The notes beneath the pieces are model-generated. The model saw nothing but the letters and a program-made list of their open reading frames with translations. It was not told where the DNA came from and did no database searches. Both the position numbers and the translations under genes were made by a program. Positions 1 to 49,774 of a DNA stretch of 49,774 bases are shown here, in pieces. This DNA comes from Arcobacteraceae bacterium (GTDB lineage: Bacteria > Campylobacterota > Campylobacteria > Campylobacterales > Arcobacteraceae). The stretch is taken from assembly GCA_028687375.1 (NCBI GenBank), contig JAQUAG010000017.1, positions 1-49,774 of the forward strand. Reading direction: 5' to 3'. Within the stretch, counting starts at the first letter, position 1, and each line of letters starts with the position of its first letter.

Positions 1-662
1 AATTCTGCAGAATTCTTTGCACTTGTTTCTAAAAATGCATCAAAATTAAATCCAGCATCCATATCCGCTGTATCACTAATAGCTCTTAAAATTAAACATG
101 GCACTTGCAAAGCATCACAAACAACTGCTACACTTGCACCTTCCATCTCTAATGCATCTGCATTAAAAGTTTTTTCTATAAAAGCTTTTCTCGTTTCATC
201 ACAAACAAATTGGTCACCTGTAGCGATAATCCCTTCTATAATAGATATATTATTTTCTTTTGCAACTTCTAAAGCAATCTCTTTTAATCTTTTATCAGTA
301 TTAACATAAACATTTCCACCTGGAACATAGCCGTGTGGATGACCAAATGCAGTTATATCTAAATCGTGTTGTGAAAGTTGATTTGCTACAATTAAATCAC
401 CAATTTTTAATTTTGGATTTATACCACCTGCAACTCCACTAAATAACAATATATCACAACTAAATTTTTGAATCATAGTAGATGCTGTTAAGGTTGAAAA
501 TACTTTTCCAATTTTACTGTATGCGATTACCACATTAAGTTCACCAAATTTTGCTTCATAATATTTATTATTTGCATATTCAACAACATTTATATCTGTA
601 AAATATTCTAATAAAGGGGCAATTTCTTCTTCCATTGCACCCATAATTGCTAGTCTAGTCAT
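1..662 (-). CDS. mtnN: 5'-methylthioadenosine/S-adenosylhomocysteine nucleosidase, 3' end cut by window edge
   Basis: The enzyme hydrolyses the glycosidic bond of methylthioadenosine and S-adenosylhomocysteine. In Campylobacterota the same enzyme usually also cleaves 6-amino-6-deoxyfutalosine for menaquinone synthesis (family knowledge). I translated 220 codons from the ATG at 662-660. The N-terminus reads MTRLAIMGAMEEEIAPLL, with the catalytic Glu near residue 12. Further in are FSGVAGGINP, GDQFVCD, MEGASVA (second catalytic Glu) and ISDTAD (catalytic Asp). About ten C-terminal residues should lie beyond base 1, so this is an edge truncation, not a broken gene. The start overlaps the fabD stop by 8 bases, which implies translational coupling as the last gene of the array. 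Confidence 0.95.
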   Translation of the reverse strand, partial: MTRLAIMGAMEEEIAPLLEYFTDINVVEYANNKYYEAKFGELNVVIAYSKIGKVFSTLTASTMIQKFSCDILLFSGVAGGINPKLKIGDLIVANQLSQHDLDITAFGHPHGYVPGGNVYVNTDKRLKEIALEVAKENNISIIEGIIATGDQFVCDETRKAFIEKTFNADALEMEGASVAVVCDALQVPCLILRAISDTADMDAGFNFDAFLETSAKNSAE

Positions 663-1584
663 TTAAAACCTCTAAAACTTCCTCTAGAGTTTTCATATCA
701 CTTACATTATAAGTTGGGACACTTACACCTTTTTTATTTAACCCTTTAAGGATATTTCCATTTCCGAACTCTATAAACATATCAACCGCGTCCATATGAG
801 CTTGAATAGATTGTTTATATAAAACAGGCATAATCAACTGATTTGATAATAATTCAACTGCTTCATCTTTTGTATTATATGGTTTTGTTGTTACATTTGA
901 TATTACTGGAACTTCAAAAGTATCATTCATTTTTTCTAAATATGGTGCAAGTTTTACAATTGCTGATTCTAAGATAGGGCAATGACTTGCAACACTCATA
1001 GGAAGGACAATTGCTCTTTTTGCACCAGCTTCTTTAAACACATCAACTAAAGCTTCCAAATCTGCTTTACTTCCAGCAAGAACCACTTGTCCATCACTAT
1101 TGTAATTTGCTGCCCATACTTGTTTACCATTTGCTCTCTCTTGAGCACAAATTGCTTCAACTGCATCATCTTCCATAGCAAGTAGTGCCATCATCCCTGC
1201 ACCAACACCATCGCATGCTTCACTCATAAATTGACCTCTTTTATGAGTTAATTCAACAGCATCAAGATAATTCATCCCACCAGCAGCTACTAATGCAGAA
1301 AATTCACCTAAACTGTGTCCCAAAACAAATTCTGGTTTGATATCACATTTAGATTTGAATACTTCAACCGCAATTGCACTTATCAACAAAATTGCTGGTT
1401 GTGTAAATTGTGTTTGATTTAAATCTTCATTTTCTTCAAATAATAGTTTTTCAAAATTTACACCTATTTTTTCACTAGCATTTTTTATCATATCTTTTGC
1501 TATTTGTGTATTTTCGAAAAAATCTTTTCCCATTCCTATAGATTGACTCCCTTGACCAGGGAAAATAAAAGCAACTTTTTTCAT
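655..1584 (-). CDS. fabD: Malonyl-CoA:ACP transacylase
   Basis: FabD moves malonyl from CoA to acyl carrier protein in the cytoplasm, supplying the extender unit for fatty acid synthesis. The 309-residue protein has the N-terminal FPGQGSQ motif, the nucleophile Ser91 in GHSLGE and His201 in SVASHCP, matching the Ser/His pair of the family. I chose the ATG at 1584 over an in-frame upstream start at 1620. AGAGAGG lies just before 1584, the protein then begins MKKVAFIFPGQGSQ as relatives do, and the longer form would run through the slyD terminator hairpin. It sits downstream of that terminator and overlaps mtnN by 8 bases. Confidence 0.96.
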   Translation of the reverse strand: MKKVAFIFPGQGSQSIGMGKDFFENTQIAKDMIKNASEKIGVNFEKLLFEENEDLNQTQFTQPAILLISAIAVEVFKSKCDIKPEFVLGHSLGEFSALVAAGGMNYLDAVELTHKRGQFMSEACDGVGAGMMALLAMEDDAVEAICAQERANGKQVWAANYNSDGQVVLAGSKADLEALVDVFKEAGAKRAIVLPMSVASHCPILESAIVKLAPYLEKMNDTFEVPVISNVTTKPYNTKDEAVELLSNQLIMPVLYKQSIQAHMDAVDMFIEFGNGNILKGLNKKGVSVPTYNVSDMKTLEEVLEVLND

Positions 1585-1603
1585 AATTTTAACCTCTCTT
1601 TTT

Positions 1604-1637
1604 AAATTAAAAACTCCCATTTCAAAAGAAACAGGAG
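1604..1637 (-). terminator. Intrinsic terminator after slyD
   Basis: On the minus strand a 10-bp stem (plus-strand arms 1614-1623 and 1628-1637, two G-U pairs in the RNA) closes a UUUU loop. A run of U from bases 1613-1609 follows. It lies 28 bases past the slyD stop and 20 bases before the fabD start codon. fabD and mtnN therefore depend on read-through, unless a promoter is hidden here. Confidence 0.75.
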
Positions 1638-1665
1638 CGACTTATCTTCTTGAATTTAGTTATGA

Positions 1666-2283
1666 TTAACTATTTTTACATCCATGACCATCATGTCCAC
1701 CACAACATTCATGTTCTTCTCCGTGTTTTTCACCACCACAGCACTCTTTTTCTTCGTGGTCATGTCCATGGTCATGAGAACCGCAAGATCCACCTCCACA
1801 ACATCCACCACCATGAGCCAATCCACCAACAACACCAGTTGCAAGTTCTTCTTCAGTTGCAGCTCTCACATCAACAACAGTTATAGTAAACATTAAATTC
1901 TTTCCAGCCATTGGATGGTTATAATCAATTGTTACTTCATCATCATTAAATGATTTTACTGCAACTTGTACTGTTTGTCCATCATCACCACTACCATAGA
2001 GAGTCATCCCCTCTTTTAATTCAATACCAGCAAATTGCTCTTTTGGTAAAGTTTGGATTGCCTCTTCATTATAAGCACCATACGCTTCATCAGCTTTTAC
2101 ATAAATATCAGCTTTTTCATTTTTAGCTAATCCCATCATTTGAGATTCTAATCCTGGGATAATATGCCCCATACCAATTATAAATTCTAGTGGATCATGC
2201 CCTTCATTACTATCAACAACCTCTTTTGTGTCAGCATCAACTAACATATACTCCATTGCTACAACATCATTCAACTTAATCAT
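1666..2283 (-). CDS. slyD: FKBP-type peptidyl-prolyl isomerase SlyD with Cys/His-rich tail
   Basis: This cytoplasmic prolyl isomerase and chaperone also acts as a nickel/zinc metallochaperone in the SlyD family, feeding hydrogenase and urease maturation. Of 205 residues, 1-145 form the FKBP fold with the inserted flap domain; IIGMGHIIPGLE at 35-46 is the usual active-site strand. The tail from residue 155 to the end is almost only Gly, Cys, His, Asp and Glu, with 9 His and 8 Cys, including three CC pairs. This is a metal-binding tail. The start overlaps the end of the upstream ybgF-like gene by 4 bases. A His-rich plus-strand reading frame opposite the tail is an artefact of its composition. 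Confidence 0.95.
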   Translation of the reverse strand: MIKLNDVVAMEYMLVDADTKEVVDSNEGHDPLEFIIGMGHIIPGLESQMMGLAKNEKADIYVKADEAYGAYNEEAIQTLPKEQFAGIELKEGMTLYGSGDDGQTVQVAVKSFNDDEVTIDYNHPMAGKNLMFTITVVDVRAATEEELATGVVGGLAHGGGCCGGGSCGSHDHGHDHEEKECCGGEKHGEEHECCGGHDGHGCKNS

Positions 2284-3383
2284 TTTTTATCCTTTATTTT
2301 TGTTTTTGTTTCTTTTGAACTTTTTTTAGTCTTTTTTGAACTTTTTTTTGTTTCTTTTTCAGCAACAGCTGGTTCTTCTTGAGCTTTTAATTTTTTTGAA
2401 GCTTCTTTTGCTTCTTTAGAGTCTGGATACACTTCAACAATTGTTTTGTAAAAATTAATTGCATTCTCATTTTGCTTTAAATTTTCAAATGAAACTGCAC
2501 TATGAAGTAATAACTTTGGAATATACTCTGCTTTATCATTTGCTATCATACTTTGTTTGTATGATTGAATAGCTTCTTTATACTCTTTTTTAATAAATTT
2601 TGTTTCAGCAAAATAAAAATTACTCTCTGCTGGTTTATATTTACTAACCACTAATTGTTCAAAGATAGGCATAGCTTTTGATATTTGATTTGTATTAAAT
2701 AATTTTAAACCATTCTCAAAAGATTCTTTATCATCAATTTTATCTACTTTTGCTTTTTCTACTAATTGCTCTTGCCCAACAACATCTTGCTTTTTAACAA
2801 CTAGAGTAGTTGCTGCAGTTGGTACTGGTGCATTTTTATTAATAAAAGCTACCAATTCATCAAATTCACTTTTTCTTACATAATCTGAATTAATTTTATT
2901 TATAATTGTTAAGAGCTTTTGATTAGACTCTTCAAGCAATTTATTATTCTTTTTTTGTAAAGAAATAAAACTATCCAATTTAGTATTCAAATCTTCTATT
3001 TTTTTTGAATTATCATCAATTTTGACTGATAATATCCCAGTTTTTTCTTCTATCTTATTTTCAGTTGACTTTATACCAATTCGAGTGCTATTCATGTTTT
3101 GACTATCTGATTCGTAAACAGATCTCATCCCTTCAATTTTTTGAGACAATTCATCTTGTTTTGATTCAAATGAACCTATTTTTAAATCAAGAGTATCTAT
3201 TTTTGAAGAGAGAGCATTTACTTTTTCATTATTTTGTAAAACTGCTTTTTCTGCTCGACTCAGTCCATAAGGAGAAGATGATTCCAAGTTTCCTGCACCA
3301 AAAACAGATATCTCTTTTCCACTTGTAACACTCATCATTAGAGATGAAATAATTATTGTTTTGTAAATATGTTTATACATCAT
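2280..3383 (-). CDS. cpoB: Periplasmic coiled-coil/TPR protein of the Tol-Pal cluster (CpoB/YbgF-like)
   Basis: The 367-residue protein begins with a signal peptide (residues 1-22, MMYKHIYKTIIISSLMMSVTSG). A long coiled coil follows from about 45 to 150, then TPR repeats from about 215 to 330 (FNTNQISKAMPIFEQLV; YKEAIQSYKQS; NAINFYKTIVEVYPDSKEA). The tail from 335 is very rich in Lys and Ser. Its place directly after pal (4-base ATGA overlap) matches CpoB, which coordinates peptidoglycan synthesis with Tol-driven outer membrane constriction in E. coli. The fold and location are clear; the function is by analogy. The Lys-rich tail is longer than I expect for CpoB and could contact peptidoglycan or lipopolysaccharide (inference). 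Confidence 0.85.
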   Translation of the reverse strand: MMYKHIYKTIIISSLMMSVTSGKEISVFGAGNLESSSPYGLSRAEKAVLQNNEKVNALSSKIDTLDLKIGSFESKQDELSQKIEGMRSVYESDSQNMNSTRIGIKSTENKIEEKTGILSVKIDDNSKKIEDLNTKLDSFISLQKKNNKLLEESNQKLLTIINKINSDYVRKSEFDELVAFINKNAPVPTAATTLVVKKQDVVGQEQLVEKAKVDKIDDKESFENGLKLFNTNQISKAMPIFEQLVVSKYKPAESNFYFAETKFIKKEYKEAIQSYKQSMIANDKAEYIPKLLLHSAVSFENLKQNENAINFYKTIVEVYPDSKEAKEASKKLKAQEEPAVAEKETKKSSKKTKKSSKETKTKIKDKK

Positions 3384-4000
3384 GGGATTAAATAATGGTC
3401 AACTCTTCTATTTTTTGTCCAACATTGAGCTGTTTGTTCTTTGCAAATTGGATTACTTTCTCCATAACTCACTACAACAATTCTATTTTCATCAATTCCT
3501 CTTTTGACTAAATCATTTTTAACTGCCATTGATCTCTTTAATCCTAAAGCATAATTATATTCGTCACTTCCCCACTCATCACAATTACCTTCTAGTTTAA
3601 TTTTAAATGATTTGTCTTTTAAAGAAGTTTTATTTATCTTTTCAGAATTTTCAGTAGAAAATGCCAAATTTTCTTCAGTCAATGTGAACATATCAAAATC
3701 AAAGTGAATTGATTTAAGAGTAATCTCTTCACCATTTACAGTACTTGTAGTCGTATTATACAACTCATCTACAACCTTAAAATTAGGTTCTTGTCCATTT
3801 GTTGTAGAAGAAATAATATCATCTGAAGGAACTATTCTAATACTTTTATCATCCAAATTATCATTTGAACCTTTTTTGTTAGTTTGTACTACTTTTTTAA
3901 GATCATTATCAAAAGATACCACTTCTTTTTTTGTAGAACATCCAGCAAAAATCAACAATAACAAAAATGCCATCACTGTATTCGCAATTTTATAATGCAT
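3380..4000 (-). CDS. pal: Peptidoglycan-associated lipoprotein Pal
   Basis: Pal anchors the outer membrane to peptidoglycan and is the target of the energised Tol complex. The 206-residue protein has a lipoprotein signal ending LLLIFAGC-STKK (FAGC lipobox), a Ser/Asn-rich linker, and an OmpA-like peptidoglycan-binding domain from about residue 95. That domain contains IHFDFDMFTL, LEGNCDEWGSDEYN and the R-A-like segment GLKRSMAVKNDLVKRG. A strong AAGGAG precedes the start. It follows tolB by 57 bases that may hold an internal promoter, and it overlaps the next gene by 4 bases. Confidence 0.95.
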   Translation of the reverse strand: MHYKIANTVMAFLLLLIFAGCSTKKEVVSFDNDLKKVVQTNKKGSNDNLDDKSIRIVPSDDIISSTTNGQEPNFKVVDELYNTTTSTVNGEEITLKSIHFDFDMFTLTEENLAFSTENSEKINKTSLKDKSFKIKLEGNCDEWGSDEYNYALGLKRSMAVKNDLVKRGIDENRIVVVSYGESNPICKEQTAQCWTKNRRVDHYLIP

Positions 4001-4020
4001 ATTTACTCCTTTTATGTATA

Positions 4021-4026
4021 ATTGTA
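4021..4026 (-). promoter_or_regulatory. Candidate internal -10 box for pal
   Basis: In the 57-base tolB-pal spacer, the minus strand carries TACAAT (bases 4026-4021) in an AT-rich setting, about 20 bases before the pal start, with AAGGAG between them. Extra Pal over TolB would be expected, but this is a pattern match only. Confidence 0.35.
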
Positions 4027-4057
4027 CTATATAAAACTTAATTTATATTCTTCATTT

Positions 4058-5317
4058 TTACCAATCTATAGATTGAATTTTTCCACTTTTTAAACTAAAT
4101 AAAAAGTGTTTATTGTAACTTAATCTCATAATCCCTAGTGAACTAACTCCATTTGTATTATTAACATATAAAATAGATTCCCCATCTACTGAAAATTTAG
4201 GAAATTGATTAGCACCTTGAGTTGTTAGTTTTTTCATACCTTCATTATCTGTAGAAATTAAATAAAGATTAAATCCACCTTTACCTTCCTCCCTGCTTGA
4301 ATAAACAACATAATTATTGAAAGTAGTCGCTTGACTATTATTTTTACCTTGATATACAAGCCTATCAACATTATCTGAACCTATTCTTTGTGCAAAAATA
4401 TTTGCTTTACCCAATCTATCTGAAACAAAAACGATTTTATCTTCATTTCCTAAAAAGTTTCCACCAACATCAATTCCAGAATATTTTGTAATTCTTGTTT
4501 TTTCTTTAGATTTTAAATCATAAAGATAAATATCTGGTTGACCATTTGGTGCCAATGTTAATAGTAATTTATTCCCATCATTACTCACATCTGAACACAC
4601 TACCATTCCATCAGATTGTAAAACTTTTTCAGATTTTCTACTATATAAATCTTGTTTAATAAGGGTAGGATAAAGATTATCATAAGTTGTATAATAAAAA
4701 CTTGTTTGTTCCTTATTCGCCCATTTAGGGAAAACATTTAAACCACCATTTACAATAACTTGCTGATAAGTTAAGGTATAGTCTGAAATAACTATCTCAC
4801 TTTTTTTTGAACTAGTATATCTTGAAAACAATATAAATCTATCCATCCAATCAATTGATGGTGCTTTTAATTCATTATTTACTGCAATTGCTATTTTATG
4901 TGCCAAAAAAGGATATCTTGCACTTTTTGAGACTTGATATCTATTTTTAGATTTTAACTCTTTTGTATTTATATCAAATAAAGATATGTCTACAGCTATT
5001 GAACCATTAAGTGTATTTTTAATTTCTAAAGAAACTATTAAATCAAACTTTGCTAATAATGGATTAGAGAAGTTAAATTCACTATTTAGATTTTCCTCTA
5101 GTGTATCTGTATCCTCTACATTAAAGTGTCCACTTACAAGAAAATCTTTTTCTAAAACCTCTTTTAATTTACGACCGAGATTTGCATCTGTAGTATTTTT
5201 TGTAACTAAAATTCCTATTGTTGGAATGATATTATTTTTTCTAACAACATCAAGTTCTGCATCAACAGCGAACAGACTTTCAATTATTAATAAAAATAAC
5301 AATAAAAAAGATTTCAT
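4058..5317 (-). CDS. tolB: Tol-Pal system beta-propeller protein TolB
   Basis: This periplasmic partner of Pal links the inner-membrane TolQRA motor to the outer membrane. The 419-residue protein has a signal peptide (MKSFLLLFLLIIESLFAVDA), an N-terminal alpha/beta domain to about residue 160, and a six-bladed propeller. The propeller repeats are visible as FPKWANKEQTSFYYTT, LYDLKSKEKTRITKYSG, NIFAQRIGSDNVDRL, FNLYLISTDNEGMKKLT and FPKFSVDGESILYVN. I prefer the ATG at 5317. A GTG nine bases upstream lies inside the AAGGAGTG ribosome-binding site and is too close to use. The gene is 21 bases after the tolA-like gene. Confidence 0.95.
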   Translation of the reverse strand: MKSFLLLFLLIIESLFAVDAELDVVRKNNIIPTIGILVTKNTTDANLGRKLKEVLEKDFLVSGHFNVEDTDTLEENLNSEFNFSNPLLAKFDLIVSLEIKNTLNGSIAVDISLFDINTKELKSKNRYQVSKSARYPFLAHKIAIAVNNELKAPSIDWMDRFILFSRYTSSKKSEIVISDYTLTYQQVIVNGGLNVFPKWANKEQTSFYYTTYDNLYPTLIKQDLYSRKSEKVLQSDGMVVCSDVSNDGNKLLLTLAPNGQPDIYLYDLKSKEKTRITKYSGIDVGGNFLGNEDKIVFVSDRLGKANIFAQRIGSDNVDRLVYQGKNNSQATTFNNYVVYSSREEGKGGFNLYLISTDNEGMKKLTTQGANQFPKFSVDGESILYVNNTNGVSSLGIMRLSYNKHFLFSLKSGKIQSIDW

Positions 5318-5338
5318 TTCATACACTCCTTTTGAAAA

Positions 5339-6100
5339 CTAATTTGAATAAGGTTTAAAATTAACCTTAATCGTTTTTGTGATTTTATCTGGAGGAATTG
5401 GATATTTTTCTAAAGTTTGATTTTTTAAAAAAAGTTTCAATGCTCCATCAACTCTATTGTCTCCTGAATACTTCAACATAACAAAACTAAAATTACCAAC
5501 AGAATCAATTGTAATATTTGCTACTACCAAATAATTAATATCTGTAATTAATGGAAAGTTATACCATTTTCTCAAGATATAAGTATTTATCATAGAATAA
5601 TATTCATCAAATTCACCTTTATTGGAAGATGTAGTTTCACTTCTTGAACTACTAGTTAAATTTTTCATATCTACTAATTTTGATAACTCTATTTGTTGTG
5701 GCGTTTGAGTTTCTGTAGAATGTGATTTAAATCTACTTGCATACTGTGATTGCGATTTTTTTTGATTATCTTCTGTTATCTCTTTATTATTAATTGTTTT
5801 AGTACCAATATCTGAAACATTTGAGAATAAAGATTTTAAATTTGCAGTAGTACTCTCTTTTGCAGTAGAAAGTTTTTCAATTTCTTCTATCTTTTTCTCT
5901 TCAATAGGAAGCTGCTTTGATACTTGAATTTCATTAGTCGATATAAGATCAAGTTCTATTGTCGTCTCAGTTGGAAGTGTTCCAAACTTTTCGACCTCAT
6001 TTGCATCCTTTTTCAAATACAGTGCAATTAGAATAATACCCAATACATAAATGCAAATTGCAATAACGGTAGAAACTGTTAAACGAAATTTTTTATCCAT
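5339..6100 (-). CDS. tolA: TolA/TonB-type energy-transducing protein
   Basis: The 253-residue protein has one N-terminal membrane anchor (about 8-28, VSTVIAICIYVLGIILIALYL). A low-complexity periplasmic stalk rich in Glu, Ser, Thr and Gln runs to about 160. The TonB/TolA C-terminal fold follows (YYSMINTYILRKWYNFP ... VVANITIDSVGNFSF ... LEKYPIPP). Its position between tolR and tolB makes it the TolA equivalent that carries the proton-driven force to TolB and Pal. By sequence alone it could be called TonB; context decides. It overlaps tolR by 8 bases. Confidence 0.85.
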   Translation of the reverse strand: MDKKFRLTVSTVIAICIYVLGIILIALYLKKDANEVEKFGTLPTETTIELDLISTNEIQVSKQLPIEEKKIEEIEKLSTAKESTTANLKSLFSNVSDIGTKTINNKEITEDNQKKSQSQYASRFKSHSTETQTPQQIELSKLVDMKNLTSSSRSETTSSNKGEFDEYYSMINTYILRKWYNFPLITDINYLVVANITIDSVGNFSFVMLKYSGDNRVDGALKLFLKNQTLEKYPIPPDKITKTIKVNFKPYSN

Positions 6101-6482
6101 CTGTAATTAATGATACCTTTGAATAACCAGATTGTTTTACTACTTTTAAGACAAACATAACATCGCTATAAGATAAAGTTTGATCTGCTCTAATGTGAAT
6201 TGGTGTATCTTTAGGAATATTTGATGAATAAGTGGCAAAGTCTTCTTTAAATGTTGCAAATAGATATTTACTATGTTCTATTGTGATAATTTTTTCTTTT
6301 TCTACTAAAATTGTAACACTTTTAACATCACTTAATTGCTTTGATACACTTCCTTGAGGCAATGAAATTTGTTCTTCATACTCCATAACAGGAGCTGTTA
6401 CCATAAGTAATACAAGTAATACGAGCATTACATCAACTAAAGGTGTAATGTTTAAATCAGGTTTTTGATTATAATCATACAA
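6093..6482 (-). CDS. tolR: TolR/ExbD biopolymer transport protein
   Basis: The 129-residue inner-membrane subunit of the TolQR proton channel has a single membrane helix at about 12-32. Its LNITPLVDVMLVLLVLLMVT segment carries the Asp (D17) that is protonated in ExbD/TolR proteins. The rest is the periplasmic peptidoglycan-contacting domain (PKDTPIHIRADQTLSYSDVM). Two bases separate it from tolQ, and it overlaps the tolA-like gene by 8, so these are co-translated. Confidence 0.93.
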   Translation of the reverse strand: MYDYNQKPDLNITPLVDVMLVLLVLLMVTAPVMEYEEQISLPQGSVSKQLSDVKSVTILVEKEKIITIEHSKYLFATFKEDFATYSSNIPKDTPIHIRADQTLSYSDVMFVLKVVKQSGYSKVSLITDG

Positions 6483-6484
6483 TC

Positions 6485-7051
6485 TTAATTCCTAGATAGT
6501 ATTATATTGATTTGTGATTTGATATATGTATTTAAGATGTAAATTTTTCTAACAAGTATTTGATGAAATGTGTAAGCTAAAATAGCTACAAAAATCCCAG
6601 CAGCAGTTGCAATAAGTGCTTCACTTATTACAGGAGCAATAGCAGAAAAACTAACTTTTGAGACATTCTTAAAACTTGCGAAAGATTCTAAAATACCTAC
6701 AACTGTTCCGAATAGTCCTATGAATGGAGCAGTTGAAGCTATTATAGATTGCCAAAATAATCCAGAACTTGCTTCTCTAATCATTGAAATTTCAAATACT
6801 TCGAGAGTCTCTTTATTTATCTCTTTGTTATTACCTATAAAAGAACCAATAGATGTCAATGGATTTATTCTAAATTCTCTTTTTGTAAGAGAATTTAAAG
6901 AATTAATCTCATTTTTAATCGATGAAGAAAGCTCTAATAATTTATAAATATAAATCAGAATAGTTAATATCATATATATCGACAACAAAGCCAATACAAA
7001 TACAGTAATAATTGAACTATTCTGTAAATAATTTACAATAATATTTAGCAT
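6485..7051 (-). CDS. tolQ: TolQ/ExbB proton channel protein
   Basis: The 188-residue protein has three membrane helices, at about 13-35, 105-128 and 142-167. The signature ASTAPFIGLFGTVVGILESF precedes the second helix, and IAPVISEALIATAAGIFVAI carries the pore-lining Thr/Ser residues. With TolR it forms the proton-driven motor of the Tol-Pal system. It starts only 6 bases after atpC, so the Tol genes probably share the ATP synthase transcript. ExbB is an equally valid family name; tolB-pal downstream supports TolQ. Confidence 0.92.
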   Translation of the reverse strand: MLNIIVNYLQNSSIITVFVLALLSIYMILTILIYIYKLLELSSSIKNEINSLNSLTKREFRINPLTSIGSFIGNNKEINKETLEVFEISMIREASSGLFWQSIIASTAPFIGLFGTVVGILESFASFKNVSKVSFSAIAPVISEALIATAAGIFVAILAYTFHQILVRKIYILNTYIKSQINIILSRN

Positions 7052-7057
7052 ATCTTC

Positions 7058-7441
7058 TTATTTAAAAGATGCTATTTTAGCTTCAACAGCTGCCATAGAT
7101 ACAGAAGCATCTTGAACAGAATTAACTAAAATTTTTGCTTCTTGGATTTTATTTGATAACTCTGAATGATCATCTGCATTTAATGATACAGCACCATCAA
7201 CTAAAACATCAACACTATGCTCACTTACCTTTGCATAACCCCAATTTATTGCTACAGCATCTATGCTATTATCAATATTTGTTATTTCAATAACACCTAC
7301 TGTTAATGTAGAAACTAAGAGTGAGTGATTTGGTAAAACGCCAAACTCACCATCTTTCCCAGGAAGTACAACTGATTTAACTTCATGAGAAAATATTTCA
7401 CCCGTTGGTGTTACAATTGATAATTTTATTGTATTATCCAT
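7058..7441 (-). CDS. atpC: ATP synthase epsilon subunit
   Basis: The epsilon subunit belongs to the F1 central stalk and modulates ATP hydrolysis. The 127-residue protein has the N-terminal beta-sandwich (LSIVTPTGEIFSHEVKSVVL, PGKDGEFGVLPNHSLLVSTL) and a short C-terminal helical part. It is the last atp gene of the operon, 16 bases after atpD and 6 before tolQ. The length is typical for the family. Confidence 0.96.
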   Translation of the reverse strand: MDNTIKLSIVTPTGEIFSHEVKSVVLPGKDGEFGVLPNHSLLVSTLTVGVIEITNIDNSIDAVAINWGYAKVSEHSVDVLVDGAVSLNADDHSELSNKIQEAKILVNSVQDASVSMAAVEAKIASFK

Positions 7442-7457
7442 TTTTTACCTTTTAAGC

Positions 7458-8858
<1,401 letters not shown>

Positions 8859-8866
8859 CTAAATTC

Positions 8867-9757
8867 TTATTTAAGTGCTTCAACACCAGAAATTATTTCA
8901 ATTAATTCTGTTGTAATAGCCGCTTGTCTTGCTTTATTAAATTGTACAGTTAAATCATTAACTTTTTGTTTTGCATTATTTGTTGCATTGTCCATAGCTT
9001 GCATTCTAGCACTATGTTCAGCTGATAGAGAATCAATAAGAGCATAAAATATATTAAACTCAATATACTTTTTCACTAATTCATCTAAAACATCTTGCTC
9101 ATCATCTTCTGGTTCAACTTCCATCATAGAATTGCTAACTTTAACTTTAACATCTTCCATATCAATTGGTAATAATGTTTTTACTTTTAGCTCTTGTGTC
9201 AACATATTTTTGAATCCATTGTACACTAAAATAACACTATCAGTTTGTTCATCATTAAATTCTTCATATACATCACTTATAAAATGCGAAGCTTTTTCAT
9301 AATTAGGTGCGGAAGACAATCCAATCTCTTTTTGTAATAATTCTACATTTTGAAAGTTAAAATAATCTATCCCTTTTCTACCTACAGCTCTTAAATTTAC
9401 TTTAATACCTTTAGCAGAATAATCTTTGAGAAGATTTCTAACCTCTCTAATAGTAGTCATATTAAAACCACCACAAAGACCTTTATCCGCTGTAACAAAA
9501 ACAACATCAACTACTTTTATCTCACCATCTCTTTTAAAAGCTCTTCCTAAATCAAGATTATCATCTTTTACATTATGTAAATTAGATGCAATCTCAGTCA
9601 AAATCTCATTAATTTTACTAGCATAACTTTTTGCTTGTTGTGCTAACTGTTGAGTTCTTCTTAATTTAGCAGAAGAAACAAGCTTCATAGCTTTTGTCGT
9701 CTTCTGTGTATTTTTAACACTTTTAATTTGTCTAGAAATATCTTTTAAGTTAGCCAT
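8867..9757 (-). CDS. atpG: ATP synthase gamma subunit
   Basis: This rotor shaft of F1 has 296 residues. The N-terminal helix MANLKDISRQIKSVKNTQKT and the C-terminal helix segments MDNATNNAKQKVNDLTVQFN and ITTELIEIISGVEAL form the antiparallel coiled coil that turns inside the alpha/beta hexamer. The central Rossmann-like domain has VDVVFVTADKGLCGGFN. It lies between atpA (9 bases) and atpD (23 bases). Confidence 0.97.
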   Translation of the reverse strand: MANLKDISRQIKSVKNTQKTTKAMKLVSSAKLRRTQQLAQQAKSYASKINEILTEIASNLHNVKDDNLDLGRAFKRDGEIKVVDVVFVTADKGLCGGFNMTTIREVRNLLKDYSAKGIKVNLRAVGRKGIDYFNFQNVELLQKEIGLSSAPNYEKASHFISDVYEEFNDEQTDSVILVYNGFKNMLTQELKVKTLLPIDMEDVKVKVSNSMMEVEPEDDEQDVLDELVKKYIEFNIFYALIDSLSAEHSARMQAMDNATNNAKQKVNDLTVQFNKARQAAITTELIEIISGVEALK

Positions 9758-9766
9758 TGCTATTCC

Positions 9767-11284
9767 TTATTTTGCATTAAAAATAGTTTTAAATTCTTTT
9801 ATTGCAGTAGTTAATTGCTCTTTAATTTCATTATCTATTGTTTTTTTAGCTTCTAAGCCACTTAAAATATTAGAATATTTTTGTTCAATAAACATATGGA
9901 ACTCATTTTCAAATTTAACAACATCTTTAGGGTCGATATCATCTAAAAATCCATTAACACCAGCAAAAATAATTGTAACTTGTTTTTCAATAACAAGTGG
10001 TTTATTTACACCTTGTTTAAGGATTTCAACCATTCTTTGTCCTCTTTCTAATTGAGCTCTAGTAGAAGCATCAAGATCAGAAGCAAATTGTGCAAATGCT
10101 GCAAGTTCTCTAAATTGAGCAAGATCAAGTTTTAAAGTTCCAGCTACTTGTTTTGTAGCTTTAATTTGTGCAGCTCCACCAACTCTTGATACAGATAATC
10201 CAACATTAATAGCTGGTCTAATACCTGAGTTAAATAAATCAGTTTCTAGGAATATTTGTCCATCTGTAATAGAGATTACATTTGTTGGAATATACGCAGC
10301 AACGTCTCCCGCTTGTGTTTCAATAATTGGTAATGCAGTCATAGACCCAGCACCATTTTCATCATTCATTTTAGCAGCTCTTTCTAATAGTCTTGAGTGT
10401 AGATAAAATACATCCCCTGGATACGCTTCTCTTCCTGGAGGTCTTCGTAATAATAATGACATCTCTCTATATGCAACTGCATGTTTTGATAAATCATCAT
10501 ATATTATTAAACAATGTTGCCCATTATCTCTAAAATATTCACCCATAGTTACACCAGTATATGGAGCTAAGAATTGTAAAGCTGAAGCTTCAGAAGCACC
10601 TGCAACAACAATTGTAGTATATTCCATTGCACCAGCTTCTTCTAACGCACCAACAACATTTGCAACACTTGATGCTTTTTGACCAATTGCAACATAGATA
10701 CATTTAACATCTTGCCCTTTTTGGTTAATAATAGCATCTAAAGCAACCGTAGTTTTTCCAGTTTGTCTATCACCAATTATAAGCTCTCTTTGTCCTCTTC
10801 CAATTGGAACAAGCGCATCAATTGCTTTAATACCAGTTACTAATGGTTCATGTACAGATTTTCTAGCCATAATTCCAGGTGCTTTTTCTTCAACAAATCT
10901 TTTTTCATTTGATTCAATAGCACCTTTTCCATCAATAGGCTCACCAAGTGCATTAACAACTCTTCCTAATGCATTTGGACCAACTGGAACTTCTAAAAGA
11001 ACACCAAGTCTTTTGCAAGAACTTCCTTCTCTTAATCCAGTACTTGGACCTAAAATAACAACACCAACAGAAGTTTCTTCTAAATTTGATGCAATACCTT
11101 TTGCACCATTTTCAAATTCAACTATCTCACCAGCCATTACATTTTTGATACCATAAACCTTTGCAATACCATCTGCAAAAGATATTATTTTTCCAGTCTC
11201 ATTTATATCAACATTTAATTCAAAATTATCAATTCTTTCCTTGATAATCGAACTAATCTCATCTGCTTGAATTTTAGTACTCAT
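9767..11284 (-). CDS. atpA: ATP synthase alpha subunit
   Basis: The non-catalytic nucleotide-binding F1 subunit has 505 residues, with the P-loop GDRQTGKT at 171-178 and the C-terminal signature [17 protein letters not shown]. That signature holds the arginine finger that completes the catalytic site on beta. The N-terminal stretch to about residue 25 binds the delta subunit. The gene is 19 bases after atpH, with AAGGAGAAA before the start. Confidence 0.98.
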
Positions 11285-11303
11285 TCACATTTCTCCTTTT
11301 TTT

Positions 11304-11834
11304 CTAAACTGCTTTTAAAATATGTTCTATCATTTGAGATTTGAATTTATTTTTTTCAAAACCAATCTCAACACCTAAACCATCAATTTCAACTTTAATC
11401 CCATCATAATCACAAACTTGATTTGTTAAAGTTAAATTTATACCAAATTTATTTGAAAATTTATTTTGAATCTCCAGCATATAATCCGATGTTAATTCTG
11501 TACTAGAATACACAATCCCACCATAATTATTCATAAGGATAGAAAACTCTTTTTCTAATTCTTCTGAAATTGCAGGAATTAAAGTCAATCTTCTATTTTT
11601 ACCAAGAAGAATAAGCAAATTATTCACTATATAATCATTATTACCAATAAATGATAACAATAAATCAACTTTTTGATAAGTTGTAACATCAACAGAACCA
11701 ATAATATTTATAAACTTCTCATCTTTGTAAGCACTAGCTATTAGTTTTAATTGATTGTTTATAATATCAATATGATCTGAGTCTCTACCTTTTAGCAATG
11801 CTTTTACATATCTTTTTGCTACTAAATTACTCAT
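11304..11834 (-). CDS. atpH: ATP synthase delta subunit
   Basis: This peripheral-stalk subunit joins the b subunits to the top of F1. The 176-residue protein starts MSNLVAKRYVKALL and has a C-terminal region typical of delta (LTNQVCDYDGIKVEIDGLGV). The sequence is divergent, as delta subunits usually are. Identification rests on the N-terminal motif, the length and the position between atpF and atpA. It abuts atpF. Confidence 0.92.
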   Translation of the reverse strand: MSNLVAKRYVKALLKGRDSDHIDIINNQLKLIASAYKDEKFINIIGSVDVTTYQKVDLLLSFIGNNDYIVNNLLILLGKNRRLTLIPAISEELEKEFSILMNNYGGIVYSSTELTSDYMLEIQNKFSNKFGINLTLTNQVCDYDGIKVEIDGLGVEIGFEKNKFKSQMIEHILKAV

Positions 11835-12347
11835 TTATGCAACCTTTTTTAAGATAATATTTTGAAGATTATCTTTTGTTATAGTGATATTTTCATTATT
11901 TAATAACTCATCAAGTACTTCAGATACAATAGCTTTTCTAACTTTTCTAGTTTCTAATTCAACTTTATCGTTATAGTTTTTTAATAAATTTGCCATCTCA
12001 TTTTCGTAAGATTTAGCTACTTTATTTTTGATTGTACTTACATCCGCCATTGAATCTTTTACTAACTCATTAGCAATATGTTTAGCATTTTCTAATTCAG
12101 CTCTTGCAAGCTCCATTTTTCTTTTTGATTCTTCTAATTTTTTCTGAACTTCATCAAGTTGCCCTTGAATAGACTGACTTCTATCCTCAAAATATGTTTT
12201 TAATTTATCAGCTAATAGATAATAAATAATAGCGATAAAAATCAAAAAGTTCACTGTTCTAGGAACAATGTCCGTTTGTACATCTTCACTCGCACACAAT
12301 ATCATTGGTAAGAAAAGAGCAACAATAAATAACCATTTCTTTTTCAT
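11835..12347 (-). CDS. atpF: ATP synthase b subunit
   Basis: This b-type peripheral-stalk subunit has 170 residues. An N-terminal hydrophobic segment with signal-peptide character (MKKKWLFIVALFLPMILCASE) precedes a second membrane helix at about 32-48 (TVNFLIFIAIIYYLLADKL), then a long charged coiled coil to the end. I take the ATG at 12347 rather than the GTG at 12356. TAGGTGG, overlapping the atpF' stop codon, is correctly placed for 12347, while 12356 would leave no ribosome site. Together with atpF' it gives two different b subunits, the usual Campylobacterota pattern. Confidence 0.9.
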   Translation of the reverse strand: MKKKWLFIVALFLPMILCASEDVQTDIVPRTVNFLIFIAIIYYLLADKLKTYFEDRSQSIQGQLDEVQKKLEESKRKMELARAELENAKHIANELVKDSMADVSTIKNKVAKSYENEMANLLKNYNDKVELETRKVRKAIVSEVLDELLNNENITITKDNLQNIILKKVA

Positions 12348-12356
12348 GCACACCAC

Positions 12357-12779
12357 CTATATTGAGCTAATTTTAGCTGATAAAACTTCTTTAAACTGAG
12401 GTATATTCTCAATTAAAGAACTTTTTACAGATTCTTTTTGAGAATTTAAATCATTTACAAAAGAATTATATTTTGAATCTAATTCACTTCTAAAATCAGT
12501 CATTTTAGATTCACCCAGAGCTTTTGCTTCAGAATAAGCAATTTCACGAATAGAAGAAGCTTCTTGTTTAGCTTTTGCGATAATATTTTGAGCTTCCTTC
12601 ATAAGTCCGTCAATATCTTCAACATTATTTCTAGCAGATTCTAAATCTTTTTTAATAGATTCTTCTCTCTCTTCAACATGTGAAAATAACGGTTTATATA
12701 GGCTTCTGTTTAGTTGGAATAAAACAACTAAAAATATTATTGCGGAACTAATTAATAACATTGGACTTATGTCTAACAT
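12357..12779 (-). CDS. atpF': ATP synthase b' subunit
   Basis: This second, non-identical b-type subunit has 140 residues. One membrane helix at about 7-24 (MLLISSAIIFLVVLFQL) is followed by an uninterrupted charged coiled coil (HVEEREESIKKDLESARNN onwards) to the C-terminus. It should form the b/b' heterodimer of the peripheral stalk. It is the first gene of the atp group and is preceded by TGGAGAG and a 106-base gap that contains a promoter candidate. Genes for subunits a and c are not in this window. Confidence 0.93.
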   Translation of the reverse strand: MLDISPMLLISSAIIFLVVLFQLNRSLYKPLFSHVEEREESIKKDLESARNNVEDIDGLMKEAQNIIAKAKQEASSIREIAYSEAKALGESKMTDFRSELDSKYNSFVNDLNSQKESVKSSLIENIPQFKEVLSAKISSI

Positions 12780-12817
12780 TTATCTCTCCATAACATTTTT
12801 TTTACAGTTTAGAAATC

Positions 12818-12856
12818 CAATTTGGTATACAAATTGAACAAACCTGCGTCATTGTA
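12818..12856 (-). promoter_or_regulatory. Candidate atp operon promoter with leader inverted repeat
   Basis: The 106-base parB-atpF' gap has TACAAT on the minus strand at 12856-12851, which would start transcription near 12844 and give a leader of about 65 bases. Within that leader is a perfect 7-bp inverted repeat (plus-strand CAATTTG 12818-12824 and CAAATTG 12830-12836, 5-base spacer). It could be an operator or a weak RNA hairpin; no U-run follows it. Confidence 0.45.
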
Positions 12857-12885
12857 TCAAACTTTACTTATAATTTTGATTAATT

Positions 12886-13740
12886 TTAGATATCTTTTTC
12901 AAAATATTTTAATATCTTATCGATATCTTCTTGCGAGTTTATTGTGATTTTAATATTATTTTTATGTATTTTCATATCAATATTTTGATTTTTTAACTTT
13001 GAAATAATATTGTCAAATTTTTTAAAATTAAATTTTTCCTCTTTTATAAATGATTTTGATATTTCATCATTCAATTTTTCTTTAAGGTTTTTAACTAAAA
13101 CTTCTGTTTCTCTAACACTAAGTCTTTGCCCTATTATAGAATCTACAATTTGTCGTTGTTCTTCCTCTTTTAATCCAACCAAGAGCTTTGCATGTCCTTG
13201 TGTTATTTTATTTGCAGATATTAATTGTTGTGTATAGACACTTAAAGTAAGAAGTCTTAATGTATTAGTAATTGAACTTCTACTCTTAAATACCATATTT
13301 GAAAGCTCTTCATGAGTCATATTATACTCATTAATAAGTCCAGCATATGAATAAGCAACTTCTAAAATATTTAGGTCATCTCTTTGAATATTTTCAATTA
13401 AAGCATACTCTCTTAGTTTTTTTTCATCAATATCTAAAATAATTGCTTTAATGGTTTCAAAATTAGCTAATTTTGAGGCTCTAAATCGTCTTTCACCTGC
13501 TATTAAAATATACTTATTTAGTTTTTTAATAACAACAACTGGTTGTAGCAATCCATGAGAAATAATAGAACGAGAAAGTTCTTCTAATTTTTCTTCATCA
13601 AATATTTTTCTTGGCTGATATGGATTTGGTTCAATTTTATCTATTTCAATATCTTTAACTAAATTTCTGTTATCAATATTATTTTCATATGCTGCTTCAA
13701 CTTCACCTAATATTTCGCTCAGTCCTCTACCTAATGCCAT
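12886..13740 (-). CDS. parB: Chromosome partitioning protein ParB
   Basis: This centromere-binding CTPase loads on parS sites and segregates the origin with ParA. The 284-residue protein has the N-terminal ParB/Srx domain with NPYQPRK (39-45) and the CTP-binding GERRFRA (82-88). A helix-turn-helix follows at about 145-185 (YNMTHEELSNMVFKSRSSIT), and there is a basic C-terminal dimer domain. It lies 3 bases after parA. I found no full parS site in the window, so the sites would be elsewhere near oriC. Confidence 0.96.
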   Translation of the reverse strand: MALGRGLSEILGEVEAAYENNIDNRNLVKDIEIDKIEPNPYQPRKIFDEEKLEELSRSIISHGLLQPVVVIKKLNKYILIAGERRFRASKLANFETIKAIILDIDEKKLREYALIENIQRDDLNILEVAYSYAGLINEYNMTHEELSNMVFKSRSSITNTLRLLTLSVYTQQLISANKITQGHAKLLVGLKEEEQRQIVDSIIGQRLSVRETEVLVKNLKEKLNDEISKSFIKEEKFNFKKFDNIISKLKNQNIDMKIHKNNIKITINSQEDIDKILKYFEKDI

Positions 13741-13743
13741 AAC

Positions 13744-14520
13744 TTATCCTAAAATTGATTTTGCTAAATTTTCGTATGCTTGCGTACCTATTGCTGTTGG
13801 ATCATACAGCATAATAGGTTTACCAAAACTTGGACTTTCCGCTAACTTAATATTCCTTGGTATAACTACATAAGAATCTTTCCCTAACTTGAATAATTTA
13901 CTCTCAAAATGTTTTGCTAAGTCTGCAAAAACTTGTTTTGCTAAATTATTTTGTGCACTATACATTGTTGGAAGAAAACCTTTAATCTCTAGTTGTCTAT
14001 TAATAGTTTGTTTCACAAGTTTAATTGTATTTAATAATTGTGCTAATCCTTCAAGTGCGAAAAACTCACACTGAATTGGAATAATTACAGAATTTGCTGC
14101 ACTTAATGTATTAATTGTAATTGGTCCAAGCGCAGGTGGTGAATCGATTAAGATATAGTCATAATCATCTTTAATTAAATCAATACTTCTTTTTAAAACT
14201 AATTCTCTATCTTTGTTATTTTTGTAAAACTCTTTTTCAATCCCAACAAGACCAATATTTGAAGGAGCAAGTTTTAAAGTTTCAATTTCAGTTTTTAAAA
14301 TAATTTCATCAAGTGTTTTTGTTCCAAGCATCACATGATAAATATTGTATTCATAAGTATCTCTTCTAAATCCCAAAGAAGTTGTAGCATTAGCTTGTGG
14401 ATCTGCATCAATTAATAATACCCTTTTTCCACCCAATGCTAAAGCAGCACTTAAGTTTACAGCGGTTGTTGTCTTACCAACTCCACCTTTTTGATTTGCT
14501 ATTGCTATAATCTCTGTCAT
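13744..14520 (-). CDS. parA: Chromosome partitioning ATPase ParA (Soj)
   Basis: The 258-residue deviant Walker ATPase forms DNA-bound dimers that ParB stimulates, driving origin segregation. It has KGGVGKTT at 11-18 with the signature Lys11, LLIDADPQANATTSLG for Walker A', and YDYILIDSPPALG for Walker B. The protein begins directly at the ATPase fold with no helix-turn-helix extension, as chromosomal Soj proteins do. It overlaps birA by 4 bases and precedes parB by 3. Confidence 0.97.
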   Translation of the reverse strand: MTEIIAIANQKGGVGKTTTAVNLSAALALGGKRVLLIDADPQANATTSLGFRRDTYEYNIYHVMLGTKTLDEIILKTEIETLKLAPSNIGLVGIEKEFYKNNKDRELVLKRSIDLIKDDYDYILIDSPPALGPITINTLSAANSVIIPIQCEFFALEGLAQLLNTIKLVKQTINRQLEIKGFLPTMYSAQNNLAKQVFADLAKHFESKLFKLGKDSYVVIPRNIKLAESPSFGKPIMLYDPTAIGTQAYENLAKSILG

Positions 14521-15152
14521 CTTAAACTATACACCTTTTTATTATCAATCACAATAGAACCATCTTCTAATAAAATAGCATCCATTAATGAAACTTTTTC
14601 TTTATTGATTGTTGTTTGATATTCTTTACTACTTGTGAATTCTATCTCAAAATTACTAAAAATATGCTTCCAAGATGGTTTTGATGCTATCAAATCAAAA
14701 TAGTCATTTAAAAGCTTATTTATATTTACACAAACATCTAAAATACCATAGTCTTCTGATACTTTAACTAAATTTATCCCTATTCCACACATTAAAATAT
14801 CTTTAGTTAAGGTTGTAATTGTACCACCAATTTTTTTATCATCGATATAAAAATCATTTGGCCATTTTATCCATACTTTTGACTCACAAGAAGCTAAAAT
14901 CTCTTTTAATAGATAACTAAAATATATTGATGCTGACTCTATTTTCAAATCATTTGGTAAGCTATCTTTTGAAATTGCAAAAGAAAAAAATAAATTTCCT
15001 TTCGCTCCATTCCAACTATTGTCTCTACTACCAATTCCATTTGTTTGAAACTGTGTAACTACAGCTAGAGGTTTTGTAAATTGATTTTTTCGAATAAACT
15101 CTTTAAGATATATATGAGTTGATGCAACCTCTTCTAAATAGATTATCTCCAT
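14517..15152 (-). CDS. birA: Biotin--[acetyl-CoA-carboxylase] ligase, short form
   Basis: BirA attaches biotin to the carboxyl carrier protein through biotinyl-AMP. The 211-residue protein is catalytic only. It lacks the N-terminal DNA-binding domain of E. coli BirA, so it is not expected to be a repressor. Visible motifs are TNGIGSRDNSW (37-47, a variant of the GRGRRGR loop that holds biotinyl-AMP), KWPND (96-100) and KIGGTIT (107-113, with the catalytic Lys). It lies between fmt (3 bases) and parA (4-base overlap). Confidence 0.92.
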   Translation of the reverse strand: MEIIYLEEVASTHIYLKEFIRKNQFTKPLAVVTQFQTNGIGSRDNSWNGAKGNLFFSFAISKDSLPNDLKIESASIYFSYLLKEILASCESKVWIKWPNDFYIDDKKIGGTITTLTKDILMCGIGINLVKVSEDYGILDVCVNINKLLNDYFDLIASKPSWKHIFSNFEIEFTSSKEYQTTINKEKVSLMDAILLEDGSIVIDNKKVYSLR

Positions 15153-15155
15153 TTT

Positions 15156-16073
15156 TTAAGACAATATATCCCCAACTAAAAGTCTACTTCCTCTTATATA
15201 ATCTACTACATTTAAAGCTTTTTTAGAAGGTGCTTGCACTTCAAAAATAGTTACACTACCTTTTTCACAACCAACAATAATAGAATCTTTTTTTATCTCT
15301 AAAATTTGACCCTCAATATTTTTTGAGTTACCCTCTTCTAAAATCATTCTTTTGATTTTAAGCCCTGATTGCAAAAATAATCCAGGCCAAACCTTATAAG
15401 CTTTGTATTTTGAATACAATATTTTACTATTTGTAAAAAATATTAAGCCATCCTCTTTAGATATTTTTCCACAAAAACTTACCTGAGAACTATTTTGTTT
15501 AGTTGGATGAAGAGATGAGAATCTCTCTAAAGTTTCAATAATAAGATTAGCTGCTATACCAGAAAGAGTATCAAAAAGTTCTTCCACATCTGCATGTACT
15601 CCTAATTCTAAATATTTAAACCCTAAAATATCACCACTATCAAGCCCCTCTTCCATCATCATTGCTGTAACACCAGCGAAATTGTCATTATTTAAAATTG
15701 ACTTTTGGATGGGACTAGCACCTCTATATTTTGGTAAAAGCGAAGCATGAAGATTGATACAAGGAACTATTTCTAAAATATTTTTAGGCAATATTTGTCC
15801 ATACGCTGCAACTATAATAAAATCTGGTTTTAAATCTTTTATAATTTTTACCATACTCTCATCTTTTAAAGTTTCTGGTTGATAAATTGGAAAAGACAAA
15901 GTATTATTTATGCAATATTGCTTAATATGAGGAGGCGTTAAGAGTTGTTCTCGTCCTACTTTTTTATCTGGTTGAGTAAAAAGAGCTTGTATCTCATAAT
16001 TATTTCTAATTAAATTTTCTAAGATAACAGTTGCGTACTCTGGTGTTCCCATATAAACTATTTTTTTAGACAT
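15156..16073 (-). CDS. fmt: Methionyl-tRNA formyltransferase
   Basis: Fmt formylates initiator Met-tRNA using 10-formyl-tetrahydrofolate. In the 305-residue protein the N-terminal formyltransferase domain carries Asn107 and His109 in CINLHA, the folate-binding loop SLLPKYRG (111-118) and the catalytic Asp in GLDSGD (143-148). The C-terminal OB-like tRNA-binding domain begins near residue 205. It overlaps proB by 8 bases, so the two are translationally coupled. Confidence 0.97.
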   Translation of the reverse strand: MSKKIVYMGTPEYATVILENLIRNNYEIQALFTQPDKKVGREQLLTPPHIKQYCINNTLSFPIYQPETLKDESMVKIIKDLKPDFIIVAAYGQILPKNILEIVPCINLHASLLPKYRGASPIQKSILNNDNFAGVTAMMMEEGLDSGDILGFKYLELGVHADVEELFDTLSGIAANLIIETLERFSSLHPTKQNSSQVSFCGKISKEDGLIFFTNSKILYSKYKAYKVWPGLFLQSGLKIKRMILEEGNSKNIEGQILEIKKDSIIVGCEKGSVTIFEVQAPSKKALNVVDYIRGSRLLVGDILS

Positions 16074-16836
16074 TTAAACTCCCAAAAAGTGTCCCACGAT
16101 TATGAAAATTATCAATTAAAAAACTTTTAGCATCACTTAAATCAAAACCACTTGTTAAAAACATATGTTTATTGTTTCTAATCAAAAAGTCTGCCGCTTT
16201 TAATTTTGTAACAATTCCACCCGTTGCAAATTCACTATTTGCAGAGTGTGTAGCATTAAGCTCATCACTAGAGATTTTTAAAACATTTTTTTGTAGTGTG
16301 GCATTTGGATTAATATGAGGATTATCATCATAATATCCATCAATATCTGTTAAAATTACAAGCAGTTCAGATCCAAAATGGAGTGATACATGAGCTGATA
16401 ATTGGTCATTATCCCCAAAAACTAACTCTTCGATAGCTGTAACATCATTTTCATTTATAATAGGAACTACATTATTTGACAATAGTTCATTCATTGTATC
16501 TTTTGCATGATTTAATCTTGTCATATCTTTAAATAAACTAGCTTCTAGTAAAACTTGAGAACATATAATATTATGAACTTCAAAATGTTTTCTATATGTT
16601 TCCATCAAAAGTGGCTGTCCTATAGATGCTAACGCTTGTTTTTTAGCAATGATTTTTTTATCTAATTTTAAAAGTGTATATCCAGAAGCAACTGCTCCTG
16701 AACTAACCAAAATTACATTATAATCTTTTTTTAACAAAGCTATAAAATCGACTAAATTTTTTAGTCTATCTAAAGCTAAATTACCATTATTTGTTAAAAC
16801 AGCGCTACCAACTTTTAGTACAATTGTCTTCTTCAT
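16066..16836 (-). CDS. proB: Glutamate 5-kinase, no PUA domain
   Basis: This enzyme phosphorylates glutamate in the first step of proline synthesis. The 256-residue protein comprises only the amino-acid kinase domain: KVGSAVLT at 8-15, VSSGAVASGY, and NENDVTAIEELVFGDNDQLSAHV, where substrate and ATP bind. It lacks the C-terminal PUA domain of the E. coli enzyme (about 367 residues), as is usual in Campylobacterota. Feedback control by proline may therefore differ (inference). It is 16 bases after obgE. Confidence 0.95.
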   Translation of the reverse strand: MKKTIVLKVGSAVLTNNGNLALDRLKNLVDFIALLKKDYNVILVSSGAVASGYTLLKLDKKIIAKKQALASIGQPLLMETYRKHFEVHNIICSQVLLEASLFKDMTRLNHAKDTMNELLSNNVVPIINENDVTAIEELVFGDNDQLSAHVSLHFGSELLVILTDIDGYYDDNPHINPNATLQKNVLKISSDELNATHSANSEFATGGIVTKLKAADFLIRNNKHMFLTSGFDLSDAKSFLIDNFHNRGTLFGSLNV

Positions 16837-16852
16837 ATAATCTTTCTTCTCT

Positions 16853-17944
16853 TTATTTATTCATCTTTAGTAAATCATATAACACATATTTTAAACTATC
16901 TATATTTTTATGAGTAGCTGATGAGATTGGTAAAATAAAATATGGTAAATCTTTATTAAAATTTCCATACGTTAAATCTTGGATATAAAATGAGCTCTCT
17001 TTATCAAATCCATAATTATTTGTATCTGTTGCTTCAAATGAAATCCCATCCATAAATTCTTTTATTTTATCGTTTAATTCATCAGGGTCAATTGCATCTA
17101 TTTTAGTAAGTGCAATCGCAAATTTTCTACTACCTAGTTCAGGTGAAAATTTATTTATCTCCTCTTTTAGAACATTATATTGACTTACCATATCTCTATA
17201 ATTTGCCATATCTACCATATAAAGTAAAGTATCTGTTCTTTCAATATGTCTTAAAAATTCTAACCCTAACCCTCTTCCATCACTTGCCCCATCAATAATT
17301 CCTGGGATATCAGCCATAACAAAAGAGTTGTATTCACCAACTTCAACAACACCTAATTTGGGTGTAAGTGTTGTAAATTCATAATTTGCTATTTGTGGAG
17401 TTGCATTTGAACAAACAGATATTAGTGTAGATTTTCCAACATTTGGATACCCAACCAATCCAACATCTGCAATCAATTTTAGTTCCAATCTAATAGACTT
17501 TTGAACACCCGCAAGTCCTGGTTGACAATAGGTTGGTGCTTGATTTCTTGAGTTTCTAAAGTGAAAATTTCCCATTCCACCTTTTCCACCCTCAAGAAGT
17601 GTAGTTTTTTCACCTTCCTCTAATAAATCAAGTAGTAATTCACCTGTTTCATCATCAAATACTTGAGTCCCAGGTGGAACTTTTAGAATAAGATGTTCTC
17701 CAGTTTTTCCTGTCATTCTACTTCCCATACCTGGTTGTCCATTCATAGCTTTTACTGCATGTCGCCCTTTATACCATGAAAGTGTGTCTGTATTATTGTC
17801 CACTACAAAAAATACATCTCCACCTTTTCCACCATCTCCACCATCTGGTCCACCATTTACAACACCTTTTTCTGATCGAAAAGATGAACACCCTCGTCCA
17901 CCTTTTCCAGATGAAATTGATATTATTACTTTATCTATAAACAT
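16853..17944 (-). CDS. obgE: Obg/CgtA family GTPase
   Basis: This essential GTPase binds the 50S subunit and links ribosome assembly to growth control. In the 363-residue protein a Gly-rich Obg fold occupies 1-158 ([29 protein letters not shown]). The G domain follows with G1 GYPNVGKS at 165-172, G3 DIPG and G4 TKID. The region after about 310 is short. The start is 83 bases past rpmA, downstream of a strong terminator hairpin, so its expression relative to the ribosomal proteins is probably reduced by termination. Confidence 0.97.
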
Positions 17945-17967
17945 TTTTTACCTTTTATTTTTGCCAC

Positions 17968-18003
17968 AAAAAAAGGGTACCACAGCAAAGCTATAGCACC
18001 CTT
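17968..18003 (-). terminator. Intrinsic terminator/attenuator between rpmA and obgE
   Basis: On the minus strand the RNA would fold AAGGGUGCUAUAG-CUUUG-CUGUGGUACCCUU (plus-strand arms 17973-17985 and 17991-18003). This is a 13-bp stem including three G-U pairs, followed directly by a run of U (plus-strand A-run 17968-17974). It is the strongest hairpin I found. It ends 24 bases before the obgE start codon. Confidence 0.85.
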
Positions 18004-18027
18004 CTATTAGCATTTCAAAGCTTTCAT

Positions 18028-18282
18028 TTATGCAGCATAAACTGAAACTTTTTTTCTCTTTTTGTCTTTAATTTCAAATTTAACAACACCGTCAATAAGT
18101 GCATAAATCGTATGATCTTTTCCTATACCAACATTAGTACCAACATGAACTTTTGTCCCTCTTTGTCTAATTATGATATTACCAGCTCTAACAACTTGAC
18201 CACCAAATTTTTTAACACCTAATCGTCTTCCTGCTGAGTCTCTATTATTCTGAGTACTTCCCTGACCTTTCTTGTGAGCCAT
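18028..18282 (-). CDS. rpmA: 50S ribosomal protein L27
   Basis: The 84-residue L27 lies near the peptidyl transferase centre. It begins [20 protein letters not shown], so the N-terminus starts directly with the Ala-His-Lys-Lys-Gly type sequence and has no cleavable extension of the Firmicutes kind. [20 protein letters not shown] and [20 protein letters not shown] are conserved. It lies 11 bases after rplU in the usual pair. Confidence 0.98.
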
Positions 18283-18293
18283 CTTATATCTCC

Positions 18294-18602
18294 TTAAGCA
18301 GCTATGTTAGTAATTCTAACTTGAGTGAAGCTTCTTCTGAAACCTCTTTTTAGTTTACTATCTTTTCTTCTTCTTTTTTTGTAGATAACAACTTTTCTGT
18401 CTCTACCTTCAACAACAACCTCAGCCGTAACGATAGCATTTGCAACATCTGCACCTACTTTAAGAACACTTCCATCGTTAATAGCTATAACCTCTGTAAA
18501 ATTTACAGTTTCTTTTGGATCTAGGCTTAATTTATCAACATTTAGAATATCACCTTGTGATACTTTATATTGTTTTCCACCCGTTTTAATAATTGCATAC
18601 AT
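18294..18602 (-). CDS. rplU: 50S ribosomal protein L21
   Basis: The 102-residue protein binds 23S rRNA in the large subunit. It has [20 protein letters not shown] at the N-terminus and the basic C-terminal signature [19 protein letters not shown]. It is the first gene of the minus-strand array, with a promoter candidate about 30 bases upstream of its start codon. Confidence 0.98.
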
Positions 18603-18631
18603 TTATATACCCTTTGAAATTTATGAAGCGA

Positions 18632-18732
18632 ATTGTATCTTTTTTAAGTTTAAAGTTTCTTTAATAGCTATTAGAAGTTTTTTGAAGTTTAAAATTCTAT
18701 AAAATTTAAACTTAAACTTATTTTATTACAAT
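18632..18732. promoter_or_regulatory. Divergent promoters for rplU and thioredoxin-like gene with repeated TTTAAACTT boxes
   Basis: The 157-base gap has TACAAT for rplU on the minus strand (18637-18632) and TACAAT for the thioredoxin-like gene on the plus strand (18727-18732). The box AAGTTTAAA or its complement occurs at 18646-18654, 18685-18693 and 18705-18713, and an 8-base version lies at 18712-18719. A box lies 8 bases upstream of the rplU -10 and 7 bases upstream of the other. 18685-18693 and 18705-18713 form a perfect 9-bp inverted repeat. A shared operator is plausible but unproven. Confidence 0.55.
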
Positions 18733-18759
18733 ACCTACAAATTTAGATAAAGGATTTTT

Positions 18760-19752
18760 ATGAACAAAATTTTTAAGATGATTATGGTGTTATTTTTACT
18801 AGCTACATTTACTTATGCTGCGGGAAAAGTAACGGGAGCAAGTGAACATGAGGTTCCAAAATGGTTTAAACAAAGTTTTTTAGATATCTCTGAAGATGTT
18901 GATGATGCAACAGCAAAAAATAAACATCTTATGTTATTTATAGATTTAGATGGTTGTCCTTATTGTACAAAGATGCTCAAAGAGAGTTTTATAGCGAAAA
19001 ACGCTACAAGTAAATTTATAAAGAATCATTTTGATGTTATTAACCTCAATGTGAAGGGAAGTAGAGAACTTACTTGGAAAGGTAAATCTATGAGTGAAAA
19101 AGAGTTTGCGATTGATTTACGTATTCAATATAGTCCAACAATATTATTTTTGGATAAAGATAAAAATGTTGTCCTTAAACTCAATGGTTATAGAACTATT
19201 CAAAGTTTTAAAACTATTTTAGAGTATATAGATGGTAAACATTATAAAAATCAAACACTCTCTGAATACTTAGATACTATAAAAAATAAATCTACAAAAT
19301 CTACAAGTAAAAAAGCAAAAGAGATGAAAGATTTATCAAATATTAGTTCCCCATTGGCGATTATTTTTGAAGAGAAAAAATCAAAGGCTTGTAAAGATTT
19401 TAATAAAGTAACTTTAAAAAATAAAGATGTAAAAAAGGAACTTAGCAAATTTACAGTTGTTCGTTTTGATGCGAATTCAAATGAAGAATTTATTGGTATT
19501 GATGGGATAAAAATAACTCCAAGAGCATTTGTAAAATCTATCAATCTTGACTATCGTCCTGGTGTTCTTTTATATAACGATAAGAAATTGATTGCAACAC
19601 AAGATGCATTACTTTATAGTTTTCACTTTAAAGAACTTTTAAGATATGTAAGTGAAAAAGAGTATAAATATTTTGATACATATTTACAATACTTAGCAGT
19701 AAGACAAAAAGAATTAACTGAAGCTAGAGTTGATATAGATTTATCTAAATAA
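18760..19752 (+). CDS. Exported tandem thioredoxin-fold protein
   Basis: The 330-residue protein has a signal peptide (MNKIFKMIMVLFLLATFTYA) and is probably periplasmic. The first thioredoxin-like domain (about 30-160) has the CPYC redox motif at 66-69 and a cis-Pro in YSPTILFLD. A Lys/Ser linker (about 175-190) leads to a second domain with the same layout (SPLAIIFEEKKSKACKDF, then YRPGVLLYND). In the second domain only one cysteine (C211) remains at the active-site position. It resembles the SoxW/COG2143-type thioredoxin-related proteins. A likely role is thiol reduction or quality control of periplasmic proteins, but the substrate is unknown. A TACAAT promoter and AAAGGA precede the gene and a strong terminator follows it. 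Confidence 0.8.
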   Translation: MNKIFKMIMVLFLLATFTYAAGKVTGASEHEVPKWFKQSFLDISEDVDDATAKNKHLMLFIDLDGCPYCTKMLKESFIAKNATSKFIKNHFDVINLNVKGSRELTWKGKSMSEKEFAIDLRIQYSPTILFLDKDKNVVLKLNGYRTIQSFKTILEYIDGKHYKNQTLSEYLDTIKNKSTKSTSKKAKEMKDLSNISSPLAIIFEEKKSKACKDFNKVTLKNKDVKKELSKFTVVRFDANSNEEFIGIDGIKITPRAFVKSINLDYRPGVLLYNDKKLIATQDALLYSFHFKELLRYVSEKEYKYFDTYLQYLAVRQKELTEARVDIDLSK

Positions 19753-19777
19753 AAAAAGGTGGCAAAACCACCTTTTT
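19753..19777. terminator. Bidirectional intrinsic terminator
   Basis: A perfect 10-bp stem AAAAAGGTGG/CCACCTTTTT (19753-19762 and 19768-19777) closes a 5-base CAAAA loop. It has T-runs on one side for each strand, so it can stop both the thioredoxin-like transcript and minus-strand transcription leaving ridA. Confidence 0.88.
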
Positions 19778-19805
19778 AAAACTCATTTTTTAGAGTAAGT
19801 GAAGA

Positions 19806-20189
19806 TTAATGATAATCTCTAACTCCTGCAATTACATCCATCTCCAACATAGCATTTTTTGGTAAAGATTTTACAGCCACAGTACTTCTAACTGGTTTAT
19901 GATCACCAAATATTTCAGCCATAATAACATTTACAATTCCAAAATCGTTCATATCTGTAAGAAATATACTAATCTTAATAACCTCTTCTATTGAACTATT
20001 ATTATCTTCCAAAATAGCTCTGATATTTGCAAATATTTGTCTTGTTTGTTTTTTAATATCATTTTCTATCATTTCTCCTGATGGAGTAAGTGCGATTTGC
20101 CCAGATGTATAAATCAATCCACCAACTTTTACAGCTTGAGAATATGGTCCAATTGCTGCAGGTGCTTTATTTGTGTTTAAAAATTCCAT
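19806..20189 (-). CDS. ridA: RidA family enamine/imine deaminase
   Basis: RidA hydrolyses reactive 2-aminoacrylate and other enamines/imines released by PLP enzymes. From the ATG at 20189 the protein has 127 residues and begins MEFLNTNKAPAAIGPYSQAV. It includes YTSGQIAL, the Arg-bearing VRSTVAV that binds the substrate carboxylate, and the Glu of MLEMDVIAG. The start is fixed by AAAGAGG just upstream. An in-frame ATG at 20225 has no ribosome site and would add 12 basic residues. The gene follows dnaG on the same strand. Confidence 0.95.
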   Translation of the reverse strand: MEFLNTNKAPAAIGPYSQAVKVGGLIYTSGQIALTPSGEMIENDIKKQTRQIFANIRAILEDNNSSIEEVIKISIFLTDMNDFGIVNVIMAEIFGDHKPVRSTVAVKSLPKNAMLEMDVIAGVRDYH

Positions 20190-20251
20190 TTTTGCCTCTT
20201 TTGATTTTTTTCGTATTTTACTCAAAAGAGAATTAAATCATAATTATAAGT

Positions 20252-21889
20252 TTAGACTTTTTGGATACGATTCATCTCACCTTTTTTTACAGCTTCAATA
20301 TTATCTTTCAATATTCTTATTTTTCTTGTTTTCTCTTTAAAATCTATCTCTTTATCACTTGAAATATTTTGTAATTTTTTATTATAAAATGGAACAAGAA
20401 GCAACATAAGTTGATTTTTAAGCTCCTCAACATTGTATATTTTCACCTCTTCTTGAAGTAAAATACCCCTTAGAGTTGGATCATCTTTATCATGTAAAAA
20501 GATATTGAACTCATTTCTATGTGTAGTAAACATCTCCTCATTAATAACATTAAGGACAATATTAAGTAAACTTTGCGTTTCAAGGAGTGTTTTAATGATA
20601 CTTAGTTCTGCAATATCAATTTGCGTTAACTGTACCCTTTGATGATTTCTACTTTTTTCTTTAGTAAGGTTAACTAGACTTGAATTGATATTTAATTTAC
20701 TAGAAACATAAGTTTGATACGATTGTTGCATAATAGGTGAGAGATTTTTAAAATATTCATTTATCTCATTAAGTGCTTTTTGTTTCTCATTTGGATTGAA
20801 TAGATCATAATTTTGTGATATAAAATCTATACAATACTCTACAAAAGGCTTTGGATGTAAAAACATCTCATTTAATTGTTCAATTTTTCTATTTTTTACC
20901 ATATCTGCTGGGTCAAAATTATCCCCAAATATCACAACCCCACCATCAAAACTATTGTGACTTAAAAGTGTACTTGCTTTAAATGCAGCATTAAGTCCAG
21001 CACTATCTCCATCATAAGCTAGGATAATTTTCGATTCACTTCGTTTTAAAAGCGGTAAATGTTCAGCAGTAAGTGCCGTTCCTAAAGTTGCAACCGCTGT
21101 TTTAAATCCAGCTTGATGAAGCATTATAACATCCAAATAGCCTTCAGTTACAATAATCTTATGCTCTTTAAAAATATGCTCTTTTGCTATGTTATATCCA
21201 TAAAGTAATTTACTTTTATTGAAATATTTTGTTTGTGGTGAATTTATATATTTCGCACTATGCCCACTAATAGTTCTTCCACCAAATCCAACAAGTTGAT
21301 TGTTAGCACTATAAATAGGAAATGTTATCCTATCTATAAATCTAGAATATACTCCATTTTGTCCATAATCAATAAGCCCAAAATCTTTCCCATCCGCTAG
21401 GTTTAAAAAGTTATTTTTAAGATAATTTACCGTTTCATTTGAACTTGGTGCAAATCCTAACTCAAATTTTTCTATTGAAAAAGAAGAGATTCCCCTCTCT
21501 TTGAGATAACTATTAACAGTATCATTGGAGGAGAGTAATTTTTGATAATATTCATTTAATTTTTCAATAACACTATAATCTTGTTTTTTGTAATTATCAT
21601 CATATTCTAGTGAAAAATTTGATAAAAGTGCCACTTTTTCAATCGCTTCTGGGTAACTTAATTTTTCAAACTCCATCACAAATTTTATAGCATCACCACC
21701 AACACCACAACCAAAACAATGGTATATTTGCTTAGCAGGACTTATCACAAATGATGGTGTTTTTTCCCCGTGAAAAGGGCAACAAGCTTTAAAGTTTGCT
21801 CCACTTTTCTTTACTTGGATAAAACTTCCAAGTATATCAACAATATCTATAGTATTTTTGAGATTTTCTATCGAATTTTTTGTAATCAT
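20252..21889 (-). CDS. dnaG: DNA primase
   Basis: DnaG makes RNA primers for replication. The 545-residue protein has a CHC2 zinc finger with C37, H40, C58 and C61 (ACCPFHGEKTPSF; YHCFGCGVGGD). The catalytic core includes LVGFGGRT, and the TOPRIM metal-binding parts are VTEGYLDVI and LAYDGDSAG. The C-terminal DnaB-interaction region (from about 420) is divergent and shorter than in E. coli (581 residues). No ribosome-binding site precedes the ATG. A TATAAT box ends only 7 bases before it, which suggests a leaderless message. Confidence 0.97.
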   Translation of the reverse strand: MITKNSIENLKNTIDIVDILGSFIQVKKSGANFKACCPFHGEKTPSFVISPAKQIYHCFGCGVGGDAIKFVMEFEKLSYPEAIEKVALLSNFSLEYDDNYKKQDYSVIEKLNEYYQKLLSSNDTVNSYLKERGISSFSIEKFELGFAPSSNETVNYLKNNFLNLADGKDFGLIDYGQNGVYSRFIDRITFPIYSANNQLVGFGGRTISGHSAKYINSPQTKYFNKSKLLYGYNIAKEHIFKEHKIIVTEGYLDVIMLHQAGFKTAVATLGTALTAEHLPLLKRSESKIILAYDGDSAGLNAAFKASTLLSHNSFDGGVVIFGDNFDPADMVKNRKIEQLNEMFLHPKPFVEYCIDFISQNYDLFNPNEKQKALNEINEYFKNLSPIMQQSYQTYVSSKLNINSSLVNLTKEKSRNHQRVQLTQIDIAELSIIKTLLETQSLLNIVLNVINEEMFTTHRNEFNIFLHDKDDPTLRGILLQEEVKIYNVEELKNQLMLLLVPFYNKKLQNISSDKEIDFKEKTRKIRILKDNIEAVKKGEMNRIQKV

Positions 21890-21896
21890 TGTTCTG

Positions 21897-21902
21897 ATTA
21901 TA
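21897..21902 (-). promoter_or_regulatory. dnaG: -10 box placing dnaG transcription start at its ATG
   Basis: The minus strand reads TGATATAATCAGAACAATG. It contains an extended -10 (TGA-TATAAT) whose last base is 7 bases from the ATG. Transcription would start at or one base before the initiation codon, and no Shine-Dalgarno sequence is present. Confidence 0.6.
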
Positions 21903-21923
21903 TCACAATAAGTATAAGTTAGT

Positions 21924-21929
21924 TATAAT
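21924..21929 (+). promoter_or_regulatory. -10 box for the TPR/zinc-ribbon gene
   Basis: TATAAT lies back-to-back with the dnaG promoter in the 66-base divergent gap. AAGGAG at 21945-21950 follows, giving a short leader before the TTG start at 21956. Confidence 0.55.
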
Positions 21930-21955
21930 CCATTTTTAAATTTTAAGGAGATATT

Positions 21956-23005
21956 TTGGATGGTTTGGTTTTAGAATATCGTGATCCACTCTTTGGAATC
22001 TTCACAATATTTTTAATTGTATTTATTGCCTCTTTTTTAACCTATGCTTACAATATCTATATTGAAAGAAAATCAAGAAAAGAGTATAGAAACTTTATAA
22101 AAAAATTTGAGCTAGGTGACTTAAAAGAAGATGACTATATCTCTTTATACACTACATACAATCTCCCATTTGACTCTATTATACTTTTAGCTTCTTCATT
22201 TTTGCACAAAGGGGAGTACAATAAAGCTGTATCTGTATATCAAGCTTTACTCTTACATGTTAAAGAACCTGTCAAAAAAGAGGAGCTTCTTGAACTTCTT
22301 GGAAAAACTTATTTTAAAGGTGGTTTTTTACAAAGAAGTAAAGAGGTGTATCTCAAAATTTTGAAATTCTCTCCACGAAATAAACAAGCACTTTTCCATC
22401 TTCTTTTTATCCATGAGAAGTTAAGAGATTATCATAAAGCAGAAGATATTATGGAATCCCTTGATGAGCTTGATGAGGATGTAAAAGTTGAAAAAACCTA
22501 TATGAGAACACTTGCCATCATAGATAATATACGAATGCCAATAGAGGAAAAAACAGAAAAATTACTTACTATATTTAATGCAAATAATTTGATTGAAAGA
22601 CTTTTTTTACAATTTTTACTCAGATACAATAAACAGTTTTTTTGGAAAAATATCGAGCTTTTTACCCTTGGGAAAGCTATCGATTTATTGTGGTATCTTG
22701 ATAGAAGTGAGGTTAATTTGGATATCTTAATGGAAAATAAATTTCTAAAAAGTTTATACAGTGCAAAAGGGTATATTAAAGACAATTCTCCAAGTGAACT
22801 TTTTGAACTTTCAGTACTTATTTCTACAAAGAACTCCACTTTAGATGTCAATCTTGACCTAAACTTTTATTTTATCTGTTCAAAATGTAAAAAAACAGTC
22901 CCTATGTATGAGAGTCGTTGTCCACATTGTCACAGCATCTTGACCCTTAAAGTAAAACCACAACTAAGCAAAGGTTATTATGAAAAAAATTCATCTCTAC
23001 AGTGA
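21956..23005 (+). CDS. Membrane-anchored TPR protein with C-terminal zinc ribbon (LapB-like layout)
   Basis: The 349-residue protein has an N-terminal membrane helix at about 12-32, TPR repeats at about 60-180 (GEYNKAVSVYQALLLH; LQRSKEVYLKILKFSPRNKQAL; YHKAEDIMESLD), and a terminal zinc ribbon with C308, C311, C322 and C325 (ICSKCKK...RCPHCHS). Helix, TPRs and rubredoxin-like tail in this order is the layout of LapB/YciM, which controls LpxC turnover in enterobacteria. I do not know that the function is shared. The start is TTG; AAGGAG ends 5 bases before it and no in-frame ATG is nearby. The 3' end overlaps rnhA by 26 bases, and the position between dnaG and rnhA is conserved in C. jejuni as I recall. 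Confidence 0.8.
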   Translation: MDGLVLEYRDPLFGIFTIFLIVFIASFLTYAYNIYIERKSRKEYRNFIKKFELGDLKEDDYISLYTTYNLPFDSIILLASSFLHKGEYNKAVSVYQALLLHVKEPVKKEELLELLGKTYFKGGFLQRSKEVYLKILKFSPRNKQALFHLLFIHEKLRDYHKAEDIMESLDELDEDVKVEKTYMRTLAIIDNIRMPIEEKTEKLLTIFNANNLIERLFLQFLLRYNKQFFWKNIELFTLGKAIDLLWYLDRSEVNLDILMENKFLKSLYSAKGYIKDNSPSELFELSVLISTKNSTLDVNLDLNFYFICSKCKKTVPMYESRCPHCHSILTLKVKPQLSKGYYEKNSSLQ

Positions 23006-23414
23006 TGGGAGTAGTTTAGGAAATCCAGGCCCTGGTGGTTGGGGAACTATCCTAAAATATAAAGAAAATATCAAAGAACTAAGTGGTGGAAGACCAAATA
23101 CCACAAATAATATTATGGAACTTACTGGTGTTGTTGAGGGATTAAAGTCTTTAAAAGAACCGTGTGATGTAGAAGTGATAAGTGATAGTAAATATGTTGT
23201 CCAAGGGATAAATGAGTGGCTTGCAAATTGGGAAAAAAATAATTGGCGAACTGCTTCAAAATCACCTGTGAAAAATCTTGAACTTTGGAAAGAGTATCTT
23301 GAAGTTTCCAAAAAACATAAAATCAATGCAACTTGGGTAAAAGGACATGCTGGACATATTGAAAATGAAAGATGTGATATTTTGGCAAAAAATGAAGCCG
23401 AAAAGCTAAGATAA
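22980..23414 (+). CDS. rnhA: Ribonuclease HI
   Basis: RNase HI cleaves the RNA strand of RNA-DNA hybrids, removing primers and R-loops. The 144-residue protein keeps all catalytic residues at nearly E. coli positions: D9 (YSDGS), E47 (MELTG), D69 (SDSKYV), H123 (VKGHAG) and D133 (CDILA). It starts inside the previous gene (26-base overlap), so it is probably translationally coupled. rnc follows after 36 bases. Confidence 0.97.
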   Translation: MKKIHLYSDGSSLGNPGPGGWGTILKYKENIKELSGGRPNTTNNIMELTGVVEGLKSLKEPCDVEVISDSKYVVQGINEWLANWEKNNWRTASKSPVKNLELWKEYLEVSKKHKINATWVKGHAGHIENERCDILAKNEAEKLR

Positions 23415-23450
23415 ATCAAAATTTAATTAAACTAAACAAAAAGGAAAAAA

Positions 23451-24128
23451 ATGAAGAAATACACACTATTAGAGAAGTGTTTGGGTTATCAGTTTACAAA
23501 TAAAAATCTGATAATCGAGGCTCTCACTCACAAAAGCTTTAAAAAAGCCTACAACAATGAACGACTTGAATTTTTAGGAGATGCTGTTTTAAATCTTATC
23601 GTTGGGGAGTTTCTATACAATAAATTCCCAGATTCAAATGAGGGGGATTTGTCTAAAATACGAGCTAGTTTAGTAAATGAAAAAGGTTTTACAAAACTAG
23701 CAAATGCTATTGATTTAGGAGATTACATCTATCTATCTGAAGCTGAAGATAGAAACAATGGACGAACAAAAGCCTCTATCCTTTCAGATGCTTTTGAAGC
23801 AATTATGGGGGCAATTTATCTTGAGGCTGGACTTTTAACTTTAAAACCAATTATCCTAGACCTTCTTGCAAAGAATTATGACAATATCAATCTAGATGAA
23901 CTTTTTAGCGATTATAAAACAGCTCTTCAGGAGATTACACAAGCTAGATTTGGGGAGATTCCTGTTTATAAACTTGAAAGTGCAACTGGTCCAGATCATT
24001 TAAAAGTATTTGAACTTTCTTTGTGGATTGGTGATAAGTGCTACACAACAGCAACTGGAAAAAGTAAAAAACTAGCACAACAAGCAGCAGCAAAAACTGT
24101 TTTAAAACAACTACAAGGTGAAAAATAA
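23451..24128 (+). CDS. rnc: Ribonuclease III
   Basis: RNase III cuts double-stranded RNA, including rRNA precursors. The 225-residue protein has the signature [12 protein letters not shown] (36-47) with catalytic Glu/Asp residues, the second metal-binding segment [16 protein letters not shown], and a C-terminal double-stranded RNA-binding domain from about 155 ([15 protein letters not shown] ... [16 protein letters not shown]). AAGGAAAAA precedes the ATG. Its stop shares one base with the aroC start (TAATG). Confidence 0.97.
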
Positions 24129-25204
24129 TGAATAGTTTTGGGAGAAAATTTCGATTTACAACTTTTGGCGAAAGTCATGGGGTAGCTCTTGGATGTATTG
24201 TGGATGGAGTACCTGCAGGTATAAAAATTGATTTAGAATATATCCAAGCTCAAATGGATTTACGAAAACCAGGGCAAAATAAAACACAAACAGCTAGAAA
24301 TGAAGCCGATATTATTGAAATTTTAAGTGGAACATTTGAAGGGGTGAGTACTGGAACTCCTATAGCAATGGTACTTTACAATGGAAACCAAAAAAGTGGT
24401 GATTATGAAAATGTAAAAAATATTTTCCGTCCAGCTCATGCTGATTTTACCTATTTTCATAAATATGGAATACGAGATTATAGAGGTGGCGGACGAAGCA
24501 GTGCTAGAGAAACAAGTGCACGAGTTGCTGCTGGAGCTATTGCTGATTTGATACTTGCCCAAGTTGGTATCAAAGTTGAATTTGGGGTATGTGAAGTCGC
24601 TGGTATTTCTGGAAAAAACTTTAATTTTTCTCACGCCTTAAAAAGTGAAATTTTTGCACTTGATATTGAGAAAGAAAAAGAGCAATACGATGCTATTATT
24701 GAAGCTAAAAATACTCACGATAGTGTAGGTGGTGTAGCACTTATAAAAGCTTCAAATGTTCCTGTTGGGCTTGGTGAACCAATTTACTATAAACTTGATA
24801 GCTTAATTGCTGATGCTATGATGAGTATCAATGCAGTTAAAGGTGTTGAGATTGGGGATGGATTTGAAAGTGCAAGAATTAAAGGAAGCCAAAATAACGA
24901 CCAAATCACAAAAGATGGATTTTTGTCAAATCATAGTGGTGGAATTCTTGGAGGTATAAGTAATGGAGATGATATTTTTACAAAAGTTTATTTTAAACCA
25001 ACACCTTCAATTTTTATAGAACAAAATACAATTGATTTAGATGGAAATGATGTAAAATACAAACTAAGTGGCAGACACGATCCTTGTGTTGCTACAAGAG
25101 GAAGTGTTGTAGCTCGAGCCATGATGAGTATTGTTTTAGCTGATATGTTACTATTGAATATGGGTTCAAGAGTGGAACATCTTAAAGCGATTTATAAAAA
25201 ATAA
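24128..25204 (+). CDS. aroC: Chorismate synthase
   Basis: AroC catalyses the last shikimate-pathway step, turning EPSP into chorismate with reduced FMN. The 358-residue protein has FGESHG at 13-18, the flavin-site run YRGGGRSSARETSARVAAGA, SGGILGGISNG and RHDPC, all family signatures. It overlaps rnc by one base and is followed 12 bases later by the cheX-like gene. Housekeeping and signalling genes may thus share a transcript. Confidence 0.97.
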   Translation: MNSFGRKFRFTTFGESHGVALGCIVDGVPAGIKIDLEYIQAQMDLRKPGQNKTQTARNEADIIEILSGTFEGVSTGTPIAMVLYNGNQKSGDYENVKNIFRPAHADFTYFHKYGIRDYRGGGRSSARETSARVAAGAIADLILAQVGIKVEFGVCEVAGISGKNFNFSHALKSEIFALDIEKEKEQYDAIIEAKNTHDSVGGVALIKASNVPVGLGEPIYYKLDSLIADAMMSINAVKGVEIGDGFESARIKGSQNNDQITKDGFLSNHSGGILGGISNGDDIFTKVYFKPTPSIFIEQNTIDLDGNDVKYKLSGRHDPCVATRGSVVARAMMSIVLADMLLLNMGSRVEHLKAIYKK

Positions 25205-25216
25205 TTGGAGTTTTTA

Positions 25217-25681
25217 ATGACTTTTGGAGAACTTATATTAGATAGCTTATCAAAAAGAATTGTTGAATATATCGGAAATGACTTACAATTAAATATTCAA
25301 AATGTAACTCATGTAGATATTGTTAAAGAGATACAATTTTCAGATCAAACTGCTTGTATATCAGTTTTTCATCCTAATAATGCCACAATAGCTATCAGTA
25401 CTTCTTTTAGACTTTCAGAACTGATACTTCGGAATTTTATTAATGTAGATATTTTCAATGATGAAATTAACGAATTTGCCCAAGCAAGTTTAGCGGAAAC
25501 ATTAAATATAACTCTGGGTAACATTATACAAGATTTACCAAAAGAGTATGGGGAAGTTACTATTTCACCCCCATTCTTTTTGGAACCGATACAAACTGTT
25601 TTTCAAAAAGATTTTTCTGAAATATATATGTTACAAATTACAATAGAAAATGAAATAATGCTTTTAAGCTATTTTATTTGA
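25217..25681 (+). CDS. cheX: CheX-like CheY-phosphate phosphatase
   Basis: From the ATG at 25217 (GGAG ends 6 bases upstream; an in-frame TTG at 25205 is less likely) the protein has 154 residues. The helix FAQASLAETLNITLGNII contains the ExxN motif (E94-T-L-N97) followed by GN, as in the CheX/CheC/FliY phosphatase family. These proteins insert Glu and Asn into the CheY active site to speed dephosphorylation. No flagellar or receptor domain is attached. The CheY-like gene 20 bases downstream is the obvious substrate. The assignment rests on one motif, fold length and context. Confidence 0.75.
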   Translation: MTFGELILDSLSKRIVEYIGNDLQLNIQNVTHVDIVKEIQFSDQTACISVFHPNNATIAISTSFRLSELILRNFINVDIFNDEINEFAQASLAETLNITLGNIIQDLPKEYGEVTISPPFFLEPIQTVFQKDFSEIYMLQITIENEIMLLSYFI

Positions 25682-25701
25682 CAAAGAAAGGAGATTACTA
25701 A

Positions 25702-26070
25702 ATGGCAAAAATATTAGTTGTAGATGATGCAAAAATTATGAGAATGAGTATAAAAAATATGCTTCATGATTTAGGACATAAAGTTATTGGTGAAGCAGAT
25801 AGTGGTTATAGTGCTATAGAAGAGTATAAAAATCTTCATCCAGATATTGTAACTATGGATATTACGATGCCTCAAGTCAATGATATTACAGATGGGATTG
25901 AAGCTGTAAAACAAATTATGGCATATGATAAAAATGCTAAAATTGTGATGATAACTTCACATGGAGAACAAGAAAAAGTTATTAGAGCTATCCAAAGTGG
26001 CGCTTCAAATTATCTTTTGAAACCTTTAAAACTTGATAGATTAAAAGAAGTATTGGACAAACTGCTTTAA
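25702..26070 (+). CDS. CheY-like single-domain response regulator
   Basis: This 122-residue receiver domain has no output domain. The acidic pair is D8/D9, the phospho-acceptor D53 (VTMDITMP), the switch residue T85 (MITSHG) and the invariant Lys107 (YLLKPLK). The loop after the acceptor is longer than usual: MPQVNDITDGIEAV where most CheY proteins have about four fewer residues. It follows cheX with AAAGGAG upstream of the ATG. CheX probably dephosphorylates it; whether its target is the flagellar switch or another protein cannot be read here. Confidence 0.9.
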   Translation: MAKILVVDDAKIMRMSIKNMLHDLGHKVIGEADSGYSAIEEYKNLHPDIVTMDITMPQVNDITDGIEAVKQIMAYDKNAKIVMITSHGEQEKVIRAIQSGASNYLLKPLKLDRLKEVLDKLL

Positions 26071-26141
26071 TACCTTTTACATTAAGCTTGAAATTTTTAT
26101 TTTTATCGTCAAAAGTTACAAATTTATTACTACTTTAAAAA

Positions 26142-26147
26142 TATAAT
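26142..26147 (+). promoter_or_regulatory. -10 box for the PAS/chemoreceptor pair
   Basis: TATAAT in the 117-base gap after the CheY-like gene, with an AT-rich upstream region. It predicts a start near 26154 and a leader of about 34 bases containing AAAGGAG (26175-26181). Confidence 0.6.
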
Positions 26148-26187
26148 CGCTACAATACAACCAAATAAACTTATAAAGGAGTGTATT

Positions 26188-26583
26188 TTGTCAAAAGAAG
26201 TACTACTTGACAAATCAACCATGATTGTTTCAGAAACAGATATGAAAGGAAATATCATTTATGCAAATAATGATTTTTGTAAAATAGCTGGTTATACTAA
26301 AGATGAACTTATTGGAAAACCTCACAATATTGTAAGACATCAAGATATGCCAAAGATTGCATTTAAAGGGTTATGGGATACTATTGGCGAAGGAAAAACT
26401 TGGAATGGTATCGTAAAAAATAAAACAAAAAATGGTGATTACTATTGGGTTAATGCTACTGCTTATGAAGTTTTAAAAAGTGATGGTTCAAGAAGGCTTA
26501 TTTCTGTTAGAAAAATGCCAACAAAAAATGAAATTAGTTATGCTGAAACTCTTTACAAACAACTCAAAAAAGAGGAATACTAA
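26188..26583 (+). CDS. Aer/CetB-like PAS domain protein, probably FAD-binding
   Basis: The 131-residue protein consists almost entirely of one PAS domain. It keeps the residues tied to flavin binding in E. coli Aer at matching places: N28 in IYANNDF, R50, H51 and D53 in NIVRHQDMP, and W72 in [20 protein letters not shown]. It has no membrane segment and no signalling domain. It starts with TTG at 26188, with GGAG ending 6 bases upstream, and shares its final base with the receptor gene (TAATG). It likely senses redox state for the adjacent receptor, as the CetB half of the C. jejuni CetA/CetB pair does. The pairing is inference. Confidence 0.85.
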
Positions 26584-27884
26584 TGTTTTTTTCAAATACA
26601 AATGATACAAATACTATTCTTTTAATGCTTGAACAATTTGAAAGTTATATAAAAGGTGATTTAAATACTCTTGCTTTAACAGCCGAAAATGTAAAAGATA
26701 AAAATCTCAATCTCATCGCTCAAAAAATTGCATCAATAAGTGAAACTATTGCAAAAGGGAAAGAAGCTGATTTAAAAGTTTTTGGTGAAATTATGCTTGT
26801 TTGTGAAAAATTATCGGATGGATATACAGACGATACAATCACACAAAAAACAAGTGATGAAAAACTAAACTACGTTTCATATAGTATAAATGAAGCGGTA
26901 AAAAACATAAATACCTCTTTAAATGCTGTAACAAATATTTTGCATCAATATGAACATAATGACTATAGAAATAAAATAGATGAAAATTTATTTAGAGGTG
27001 GTAAATTCAAAGAGCTTCTAGCAGGAATAAATAATCTTCAAAAAGGAATTACGAACAGAGTATTAGATTCATATAAAATTGGAATGACAATGGAACATCA
27101 ATCAAATATTTTACAAGCAGAAGTGACAAAATTATCCAATTCTACTTCAAATCAAGCGACTGCCGTTGAAGAAACTGCTGCTGCTGTTGAAGAGATTACT
27201 CAAAATATTAATGCAAATACAACTGCAACTATTGCTATGCTTGAATCTAGCCAAATACTAAAAGATTCTGCTACAAAAAGTATGCAATTAACAAACCAAA
27301 CTAAAGATGCAATGGAGAGCATTGATAAATCAACTCAAGCAGTGTATGAGGCAATAACAGTTATCTCTCAAATTGCATTTCAAACAAATATCCTCTCTTT
27401 AAATGCAGCTGTTGAAGCAGCAACTGCTGGAGAAGCAGGAAAAGGATTTGCAGTTGTAGCTCAAGAGGTGCGAAACTTAGCAAATAGAAGTGCAGATGCT
27501 GCAAAAACAATCTCTACTTTAATGGATGAACTTAAAGAGGAAACGACAAAAGGAAAAGCATCTTCATCATCTATGGAAAATGAATTTTCAGTTTTAAATA
27601 CAAACATCACAAACACTTTAAACACCCTTGATAAAATTGCCAATGCTTCCCAAGAACAAAAGAGAAGTATCATGCAAATCAATCAATCAATACAAAACAT
27701 AGATCAAGCGACACAAAATAATGCTTCCTCAACACAAAATGTAAATAATATCGCTATCCAAACATACAATGTAGCAAATACATTAGTTAACTCAAATAAA
27801 GATGTTAATTTTGAAGGGAAAGAAGCTGTAGAGACACCAGATGAAATTATTAAATCTATTTTCACCACTAAAAAAATATACTAG
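26583..27884 (+). CDS. Cytoplasmic methyl-accepting chemotaxis protein without membrane segments
   Basis: The 433-residue receptor has no hydrophobic segment long enough to cross the membrane, so it is cytoplasmic or recruited by a partner. Residues 1-165 are a helical region without a recognised ligand domain; 95-160 has HAMP-like spacing. From about 175 to 400 is the long signalling hairpin, with the tip [20 protein letters not shown] then [20 protein letters not shown] (about 261-300). Thr281 replaces the Arg found at that tip position in E. coli receptors. No CheR-tethering pentapeptide ends the protein (IFTTKKIY). It overlaps the PAS gene by one base, so the two probably work as a split Aer-type receptor. 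Confidence 0.9.
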
Positions 27885-27893
27885 GAGTATGCC

Positions 27894-28253
27894 ATGTACA
27901 AAATAGCAATAATCGATGATGAAACAGAAATTTTAAAGATTTTAGAAAGATTTTTACAAAAAGATTTTCAAGTAAAAACTTTTACAAATCCACTTAATGG
28001 ATATCAAGAGGTTGTTCAAGGTCATTTTGACTTACTTCTTTGTGATATTATGATGCCTCAATTGAATGGATTAGAACTACTCAAAAAACTAAGAGATAAC
28101 AACTGTGATACAAAAGTCATTATGATGACTGCTTTTGATTCACTTGATAAAGCTTTACAAGCTCACACTTACGGAGCTAAAAACTATATTAAAAAACCAT
28201 TTAAAAGCTTAGATTCAATTACAACTCTTATACTTCAAGAGTTACAAAACTAA
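27894..28253 (+). CDS. Single-domain response regulator next to haem-sensor kinase
   Basis: The 119-residue receiver domain has D8/D9/E10 as acidic pocket, D51 as acceptor (LLCDIMMPQLNG), T79 (MMTAFDS) and K101 (IKKPFKS). It contains no DNA-binding or enzymatic part. It is 9 bases after the receptor gene on the same transcript and ends 26 bases from the end of the convergent kinase gene. It could serve either, most simply as the phosphate acceptor of that kinase. Confidence 0.9.
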   Translation: MYKIAIIDDETEILKILERFLQKDFQVKTFTNPLNGYQEVVQGHFDLLLCDIMMPQLNGLELLKKLRDNNCDTKVIMMTAFDSLDKALQAHTYGAKNYIKKPFKSLDSITTLILQELQN

Positions 28254-28279
28254 AAGATACTCTGTTAAAATTTATATCT

Positions 28280-30841
28280 TTATTCTACAAAAGGTAGAGT
28301 AAAGATAAACTCAACACCTATATTTGTTTTACTTTTAATCTCAATCTTACCACCTAAAATATCCACTTCATTTTTCAAAGAAGCAAGTCCTACACCACGC
28401 CCAGAGATGTCTGTTATAACCTCTTTCGTACTAAAGTTATCTTCAAAAATATACATAAGAATATCTTTTTCATTTAATTGATTAAGCTCTACCTCATTGA
28501 GAAGATTTTTTTCCAAAATTTTCCCTTTTATAGCATTTATATCAAGTCCTTTTCCATCATCTTTATAGTTTATTTTTAACAAATTTTTAACAATATAAAC
28601 TTCACAACTAATAGTTCCCTCTACCTCTTTTTCAAAAAGGTATCTCTCCTCCTCGCACTCAATACCATGGTCTAAAGAGTTTCTAAAAATATGAACTAAT
28701 GCATTTAAAAAAGGCTTATAGATATCACTTAAATAGATATCATCACACTCTAAAACAAGTTCTTTCATAGGCTTTTCAAATCTTTTTGAAAGTGTACGAA
28801 TAAGCTGTCCATAAGCATAAAATGTATCCTTAATATTATGGTAAGTTAGTTTTTCAATCTCTTTTTTTATCGCTTCAATATTTTGATATTTATAAATATT
28901 TTTATAAATATTTTCTATCCTACTTTTTTCTATTCTAATACTCGTTGGATGGATAAAAATATTTTGTCTAAAAATTGAATTAATAAGATTCAAATCTGTT
29001 TCAAACCAACTATATAAACTTTTACTAGAAAGATAGATAATATCCTCACTTATCTCCCCTATTTTTAGAGAATAATCAATACTAGATTCAAAAAGATGAA
29101 GTTTTTTAACACTATTAAGTAATTCAAATTGAGCAAATAATCCCTTATACGTATGTATTTCTCTTCTAAGAGTTGGTAACATCTCTAATGTTTTATATTT
29201 TTCTATATTATTTGTAAAATTGATAAAATCATTTTTTACTTCATTAAATTGTTCAAAAAAAGTGATAACAGTTACAACCATCTTGTAAATTTGCTGTTCA
29301 TCTTTTATCTTCTCATTAAGCTGTTTATTTTGAGTGATATCGGTCAAAATTAACATAAAAGTATCTTTTCCAATCACTTTATATTGAACTTTTATAAAAT
29401 TATTTCTTATAGAAAATTCATCTTTTAAAAGTGAAATTAGTATCTCTTGTTTCTCTTTTGTTGTATCTAAAATACCCACCAATGTATCTTGAACAAAAAT
29501 TCTCTCTTCCAAATCTTCAAACAATAAATCTGTAATATATTTTTGTTCAATCGTAACACCAAATATCTCTTGAGCTTTTAAAGAGTATTCTCCTCCTATA
29601 AGCATATTTCTATCAAAATACAGAAACCCTTCATTGGCATTGTCAAATAGAATTTTCAATTTTTTGTGACTTTCTTCTATCTCTTTTCTAATTGTTTCAA
29701 GTTCATCAATATTTGTAAAAACAGAAGTTGTGAATACTTTCCCATCAAATACTATGCTATTTGTAGATACAGTAAATGTGGCTTCATTGTGTTTATTTTG
29801 AAGAACCACTTTATGTATTTTATTTTGGTAATTTTTGACATAAACATCCCAAAAAAATCCATCAACTACTGGAGATATAAAACCTTCCATATCTATTTCT
29901 TTAAATGTAAAAGCTATATCATCACTATATTCTTTGATAAATTGTTTGAGATTATCAACATGGAAAAAATGTAAAAAAGCTTGATTTACATTCAAAAGTT
30001 GTCTATTTTCATCTGTAGTAACAACCAAATCTACTTGAGTATCCATTATATTTTGAGCAAACTTTTCAGCACTTGTTTTAAATTCTAAAGTCAATTTATC
30101 AATATATTCATTAAAAAGTAAGGCAACATCTCCAATTTCATCATTTGTTCTAATTGTTAATTTTACATTATTTGTAAAATTGTTAGAATTCAACAATCTC
30201 TTAAATCCATATTTCAAACCTTCTATAGGTTCTGTTGCTCTTTGAATGATAAATAATAAAACAAAAATTGTTAAAACACCAAAAAATAAAGAGGTGTAGA
30301 TGATATTCCAAATAATCTCTTGGGCATTATTATTGATATCATCTACTGAAAACACAACATCCATAACCGCTATAACATCGCCATTCACTTGATTTGTATG
30401 ACATTTTAAACATTCATCTGTTACAACAATAGGTGTCAATAGTTTGACATAATTTTTATCACCAACTTGCTCTTCCTTGATACTTTCAATTTTTTTGTGA
30501 AAGACCTCCAATATGTTTTTTTCTTTTGTAAATTGTTGATTTGATTTACTAAATTTTAATAATCTTTCACTTTTTATAAGTCGGACATCGATTACATTTT
30601 CAATCGTTTTTGCTTTTTCTAGAATTGTAGAAAGTTCTTTCGTATTCCCCTTAGCCATCTCCATTCTTAATTGAATAAAAATATTATTACTAAAAAGTTC
30701 TAACTGTTGTCTTGTTAGGTCAACATAAGCTTTACTAATTTTTTGACTTGTTGTTATTAAAATCGTTAAACTACTTACAGTAAGCGATATCAACATCCAA
30801 AAAATTATTTTATTTTTTATACTTCCATTTATAAATTTCAT
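28280..30841 (-). CDS. Membrane CheA-like hybrid-architecture histidine kinase with periplasmic CxxCH haem motif
   Basis: This 853-residue protein has a membrane helix at about 12-31 and a periplasmic domain at 32-175 containing CLKCH (144-148), as in DUF3365/Tll0287-type haem sensors. A second helix (178-199) leads to a HAMP-like region (200-255). Two PAS-like regions follow (about 262-380 and 392-505). An Hpt-type helix carries His563 in RREIHTYKGLFAQFEL. The C-terminal ATPase is of CheA type: N-box HIFRNSLDHGIE (717-728), DDGKGLD (761-767), and FSTKEVITDISGRGVGL. There is no P5/CheW-like domain and no receiver. It should therefore autophosphorylate His563 from its own ATPase and pass phosphate to a separate regulator. 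It starts with AAAGAAAG upstream, divergent from dnaX. Confidence 0.85.
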   Translation of the reverse strand: MKFINGSIKNKIIFWMLISLTVSSLTILITTSQKISKAYVDLTRQQLELFSNNIFIQLRMEMAKGNTKELSTILEKAKTIENVIDVRLIKSERLLKFSKSNQQFTKEKNILEVFHKKIESIKEEQVGDKNYVKLLTPIVVTDECLKCHTNQVNGDVIAVMDVVFSVDDINNNAQEIIWNIIYTSLFFGVLTIFVLLFIIQRATEPIEGLKYGFKRLLNSNNFTNNVKLTIRTNDEIGDVALLFNEYIDKLTLEFKTSAEKFAQNIMDTQVDLVVTTDENRQLLNVNQAFLHFFHVDNLKQFIKEYSDDIAFTFKEIDMEGFISPVVDGFFWDVYVKNYQNKIHKVVLQNKHNEATFTVSTNSIVFDGKVFTTSVFTNIDELETIRKEIEESHKKLKILFDNANEGFLYFDRNMLIGGEYSLKAQEIFGVTIEQKYITDLLFEDLEERIFVQDTLVGILDTTKEKQEILISLLKDEFSIRNNFIKVQYKVIGKDTFMLILTDITQNKQLNEKIKDEQQIYKMVVTVITFFEQFNEVKNDFINFTNNIEKYKTLEMLPTLRREIHTYKGLFAQFELLNSVKKLHLFESSIDYSLKIGEISEDIIYLSSKSLYSWFETDLNLINSIFRQNIFIHPTSIRIEKSRIENIYKNIYKYQNIEAIKKEIEKLTYHNIKDTFYAYGQLIRTLSKRFEKPMKELVLECDDIYLSDIYKPFLNALVHIFRNSLDHGIECEEERYLFEKEVEGTISCEVYIVKNLLKINYKDDGKGLDINAIKGKILEKNLLNEVELNQLNEKDILMYIFEDNFSTKEVITDISGRGVGLASLKNEVDILGGKIEIKSKTNIGVEFIFTLPFVE

Positions 30842-30863
30842 ATTTACTTTCTTTACTATTAGT

Positions 30864-30896
30864 TATAATTTTATTACTTTTTAGTACAATACTATA
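30864..30896. promoter_or_regulatory. Divergent promoter candidates for the kinase and dnaX
   Basis: The 150-base gap has TATAAT (30864-30869) and TACAAT (30885-30890) on the plus strand towards dnaX, and TATAGT on the minus strand (30896-30891) towards the kinase. These overlap, so which are used cannot be decided by reading. Nothing else was seen in the gap. Confidence 0.35.
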
Positions 30897-30991
30897 AATT
30901 TTATTTAGAAAGCTTAAACAATCAAAATAAAGAATCCCAATAAAAATAATTATTGAAATCTACAACAAATAATGAAATAATAAGAGGAATA

Positions 30992-32743
30992 ATGTCAAAT
31001 CAAGTATTAGCACTAAAATATAGACCATCAAAATTTGAGGATTTAATAGGGCAAGATAGTATATCGGAAACCTTATCTCTCGCTTTAGACAAAGATAGAC
31101 TCTCTCACGCTTATCTTTTTAGTGGATTAAGGGGAAGTGGAAAAACAAGTACCGCTAGAATTATGGCAAAAGCTCTTGTATGCAAAAATGCCCCAACATC
31201 AAAACCTTGTGAAGTTTGTGATGGATGTTTGAGTGCGAATAGTGGAAGACATCTTGATATTATTGAGATGGATGCAGCTAGTAATAGAGGGATTGATGAT
31301 ATTAAAGATCTCATAGAACATACAAAATATAGACCAACAAGTTCTAAATATAAAGTGTTTATCATCGATGAAGTTCATATGCTTACAACTCAAGCCTTTA
31401 ATGCTCTGCTAAAAACACTTGAAGAACCACCCGCTTTTGTGAAATTTATCCTAGCAACTACAGACCCACTTAAACTTCCAGCTACAATTCTCAGCCGAAC
31501 ACAACATTTTAGATTTAAAAAGATTCCTGAAAAAGATGTTTTCCACCATTTGGTGCATATTTTAAACCTTGAAAACACCTCTTATGAAACAGAAGCACTC
31601 AATATTCTTATACGAAGTGGGCAAGGAAGTTTAAGGGATACACTTACACTTCTTGACCAAGCTATCATCTACTCAAAAAGTGGTGTTTCAACAACAGCTG
31701 TTACTGATATGATGGGACTTATTGATCCAGCTTTTATGGATAAGATGTTTGATACTATCTTAAAAAATAGTGATACAAGTGATATTTTAAATGAATTAGA
31801 ATCATATGAAGCGGGACAAGTGATAGATGAAATTTCTATCTATCTCAAACATAAGATGCTAACTCGTGATGTACGATTTGATATTTATCTTTTTGACAGA
31901 TTTTTTAGAATTTTAGGTGATGCAAAAGCACTTCTTGGTCAAAATAGTGATGGGGGATTTGTCCTTATTTTAACCTTGATGAAACTAAGTGAAGCAACAA
32001 AGCTTAAAACAATTGATGCAATGATTGAGGAGATACAAAATACCCCAGTAACTCAATCTGTACAATATGCACAGCCAACACAATCAACTCAAATAGTCGC
32101 ATCACCAGAAGTAACACAATCAACTCAAAAAGAGAAACAACCGCAGGCGATACAAACAGAAAAGGCAAAAGTAGAAGTACAAAGTGTTAAAGAGGAGATA
32201 AAAGAGGAACAAGCACCTATAATTCAAATCTCGAAAGAGGAGGAACTTACAAATAAAAGCTATCAAAAAGTGACTGATATGATTTATGATAGAAGTTATG
32301 AATTAGGAGAATGTTTCAAAAAAAGCTTTTTACTCCACTCTTACGATGGTCAAAACCTTACAATTGATAGTTGTGCAGATGATGAATGTAGAATGCTTTT
32401 AAAGAAAAATTTTGCTTATATCAGAGGATTTATAGAAGACGTGTTTGGACTTGATACCGAAATACATTTTAATAAAATAGAACAAACTGCCAAAAAGGAT
32501 TTACCCCAAAGCATAAGTTCTGTTGAAGCGAAACCTCTCCAAAATATTGAAGAGGAAACAAGTTCTATGATAGAAGATATAGAACTTGGAAGTGGATGTG
32601 TTGCTAGTATGGGAATTCAAAATAGCCCTACTCTAGCTCAAAGAGAACTTAATATTGAAGATATTTTAAATTCTCCATTTGTTAATAAAACAATAGAGCT
32701 ATTTCAGCCTGAATCACAAGTGAGAATTGCAAGTAAACTTTAG
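30992..32743 (+). CDS. dnaX: DNA polymerase III gamma/tau subunit
   Basis: DnaX is the clamp-loader ATPase and organises the replisome. From the ATG at 30992 (AGAGGA just upstream; an in-frame TTG at 30953 would add 13 unlikely residues) it has 583 residues. It has Walker A GLRGSGKT at 45-52, the zinc module C64/C73/C76/C79, and Walker B IIDEVHML with D126/E127. The AAA+ lid and clamp-loader domain III run to about 345. A Gln/Thr/Lys-rich linker follows at about 347-415, then a tau-like C-terminal region. I found no convincing programmed frameshift site, so only the full-length form is predicted. Confidence 0.96.
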   Translation: MSNQVLALKYRPSKFEDLIGQDSISETLSLALDKDRLSHAYLFSGLRGSGKTSTARIMAKALVCKNAPTSKPCEVCDGCLSANSGRHLDIIEMDAASNRGIDDIKDLIEHTKYRPTSSKYKVFIIDEVHMLTTQAFNALLKTLEEPPAFVKFILATTDPLKLPATILSRTQHFRFKKIPEKDVFHHLVHILNLENTSYETEALNILIRSGQGSLRDTLTLLDQAIIYSKSGVSTTAVTDMMGLIDPAFMDKMFDTILKNSDTSDILNELESYEAGQVIDEISIYLKHKMLTRDVRFDIYLFDRFFRILGDAKALLGQNSDGGFVLILTLMKLSEATKLKTIDAMIEEIQNTPVTQSVQYAQPTQSTQIVASPEVTQSTQKEKQPQAIQTEKAKVEVQSVKEEIKEEQAPIIQISKEEELTNKSYQKVTDMIYDRSYELGECFKKSFLLHSYDGQNLTIDSCADDECRMLLKKNFAYIRGFIEDVFGLDTEIHFNKIEQTAKKDLPQSISSVEAKPLQNIEEETSSMIEDIELGSGCVASMGIQNSPTLAQRELNIEDILNSPFVNKTIELFQPESQVRIASKL

Positions 32744-32756
32744 AAAAATAAAGAAA

Positions 32757-33065
32757 TTAGCATTCAATAGCAGCTAATTTTTTATTTAAGAAAAATGTTC
32801 CAAAAGGGGTAACAGAAGCTATAAAAGCTAAAATTGAAAGTTTTATCCCTTTTTGACATTCTGTATGAAAACTATAAAGCATCACTAAGAACCATATAAA
32901 AAGTCCTCCGTGAATCATCCCAACTATTTTTGTAGCAATTGGAAAACCTAAAAGATATTTTAAAGGCATCGCAATAAAAAGAAGTATCAAAAATGACCAC
33001 CCTTCTATTTTGCCAACTACTATCAATTTTTCTTTTGCATTTTTATTTTCAAAATCACTGAACAT
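32757..33065 (-). CDS. DUF3817 family small membrane protein
   Basis: The 102-residue inner-membrane protein has three likely helices (about 20-38, 44-66, 73-95) and conserved-looking segments KIEGWSFLILLFIAMPLKYL and VGMIHGGLFIWFLVMLYSF, typical of DUF3817. The function of this family is unknown to me. It is 3 bases downstream of the CopD-like gene and ends 13 bases from the dnaX stop in a convergent arrangement with no clear terminator. Confidence 0.8.
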   Translation of the reverse strand: MFSDFENKNAKEKLIVVGKIEGWSFLILLFIAMPLKYLLGFPIATKIVGMIHGGLFIWFLVMLYSFHTECQKGIKLSILAFIASVTPFGTFFLNKKLAAIEC

Positions 33066-33068
33066 ATT

Positions 33069-33548
33069 TTATAATCCTCGTAAAGTTACACCTAAATAAA
33101 GTGCAATAAGCCCTAAAGCTATATTTGTTGGTATCATCCACTGTGAAAGAGGAGTAAGTTTCTCTTTTGCACTTTTAAAATCACCCTCATCGAAAAATCT
33201 TTGTGCTTTATTTCGTTTGAGATAAATTACCGTAAAAATAACAGCCATAACACTCCAAATAGCTTCTTTAATGTGCACTATTGGATAAAGTGGGGATTCT
33301 TTTAATCCTAGCCCTATAGACATCATAATTGCAGTAATAAGAAGAACTACAATAGATGGAATAACCATATTAAAAAATCTTCTTAAAAACTCTAGTGTTC
33401 GACCCAATTTTACTTTTGGCTCCTCTATCTCTTGAATTGAATAATGAACAGCAAATCGAATAGCTATCATCCCACCAACCCAAATAACTGCGGAGATAAT
33501 ATGTAAAAATACTATCAAACTTCCATAAGTTGCAAAAAAATCACTCAT
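33069..33548 (-). CDS. CopD-like membrane protein
   Basis: The 159-residue protein has four predicted helices (about 8-30, 57-80, 87-108, 136-155). The first carries FLHIISAVIWVGGM, the His-containing motif of CopD-type and related haem- or copper-associated membrane proteins. A second His lies in the loop before helix 3 (PIVHIKEAIW). Between ccsBA (10 bases) and the DUF3817 gene (3 bases) it may assist haem or copper handling for cytochrome maturation. That role is inferred only from position and the motif. Confidence 0.7.
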   Translation of the reverse strand: MSDFFATYGSLIVFLHIISAVIWVGGMIAIRFAVHYSIQEIEEPKVKLGRTLEFLRRFFNMVIPSIVVLLITAIMMSIGLGLKESPLYPIVHIKEAIWSVMAVIFTVIYLKRNKAQRFFDEGDFKSAKEKLTPLSQWMIPTNIALGLIALYLGVTLRGL

Positions 33549-33558
33549 ACTTAAATCC

Positions 33559-36288
33559 TTATAATTTTATAACTGAAAGGTCTCTTTTTCTATAAGCAAG
33601 TGCAATTACAGCAAATACTGTAGCCGTTACATAATAAACCCACATAGGAATCGGCACTGGGTCACCAGTTGCATAAGAGTGCATTCCACTTAAGTAAAAG
33701 TTAACTCCAAAATAAGTCATCAAAATTGTACTAAATGCTAAAGCTGAAGCAACTGCTAAAACATAAGGACGATTCAGTTTTGGGATAAGTCTTAAGTGTA
33801 AAACTATCACATACACAACAATTGCTACATAAGCCCAAGTCTCTTTTGGATCCCATCCCCAGTATCTTCCCCAAGATTCATTTGCCCAAACACCACCTAA
33901 AAAGTTTCCAACAACAAGTGCAGAAAGCCCTATGATAAGAGCAGCTTCATTGATAGCTGTGATGTGTTTAATTGTTTTATCAATATGTGGTTTATTCTCA
34001 TTTCTAAAGTTAAATAAAATCAACGCCATAAATCCAAGCATCGCTCCAAGTGCTAAAAATCCATATGAACCTGTAATAATAGATACATGGATAGTTAACC
34101 AATACGATTTTAGCACAGGGACTAGATTTGTAATTTGTGGATCAATTCCACTTAAATGGGCTGTAAACATAAAAACTGCAGCCATAACAACAGTTGCACT
34201 TAAAGCCATAAGTGATTGTCTAAAGAATACAACACCGGCAAACATAATACTCCATGCAATATAAACAAGTGATTCATAAGTATTACTCCACGGAGCATGC
34301 CCACTAATATACCATCTAAATCCCATTCCCACAGTTTGGATAATAAATAAAATAGCTAGCAATCCAAAAAGAATATTATTTACTTTGTTCGATGAAAGTG
34401 ATTGTTTAAAGACTGTCGCAAATGCTATTATAAACATTACAATACCTACAAGAAGATAAGCCAAAGTAAGTCTTGGAAAAATATCAAGTTTATTAAACAT
34501 CAACTCTGCATCAATTTTAGCACTACTTGGATAGATATCTTTTCCAAATTTTTGTTGATACATCGAGATAAGTTCTAAACTTTTAGAAGCATTTGTATAG
34601 TTTCCATCACTAACTCCTGCTATAAAATTAGATGTTATAAAATAGATAACCTCTTTATCTTTCCCCTCTAGAGTATTAATTGCTGTATTTGGACTTATCC
34701 ATTGATTATTTATATCACCAATTTTAGGATAAATTTTGAACATATCACTCAAAAATATCATATACATAATATTTACTCTCTCATCAACCCTAAGAGCATC
34801 TTTTTCAAAAGTTCCTCTTTGATTTGGGTCTATTTTATTTACATCTTCTAAAAGCTGAGCTAGTTTATAACCATCTTGAGTAAGAATTTCACTAAATGCT
34901 ACATATTTTCTATCATTTGGCACACCCAAAAACTCTCTCATTTTTGGAGTATCAACTTTGATAATCTTGATATCTTTCCAAACATTTGGATTTGTTAACA
35001 TCCCTAAAACTACTTGATTTGGATTCATTCCTAAAAATTCACTTTGTCTTGAGAGTTTATTTAAAATCTCTCGTGAAAGTGTATCCATAGGTTTCATTCT
35101 ACCCATATCAGCTTGTACTATTAGGTGCGAAAATTGCTCTGCAACAGCTTTACTATCCTCTTTGTATTTTTCAAGATATGACACTGTATCATTTAGATTT
35201 ACAGGTGCTTGTATCTCTGCTTTTAAAGAAGTTGTACCAAAAAGAAAAAGTGCCACAACAAAGAAAACTGCTGTTTGATTTGCTTTTGCTATATATCTTG
35301 TCAGTTTTGCAAATCTTGAGTCTTTATCAAAAAAGTTCATAACAAGTCCTACAAGAAGCATAAAATACCCTAAATATGTTGGCCAATGCCCAATATCTTT
35401 ATTTACAGAGAGTACTGTTCCCATCTCATCAGGGTCATACGAACTTTGGAAAAATTTAAATCCATCATAATATAAAATATGATTCATATAAATATGGAAA
35501 GGAAATTGTACATTAGCGGCTTTATCAATCAATTCAACTTTACTTGAATACGATGATGGCGCCATACTTCCAGGATATCTTTCAAGCTCAAAATCGTTAA
35601 GTTTTATAGCAAAAGGAAGTTCAAGTGGTTTTGAACCATATTCTAAAGAGACTTTTGTTCCATCTTTAAATACAATATCTTTAACAACTCCAGTTCTCAT
35701 ACCTCTTTGTCCTACAAGTCTTGTTTGTTGAGTTTCCCCTTTATATTTAGCTTCAACAGTCAAAAGACCCATTTTGCTCATACCTTTTTTTGCAAGTTGA
35801 TAATCAACATAATTCACCTCTATATTTGTTCCATTTACAGGTACTTTGTATGCAAAACCACTATTTCCAAAAGCTGCAAAATCTTTTTCAAAATAAGAAG
35901 TTTCACTTTTCCCCTCTTTATAAGTAGTAATATGTACATATGGTTCAAGTGAAATCATCTGATTTGTTGTTTCACCCTCTCTAATATTCATTATCCCCTC
36001 ATAACCATAATATCTAGTAAGTGCTGCACCAATCAACATCACAACAAAAGAACTATGAAAAATAAATTTTGCTTTACTTTTCATCATCTTCACTTTAGCC
36101 ATAATCCCAATAAGATTAAAAATAGTCAAAGTAAGCACAAGTTCATACCAAAAATTGTTATACACAAAAATTCTAGCTGTTGAACTTCCAAAATCATTCT
36201 CTATAAATGTAGCAACACCTGCTCCAATAGCGAGTAATGATAATAAAAATATTGTCATCCAATATGAAAAAAATAGTTTTTGAAACAT
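33559..36288 (-). CDS. ccsBA: Fused CcsBA (ResB-ResC) cytochrome c haem-export and attachment protein
   Basis: This protein exports haem and ligates it to CxxCH motifs of periplasmic c-type cytochromes (System II). The 909-residue polypeptide joins a ResB/CcsB half (helices near 13-30, 45-62, 75-90 and a large periplasmic part) to a CcsA half from about 610. The haem-handling WWD segment is ESWGRYWGWDPKETWAY (motif at 810-820), and flanking His residues occur in several helices. The fused form is the norm in Campylobacterota. A TATAAT promoter sits 37-42 bases upstream. Probable clients include respiratory cytochromes and perhaps the CLKCH sensor kinase of this window. Confidence 0.95.
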   Translation of the reverse strand: MFQKLFFSYWMTIFLLSLLAIGAGVATFIENDFGSSTARIFVYNNFWYELVLTLTIFNLIGIMAKVKMMKSKAKFIFHSSFVVMLIGAALTRYYGYEGIMNIREGETTNQMISLEPYVHITTYKEGKSETSYFEKDFAAFGNSGFAYKVPVNGTNIEVNYVDYQLAKKGMSKMGLLTVEAKYKGETQQTRLVGQRGMRTGVVKDIVFKDGTKVSLEYGSKPLELPFAIKLNDFELERYPGSMAPSSYSSKVELIDKAANVQFPFHIYMNHILYYDGFKFFQSSYDPDEMGTVLSVNKDIGHWPTYLGYFMLLVGLVMNFFDKDSRFAKLTRYIAKANQTAVFFVVALFLFGTTSLKAEIQAPVNLNDTVSYLEKYKEDSKAVAEQFSHLIVQADMGRMKPMDTLSREILNKLSRQSEFLGMNPNQVVLGMLTNPNVWKDIKIIKVDTPKMREFLGVPNDRKYVAFSEILTQDGYKLAQLLEDVNKIDPNQRGTFEKDALRVDERVNIMYMIFLSDMFKIYPKIGDINNQWISPNTAINTLEGKDKEVIYFITSNFIAGVSDGNYTNASKSLELISMYQQKFGKDIYPSSAKIDAELMFNKLDIFPRLTLAYLLVGIVMFIIAFATVFKQSLSSNKVNNILFGLLAILFIIQTVGMGFRWYISGHAPWSNTYESLVYIAWSIMFAGVVFFRQSLMALSATVVMAAVFMFTAHLSGIDPQITNLVPVLKSYWLTIHVSIITGSYGFLALGAMLGFMALILFNFRNENKPHIDKTIKHITAINEAALIIGLSALVVGNFLGGVWANESWGRYWGWDPKETWAYVAIVVYVIVLHLRLIPKLNRPYVLAVASALAFSTILMTYFGVNFYLSGMHSYATGDPVPIPMWVYYVTATVFAVIALAYRKRDLSVIKL

Positions 36289-36324
36289 AAAAAGTAATAC
36301 CTTCTCTTTCGTAAAATAGCTGTG

Positions 36325-36330
36325 ATTATA
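36325..36330 (-). promoter_or_regulatory. -10 box for ccsBA
   Basis: On the minus strand TATAAT (36330-36325) predicts a start near 36318, followed by AGAAGG before the ATG at 36288. The remaining part of the 225-base gap towards amtB (36331-36513) is very AT-rich. A possible plus-strand TATAGT lies at 36436-36441 and AAAAGGATG precedes the amtB ATG. I saw no sigma-54 type -24/-12 sequence. Confidence 0.5.
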
Positions 36331-36513
36331 GCTAAAGATAGTTTTTGTTTATTTTATCAATATATCTTTAGTCATAAAAGGTAAGTTTGGATTAATCAAC
36401 TCAAATAATTAAACATTGTATATTTTATATACATATATAGTATTTATTAAATCTACATAATCTGTCATACTTCCTTTGATTGATTTATCAATAACTCAAA
36501 AAAAGGATGAAAG

Positions 36514-37812
36514 ATGAAAAACAAACTTTTAAGTTTATTGTTACTCTCACCTGCATTATTACTTGCAGATGATGGTTTAAACACTGGAGATACTGCTTGG
36601 ATGATGGTTTCAGCAGCATTTGTATTATTAATGACACCAGCAGGGCTTGCTCTATTTTATGGTGGTATGACAAGAAGTAAAAACTTACTGAATACATACG
36701 CTATGGTAGTAGGTGCATTTGTTGTTGCATTTGTTGCTTGGATTGTTGCTGGGTATTCTATGGCATTTGGAAATGGTGGAGATATGCAAAGTTTTATTGG
36801 TGGATTAGACAATATGTTCCTAAATGGAATTCAATGGTCTGATTTAAGTGGAACTTATCCAACTTATGTATTTGTTGTATTTCAAGGTACATTTGCTGCA
36901 ATCACTGTTGCAATCGCAAGTGGTTCAGTTATTGAAAGAATGAAATTTTCAACATGGTTAATCTTCGTTGCTTTATGGACAATAGTAGTTTATGCTCCTA
37001 TTACACATATGGTTTGGGGTGGTGCAGGTGCACTATTATTTGATGCAGGTGCTTTAGACTTTGCTGGTGGTACTGTTGTTCATATGAATGGTGGTTTAGC
37101 AGGTTTAGTTTTAGCTATCTTAATTGGTAAAAGAAAAGACTATCAAAAAACTGCAATGAAACCTATGAGTATCATGCTTACAGCGCTGGGTGCTGCTTTA
37201 TTATGGTTTGGTTGGTTTGGATTCAATGGTGGATCAGCATTCCATGCAAATGGTGTTGCAGGTTTAGCTTATTTAACAACAGCTTTAGCTCCTTCAGTTG
37301 CAGCTATTACTTGGATGTTACTTGAGTATATGGTTTACAAAAAAATCACTCTACTTGGTGCAGTATCTGGTATCGTAGCAGGACTTGTAGCAATTACTCC
37401 AGCAGCTGGATTTGTTGATGTAAGTGGTGCGTTTATTATAGGTGCATTTGGTTCTGTTATAGGTTTCTTTGGTGTAGTTGTTATGAAGAAAAAACTTGGA
37501 TATGATGATTCATTAGATGCATTTGGTATCCACTTCTTAGCTGGATTATGGGGAGCATTAGCAACAGCGTTATTTGCTATAAATGATCAAAACCTTTTAT
37601 GGGATGGACCATTAAAAGCTACAGGTGATAGAATGGGACAATTTATGGTACAACTTGAATCAGTTGCAATCGTAGGATTGGTTACTTTAATAGGAACAAT
37701 TGTTGTTTACTTTATAGCTTCTCTACTTACTGGTGGTGGAAGAGTTGATGAAGAATCTGAATCAATTGGGCTTGATGAAGCAACACATGGTGAAAAATCA
37801 CTTAATATATAA
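36514..37812 (+). CDS. amtB: Ammonium transporter
   Basis: This inner-membrane ammonium channel has 432 residues: a signal peptide (MKNKLLSLLLLSPALLLA), then about 11 helices. Family signatures are FYGGMTRSKN near the N-terminus, VVHMNGGLAGLVLA and DAFGIHFLAGLWG, the latter two holding the pore twin-histidine positions. The cytoplasmic tail is DEESESIGLDEATHGEKSLNI. glnK follows 128 bases later, the standard amtB-glnK pairing through which GlnK blocks the channel when nitrogen is sufficient. Confidence 0.97.
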   Translation: MKNKLLSLLLLSPALLLADDGLNTGDTAWMMVSAAFVLLMTPAGLALFYGGMTRSKNLLNTYAMVVGAFVVAFVAWIVAGYSMAFGNGGDMQSFIGGLDNMFLNGIQWSDLSGTYPTYVFVVFQGTFAAITVAIASGSVIERMKFSTWLIFVALWTIVVYAPITHMVWGGAGALLFDAGALDFAGGTVVHMNGGLAGLVLAILIGKRKDYQKTAMKPMSIMLTALGAALLWFGWFGFNGGSAFHANGVAGLAYLTTALAPSVAAITWMLLEYMVYKKITLLGAVSGIVAGLVAITPAAGFVDVSGAFIIGAFGSVIGFFGVVVMKKKLGYDDSLDAFGIHFLAGLWGALATALFAINDQNLLWDGPLKATGDRMGQFMVQLESVAIVGLVTLIGTIVVYFIASLLTGGGRVDEESESIGLDEATHGEKSLNI

Positions 37813-37821
37813 CACGATAAA

Positions 37822-37929
37822 CAAGCGACTTGCTCGCTTGCTTTAGGATTTGCTTCTTTAGGTGGAATTATTTCCACCGTGAAAAGAAGACATTAAACAT
37901 AGGTCCCCTCAAAAAATGGGACATTTTTT
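37822..37929 (+). promoter_or_regulatory. Structured amtB-glnK spacer with three hairpins
   Basis: Three inverted repeats lie in the 128-base spacer. CAAGCGA/TCGCTTG pairs 37822-37828 with 37834-37840 (7 bp). GGTGGAA/TTCCACC pairs 37861-37867 with 37872-37878 (7 bp). The last has two alternative foldings: GTCCC/GGGAC (37903-37907, 37918-37922), followed by a T-run as in a terminator, or AAAAAATG/CATTTTTT (37911-37918, 37922-37929). The glnK ribosome site AAGGAT starts directly after, at 37930. An attenuator or stability element separating amtB and glnK levels is likely. Confidence 0.6.
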
Positions 37930-37931
37930 AA

Positions 37932-38279
<348 letters not shown>

Positions 38280-38296
38280 TCTAAAACTTGCTAAAT

Positions 38297-38328
38297 AAAA
38301 AAAGGTGGTGTAACAGCCACCTTTTTTT
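38297..38328. terminator. Intrinsic terminator after glnK
   Basis: AAAAAAAGGTGG (38297-38308) pairs with CCACCTTTTTTT (38317-38328) around an 8-base loop. It has A- and T-runs on both sides, so it can act in both directions. It uses the same GGTGG/CCACC core as the terminator at 19753-19777. Confidence 0.88.
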
Positions 38329-38358
38329 ATTTTTTGCTTTTAATTAATTAAATTCTTA

Positions 38359-38364
38359 TATAAT
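38359..38364 (+). promoter_or_regulatory. -10 box for the REC-PilZ gene
   Basis: TATAAT in the AT-rich spacer after the glnK terminator, predicting a leader of about 37 bases. The ribosome site before the ATG at 38408 is weak (TTGGGAAATAA). Confidence 0.5.
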
Positions 38365-38407
38365 TACCATAATATCAAATAAACTACTTTTGGATCTTGG
38401 GAAATAA

Positions 38408-39553
38408 ATGGAAAACACTTCGGAACAATATATATTAAATAAACTAACAAAAAATTTAACCGCTCTAATTATTCAAAGTACTCATGAAATAGAAAATGAT
38501 TTTAATGATTATTTTAATGAATTATTTATTGAAGTTCACTATATTGATAATTATGAAAAAATAAAAAACTACTTAAAAAATAATAGACCTGATTATATTT
38601 TTCTTGATTTACAATCTAACAATATAGAACCTTTTCAATTAATAGGAGAGATACATGAGATAAATCCTAAACAAGTTATTATTGCTATGTCAGCTCTGAA
38701 AGATCCTGATATGCTTATCCATTGTATTGACTATAATATTTCTAGTTTTTTATTAAAACCATTAAATTTAACCATTATAAAAAATAAAATTATTCATTGT
38801 TTAGAATACTTAGTAATGAATGACCCAACAATTATTTACAAAACAAAATTAGCAACACTTTACGAAACACCTTATGATACTATCAGATATTTAATTGATA
38901 ATAAGAATTTTGATATTGAGCTTATCAACCATTACAAAGGCGTCCCTTTAATTCGTCAAGCTTCGATTATAGATATTGATAATGAAAATATTCGAGTGAA
39001 AATTAAAGATATCCAAAAATATATTTTAGAATATTCTCAACATTCTATTATTAGTTCAAGATATTTGTCATACGATATATATGCTTATCTAGCAAATGTA
39101 GATAAAGAGAAAGATATTGCAACTTTTACTAAATTAAGTTTTATTAAATCCTATGTTCATCATCGACAATATATTAGAGTTATTCCAGATAGTTATTTTG
39201 ATATTACAATTATTATTAATAATAAAAAATACAAATGTGACGTTGTAAATATTTCACTAAAATATGCATTACTCAATTTATCTTTATCGTCTGATAATCT
39301 AAATATCAATAGTGAAATTCAAATGGTAATCTCTTTTAAATTAAATAATTTTGCAAATAGTAATGAATTTTATTCACATACGATACAAACCAAAGCTACT
39401 ATTAATAGGATATTACATGAAAATGGTGATTTAAGAGGACTTTTTCATTTTGAATTGGAAGAGAAAGAAAATAAATTATTAGAAGAATATATTCATGCTA
39501 GAAGCTTGGCTCTTATCAAAGAGTTTAAAAGAAATAATATACCTGTGGCATAA
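38408..39553 (+). CDS. Degenerate receiver-PilZ protein
   Basis: The 381-residue protein has a receiver-like N-terminal domain (17-130) with acceptor D67 (YIFLDLQ), S95 (AMSALKD) and K117 (SFLLKPL). The acidic residues normally at the first strand are missing (ALIIQSTHE), so metal-dependent phosphorylation is doubtful. Residues 165-250 look like the extra beta domain found before some PilZ domains. The PilZ part begins at RQYIR (253-257), fitting the c-di-GMP-binding RxxxR. The second motif is NISLKYA (281-287), keeping N and S but not the usual Gly. It may bind c-di-GMP weakly or act as a protein-interaction effector in motility or biofilm control. It is AT-rich even for this genome. Confidence 0.75.
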   Translation: MENTSEQYILNKLTKNLTALIIQSTHEIENDFNDYFNELFIEVHYIDNYEKIKNYLKNNRPDYIFLDLQSNNIEPFQLIGEIHEINPKQVIIAMSALKDPDMLIHCIDYNISSFLLKPLNLTIIKNKIIHCLEYLVMNDPTIIYKTKLATLYETPYDTIRYLIDNKNFDIELINHYKGVPLIRQASIIDIDNENIRVKIKDIQKYILEYSQHSIISSRYLSYDIYAYLANVDKEKDIATFTKLSFIKSYVHHRQYIRVIPDSYFDITIIINNKKYKCDVVNISLKYALLNLSLSSDNLNINSEIQMVISFKLNNFANSNEFYSHTIQTKATINRILHENGDLRGLFHFELEEKENKLLEEYIHARSLALIKEFKRNNIPVA

Positions 39554-39555
39554 AG

Positions 39556-39596
39556 AATATATGAGAAGATAAACTTTTTCTTTATCTTCCCATATT
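39556..39596. terminator. Hairpin terminator between REC-PilZ gene and dsbD
   Basis: An imperfect inverted repeat, GAGAAGATAAA (39563-39573) with TTTATCTTCCC (39581-39591) and further AT pairs outside, encloses CTTTTTC. It lies 3 bases past the plus-strand stop. The genes converge here, so it can protect both. Confidence 0.55.
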
Positions 39597-39608
39597 AAAA
39601 ACTAAAAC

Positions 39609-39638
39609 TTTAGAGATTATTTATTTAAAATCTCTAAA
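39609..39638 (-). terminator. Terminator hairpin overlapping the dsbD stop
   Basis: A perfect 10-bp stem TTTAGAGATT/AATCTCTAAA (39609-39618 and 39629-39638) with a 10-base spacer contains the dsbD stop codon. On the minus strand it is followed by GTTTTAGTTTTT. Ribosomes on the last dsbD codons would block its folding. Confidence 0.6.
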
Positions 39639-41281
39639 AAGTCTTTTGGATTTTTGTATCCAACTATTCTTTTACTTTCAAGTAATTGTCCATCTTTATC
39701 AAAGAATATTAAAGCAGGTGGTCCAAATACACCAAATCTTTTCATAAGCTCTTTATCATCAGCTGTGTTTGCAGTTACATCAACTTTAAGAAGTAAATAT
39801 CCATTATTTAAAGTTTCTTTTACAGTTGGATCAGCATAAGTTATTTTCTCTAACTCTTTACAACTCACACACCAAGAAGCCCAGAAATCAACAATAACAG
39901 GTTTATCTGTCGTTTTAAGTATCTCATTCAGTTCGGCTGATGTTTTGATGTATTGAAAAGTTATCTCACCACCACTTTTTACTGTTGCACTTAAATATCC
40001 TGCATACCCACCTATAACTATCAACAATCCAGCAATAATTTTTCCAACTTTATTACCATTTTTGAAAAGATAATAAGCACTTCCAAAACAAAGGAGTGCA
40101 TACAATCCAAAAGTAACCATCTCAGGTAACAATCTATCAAGCATAAAAATAGCTAGTGCTAACATCACTACACCAAATGCTTTTGATACAGTTTCCATCC
40201 AACCACCTGGTTTTGGCATATATTTTCCAGCACCTGCACCCACAAGCAATAATGGCATCCCAAGACCTAAACTCATCACAAACAATGCAAGTCCTCCAAG
40301 AACCGCATCACCTGTTTGACCAATATACATCAAAGCTCCAGCAAGTGGTGGAGCAACACAAGGTCCAACGATAAGTGCTGATAAAAATCCCATGATAGCT
40401 ACACCAGCTACCCCTTGATTTTTACTACCACCAGTTATACTGTTGATTTTATTTTGGAAACTTTGAGGAAGTTCAAGTGAAAAATATCCAAAAAGTGAAA
40501 ATGCAAGAGCTACAAACACCCCAGCAAATACCACTAAAACAACAGGATTTTGAAGCATAGCTTGGATATTTGCACCAAATACTCCTGCTAATATTCCAGC
40601 TATCGTATATGCCGCACTCATAGAAAGTACATAAACTAAAGAGAGGAAAAATCCTTTTTTAGCAGACATTTTTCCACCATCTTGATTTGAATGTTGCACT
40701 ATGATACTTGAAAGAATAGGTACCATTGGGAAGATACAAGGAGTTAGAGAGAGTAAAAGCCCAAATCCAAAAAATGTTGCAAGTATCAAAAAGATATTTC
40801 CACCAGATAAGATATCGGCAATTGAACTTGTTTCATCTTTTGATTCGTTTGATGGAACTTTTGGTTCCTCTTTTGCAACTGCCCCAAAACTTCCAGAATA
40901 ACTATTTGAAAGTGGTGCATAACAAAGCCCATCTTCTGAACACCCTTGGTAGTTAAAAGTAACAGTATAAGGATTTTCTCCACCAACCTCTTTTATCATC
41001 GCTTTAGGGACAGAGATAACAAACTCACCCATATGGACAATAAATCCATCATGGTCAACTGGTTTTTTTGTAAATACTTTTTTTGTCACATTTGTTTTAT
41101 TGATAAGTACTTCTACTTTATCATCATAAATATAGATAGTTTTATCTAGCTTTACACTGATATCTACATTTTCTCCAGCTTCAGTAACATTTACAATAAA
41201 AGCCTGTTCTGGTTCTAAAAAACCATCCTCATTGGCAAACAACGAACTGACTAACAATAGAAAAGAAAAAATCCATTTCAT
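39617..41281 (-). CDS. dsbD: Thiol:disulfide interchange protein DsbD
   Basis: DsbD carries electrons from cytoplasmic thioredoxin to periplasmic thiol proteins. The 554-residue protein shows all three domains: signal peptide and N-terminal domain with the Cys pair C114/C120, eight-helix membrane domain (about 160-430) with the Cys residues in LTPCIFPMVP and VGPCVAPPL, and a C-terminal thioredoxin-like domain with C471/C474 (ASWCVSCKELE). Reduced thiols made here are needed for haem attachment by CcsBA and could feed the tandem thioredoxin protein at 18,760. A TATAAT promoter and AAGGGA ribosome site precede it. Confidence 0.96.
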   Translation of the reverse strand: MKWIFSFLLLVSSLFANEDGFLEPEQAFIVNVTEAGENVDISVKLDKTIYIYDDKVEVLINKTNVTKKVFTKKPVDHDGFIVHMGEFVISVPKAMIKEVGGENPYTVTFNYQGCSEDGLCYAPLSNSYSGSFGAVAKEEPKVPSNESKDETSSIADILSGGNIFLILATFFGFGLLLSLTPCIFPMVPILSSIIVQHSNQDGGKMSAKKGFFLSLVYVLSMSAAYTIAGILAGVFGANIQAMLQNPVVLVVFAGVFVALAFSLFGYFSLELPQSFQNKINSITGGSKNQGVAGVAIMGFLSALIVGPCVAPPLAGALMYIGQTGDAVLGGLALFVMSLGLGMPLLLVGAGAGKYMPKPGGWMETVSKAFGVVMLALAIFMLDRLLPEMVTFGLYALLCFGSAYYLFKNGNKVGKIIAGLLIVIGGYAGYLSATVKSGGEITFQYIKTSAELNEILKTTDKPVIVDFWASWCVSCKELEKITYADPTVKETLNNGYLLLKVDVTANTADDKELMKRFGVFGPPALIFFDKDGQLLESKRIVGYKNPKDFLEILNK

Positions 41282-41311
41282 ATAATAATCCCTTATGTTA
41301 AGATAGGAATT

Positions 41312-41317
41312 ATTATA
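41312..41317 (-). promoter_or_regulatory. -10 box for dsbD
   Basis: Minus-strand TATAAT (41317-41312) in the 67-base gap before dsbD, with a predicted leader of about 25 bases containing AAGGGA. Confidence 0.5.
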
Positions 41318-41348
41318 TCTACTACAACCTTAATTTTGTGAAAATTGG

Positions 41349-43319
41349 CTATTTCTTTATTTTATGCAACTCCTCTTGAACCTCTTTCTCAAAGATATCC
41401 TCTTGTCGCATACTAATCCCTTTCATATGGCTGATTGGCACACAAAAGACGATTCCATCTCCAACTGTTGTGATATGAAGTTTTGCTACAACTTTTTTAA
41501 TGATATTATCAACGATAAGAGTAGGAACTATAAATAATAAAACTTTATCACTCTCTTCATGGGAATGTCTATAAAAATTGCCAATCTCTGCTAATCCCAT
41601 ACCACTTGCATTAAGGATAGTAACACCACTTGCACCCCCCTCTTTTGCAGCTTGTAAAGCATCATCCTCTTTTCCTCTTGGGACAATAACCACAACAGCT
41701 GAAAAATCAAGTTTCATAGAGTGTCGTAACTCCAATCCATCAATATTGATAGTGGAAAGACTCATATCATCAACACCCTCTAGTGAACCATGGATTTTAG
41801 ATAGTTTTTCCTCTTTCGCTTCTTTTTCTATCTCTGCATCCCCTTTTACTTGAAGTTTTTCAACTAAAATTCCATATACCATAACAGTTATCATAGGGAA
41901 AAGGGAAGCAAAGGCAATAAGTCCAAAACCATCTATAAGTGGGTTTCTCCCATCAATATTTGTAGCAAGTCCAATTCCAAGAGCTGCTACCAAAGGAACT
42001 GTAACAGTTGAAGTAGTAACCCCACCACTATCATAAGCAATTGGTATAATATGTTTTGGAGCTATAAAAGTGAGTAAAATAACTATAAAGTAACCAAAGA
42101 TAATGTAATAATGGATATGCCCACCATCAACAATTCTAAATGCCCCAAGTGCAATCCCAATAGCAACCCCAATAGCAACAAATAGTCGTAAACTAAGGTC
42201 ATTTATCTTCCCATCACTTATCTCTTTTGATTTTTTTGCTATCGCCATAAGGGCTGGTTCTGCCATCGTTGTTGAAAATCCAATAGCAAAAGCAAAAATA
42301 TAAATAACCCACATATTTCCAGCTTGAGTAAGCTGATATGCCATCGACTCACCAAGGACAAAAAGTCCCATCTCAAGTCCTAAGATAAAAGCATATAGTC
42401 CCAAGATAACAAGAACAAATCCCATCAAAACACTTGCAAGATTTTCAATTGGTTTTTTAAGAATCACATATTGAAAAAAGAAAATAATCCCTAAAATAGG
42501 GACAACATCTTTCACAACTGCCAACAATCCAAAAGCGATACTTTCAGGGGTGATAACAGTAGAAACAGAAACTTTCGCTTCAACGACAACTTGAGCAACT
42601 TGTGACACTTCAACAAAGTTATAAACATAAATCCCATATACTTGAACAAATATCATAGGAGTTAACGAGGCAAAAGCAATCAGTCCAAATCCATCAATAA
42701 TAGGATTTCTCCCTTTTATAGTGGAAGCTAGTCCAATCCCAAGTGCAGCAACCAAAGGGACAGTAACCGTAGAGGTAGTGACACCACCTAAATCATATGC
42801 AAGTCCAATAATTTCACTTGGAGAGAAAAATGTAACCCCCACAACTAAAACATATCCTGTAATAATATAATAGTGGATAGGATGCCCTTTAATGATTCTA
42901 TAAACCCCAAGTAAAATAGCAAATCCAACAGAAAGAGCAACTACATATCGCAAAATATCTGCATCAATTCTTCCACTACTAATAGAAGCTGCTTTTTCAG
43001 CAATAACTACAAGTGCAGGTTCTGCTATGGTTGTCCCAAAACCTATCATAAAACCAAAAATAAGTATCCAAATCGTTGAACCACTTTTAGCAAAATCTTT
43101 CGCTAACCCTTCCCCTATAGGAAATATCCCTATCTCTAGTCCATATAGAAAAATAGCAAGTCCAACCCCAACAATAATCATCCCAACAGTTGTTGGTAAC
43201 CAGTCTTGTGGAATTGTTTGCAAAACAGCTAATTGAAAAACAAGTATTACTAAAACTATAGGGAGTAAATCTCTAAAAGATTCCTTTAATAGCCTTAGAA
43301 AAAAATACAAATGGGTCAT
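41349..43319 (-). CDS. Duplicated DUF1538 membrane protein with C-terminal PII-like domain
   Basis: The 656-residue protein is two copies of the same membrane unit. Each has ...GTTIAEPAL/STTMAEPAL..., a conserved HYYII segment, and the nearly identical run GGVTTSTVTVPLVAALGIGLA, followed by DGFGLIAFASL. After about residue 500 a soluble domain follows (SAVVVIVPRGKEDDALQAAKEGGASGVTIL ... GDGIVFCVPISHMKGI) that resembles the PII/CutA-type ferredoxin fold. Family: DUF1538, whose transport substrate I do not know. A PII-like tail on a transporter suggests nucleotide or metabolite gating in cis (inference). The start overlaps the gmhB stop by 4 bases. Confidence 0.85.
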   Translation of the reverse strand: MTHLYFFLRLLKESFRDLLPIVLVILVFQLAVLQTIPQDWLPTTVGMIIVGVGLAIFLYGLEIGIFPIGEGLAKDFAKSGSTIWILIFGFMIGFGTTIAEPALVVIAEKAASISSGRIDADILRYVVALSVGFAILLGVYRIIKGHPIHYYIITGYVLVVGVTFFSPSEIIGLAYDLGGVTTSTVTVPLVAALGIGLASTIKGRNPIIDGFGLIAFASLTPMIFVQVYGIYVYNFVEVSQVAQVVVEAKVSVSTVITPESIAFGLLAVVKDVVPILGIIFFFQYVILKKPIENLASVLMGFVLVILGLYAFILGLEMGLFVLGESMAYQLTQAGNMWVIYIFAFAIGFSTTMAEPALMAIAKKSKEISDGKINDLSLRLFVAIGVAIGIALGAFRIVDGGHIHYYIIFGYFIVILLTFIAPKHIIPIAYDSGGVTTSTVTVPLVAALGIGLATNIDGRNPLIDGFGLIAFASLFPMITVMVYGILVEKLQVKGDAEIEKEAKEEKLSKIHGSLEGVDDMSLSTINIDGLELRHSMKLDFSAVVVIVPRGKEDDALQAAKEGGASGVTILNASGMGLAEIGNFYRHSHEESDKVLLFIVPTLIVDNIIKKVVAKLHITTVGDGIVFCVPISHMKGISMRQEDIFEKEVQEELHKIKK

Positions 43320-43852
43320 CTTTTCTCCTTTAAAATAATTGATGCTATCGATTGATAATCCAATCTTTCAATAACAAATTCGGCATCACTTTTTAAAAAA
43401 GAGTGCCCACTTTTCACTTGAATTGAATGTCCGATATTACTATTTTTACCACATTCAATATCACTTTGCTTATCCCCAATAATCCACGAATTTGGAAAAT
43501 CTATCTTGAAATTTGAAGCTATTTTTTCAATCATCCCTGTTTTTGGTTTTCTACAACTACAATCAACCTCTGGTGCATGGGGACAATATTCAACTTGGCT
43601 TATCTCTATCCCCTCTTGTTTAAATTGCTCAACCATCCAAACTGTAAGTTTTTTAAAATCATCTTCTTTATAATATCCTCTTCCAATACCTGACTGATTA
43701 GTAATGATAAATAATTTAAACCCTAAAGATTGTAAATATCTCAAAGCTTCAAAAAGACCATCGATAAATTCAAAATCTTCTCTCTTATAGAGATAATCTT
43801 TCTCGACATTAATCACACCATCTCTATCTAAAAATACCGCTTTTTGTTTCAT
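43316..43852 (-). CDS. gmhB: D-glycero-D-manno-heptose 1,7-bisphosphate 7-phosphatase
   Basis: This HAD-family phosphatase makes heptose-1-phosphate for lipopolysaccharide core or capsule heptose. The 178-residue protein has the nucleophile motif FLDRDGVIN with D9/D11, ITNQSGIGRGYY, and a zinc site of C90, H92, C98 and C100 (YCPHAP...CSCRKPK). That zinc site distinguishes GmhB from the related HisB phosphatase. The last motif IIGDKQSDIECGKN supplies the Mg-binding Asp residues. The other heptose genes are not in this window; here it is coupled to the DUF1538 gene. Confidence 0.9.
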   Translation of the reverse strand: MKQKAVFLDRDGVINVEKDYLYKREDFEFIDGLFEALRYLQSLGFKLFIITNQSGIGRGYYKEDDFKKLTVWMVEQFKQEGIEISQVEYCPHAPEVDCSCRKPKTGMIEKIASNFKIDFPNSWIIGDKQSDIECGKNSNIGHSIQVKSGHSFLKSDAEFVIERLDYQSIASIILKEKR

Positions 43853-44030
43853 ACTTTTTTATACTTTTTTTTTAGTTTTAAATCTAATAGAGATATTTTA
43901 TTCATAAAAAACCTTCAATAATTTTGCTCATTTTACCTAAAAGATGATTGTATTTTGATTTTATAAGTTTCTAAAAAAGTTATGGATATAAAATATCCAA
44001 AATATCTCTCTTGTAAATTTTGAAAAAGTG

Positions 44031-44036
44031 TACAAT
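44031..44036 (+). promoter_or_regulatory. -10 box for the PDC-like membrane protein
   Basis: TACAAT in the 219-base divergent gap (43853-44071), followed by AAGGGAG at 44059-44064 before the ATG at 44072. The rest of the gap is AT-rich. The only structure I saw is the short inverted repeat GGATAT/ATATCC at 43984-43998. Confidence 0.45.
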
Positions 44037-44071
44037 CACAAATACCAAAATTAATATAAGGGAGAAATCTG

Positions 44072-44932
44072 ATGCAAGAATTTACAGAAATTTATAAATC
44101 AAATGTAGAAGATATCGAAAAATTTTTAGTCGAAACAATATACAATCTTGGGGAATTATCTCTAAGGGAAAAAGATAACTTTAAAAAACTTTACACAGTG
44201 TTCCCTTCTCTAGAGCTTGCTTATGTTTGCGATAAGGATACACTCATTCAAATATCCCCAAATATCTATAGAAATAAAATAAGTGATGCTCCAAAGGGGA
44301 GAGATAGAAGTTATTTACTAAAAAAGATGCAATTTAACAACTCAAATATCTCAATAAGTAAACCTTACATAAGTAGTGCTAGTGGACAAACTTGTATTAC
44401 AGTTATAAAAGAGGAAGATGATAGAGTTTATTTTCTTGATTTTACACTTATCTCATTACTTGAACGACTTGGACTTATTGAAATCCACAAAGAGTTTAAC
44501 TTTGTGAGTAAAAGTTTTTATTTTATCGCTGCAAATGTGATGATGGTTTTGGCACTTTTTACTATTGGTTACTCTGTTTTTGAATTTATAGATAGCTTAT
44601 TTTTTAAATCAGGTCTTTCAATCGAATCGATATTCAAACCAGTTATCGCCCTTACTTTAGGACTTGCTATCTTTGACCTTGCAAAAACTATTTTAGAACA
44701 AGAGGTTGTTTTCAAAAGCTACCTTAAAAATAGTAAAATAGAATACAAAGTTTTTACAAAATTTGCTATCACTATCATCATCGCTTTACTTATTGAATCT
44801 TTGATGGTGGTCTTTAAAATCGCAATTGATGATTATTCACAAATGGCAAATGCAGTTTATTTGATATGTGGTGTCTCATTTTTAATTATCGCTTTGGGGG
44901 TATTTATTTACCTCTCAAAGATAAAAAAATAG
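44072..44932 (+). CDS. PDC (Cache)-like sensor domain fused to four membrane helices
   Basis: The 286-residue protein begins directly with a soluble PDC-like domain (1-130; SLELAYVCDKDTLIQISPNIY, then GRDRSYL at 77-82 and ISISKPYISSASGQTCITV). PDC/Cache domains with this pattern are normally extracellular ligand sensors held between two helices, but here no N-terminal helix or signal peptide exists. Four membrane segments follow (about 149-171, 187-204, 229-249, 260-281). No enzymatic output domain is present. It may sense a cytoplasmic ligand or use the helices as its output. The domain call rests on the pattern alone. It ends 3 bases from the convergent MFS gene. Confidence 0.7.
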   Translation: MQEFTEIYKSNVEDIEKFLVETIYNLGELSLREKDNFKKLYTVFPSLELAYVCDKDTLIQISPNIYRNKISDAPKGRDRSYLLKKMQFNNSNISISKPYISSASGQTCITVIKEEDDRVYFLDFTLISLLERLGLIEIHKEFNFVSKSFYFIAANVMMVLALFTIGYSVFEFIDSLFFKSGLSIESIFKPVIALTLGLAIFDLAKTILEQEVVFKSYLKNSKIEYKVFTKFAITIIIALLIESLMVVFKIAIDDYSQMANAVYLICGVSFLIIALGVFIYLSKIKK

Positions 44933-44935
44933 CTC

Positions 44936-46141
44936 TTAGTCTTTGAGTTTAAAAGAAGCAATAAAAGCTAAAAAAAGTAAACTTATCGTCAAAATATATA
45001 AAATCGTATAACTTGAAAAGGATAAGATTATCCCGCCAAGGATAGAAAAAAAGATTCCAATTGAGACGATATTATTTTGTAAAGCTATATAAATTGGTCT
45101 TTTCTCTTGGGGTGCTATATAGATTATAAGATTTTCACTAGCTAGCCTATTTCCATCAATTGCTGCCCCAACGATAAAAAATATCGTCATATATACAAAT
45201 AAACTTCCACCAATAAATGCCAAAGAGATAGCTACAATAAACATCCCTAAAGTGATATTTGAAATTCTTTTATAAAGTCCAAGAGAACTCAATTTAGCCC
45301 AAATTATGTTACTAAACATCGCTCCAACCATCTGAGCTGTTATGATGAGTCCTATTGCTTGCCCATCAAGTATGATAGAATTTTTTGCATCGATAATGAT
45401 AAAAGGTAAAGCAAAAAGATAACTATATGCAAAGAAAAATGTAAAAATTTGCACTTGAAAAAGTTTATCACTTTTAAGAATTGCAAAAGCATTTTTCAAA
45501 AAAAGTTTAAAAGAGTTCTCTTTTTTTGTAACTGTTTCTTTTATAGGCTCCTCAACCAATCCAAAAGCCAAATATCCAAGCCCCATCAAAAATGTACTAA
45601 TAATAAAAAGCAATCCATAGCTCAAAGGTGCTTCAAAATTTCCTATAATATACCCAGCTCCAGTTCCACTTAAAATTGCCCCAAAAGCAGAAAAAAACTG
45701 TCGAACAGCCATAGTTTTACCACGAAACTTATGAGTAAAAATTTTTGCTGTTATCTCTTTAAAATAGATAGTTCCAAATCCAGCAGAAAATGAAAAGATA
45801 AAAAGTCCAAGACCTATACAAAAAAGTGTTATCTCTTTGTGTTCATCTCCAAAATAGATAATTGAAAACCCTATAAAAAACCAAGCAATAAATCTTGTTA
45901 AAAAAACTCTTCGCAAATATTTAAGCATATATGGATAACTTTGAGCATGAAAAGCAGCATAGAGTTGAATAAGGACAACTCCCCCTTTTAAAAGAGCTGA
46001 ATAAAGCCCAATAAGGATTGCTCCTCCTCCAAAATGGCTTATAATAAGAGGTAAAATAGTGTGTGGTTCTGCTATTGTTGTCCCAACCGAGAGGAAAAAT
46101 CCATGGAGAACATTTTTGATATGATTGAGTTTTTTATCCAT
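44936..46141 (-). CDS. MFS transporter
   Basis: The 401-residue protein has about 11-12 hydrophobic helices. The central charged loop is near residues 195-225 (VEEPIKETVTKKENSFKLF), and basic loops with RRVFLTRF and KFRGKTMAVRQFF are in keeping with MFS symmetry. The first helix contains FFLSVGTTIAEPHTILPLI. The substrate cannot be read. It lies 2 bases after the antiporter gene and is the last member of the TonB-receptor group, so transport of a compound taken up by that receptor is possible. Confidence 0.8.
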   Translation of the reverse strand: MDKKLNHIKNVLHGFFLSVGTTIAEPHTILPLIISHFGGGAILIGLYSALLKGGVVLIQLYAAFHAQSYPYMLKYLRRVFLTRFIAWFFIGFSIIYFGDEHKEITLFCIGLGLFIFSFSAGFGTIYFKEITAKIFTHKFRGKTMAVRQFFSAFGAILSGTGAGYIIGNFEAPLSYGLLFIISTFLMGLGYLAFGLVEEPIKETVTKKENSFKLFLKNAFAILKSDKLFQVQIFTFFFAYSYLFALPFIIIDAKNSIILDGQAIGLIITAQMVGAMFSNIIWAKLSSLGLYKRISNITLGMFIVAISLAFIGGSLFVYMTIFFIVGAAIDGNRLASENLIIYIAPQEKRPIYIALQNNIVSIGIFFSILGGIILSFSSYTILYILTISLLFLAFIASFKLKD

Positions 46142-46143
46142 CT

Positions 46144-47307
46144 TTATCTATTGTTTTTTTTAGCGAATCCAAGCCAACCATACATTTTTCGTATCACAAT
46201 TAAAAGCACAAGTCCATCAATCATACTTGCTAAAATAAAAGCATAATATTCATCTTGAGTGATAAGTTTATGTTGAAAAGCTATCATAGAAATCGCCACC
46301 AAAAAAGTTAGTGGTATTGAAGCAGAAAGTGCAAATAAAACATTTTCTTTCCAATGAAGATAATTGTAAAAAGTTGCAAATGATGCAATTGCTCTTACGA
46401 CAACTATCCCAATTACAATATAAACAGCATTTAAAAATATATCTTTTGTAATCATATTTACATCAACTGTAGAACCTGTATAGATAAAAAATATTGGGAT
46501 AAAAAATCCAAATCCAATAGAAGATAGTTTTTCAAAAAGCTCCTCTTTTGTATGAAAAAAGATTTTTAAAAAGAGTCCTGCGATAAATGCTCCAAGTACA
46601 ACATCGATTTTGAGATATATCATAAGTGCAATAAGGATAAAGAAAAGCGCAAAAGCAAAGCGTATATCTTGGTCAAGTCTATTAACATCTGGAATGATAT
46701 AGGTTTTGAGTTCAGGATGCCACCAAAAGATTGTTCTAAAAAGTTTTAAGATAAGTAAAGTTGCTATTAAAACAGAGAAAAGGGTTAAAACAGAAAGAAA
46801 AAAATCAAAGCCAAATCCATATTCTAGCCATCCACTAAATATAGTAAGTCCTAAAATACTCAAAACTTCTCCAACAACACCAACAGCAAGGGCGATATTA
46901 AGCCATTTTTCCTCTTTTCCATACTCTTTTATAAGCACCATCAACATCCCCAAAGAGAAAATAGGAAAAGCTAAAAGATATAAAATACTCAAATTAAATG
47001 TAAAACAGATAATTGCAGATAATCCATATAAAAATGCAAAATAAAGGCTAACATTGATAGCTAAATCTTTTTTTACGATATTTGCTAGTTTGAGATTGAC
47101 TTCGAGTCCTGCTAAAAACATAAGATAAAGCAATCCTAATTCAGCTAAAAGTTTCAAAATTTCAAAGTGAAAGACAAGACCAAAATATCCTGCAAACATC
47201 CCTAAAAATATCTCTACAACAACAGCAGGTGTTTTGATAAGATTTGCAATCATAGGGGAAAACATAATGATAGCACTGATTGTAATAATTAAATAAATTT
47301 GTTCCAT
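46144..47307 (-). CDS. CPA2-type cation:proton antiporter
   Basis: The 387-residue protein has about 12 hydrophobic helices throughout. Segments such as KTPAVVVEIFLGMFAGYFGL, LAELGLLYLMFLAGLEVNL and DVVLGAFIAGLFLKIFFHTKEELFEKL match the Na+/H+ exchanger (KefB/NapA-like) fold. There is no C-terminal RCK/TrkA nucleotide-binding domain, so it is the short form. It may exchange Na+ or K+ for protons. It is 26 bases after tonB and 2 bases before the MFS gene. Confidence 0.88.
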   Translation of the reverse strand: MEQIYLIITISAIIMFSPMIANLIKTPAVVVEIFLGMFAGYFGLVFHFEILKLLAELGLLYLMFLAGLEVNLKLANIVKKDLAINVSLYFAFLYGLSAIICFTFNLSILYLLAFPIFSLGMLMVLIKEYGKEEKWLNIALAVGVVGEVLSILGLTIFSGWLEYGFGFDFFLSVLTLFSVLIATLLILKLFRTIFWWHPELKTYIIPDVNRLDQDIRFAFALFFILIALMIYLKIDVVLGAFIAGLFLKIFFHTKEELFEKLSSIGFGFFIPIFFIYTGSTVDVNMITKDIFLNAVYIVIGIVVVRAIASFATFYNYLHWKENVLFALSASIPLTFLVAISMIAFQHKLITQDEYYAFILASMIDGLVLLIVIRKMYGWLGFAKKNNR

Positions 47308-47333
47308 AAGGGGAAATTCTACTCTAAAGTTCG

Positions 47334-48119
47334 TTAATTTATCGTATAACTAATTACTAAGTTTACCACCTCATTATCAGCTAAAATATTTTTAGGTGGC
47401 AATAGAGGAAAACTATTTTCAATCGCTTCTTTTACTGAAGTGTGGAATATTTTATTTCCCTCTATAAGTTCAAGAGAGACAAGTTGCCCAAGTGAAGAGA
47501 TGATAAATTTAACTTTTATGTCACATTCTATCCCTCTTCGTAAGGCATTTTGTGGATAATATTTATGCTTTTCTATTGTATTTTTTACAAGAGTAAAATA
47601 TTCTCTTTTTTTATTTTTAATCTCTTCATTATTTGGTTCATGTTTTAGAATCTTTGGTATTGGTGCAACTATTTGTTTTGCTATTATTTGAGTTTTTTCT
47701 TCTATTTTTGGTTGAGCTATTGGTTGAGTTTTCGCAACTATTTGAGGCTCTATAATTTGTTTTATCTCTTGTTTTTGTACAATTTGTGGAATTTGAACTG
47801 TCTGTGCAATTTTATTTTCTATTGGTTTTTCTTGTTTTTTTTCTACTACTTTTTCAACTTCTGGTTTTATTTTTTCTGTAGTTTTCTCTATGATCTTTTC
47901 AGGTTCTTTTTCGATATTTTGTTGCTTGTGGAGTGGCTTTTTTGTATTATTTTGTGGAGTTTCATTAATAAAAGCTATTTTTACACTTTGAAACTGAGGT
48001 TGTTTTTGTTCATTTAAAAGTTTCTCTTTTGGATTTATCCCTAAAATTGAGGCAATAGCCACCCCATAAATCATTGTAGTTATTACAAATGCTAAAAGGT
48101 GTCTATTGTTTTTTTTCAT
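47334..48119 (-). CDS. tonB: TonB energy transducer
   Basis: The 261-residue protein has an N-terminal membrane anchor (about 6-26, LLAFVITTMIYGVAIASILG). A long low-complexity periplasmic spacer of Lys, Glu, Gln, Ile and Pro runs from about 45 to 165 (repeats such as EKTTEKIKPEVEK and PQIVAKTQPIAQPKIEEKTQ). The TonB C-terminal domain is KYYPQNALRRGIECDIKVKF ... SFPLLPP. Six bases separate it from the receptor gene upstream, so it is dedicated to that receptor, in contrast to the TolA-type protein at 5,339. No exbB/exbD pair is adjacent. Confidence 0.93.
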   Translation of the reverse strand: MKKNNRHLLAFVITTMIYGVAIASILGINPKEKLLNEQKQPQFQSVKIAFINETPQNNTKKPLHKQQNIEKEPEKIIEKTTEKIKPEVEKVVEKKQEKPIENKIAQTVQIPQIVQKQEIKQIIEPQIVAKTQPIAQPKIEEKTQIIAKQIVAPIPKILKHEPNNEEIKNKKREYFTLVKNTIEKHKYYPQNALRRGIECDIKVKFIISSLGQLVSLELIEGNKIFHTSVKEAIENSFPLLPPKNILADNEVVNLVISYTIN

Positions 48120-48125
48120 CGTTTA

Positions 48126-49774
48126 TTAAAATTTATATCTAAGATTTAAGTATGTATATCTTCCAGCTTCATTGATAAGCATTACCCCATCACTTGTCCC
48201 TGCAAGTGTTAAATCTTTGTATGTATTTGTAACTGCATAAGTTTTATCTAAAATATTATCCATCCCTACTGTCACATCTATATTTTTTGTAAATGTATGG
48301 TTGTATTTTCCATTCAATATTGCCCATCCACTCAATGCTTGTTCTCCATTGTCACTATCATAATTTTTCCAAGATTTTCTTGCTACCATCTCAATAGTTG
48401 CTTTATGAATATGATCATCATAATTTAAAGCAATATTTGTTTTAAGTGGAGTTATATCAGCCATATCTGTATCTGTTTGCCCAGATAATGCATCTTTTGT
48501 CCCTTTTTGGTAGTTTATTCCAAAATCAAGTGTTAGTGTATCAGTAAAATCTTTATAACCATTTAATTCAATTCCATAAATTTTTGCATCTGTGTTTACA
48601 TATTTAGAATCTTTTGATTCATCAACTGTTGTCGTAGTAGCATTATCATTTATAGCTTTATAATAAATATAGTCTTTAAGACTACTATGAAATAATTTTG
48701 TTTTCAATCCAAAACTTCCAGTATTAAAATCAACTCCAAAATCAACTTCTGTATTTGTAGTTTGTTCTAAATCTCCATTTGCTATTGCATTACCACCTGT
48801 CATATACAGTTCTTTTGCATCAGGAACTCTTGAAGCTTTTCCAACTCCTGCAAATACTTTTAAATTATCATTTGTTTTATAAGTGGCTAAAACATTTCCA
48901 CTAAACGCATTATAATCTTTATCTTTATCAACAATAGCACTCATAGATTTAGCCGTTTGATTTGCTTTGATATTTGTAGAATCATATCTAGCACCCACTT
49001 CAATATTTAAACTTCCCAAATCAACACCCATTTTTCCAAAAAATGCTTTATTTTTTGTATCTACATCAGGGATAAAATTAGCATCAGTCATTCCAACAAG
49101 CATCGTTGTTGGAACTAATGGTGTTAATCCATCTGCATCACCTATTGGTGTATACCCTGTTTCAGAAAAGTTTTTGTATCCTTTCCAATTTCTGCTACTT
49201 GTATCTATCCCAAAGTCTATCTTATGAAGCCCAGCTTCAAAGCTATTTTTGATTTTTATCCCTGACATTTCAGTTTCTACATAAGCATCCATCCATCCAT
49301 TAACTTGTGTTGAAGAGTTTACTTTCATATTTGATAAATAATTTCTATATTCTGTACTCATCAAATGTTGTACATCAGATTTATAAGTATCGATTTTTAA
49401 CTCTTTTGAAAAATCACTTAAATTTTTAACAGTTGTTCCAAAACTCAACACATTGCTATCATCATAATTTGCATCCATTGTGCTTGATGGATAAAGGATA
49501 TCATCACTTCTATTTGCCATATAACCAAATCTTAACTCACTATTATCTGTTGGATTTACAAATATTTTTGCAGTTGCAGTTTTTTTAGAAAAAGCATCCA
49601 TGTTTTTATCTTTATATGCAGCAGCATTTGTTGCCCCGATTTTCGCATCTAATTGCTGTGCTAAAGTATTCCCATCCCCATCTTCATACTGCTCACCATT
49701 TTCAGTTGAACCACTTACAAGAACTCTTACAGTGCTATTTCCACCACTTACACTAGCAGCTGCTTTTGTATATC
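48126..49774 (-). CDS. TonB-dependent outer membrane receptor, 5' part beyond window edge
   Basis: About 549 codons are open from the right edge to the stop at 48126. An ATG at 49601 is internal, because the same frame continues without a stop to base 49774 (…VRVLVSGSTENG…LAQQLDAKIG…). The visible part is the beta-barrel: alternating strands (LRFGYMANRSD, VFAGVGKASRVPDAKELYM, IYGIELNGYKDFTDTLTLDFG) and the terminal strand GRYTYLNLRYKF ending in Phe. The plug domain and TonB box would be upstream. The segment SRVPDAKELY reminds me of copper-type OprC/NosA receptors, but the substrate remains open. Confidence 0.88.
   Translation of the reverse strand, partial: YTKAAASVSGGNSTVRVLVSGSTENGEQYEDGDGNTLAQQLDAKIGATNAAAYKDKNMDAFSKKTATAKIFVNPTDNSELRFGYMANRSDDILYPSSTMDANYDDSNVLSFGTTVKNLSDFSKELKIDTYKSDVQHLMSTEYRNYLSNMKVNSSTQVNGWMDAYVETEMSGIKIKNSFEAGLHKIDFGIDTSSRNWKGYKNFSETGYTPIGDADGLTPLVPTTMLVGMTDANFIPDVDTKNKAFFGKMGVDLGSLNIEVGARYDSTNIKANQTAKSMSAIVDKDKDYNAFSGNVLATYKTNDNLKVFAGVGKASRVPDAKELYMTGGNAIANGDLEQTTNTEVDFGVDFNTGSFGLKTKLFHSSLKDYIYYKAINDNATTTTVDESKDSKYVNTDAKIYGIELNGYKDFTDTLTLDFGINYQKGTKDALSGQTDTDMADITPLKTNIALNYDDHIHKATIEMVARKSWKNYDSDNGEQALSGWAILNGKYNHTFTKNIDVTVGMDNILDKTYAVTNTYKDLTLAGTSDGVMLINEAGRYTYLNLRYKF

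Follow-up and report, generated by a model that had tools for sequence, protein, structure and literature searches.

The analyzed window is the whole 49,774-nucleotide stretch of contig JAQUAG010000017.1 from an Arcobacteraceae bacterium. Its minus strand carries an open reading frame, beginning with ATG in the ORF listing, for a predicted membrane kinase in which a periplasmic sensor, HAMP-like and PAS regions and a CheA-type core follow one another, and its plus strand carries a CheX-like and a CheY-like gene (Table 1). In the kinase, the two hydrophobic segments found by hydropathy flank the CLKCH region. The HAMP profile, which is below cut-off in this protein, scored 16.4-27.1 bits at the equivalent site of three related receptors, and the PAS profile matched the segment at the start of the core weakly and in a few of the 25 aligned cores. 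A full-length AlphaFold2 model built from a two-row alignment had a pLDDT of 35 and gave no usable domain packing. The motifs of the protein are not due to chance, since the residues in question do not vary among 13 sensor relatives and 25 kinase-core relatives.

Table 1. Predicted features of the kinase gene and of its candidate partner genes, with positions in the window
Feature	Positions	Strand	Basis
Whole kinase gene	28280..30841	-	853 aa; sCache_heme - TM - HAMP-like - PAS - PAS-like - CheA-type P1-P3-P4; ORF, domain scans and a second genome with a full-length relative at 65% identity
First membrane helix, ~residues 11-32	30746..30811	-	19-residue windows that begin at 11-14 exceed a hydropathy of 1.6
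Periplasmic sensor, residues 33-174, Tll0287-like / sCache_heme	30320..30745	-	PF11845; homology to heme-type chemoreceptors
CLKCH covalent heme motif (predicted), residues 144-148	30398..30412	-	CxxCH invariant in 13/13 aligned relatives
Second membrane helix, ~residues 175-204	30230..30319	-	Hydropathy up to 2.6
HAMP-like linker, residues 197-250	30092..30253	-	PF00672 13.8 bits, below the cut-off of 25
PAS domain, residues 263-380	29702..30055	-	PF13188 (PAS_8) over cut-off for 263-309; remainder by extent only
PAS-like segment at start of kinase core, residues 392-505	29327..29668	-	Conservation across the 25 aligned cores
CheA P1-type Hpt domain, residues 530-627	28961..29254	-	Profile match to 1tqg; PF01627 in 15/25 members; helical-bundle model
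His563, predicted phosphoacceptor	29153..29155	-	Invariant in 25 cores; aligned on T. maritima CheA His45
P3-like dimerization hairpin, shortened, residues 635-690	28772..28939	-	T. maritima CheA P3-P4 profile alignment starts in P3
CheA-type ATP-binding P4 domain, residues 691-851	28289..28771	-	PF02518 E 6.5e-11; 1i58/1i5d E 2e-27
CheX-like phosphatase gene, predicted partner	25205..25681	+	PF13690 29.3 bits against a cut-off of 27; ETLN (ExxN) at 98-101
CheY-like single-domain regulator, Asp53, predicted phosphate receiver	25702..26070	+	Orthologues in G001, G092 and G004; mirror-tree r 0.84

Three further genes lie between the CheY-like gene and the kinase. Positions 26188-27884 encode a 131-aa stand-alone PAS protein and then a 433-aa MCP without membrane segments, a pair that looks like a split Aer-type receptor and that we take to be reminiscent of CetB/CetA of Campylobacter. 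They precede a single-domain regulator (27894-28253) whose relatives occur in conserved operons of the bacterial family with the order CZB-MCP, response regulator, membrane kinase (L071-L080); the kinase gene of that operon is missing here.

Sensor half and kinase core

The sensor gave a borderline match to the Tll0287-like profile PF11845, scoring 24.0 bits in the protein scan and 26.7 in a six-frame genome scan against a cut-off of 24.1. The CxxCH motif by which sCache_heme domains are recognized is present as CLKCH on the periplasmic side, between the membrane helices, and its cysteines are the sole ones within the first 260 residues in all 13 aligned sensor relatives. These results are in line with the sequence-only reading, made earlier from the letters and ORF translations, which had placed a sensor of the covalent-heme type at CLKCH. 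Matches of the sensor profile to the heme-sensor structures 3b42 and 3b47 in the PDB were weak (3b42, E 0.5).

Across the bacterial family, residues 1-257 have relatives of 30-40% identity, ~733 aa long and numbering about one in each genome. Those examined are chemoreceptors rather than kinases, with the order Tll0287-like, HAMP, MCPsignal, and one scanned 733-aa relative additionally carries a CZB domain. The sensor half of the kinase resembles a near-universal heme chemoreceptor. Transfer of the sensor from the adjoining soluble MCP (26583) to the kinase was considered and rejected, since the heme receptors are not closer relatives of this MCP than the genome's other MCPs are. In another genome (G019), a heme sensor sits on an orthodox kinase, a 1179-aa hybrid with the order sCache_heme, GAF, HisKA, HATPase and three receivers (L117:2447-5986).

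DUF3365/Tll0287 has been described in a 2026 preprint as a Cache domain with covalently bound heme c, with CxxCH in 99% of members (PMC12889525). The window also encodes, at 33559-36288, a fused CcsBA-type cytochrome c synthase (ResB + Cytochrom_C_asm), which makes it probable that this cell is able to produce c-type heme proteins. Between this gene and the heme kinase are dnaX and two small membrane genes.

The C-terminal part of the kinase, residues 376-853, is a module common to 25 aligned proteins. It contains REIHTYKG at 560-567, with His563, the N-box HIFRNSLDHGIE from 717, DDGKG at 761 and SGRGVG at 813; H563, K566, G567, F569, Q571, H582 and E585 are invariant in the 25 cores, as are the P4 motifs. 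A family profile of the segment around His563 matched the P1 domain of Thermotoga maritima CheA (1tqg) with E 2.1e-7, aligning H563, K566, H582 and E585 on H45, K48, H64 and E67. In CheA, Glu67 contacts the phosphoacceptor His45 (PMC3904827). The Pfam Hpt profile (PF01627) found P1 in 15 of the 25 members and had no match in the window kinase itself, where P1 was detected via the family profile only; a CheX domain was found in four members. The proposal that His563 is an Hpt-type phosphoacceptor is supported by these alignments and by an AlphaFold model computed for residues 499-646 from the single sequence, which forms a helical bundle (pLDDT 81, one confident model of five). The natural Foldseek matches of this fragment were for the most part Hpt proteins, CheA P1 included. 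Because their best E was 0.2, and because a VIA Z of ~9 is within helical-bundle noise, with unrelated receptors scoring equally high, the likeness of the model to CheA P1 is only supportive.

The ATP-binding domain matched HATPase_c and the P4 structures of T. maritima CheA (Table 1), and the core profile as a whole matched T. maritima P3-P4 with E 6e-54, P3 being shortened and aligned by profile only. Of the three domains named in the sequence-only reading, HATPase was found outright, DUF3365 was found at a borderline score, and Hpt was missed by Pfam in the window protein but recovered in 15 of 25 relatives. No CheW/P5 domain was found by Pfam in the kinase, and none is among the families listed for the 25 core members. 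The chain ends two residues after HATPase_c, which leaves no room for CheW and bears out the absence of P5 noted earlier. No HisKA-type Pfam match was found in the kinase, which sets it apart from orthodox sensor kinases defined by HisKA/DHp.

Set against CheA, the protein has the P1 His/Lys/His/Glu positions and P3-P4, lacks CheW/P5 and, unlike CheA, carries its own sensor and membrane segments. It looks like a chemoreceptor sensor grafted on a CheA core, and it appears CheA-like in its phosphotransfer chemistry, yet it falls outside the published definition of a CheA, in which CheW is required (PMC10542144). In the survey by Berry et al. (2023, PMC10542144), CheW was present in 100% of CheAs and H-kinase_dim always occurred with CheW, although its sampling may have favored CheW to some extent, at least for archaea, which were searched with CheW as the query. 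Besides two ordinary CheAs that carry CheW, the genome studied here encodes two other CheW-less cores.

A family of CheW-less cores and the candidate partners

Around 40 CheW-less CheA-type cores with varied inputs were found in Campylobacterales relatives, and the absence of CheW is a trait of the whole kinase family, not of the window protein alone. Full cores (E <1e-60) occurred in 28 places, in 19 of the 299 sampled genomes of the order and 16 of 81 genera. Their inputs are NMT1/THI5, dCache_3, receiver-PAS or none. The fusion of a core to a heme sensor is rare, with full-length relatives in two of 104 family genomes, namely the window's own and G001, which belongs to the same genus (65% identity); a scan of genome contigs for the kinase gave one relative. 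We found no description of CheA-type kinases without CheW in the literature searched, which is weak evidence of novelty because the search was limited to open-access papers.

Several individual loci deserve mention. Three CheW-less CheA-type kinase genes and three CheY-like genes lie within <10 kb in one genome (L030, G043), a local expansion. In G004, an in-frame stop breaks one CheW-less core whose neighboring CheX and CheY genes are intact (L032:1375-2430). One public MAG record (L021) is labelled Helicobacter pylori PMSS1 and yet matches a 2.7 Mb genome in the window's genus, so that the label looks wrong.

At ~30 of the ~40 distinct core loci, a CheX-like and/or CheY-like gene lies directly downstream or CheX is fused to the kinase C-terminus, and several of the loci without such a neighbor are at contig ends. 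Together with the membrane segments and periplasmic domain, this agrees with the earlier proposal of a built-in sensor whose likely output is a separate receiver protein. That reading had mentioned neither the CheX gene at 25205 nor the existence of the CheW-less core as a multi-member family.

Relatives of CheX 25205 adjoin a kinase core or are fused to one, and its orthologue in G001 follows aroC; the order aroC-cheX-cheY occupies the same site in G001 and in the window. After that of G001, the nearest cores come from G092, where a soluble kinase of 533 aa precedes CheX and CheY, from G004, where a 684-aa fusion of kinase and CheX precedes CheY, and from G108, where a contig end interrupts the sequence of 526 aa. 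CheY 25702 is 87-88% identical to its G001 orthologue and 69% identical to the operon CheYs of G092 and G004, and close orthologues occur in only six of 104 genomes. The kinase gene, which adjoins dnaX in both the window and G001, and the CheX-CheY pair are 2.2 kb apart and convergent and therefore do not form one operon; in G001 they are at separate loci. The kinase half resembles the soluble kinase-CheX-CheY operons. In a mirror-tree analysis of 25 kinase-CheY pairs, the distance matrices correlated with r 0.68 and a permutation p of ~2e-4, a value that is optimistic because the distances were not corrected for species relatedness. The row of the window kinase correlated with CheY 25702 at r 0.84 and with the regulator at 27894 at r 0.29. 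On the basis of operon conservation, CheX fusion, the aroC-cheX-cheY locus of G001 and the mirror-tree, CheY 25702 and CheX 25205 are the likely partners of the kinase.

The regulator at 27894, which had also been put forward as a partner, is the immediate convergent neighbor of the kinase gene, ~26 bp away, and relatives of it adjoin heme chemoreceptors in four loci. We nevertheless consider it improbable that the kinase signals mainly to this regulator, in a unit with the preceding PAS protein and soluble MCP. Its low correlation argues against such a pairing, its best relatives are mostly in the CZB-MCP operons described above, and the PAS-MCP-RR block after cheY is absent from G001, which has the same fusion; this candidate is accordingly disfavored. 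Even less probable is that the kinase works within a chemoreceptor array, recruited by a separate CheW or by its own HAMP/PAS helices, and tunes ordinary chemotaxis. The genome encodes free CheW-type proteins and many MCPs, and a soluble MCP gene adjoins the locus, but the kinase lacks the P5 domain for array docking, and relatives of its core have unrelated inputs (NMT1/THI5, dCache), as expected for stand-alone sensor kinases.

A further question is what the sensor perceives. Many c-type heme proteins are redox carriers, and the c-type heme motif of the kinase sits in the periplasm, where the respiratory chain or a periplasmic electron carrier might reduce or oxidize the heme iron; that the protein is such a redox sensor and not a gas sensor is nevertheless rather unlikely, as its sensor is joined to TM-HAMP and lacks a third Cys. 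A stand-alone sCache_heme member behaves like a redox protein, and redox-type behavior has been ascribed to stand-alone domains with an axial Cys, whereas a signaling-type member, with TM helices and HAMP and without the axial Cys, released NO slowly and formed no stable O2 complex, these signaling-type measurements coming from a single protein (PMC12889525). By analogy with that member, whose architecture the kinase sensor shares, NO is probably the ligand in preference to O2, with redox state or CO, both named in the sequence-only reading, as less probable alternatives.

Proposed signaling route and comparison with known systems

Taken as a whole, the protein is probably a membrane receptor-kinase that combines a heme-c chemoreceptor's sensory half (sCache_heme, two TM helices and HAMP) through PAS with a CheA-type P1, short P3 and P4, lacks CheW/P5 and signals to CheY 25702, with CheX 25205 resetting the pathway. 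A heme attached covalently to CLKCH on the periplasmic side would change state on meeting its ligand, NO most likely and redox second, and this change would reach the P3-P4 dimer by way of TM2 and the helices of HAMP and PAS. As the conserved residues suggest, P4 would phosphorylate His563 on P1; gene linkage and coevolution point to transfer of the phosphoryl group from His563 to Asp53 of CheY 25702, which CheX 25205 would reset. One protein would thereby replace the receptor array, CheW and CheA, while the phosphorylation chemistry of CheA, CheY and CheX would be kept.

What defines CheA is that it depends on CheW and on receptor arrays. More tentatively, the kinase may belong to a self-contained class of CheA kinases in Campylobacterales, array-free and CheW-free, in which sensor domains act directly on P1-P3-P4 and CheX-CheY are dedicated partners, this member being a periplasmic NO sensor derived from a grafted chemoreceptor half. 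A natural CheA-core family without CheW or arrays, with direct and diverse sensors and with CheX-CheY, would reveal which components of chemotaxis signaling can be separated, and the CheW-less kinase would offer a minimal system for asking whether sensor-HAMP-PAS input controls CheA P4 without an array. The heme kinase would also extend by one class the outputs described in the preprint on sCache_heme, which mentions neither CheA nor Hpt (PMC12889525).

Compared with T. maritima CheA (P1-P5), the window kinase shares the P1 His/Lys/His/Glu positions, the P3-P4 kinase and CheY-like and CheX-like partners, but it has no P5/CheW and no detectable P2, and it adds two TM helices, PAS and a periplasmic sensor of its own. 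With the sCache_heme (DUF3365/Tll0287) chemoreceptors, such as the ~733-aa HAMP-MCP proteins and Geobacter GSU0582/GSU0935, it has in common the sensor, the membrane anchor, HAMP and the invariant CxxCH; their output is an MCP signaling hairpin, whereas the kinase has a CheA core in that place. The sCache_heme HisKA kinases (PMC12889525; L117, 1179 aa) likewise fuse a heme sensor to a kinase, but their phosphoacceptor is of the HisKA type, in contrast to the CheA type here with the acceptor on a separate P1 domain. While the examined inputs of the CheW-less kinase-CheX-CheY modules of Campylobacterales (L022, L026, L035/L040) are NMT1/THI5, dCache, receiver-PAS or none, and not heme, these modules share with the window kinase a homologous core and homologous partners, at 27-46% identity (66% in G001).
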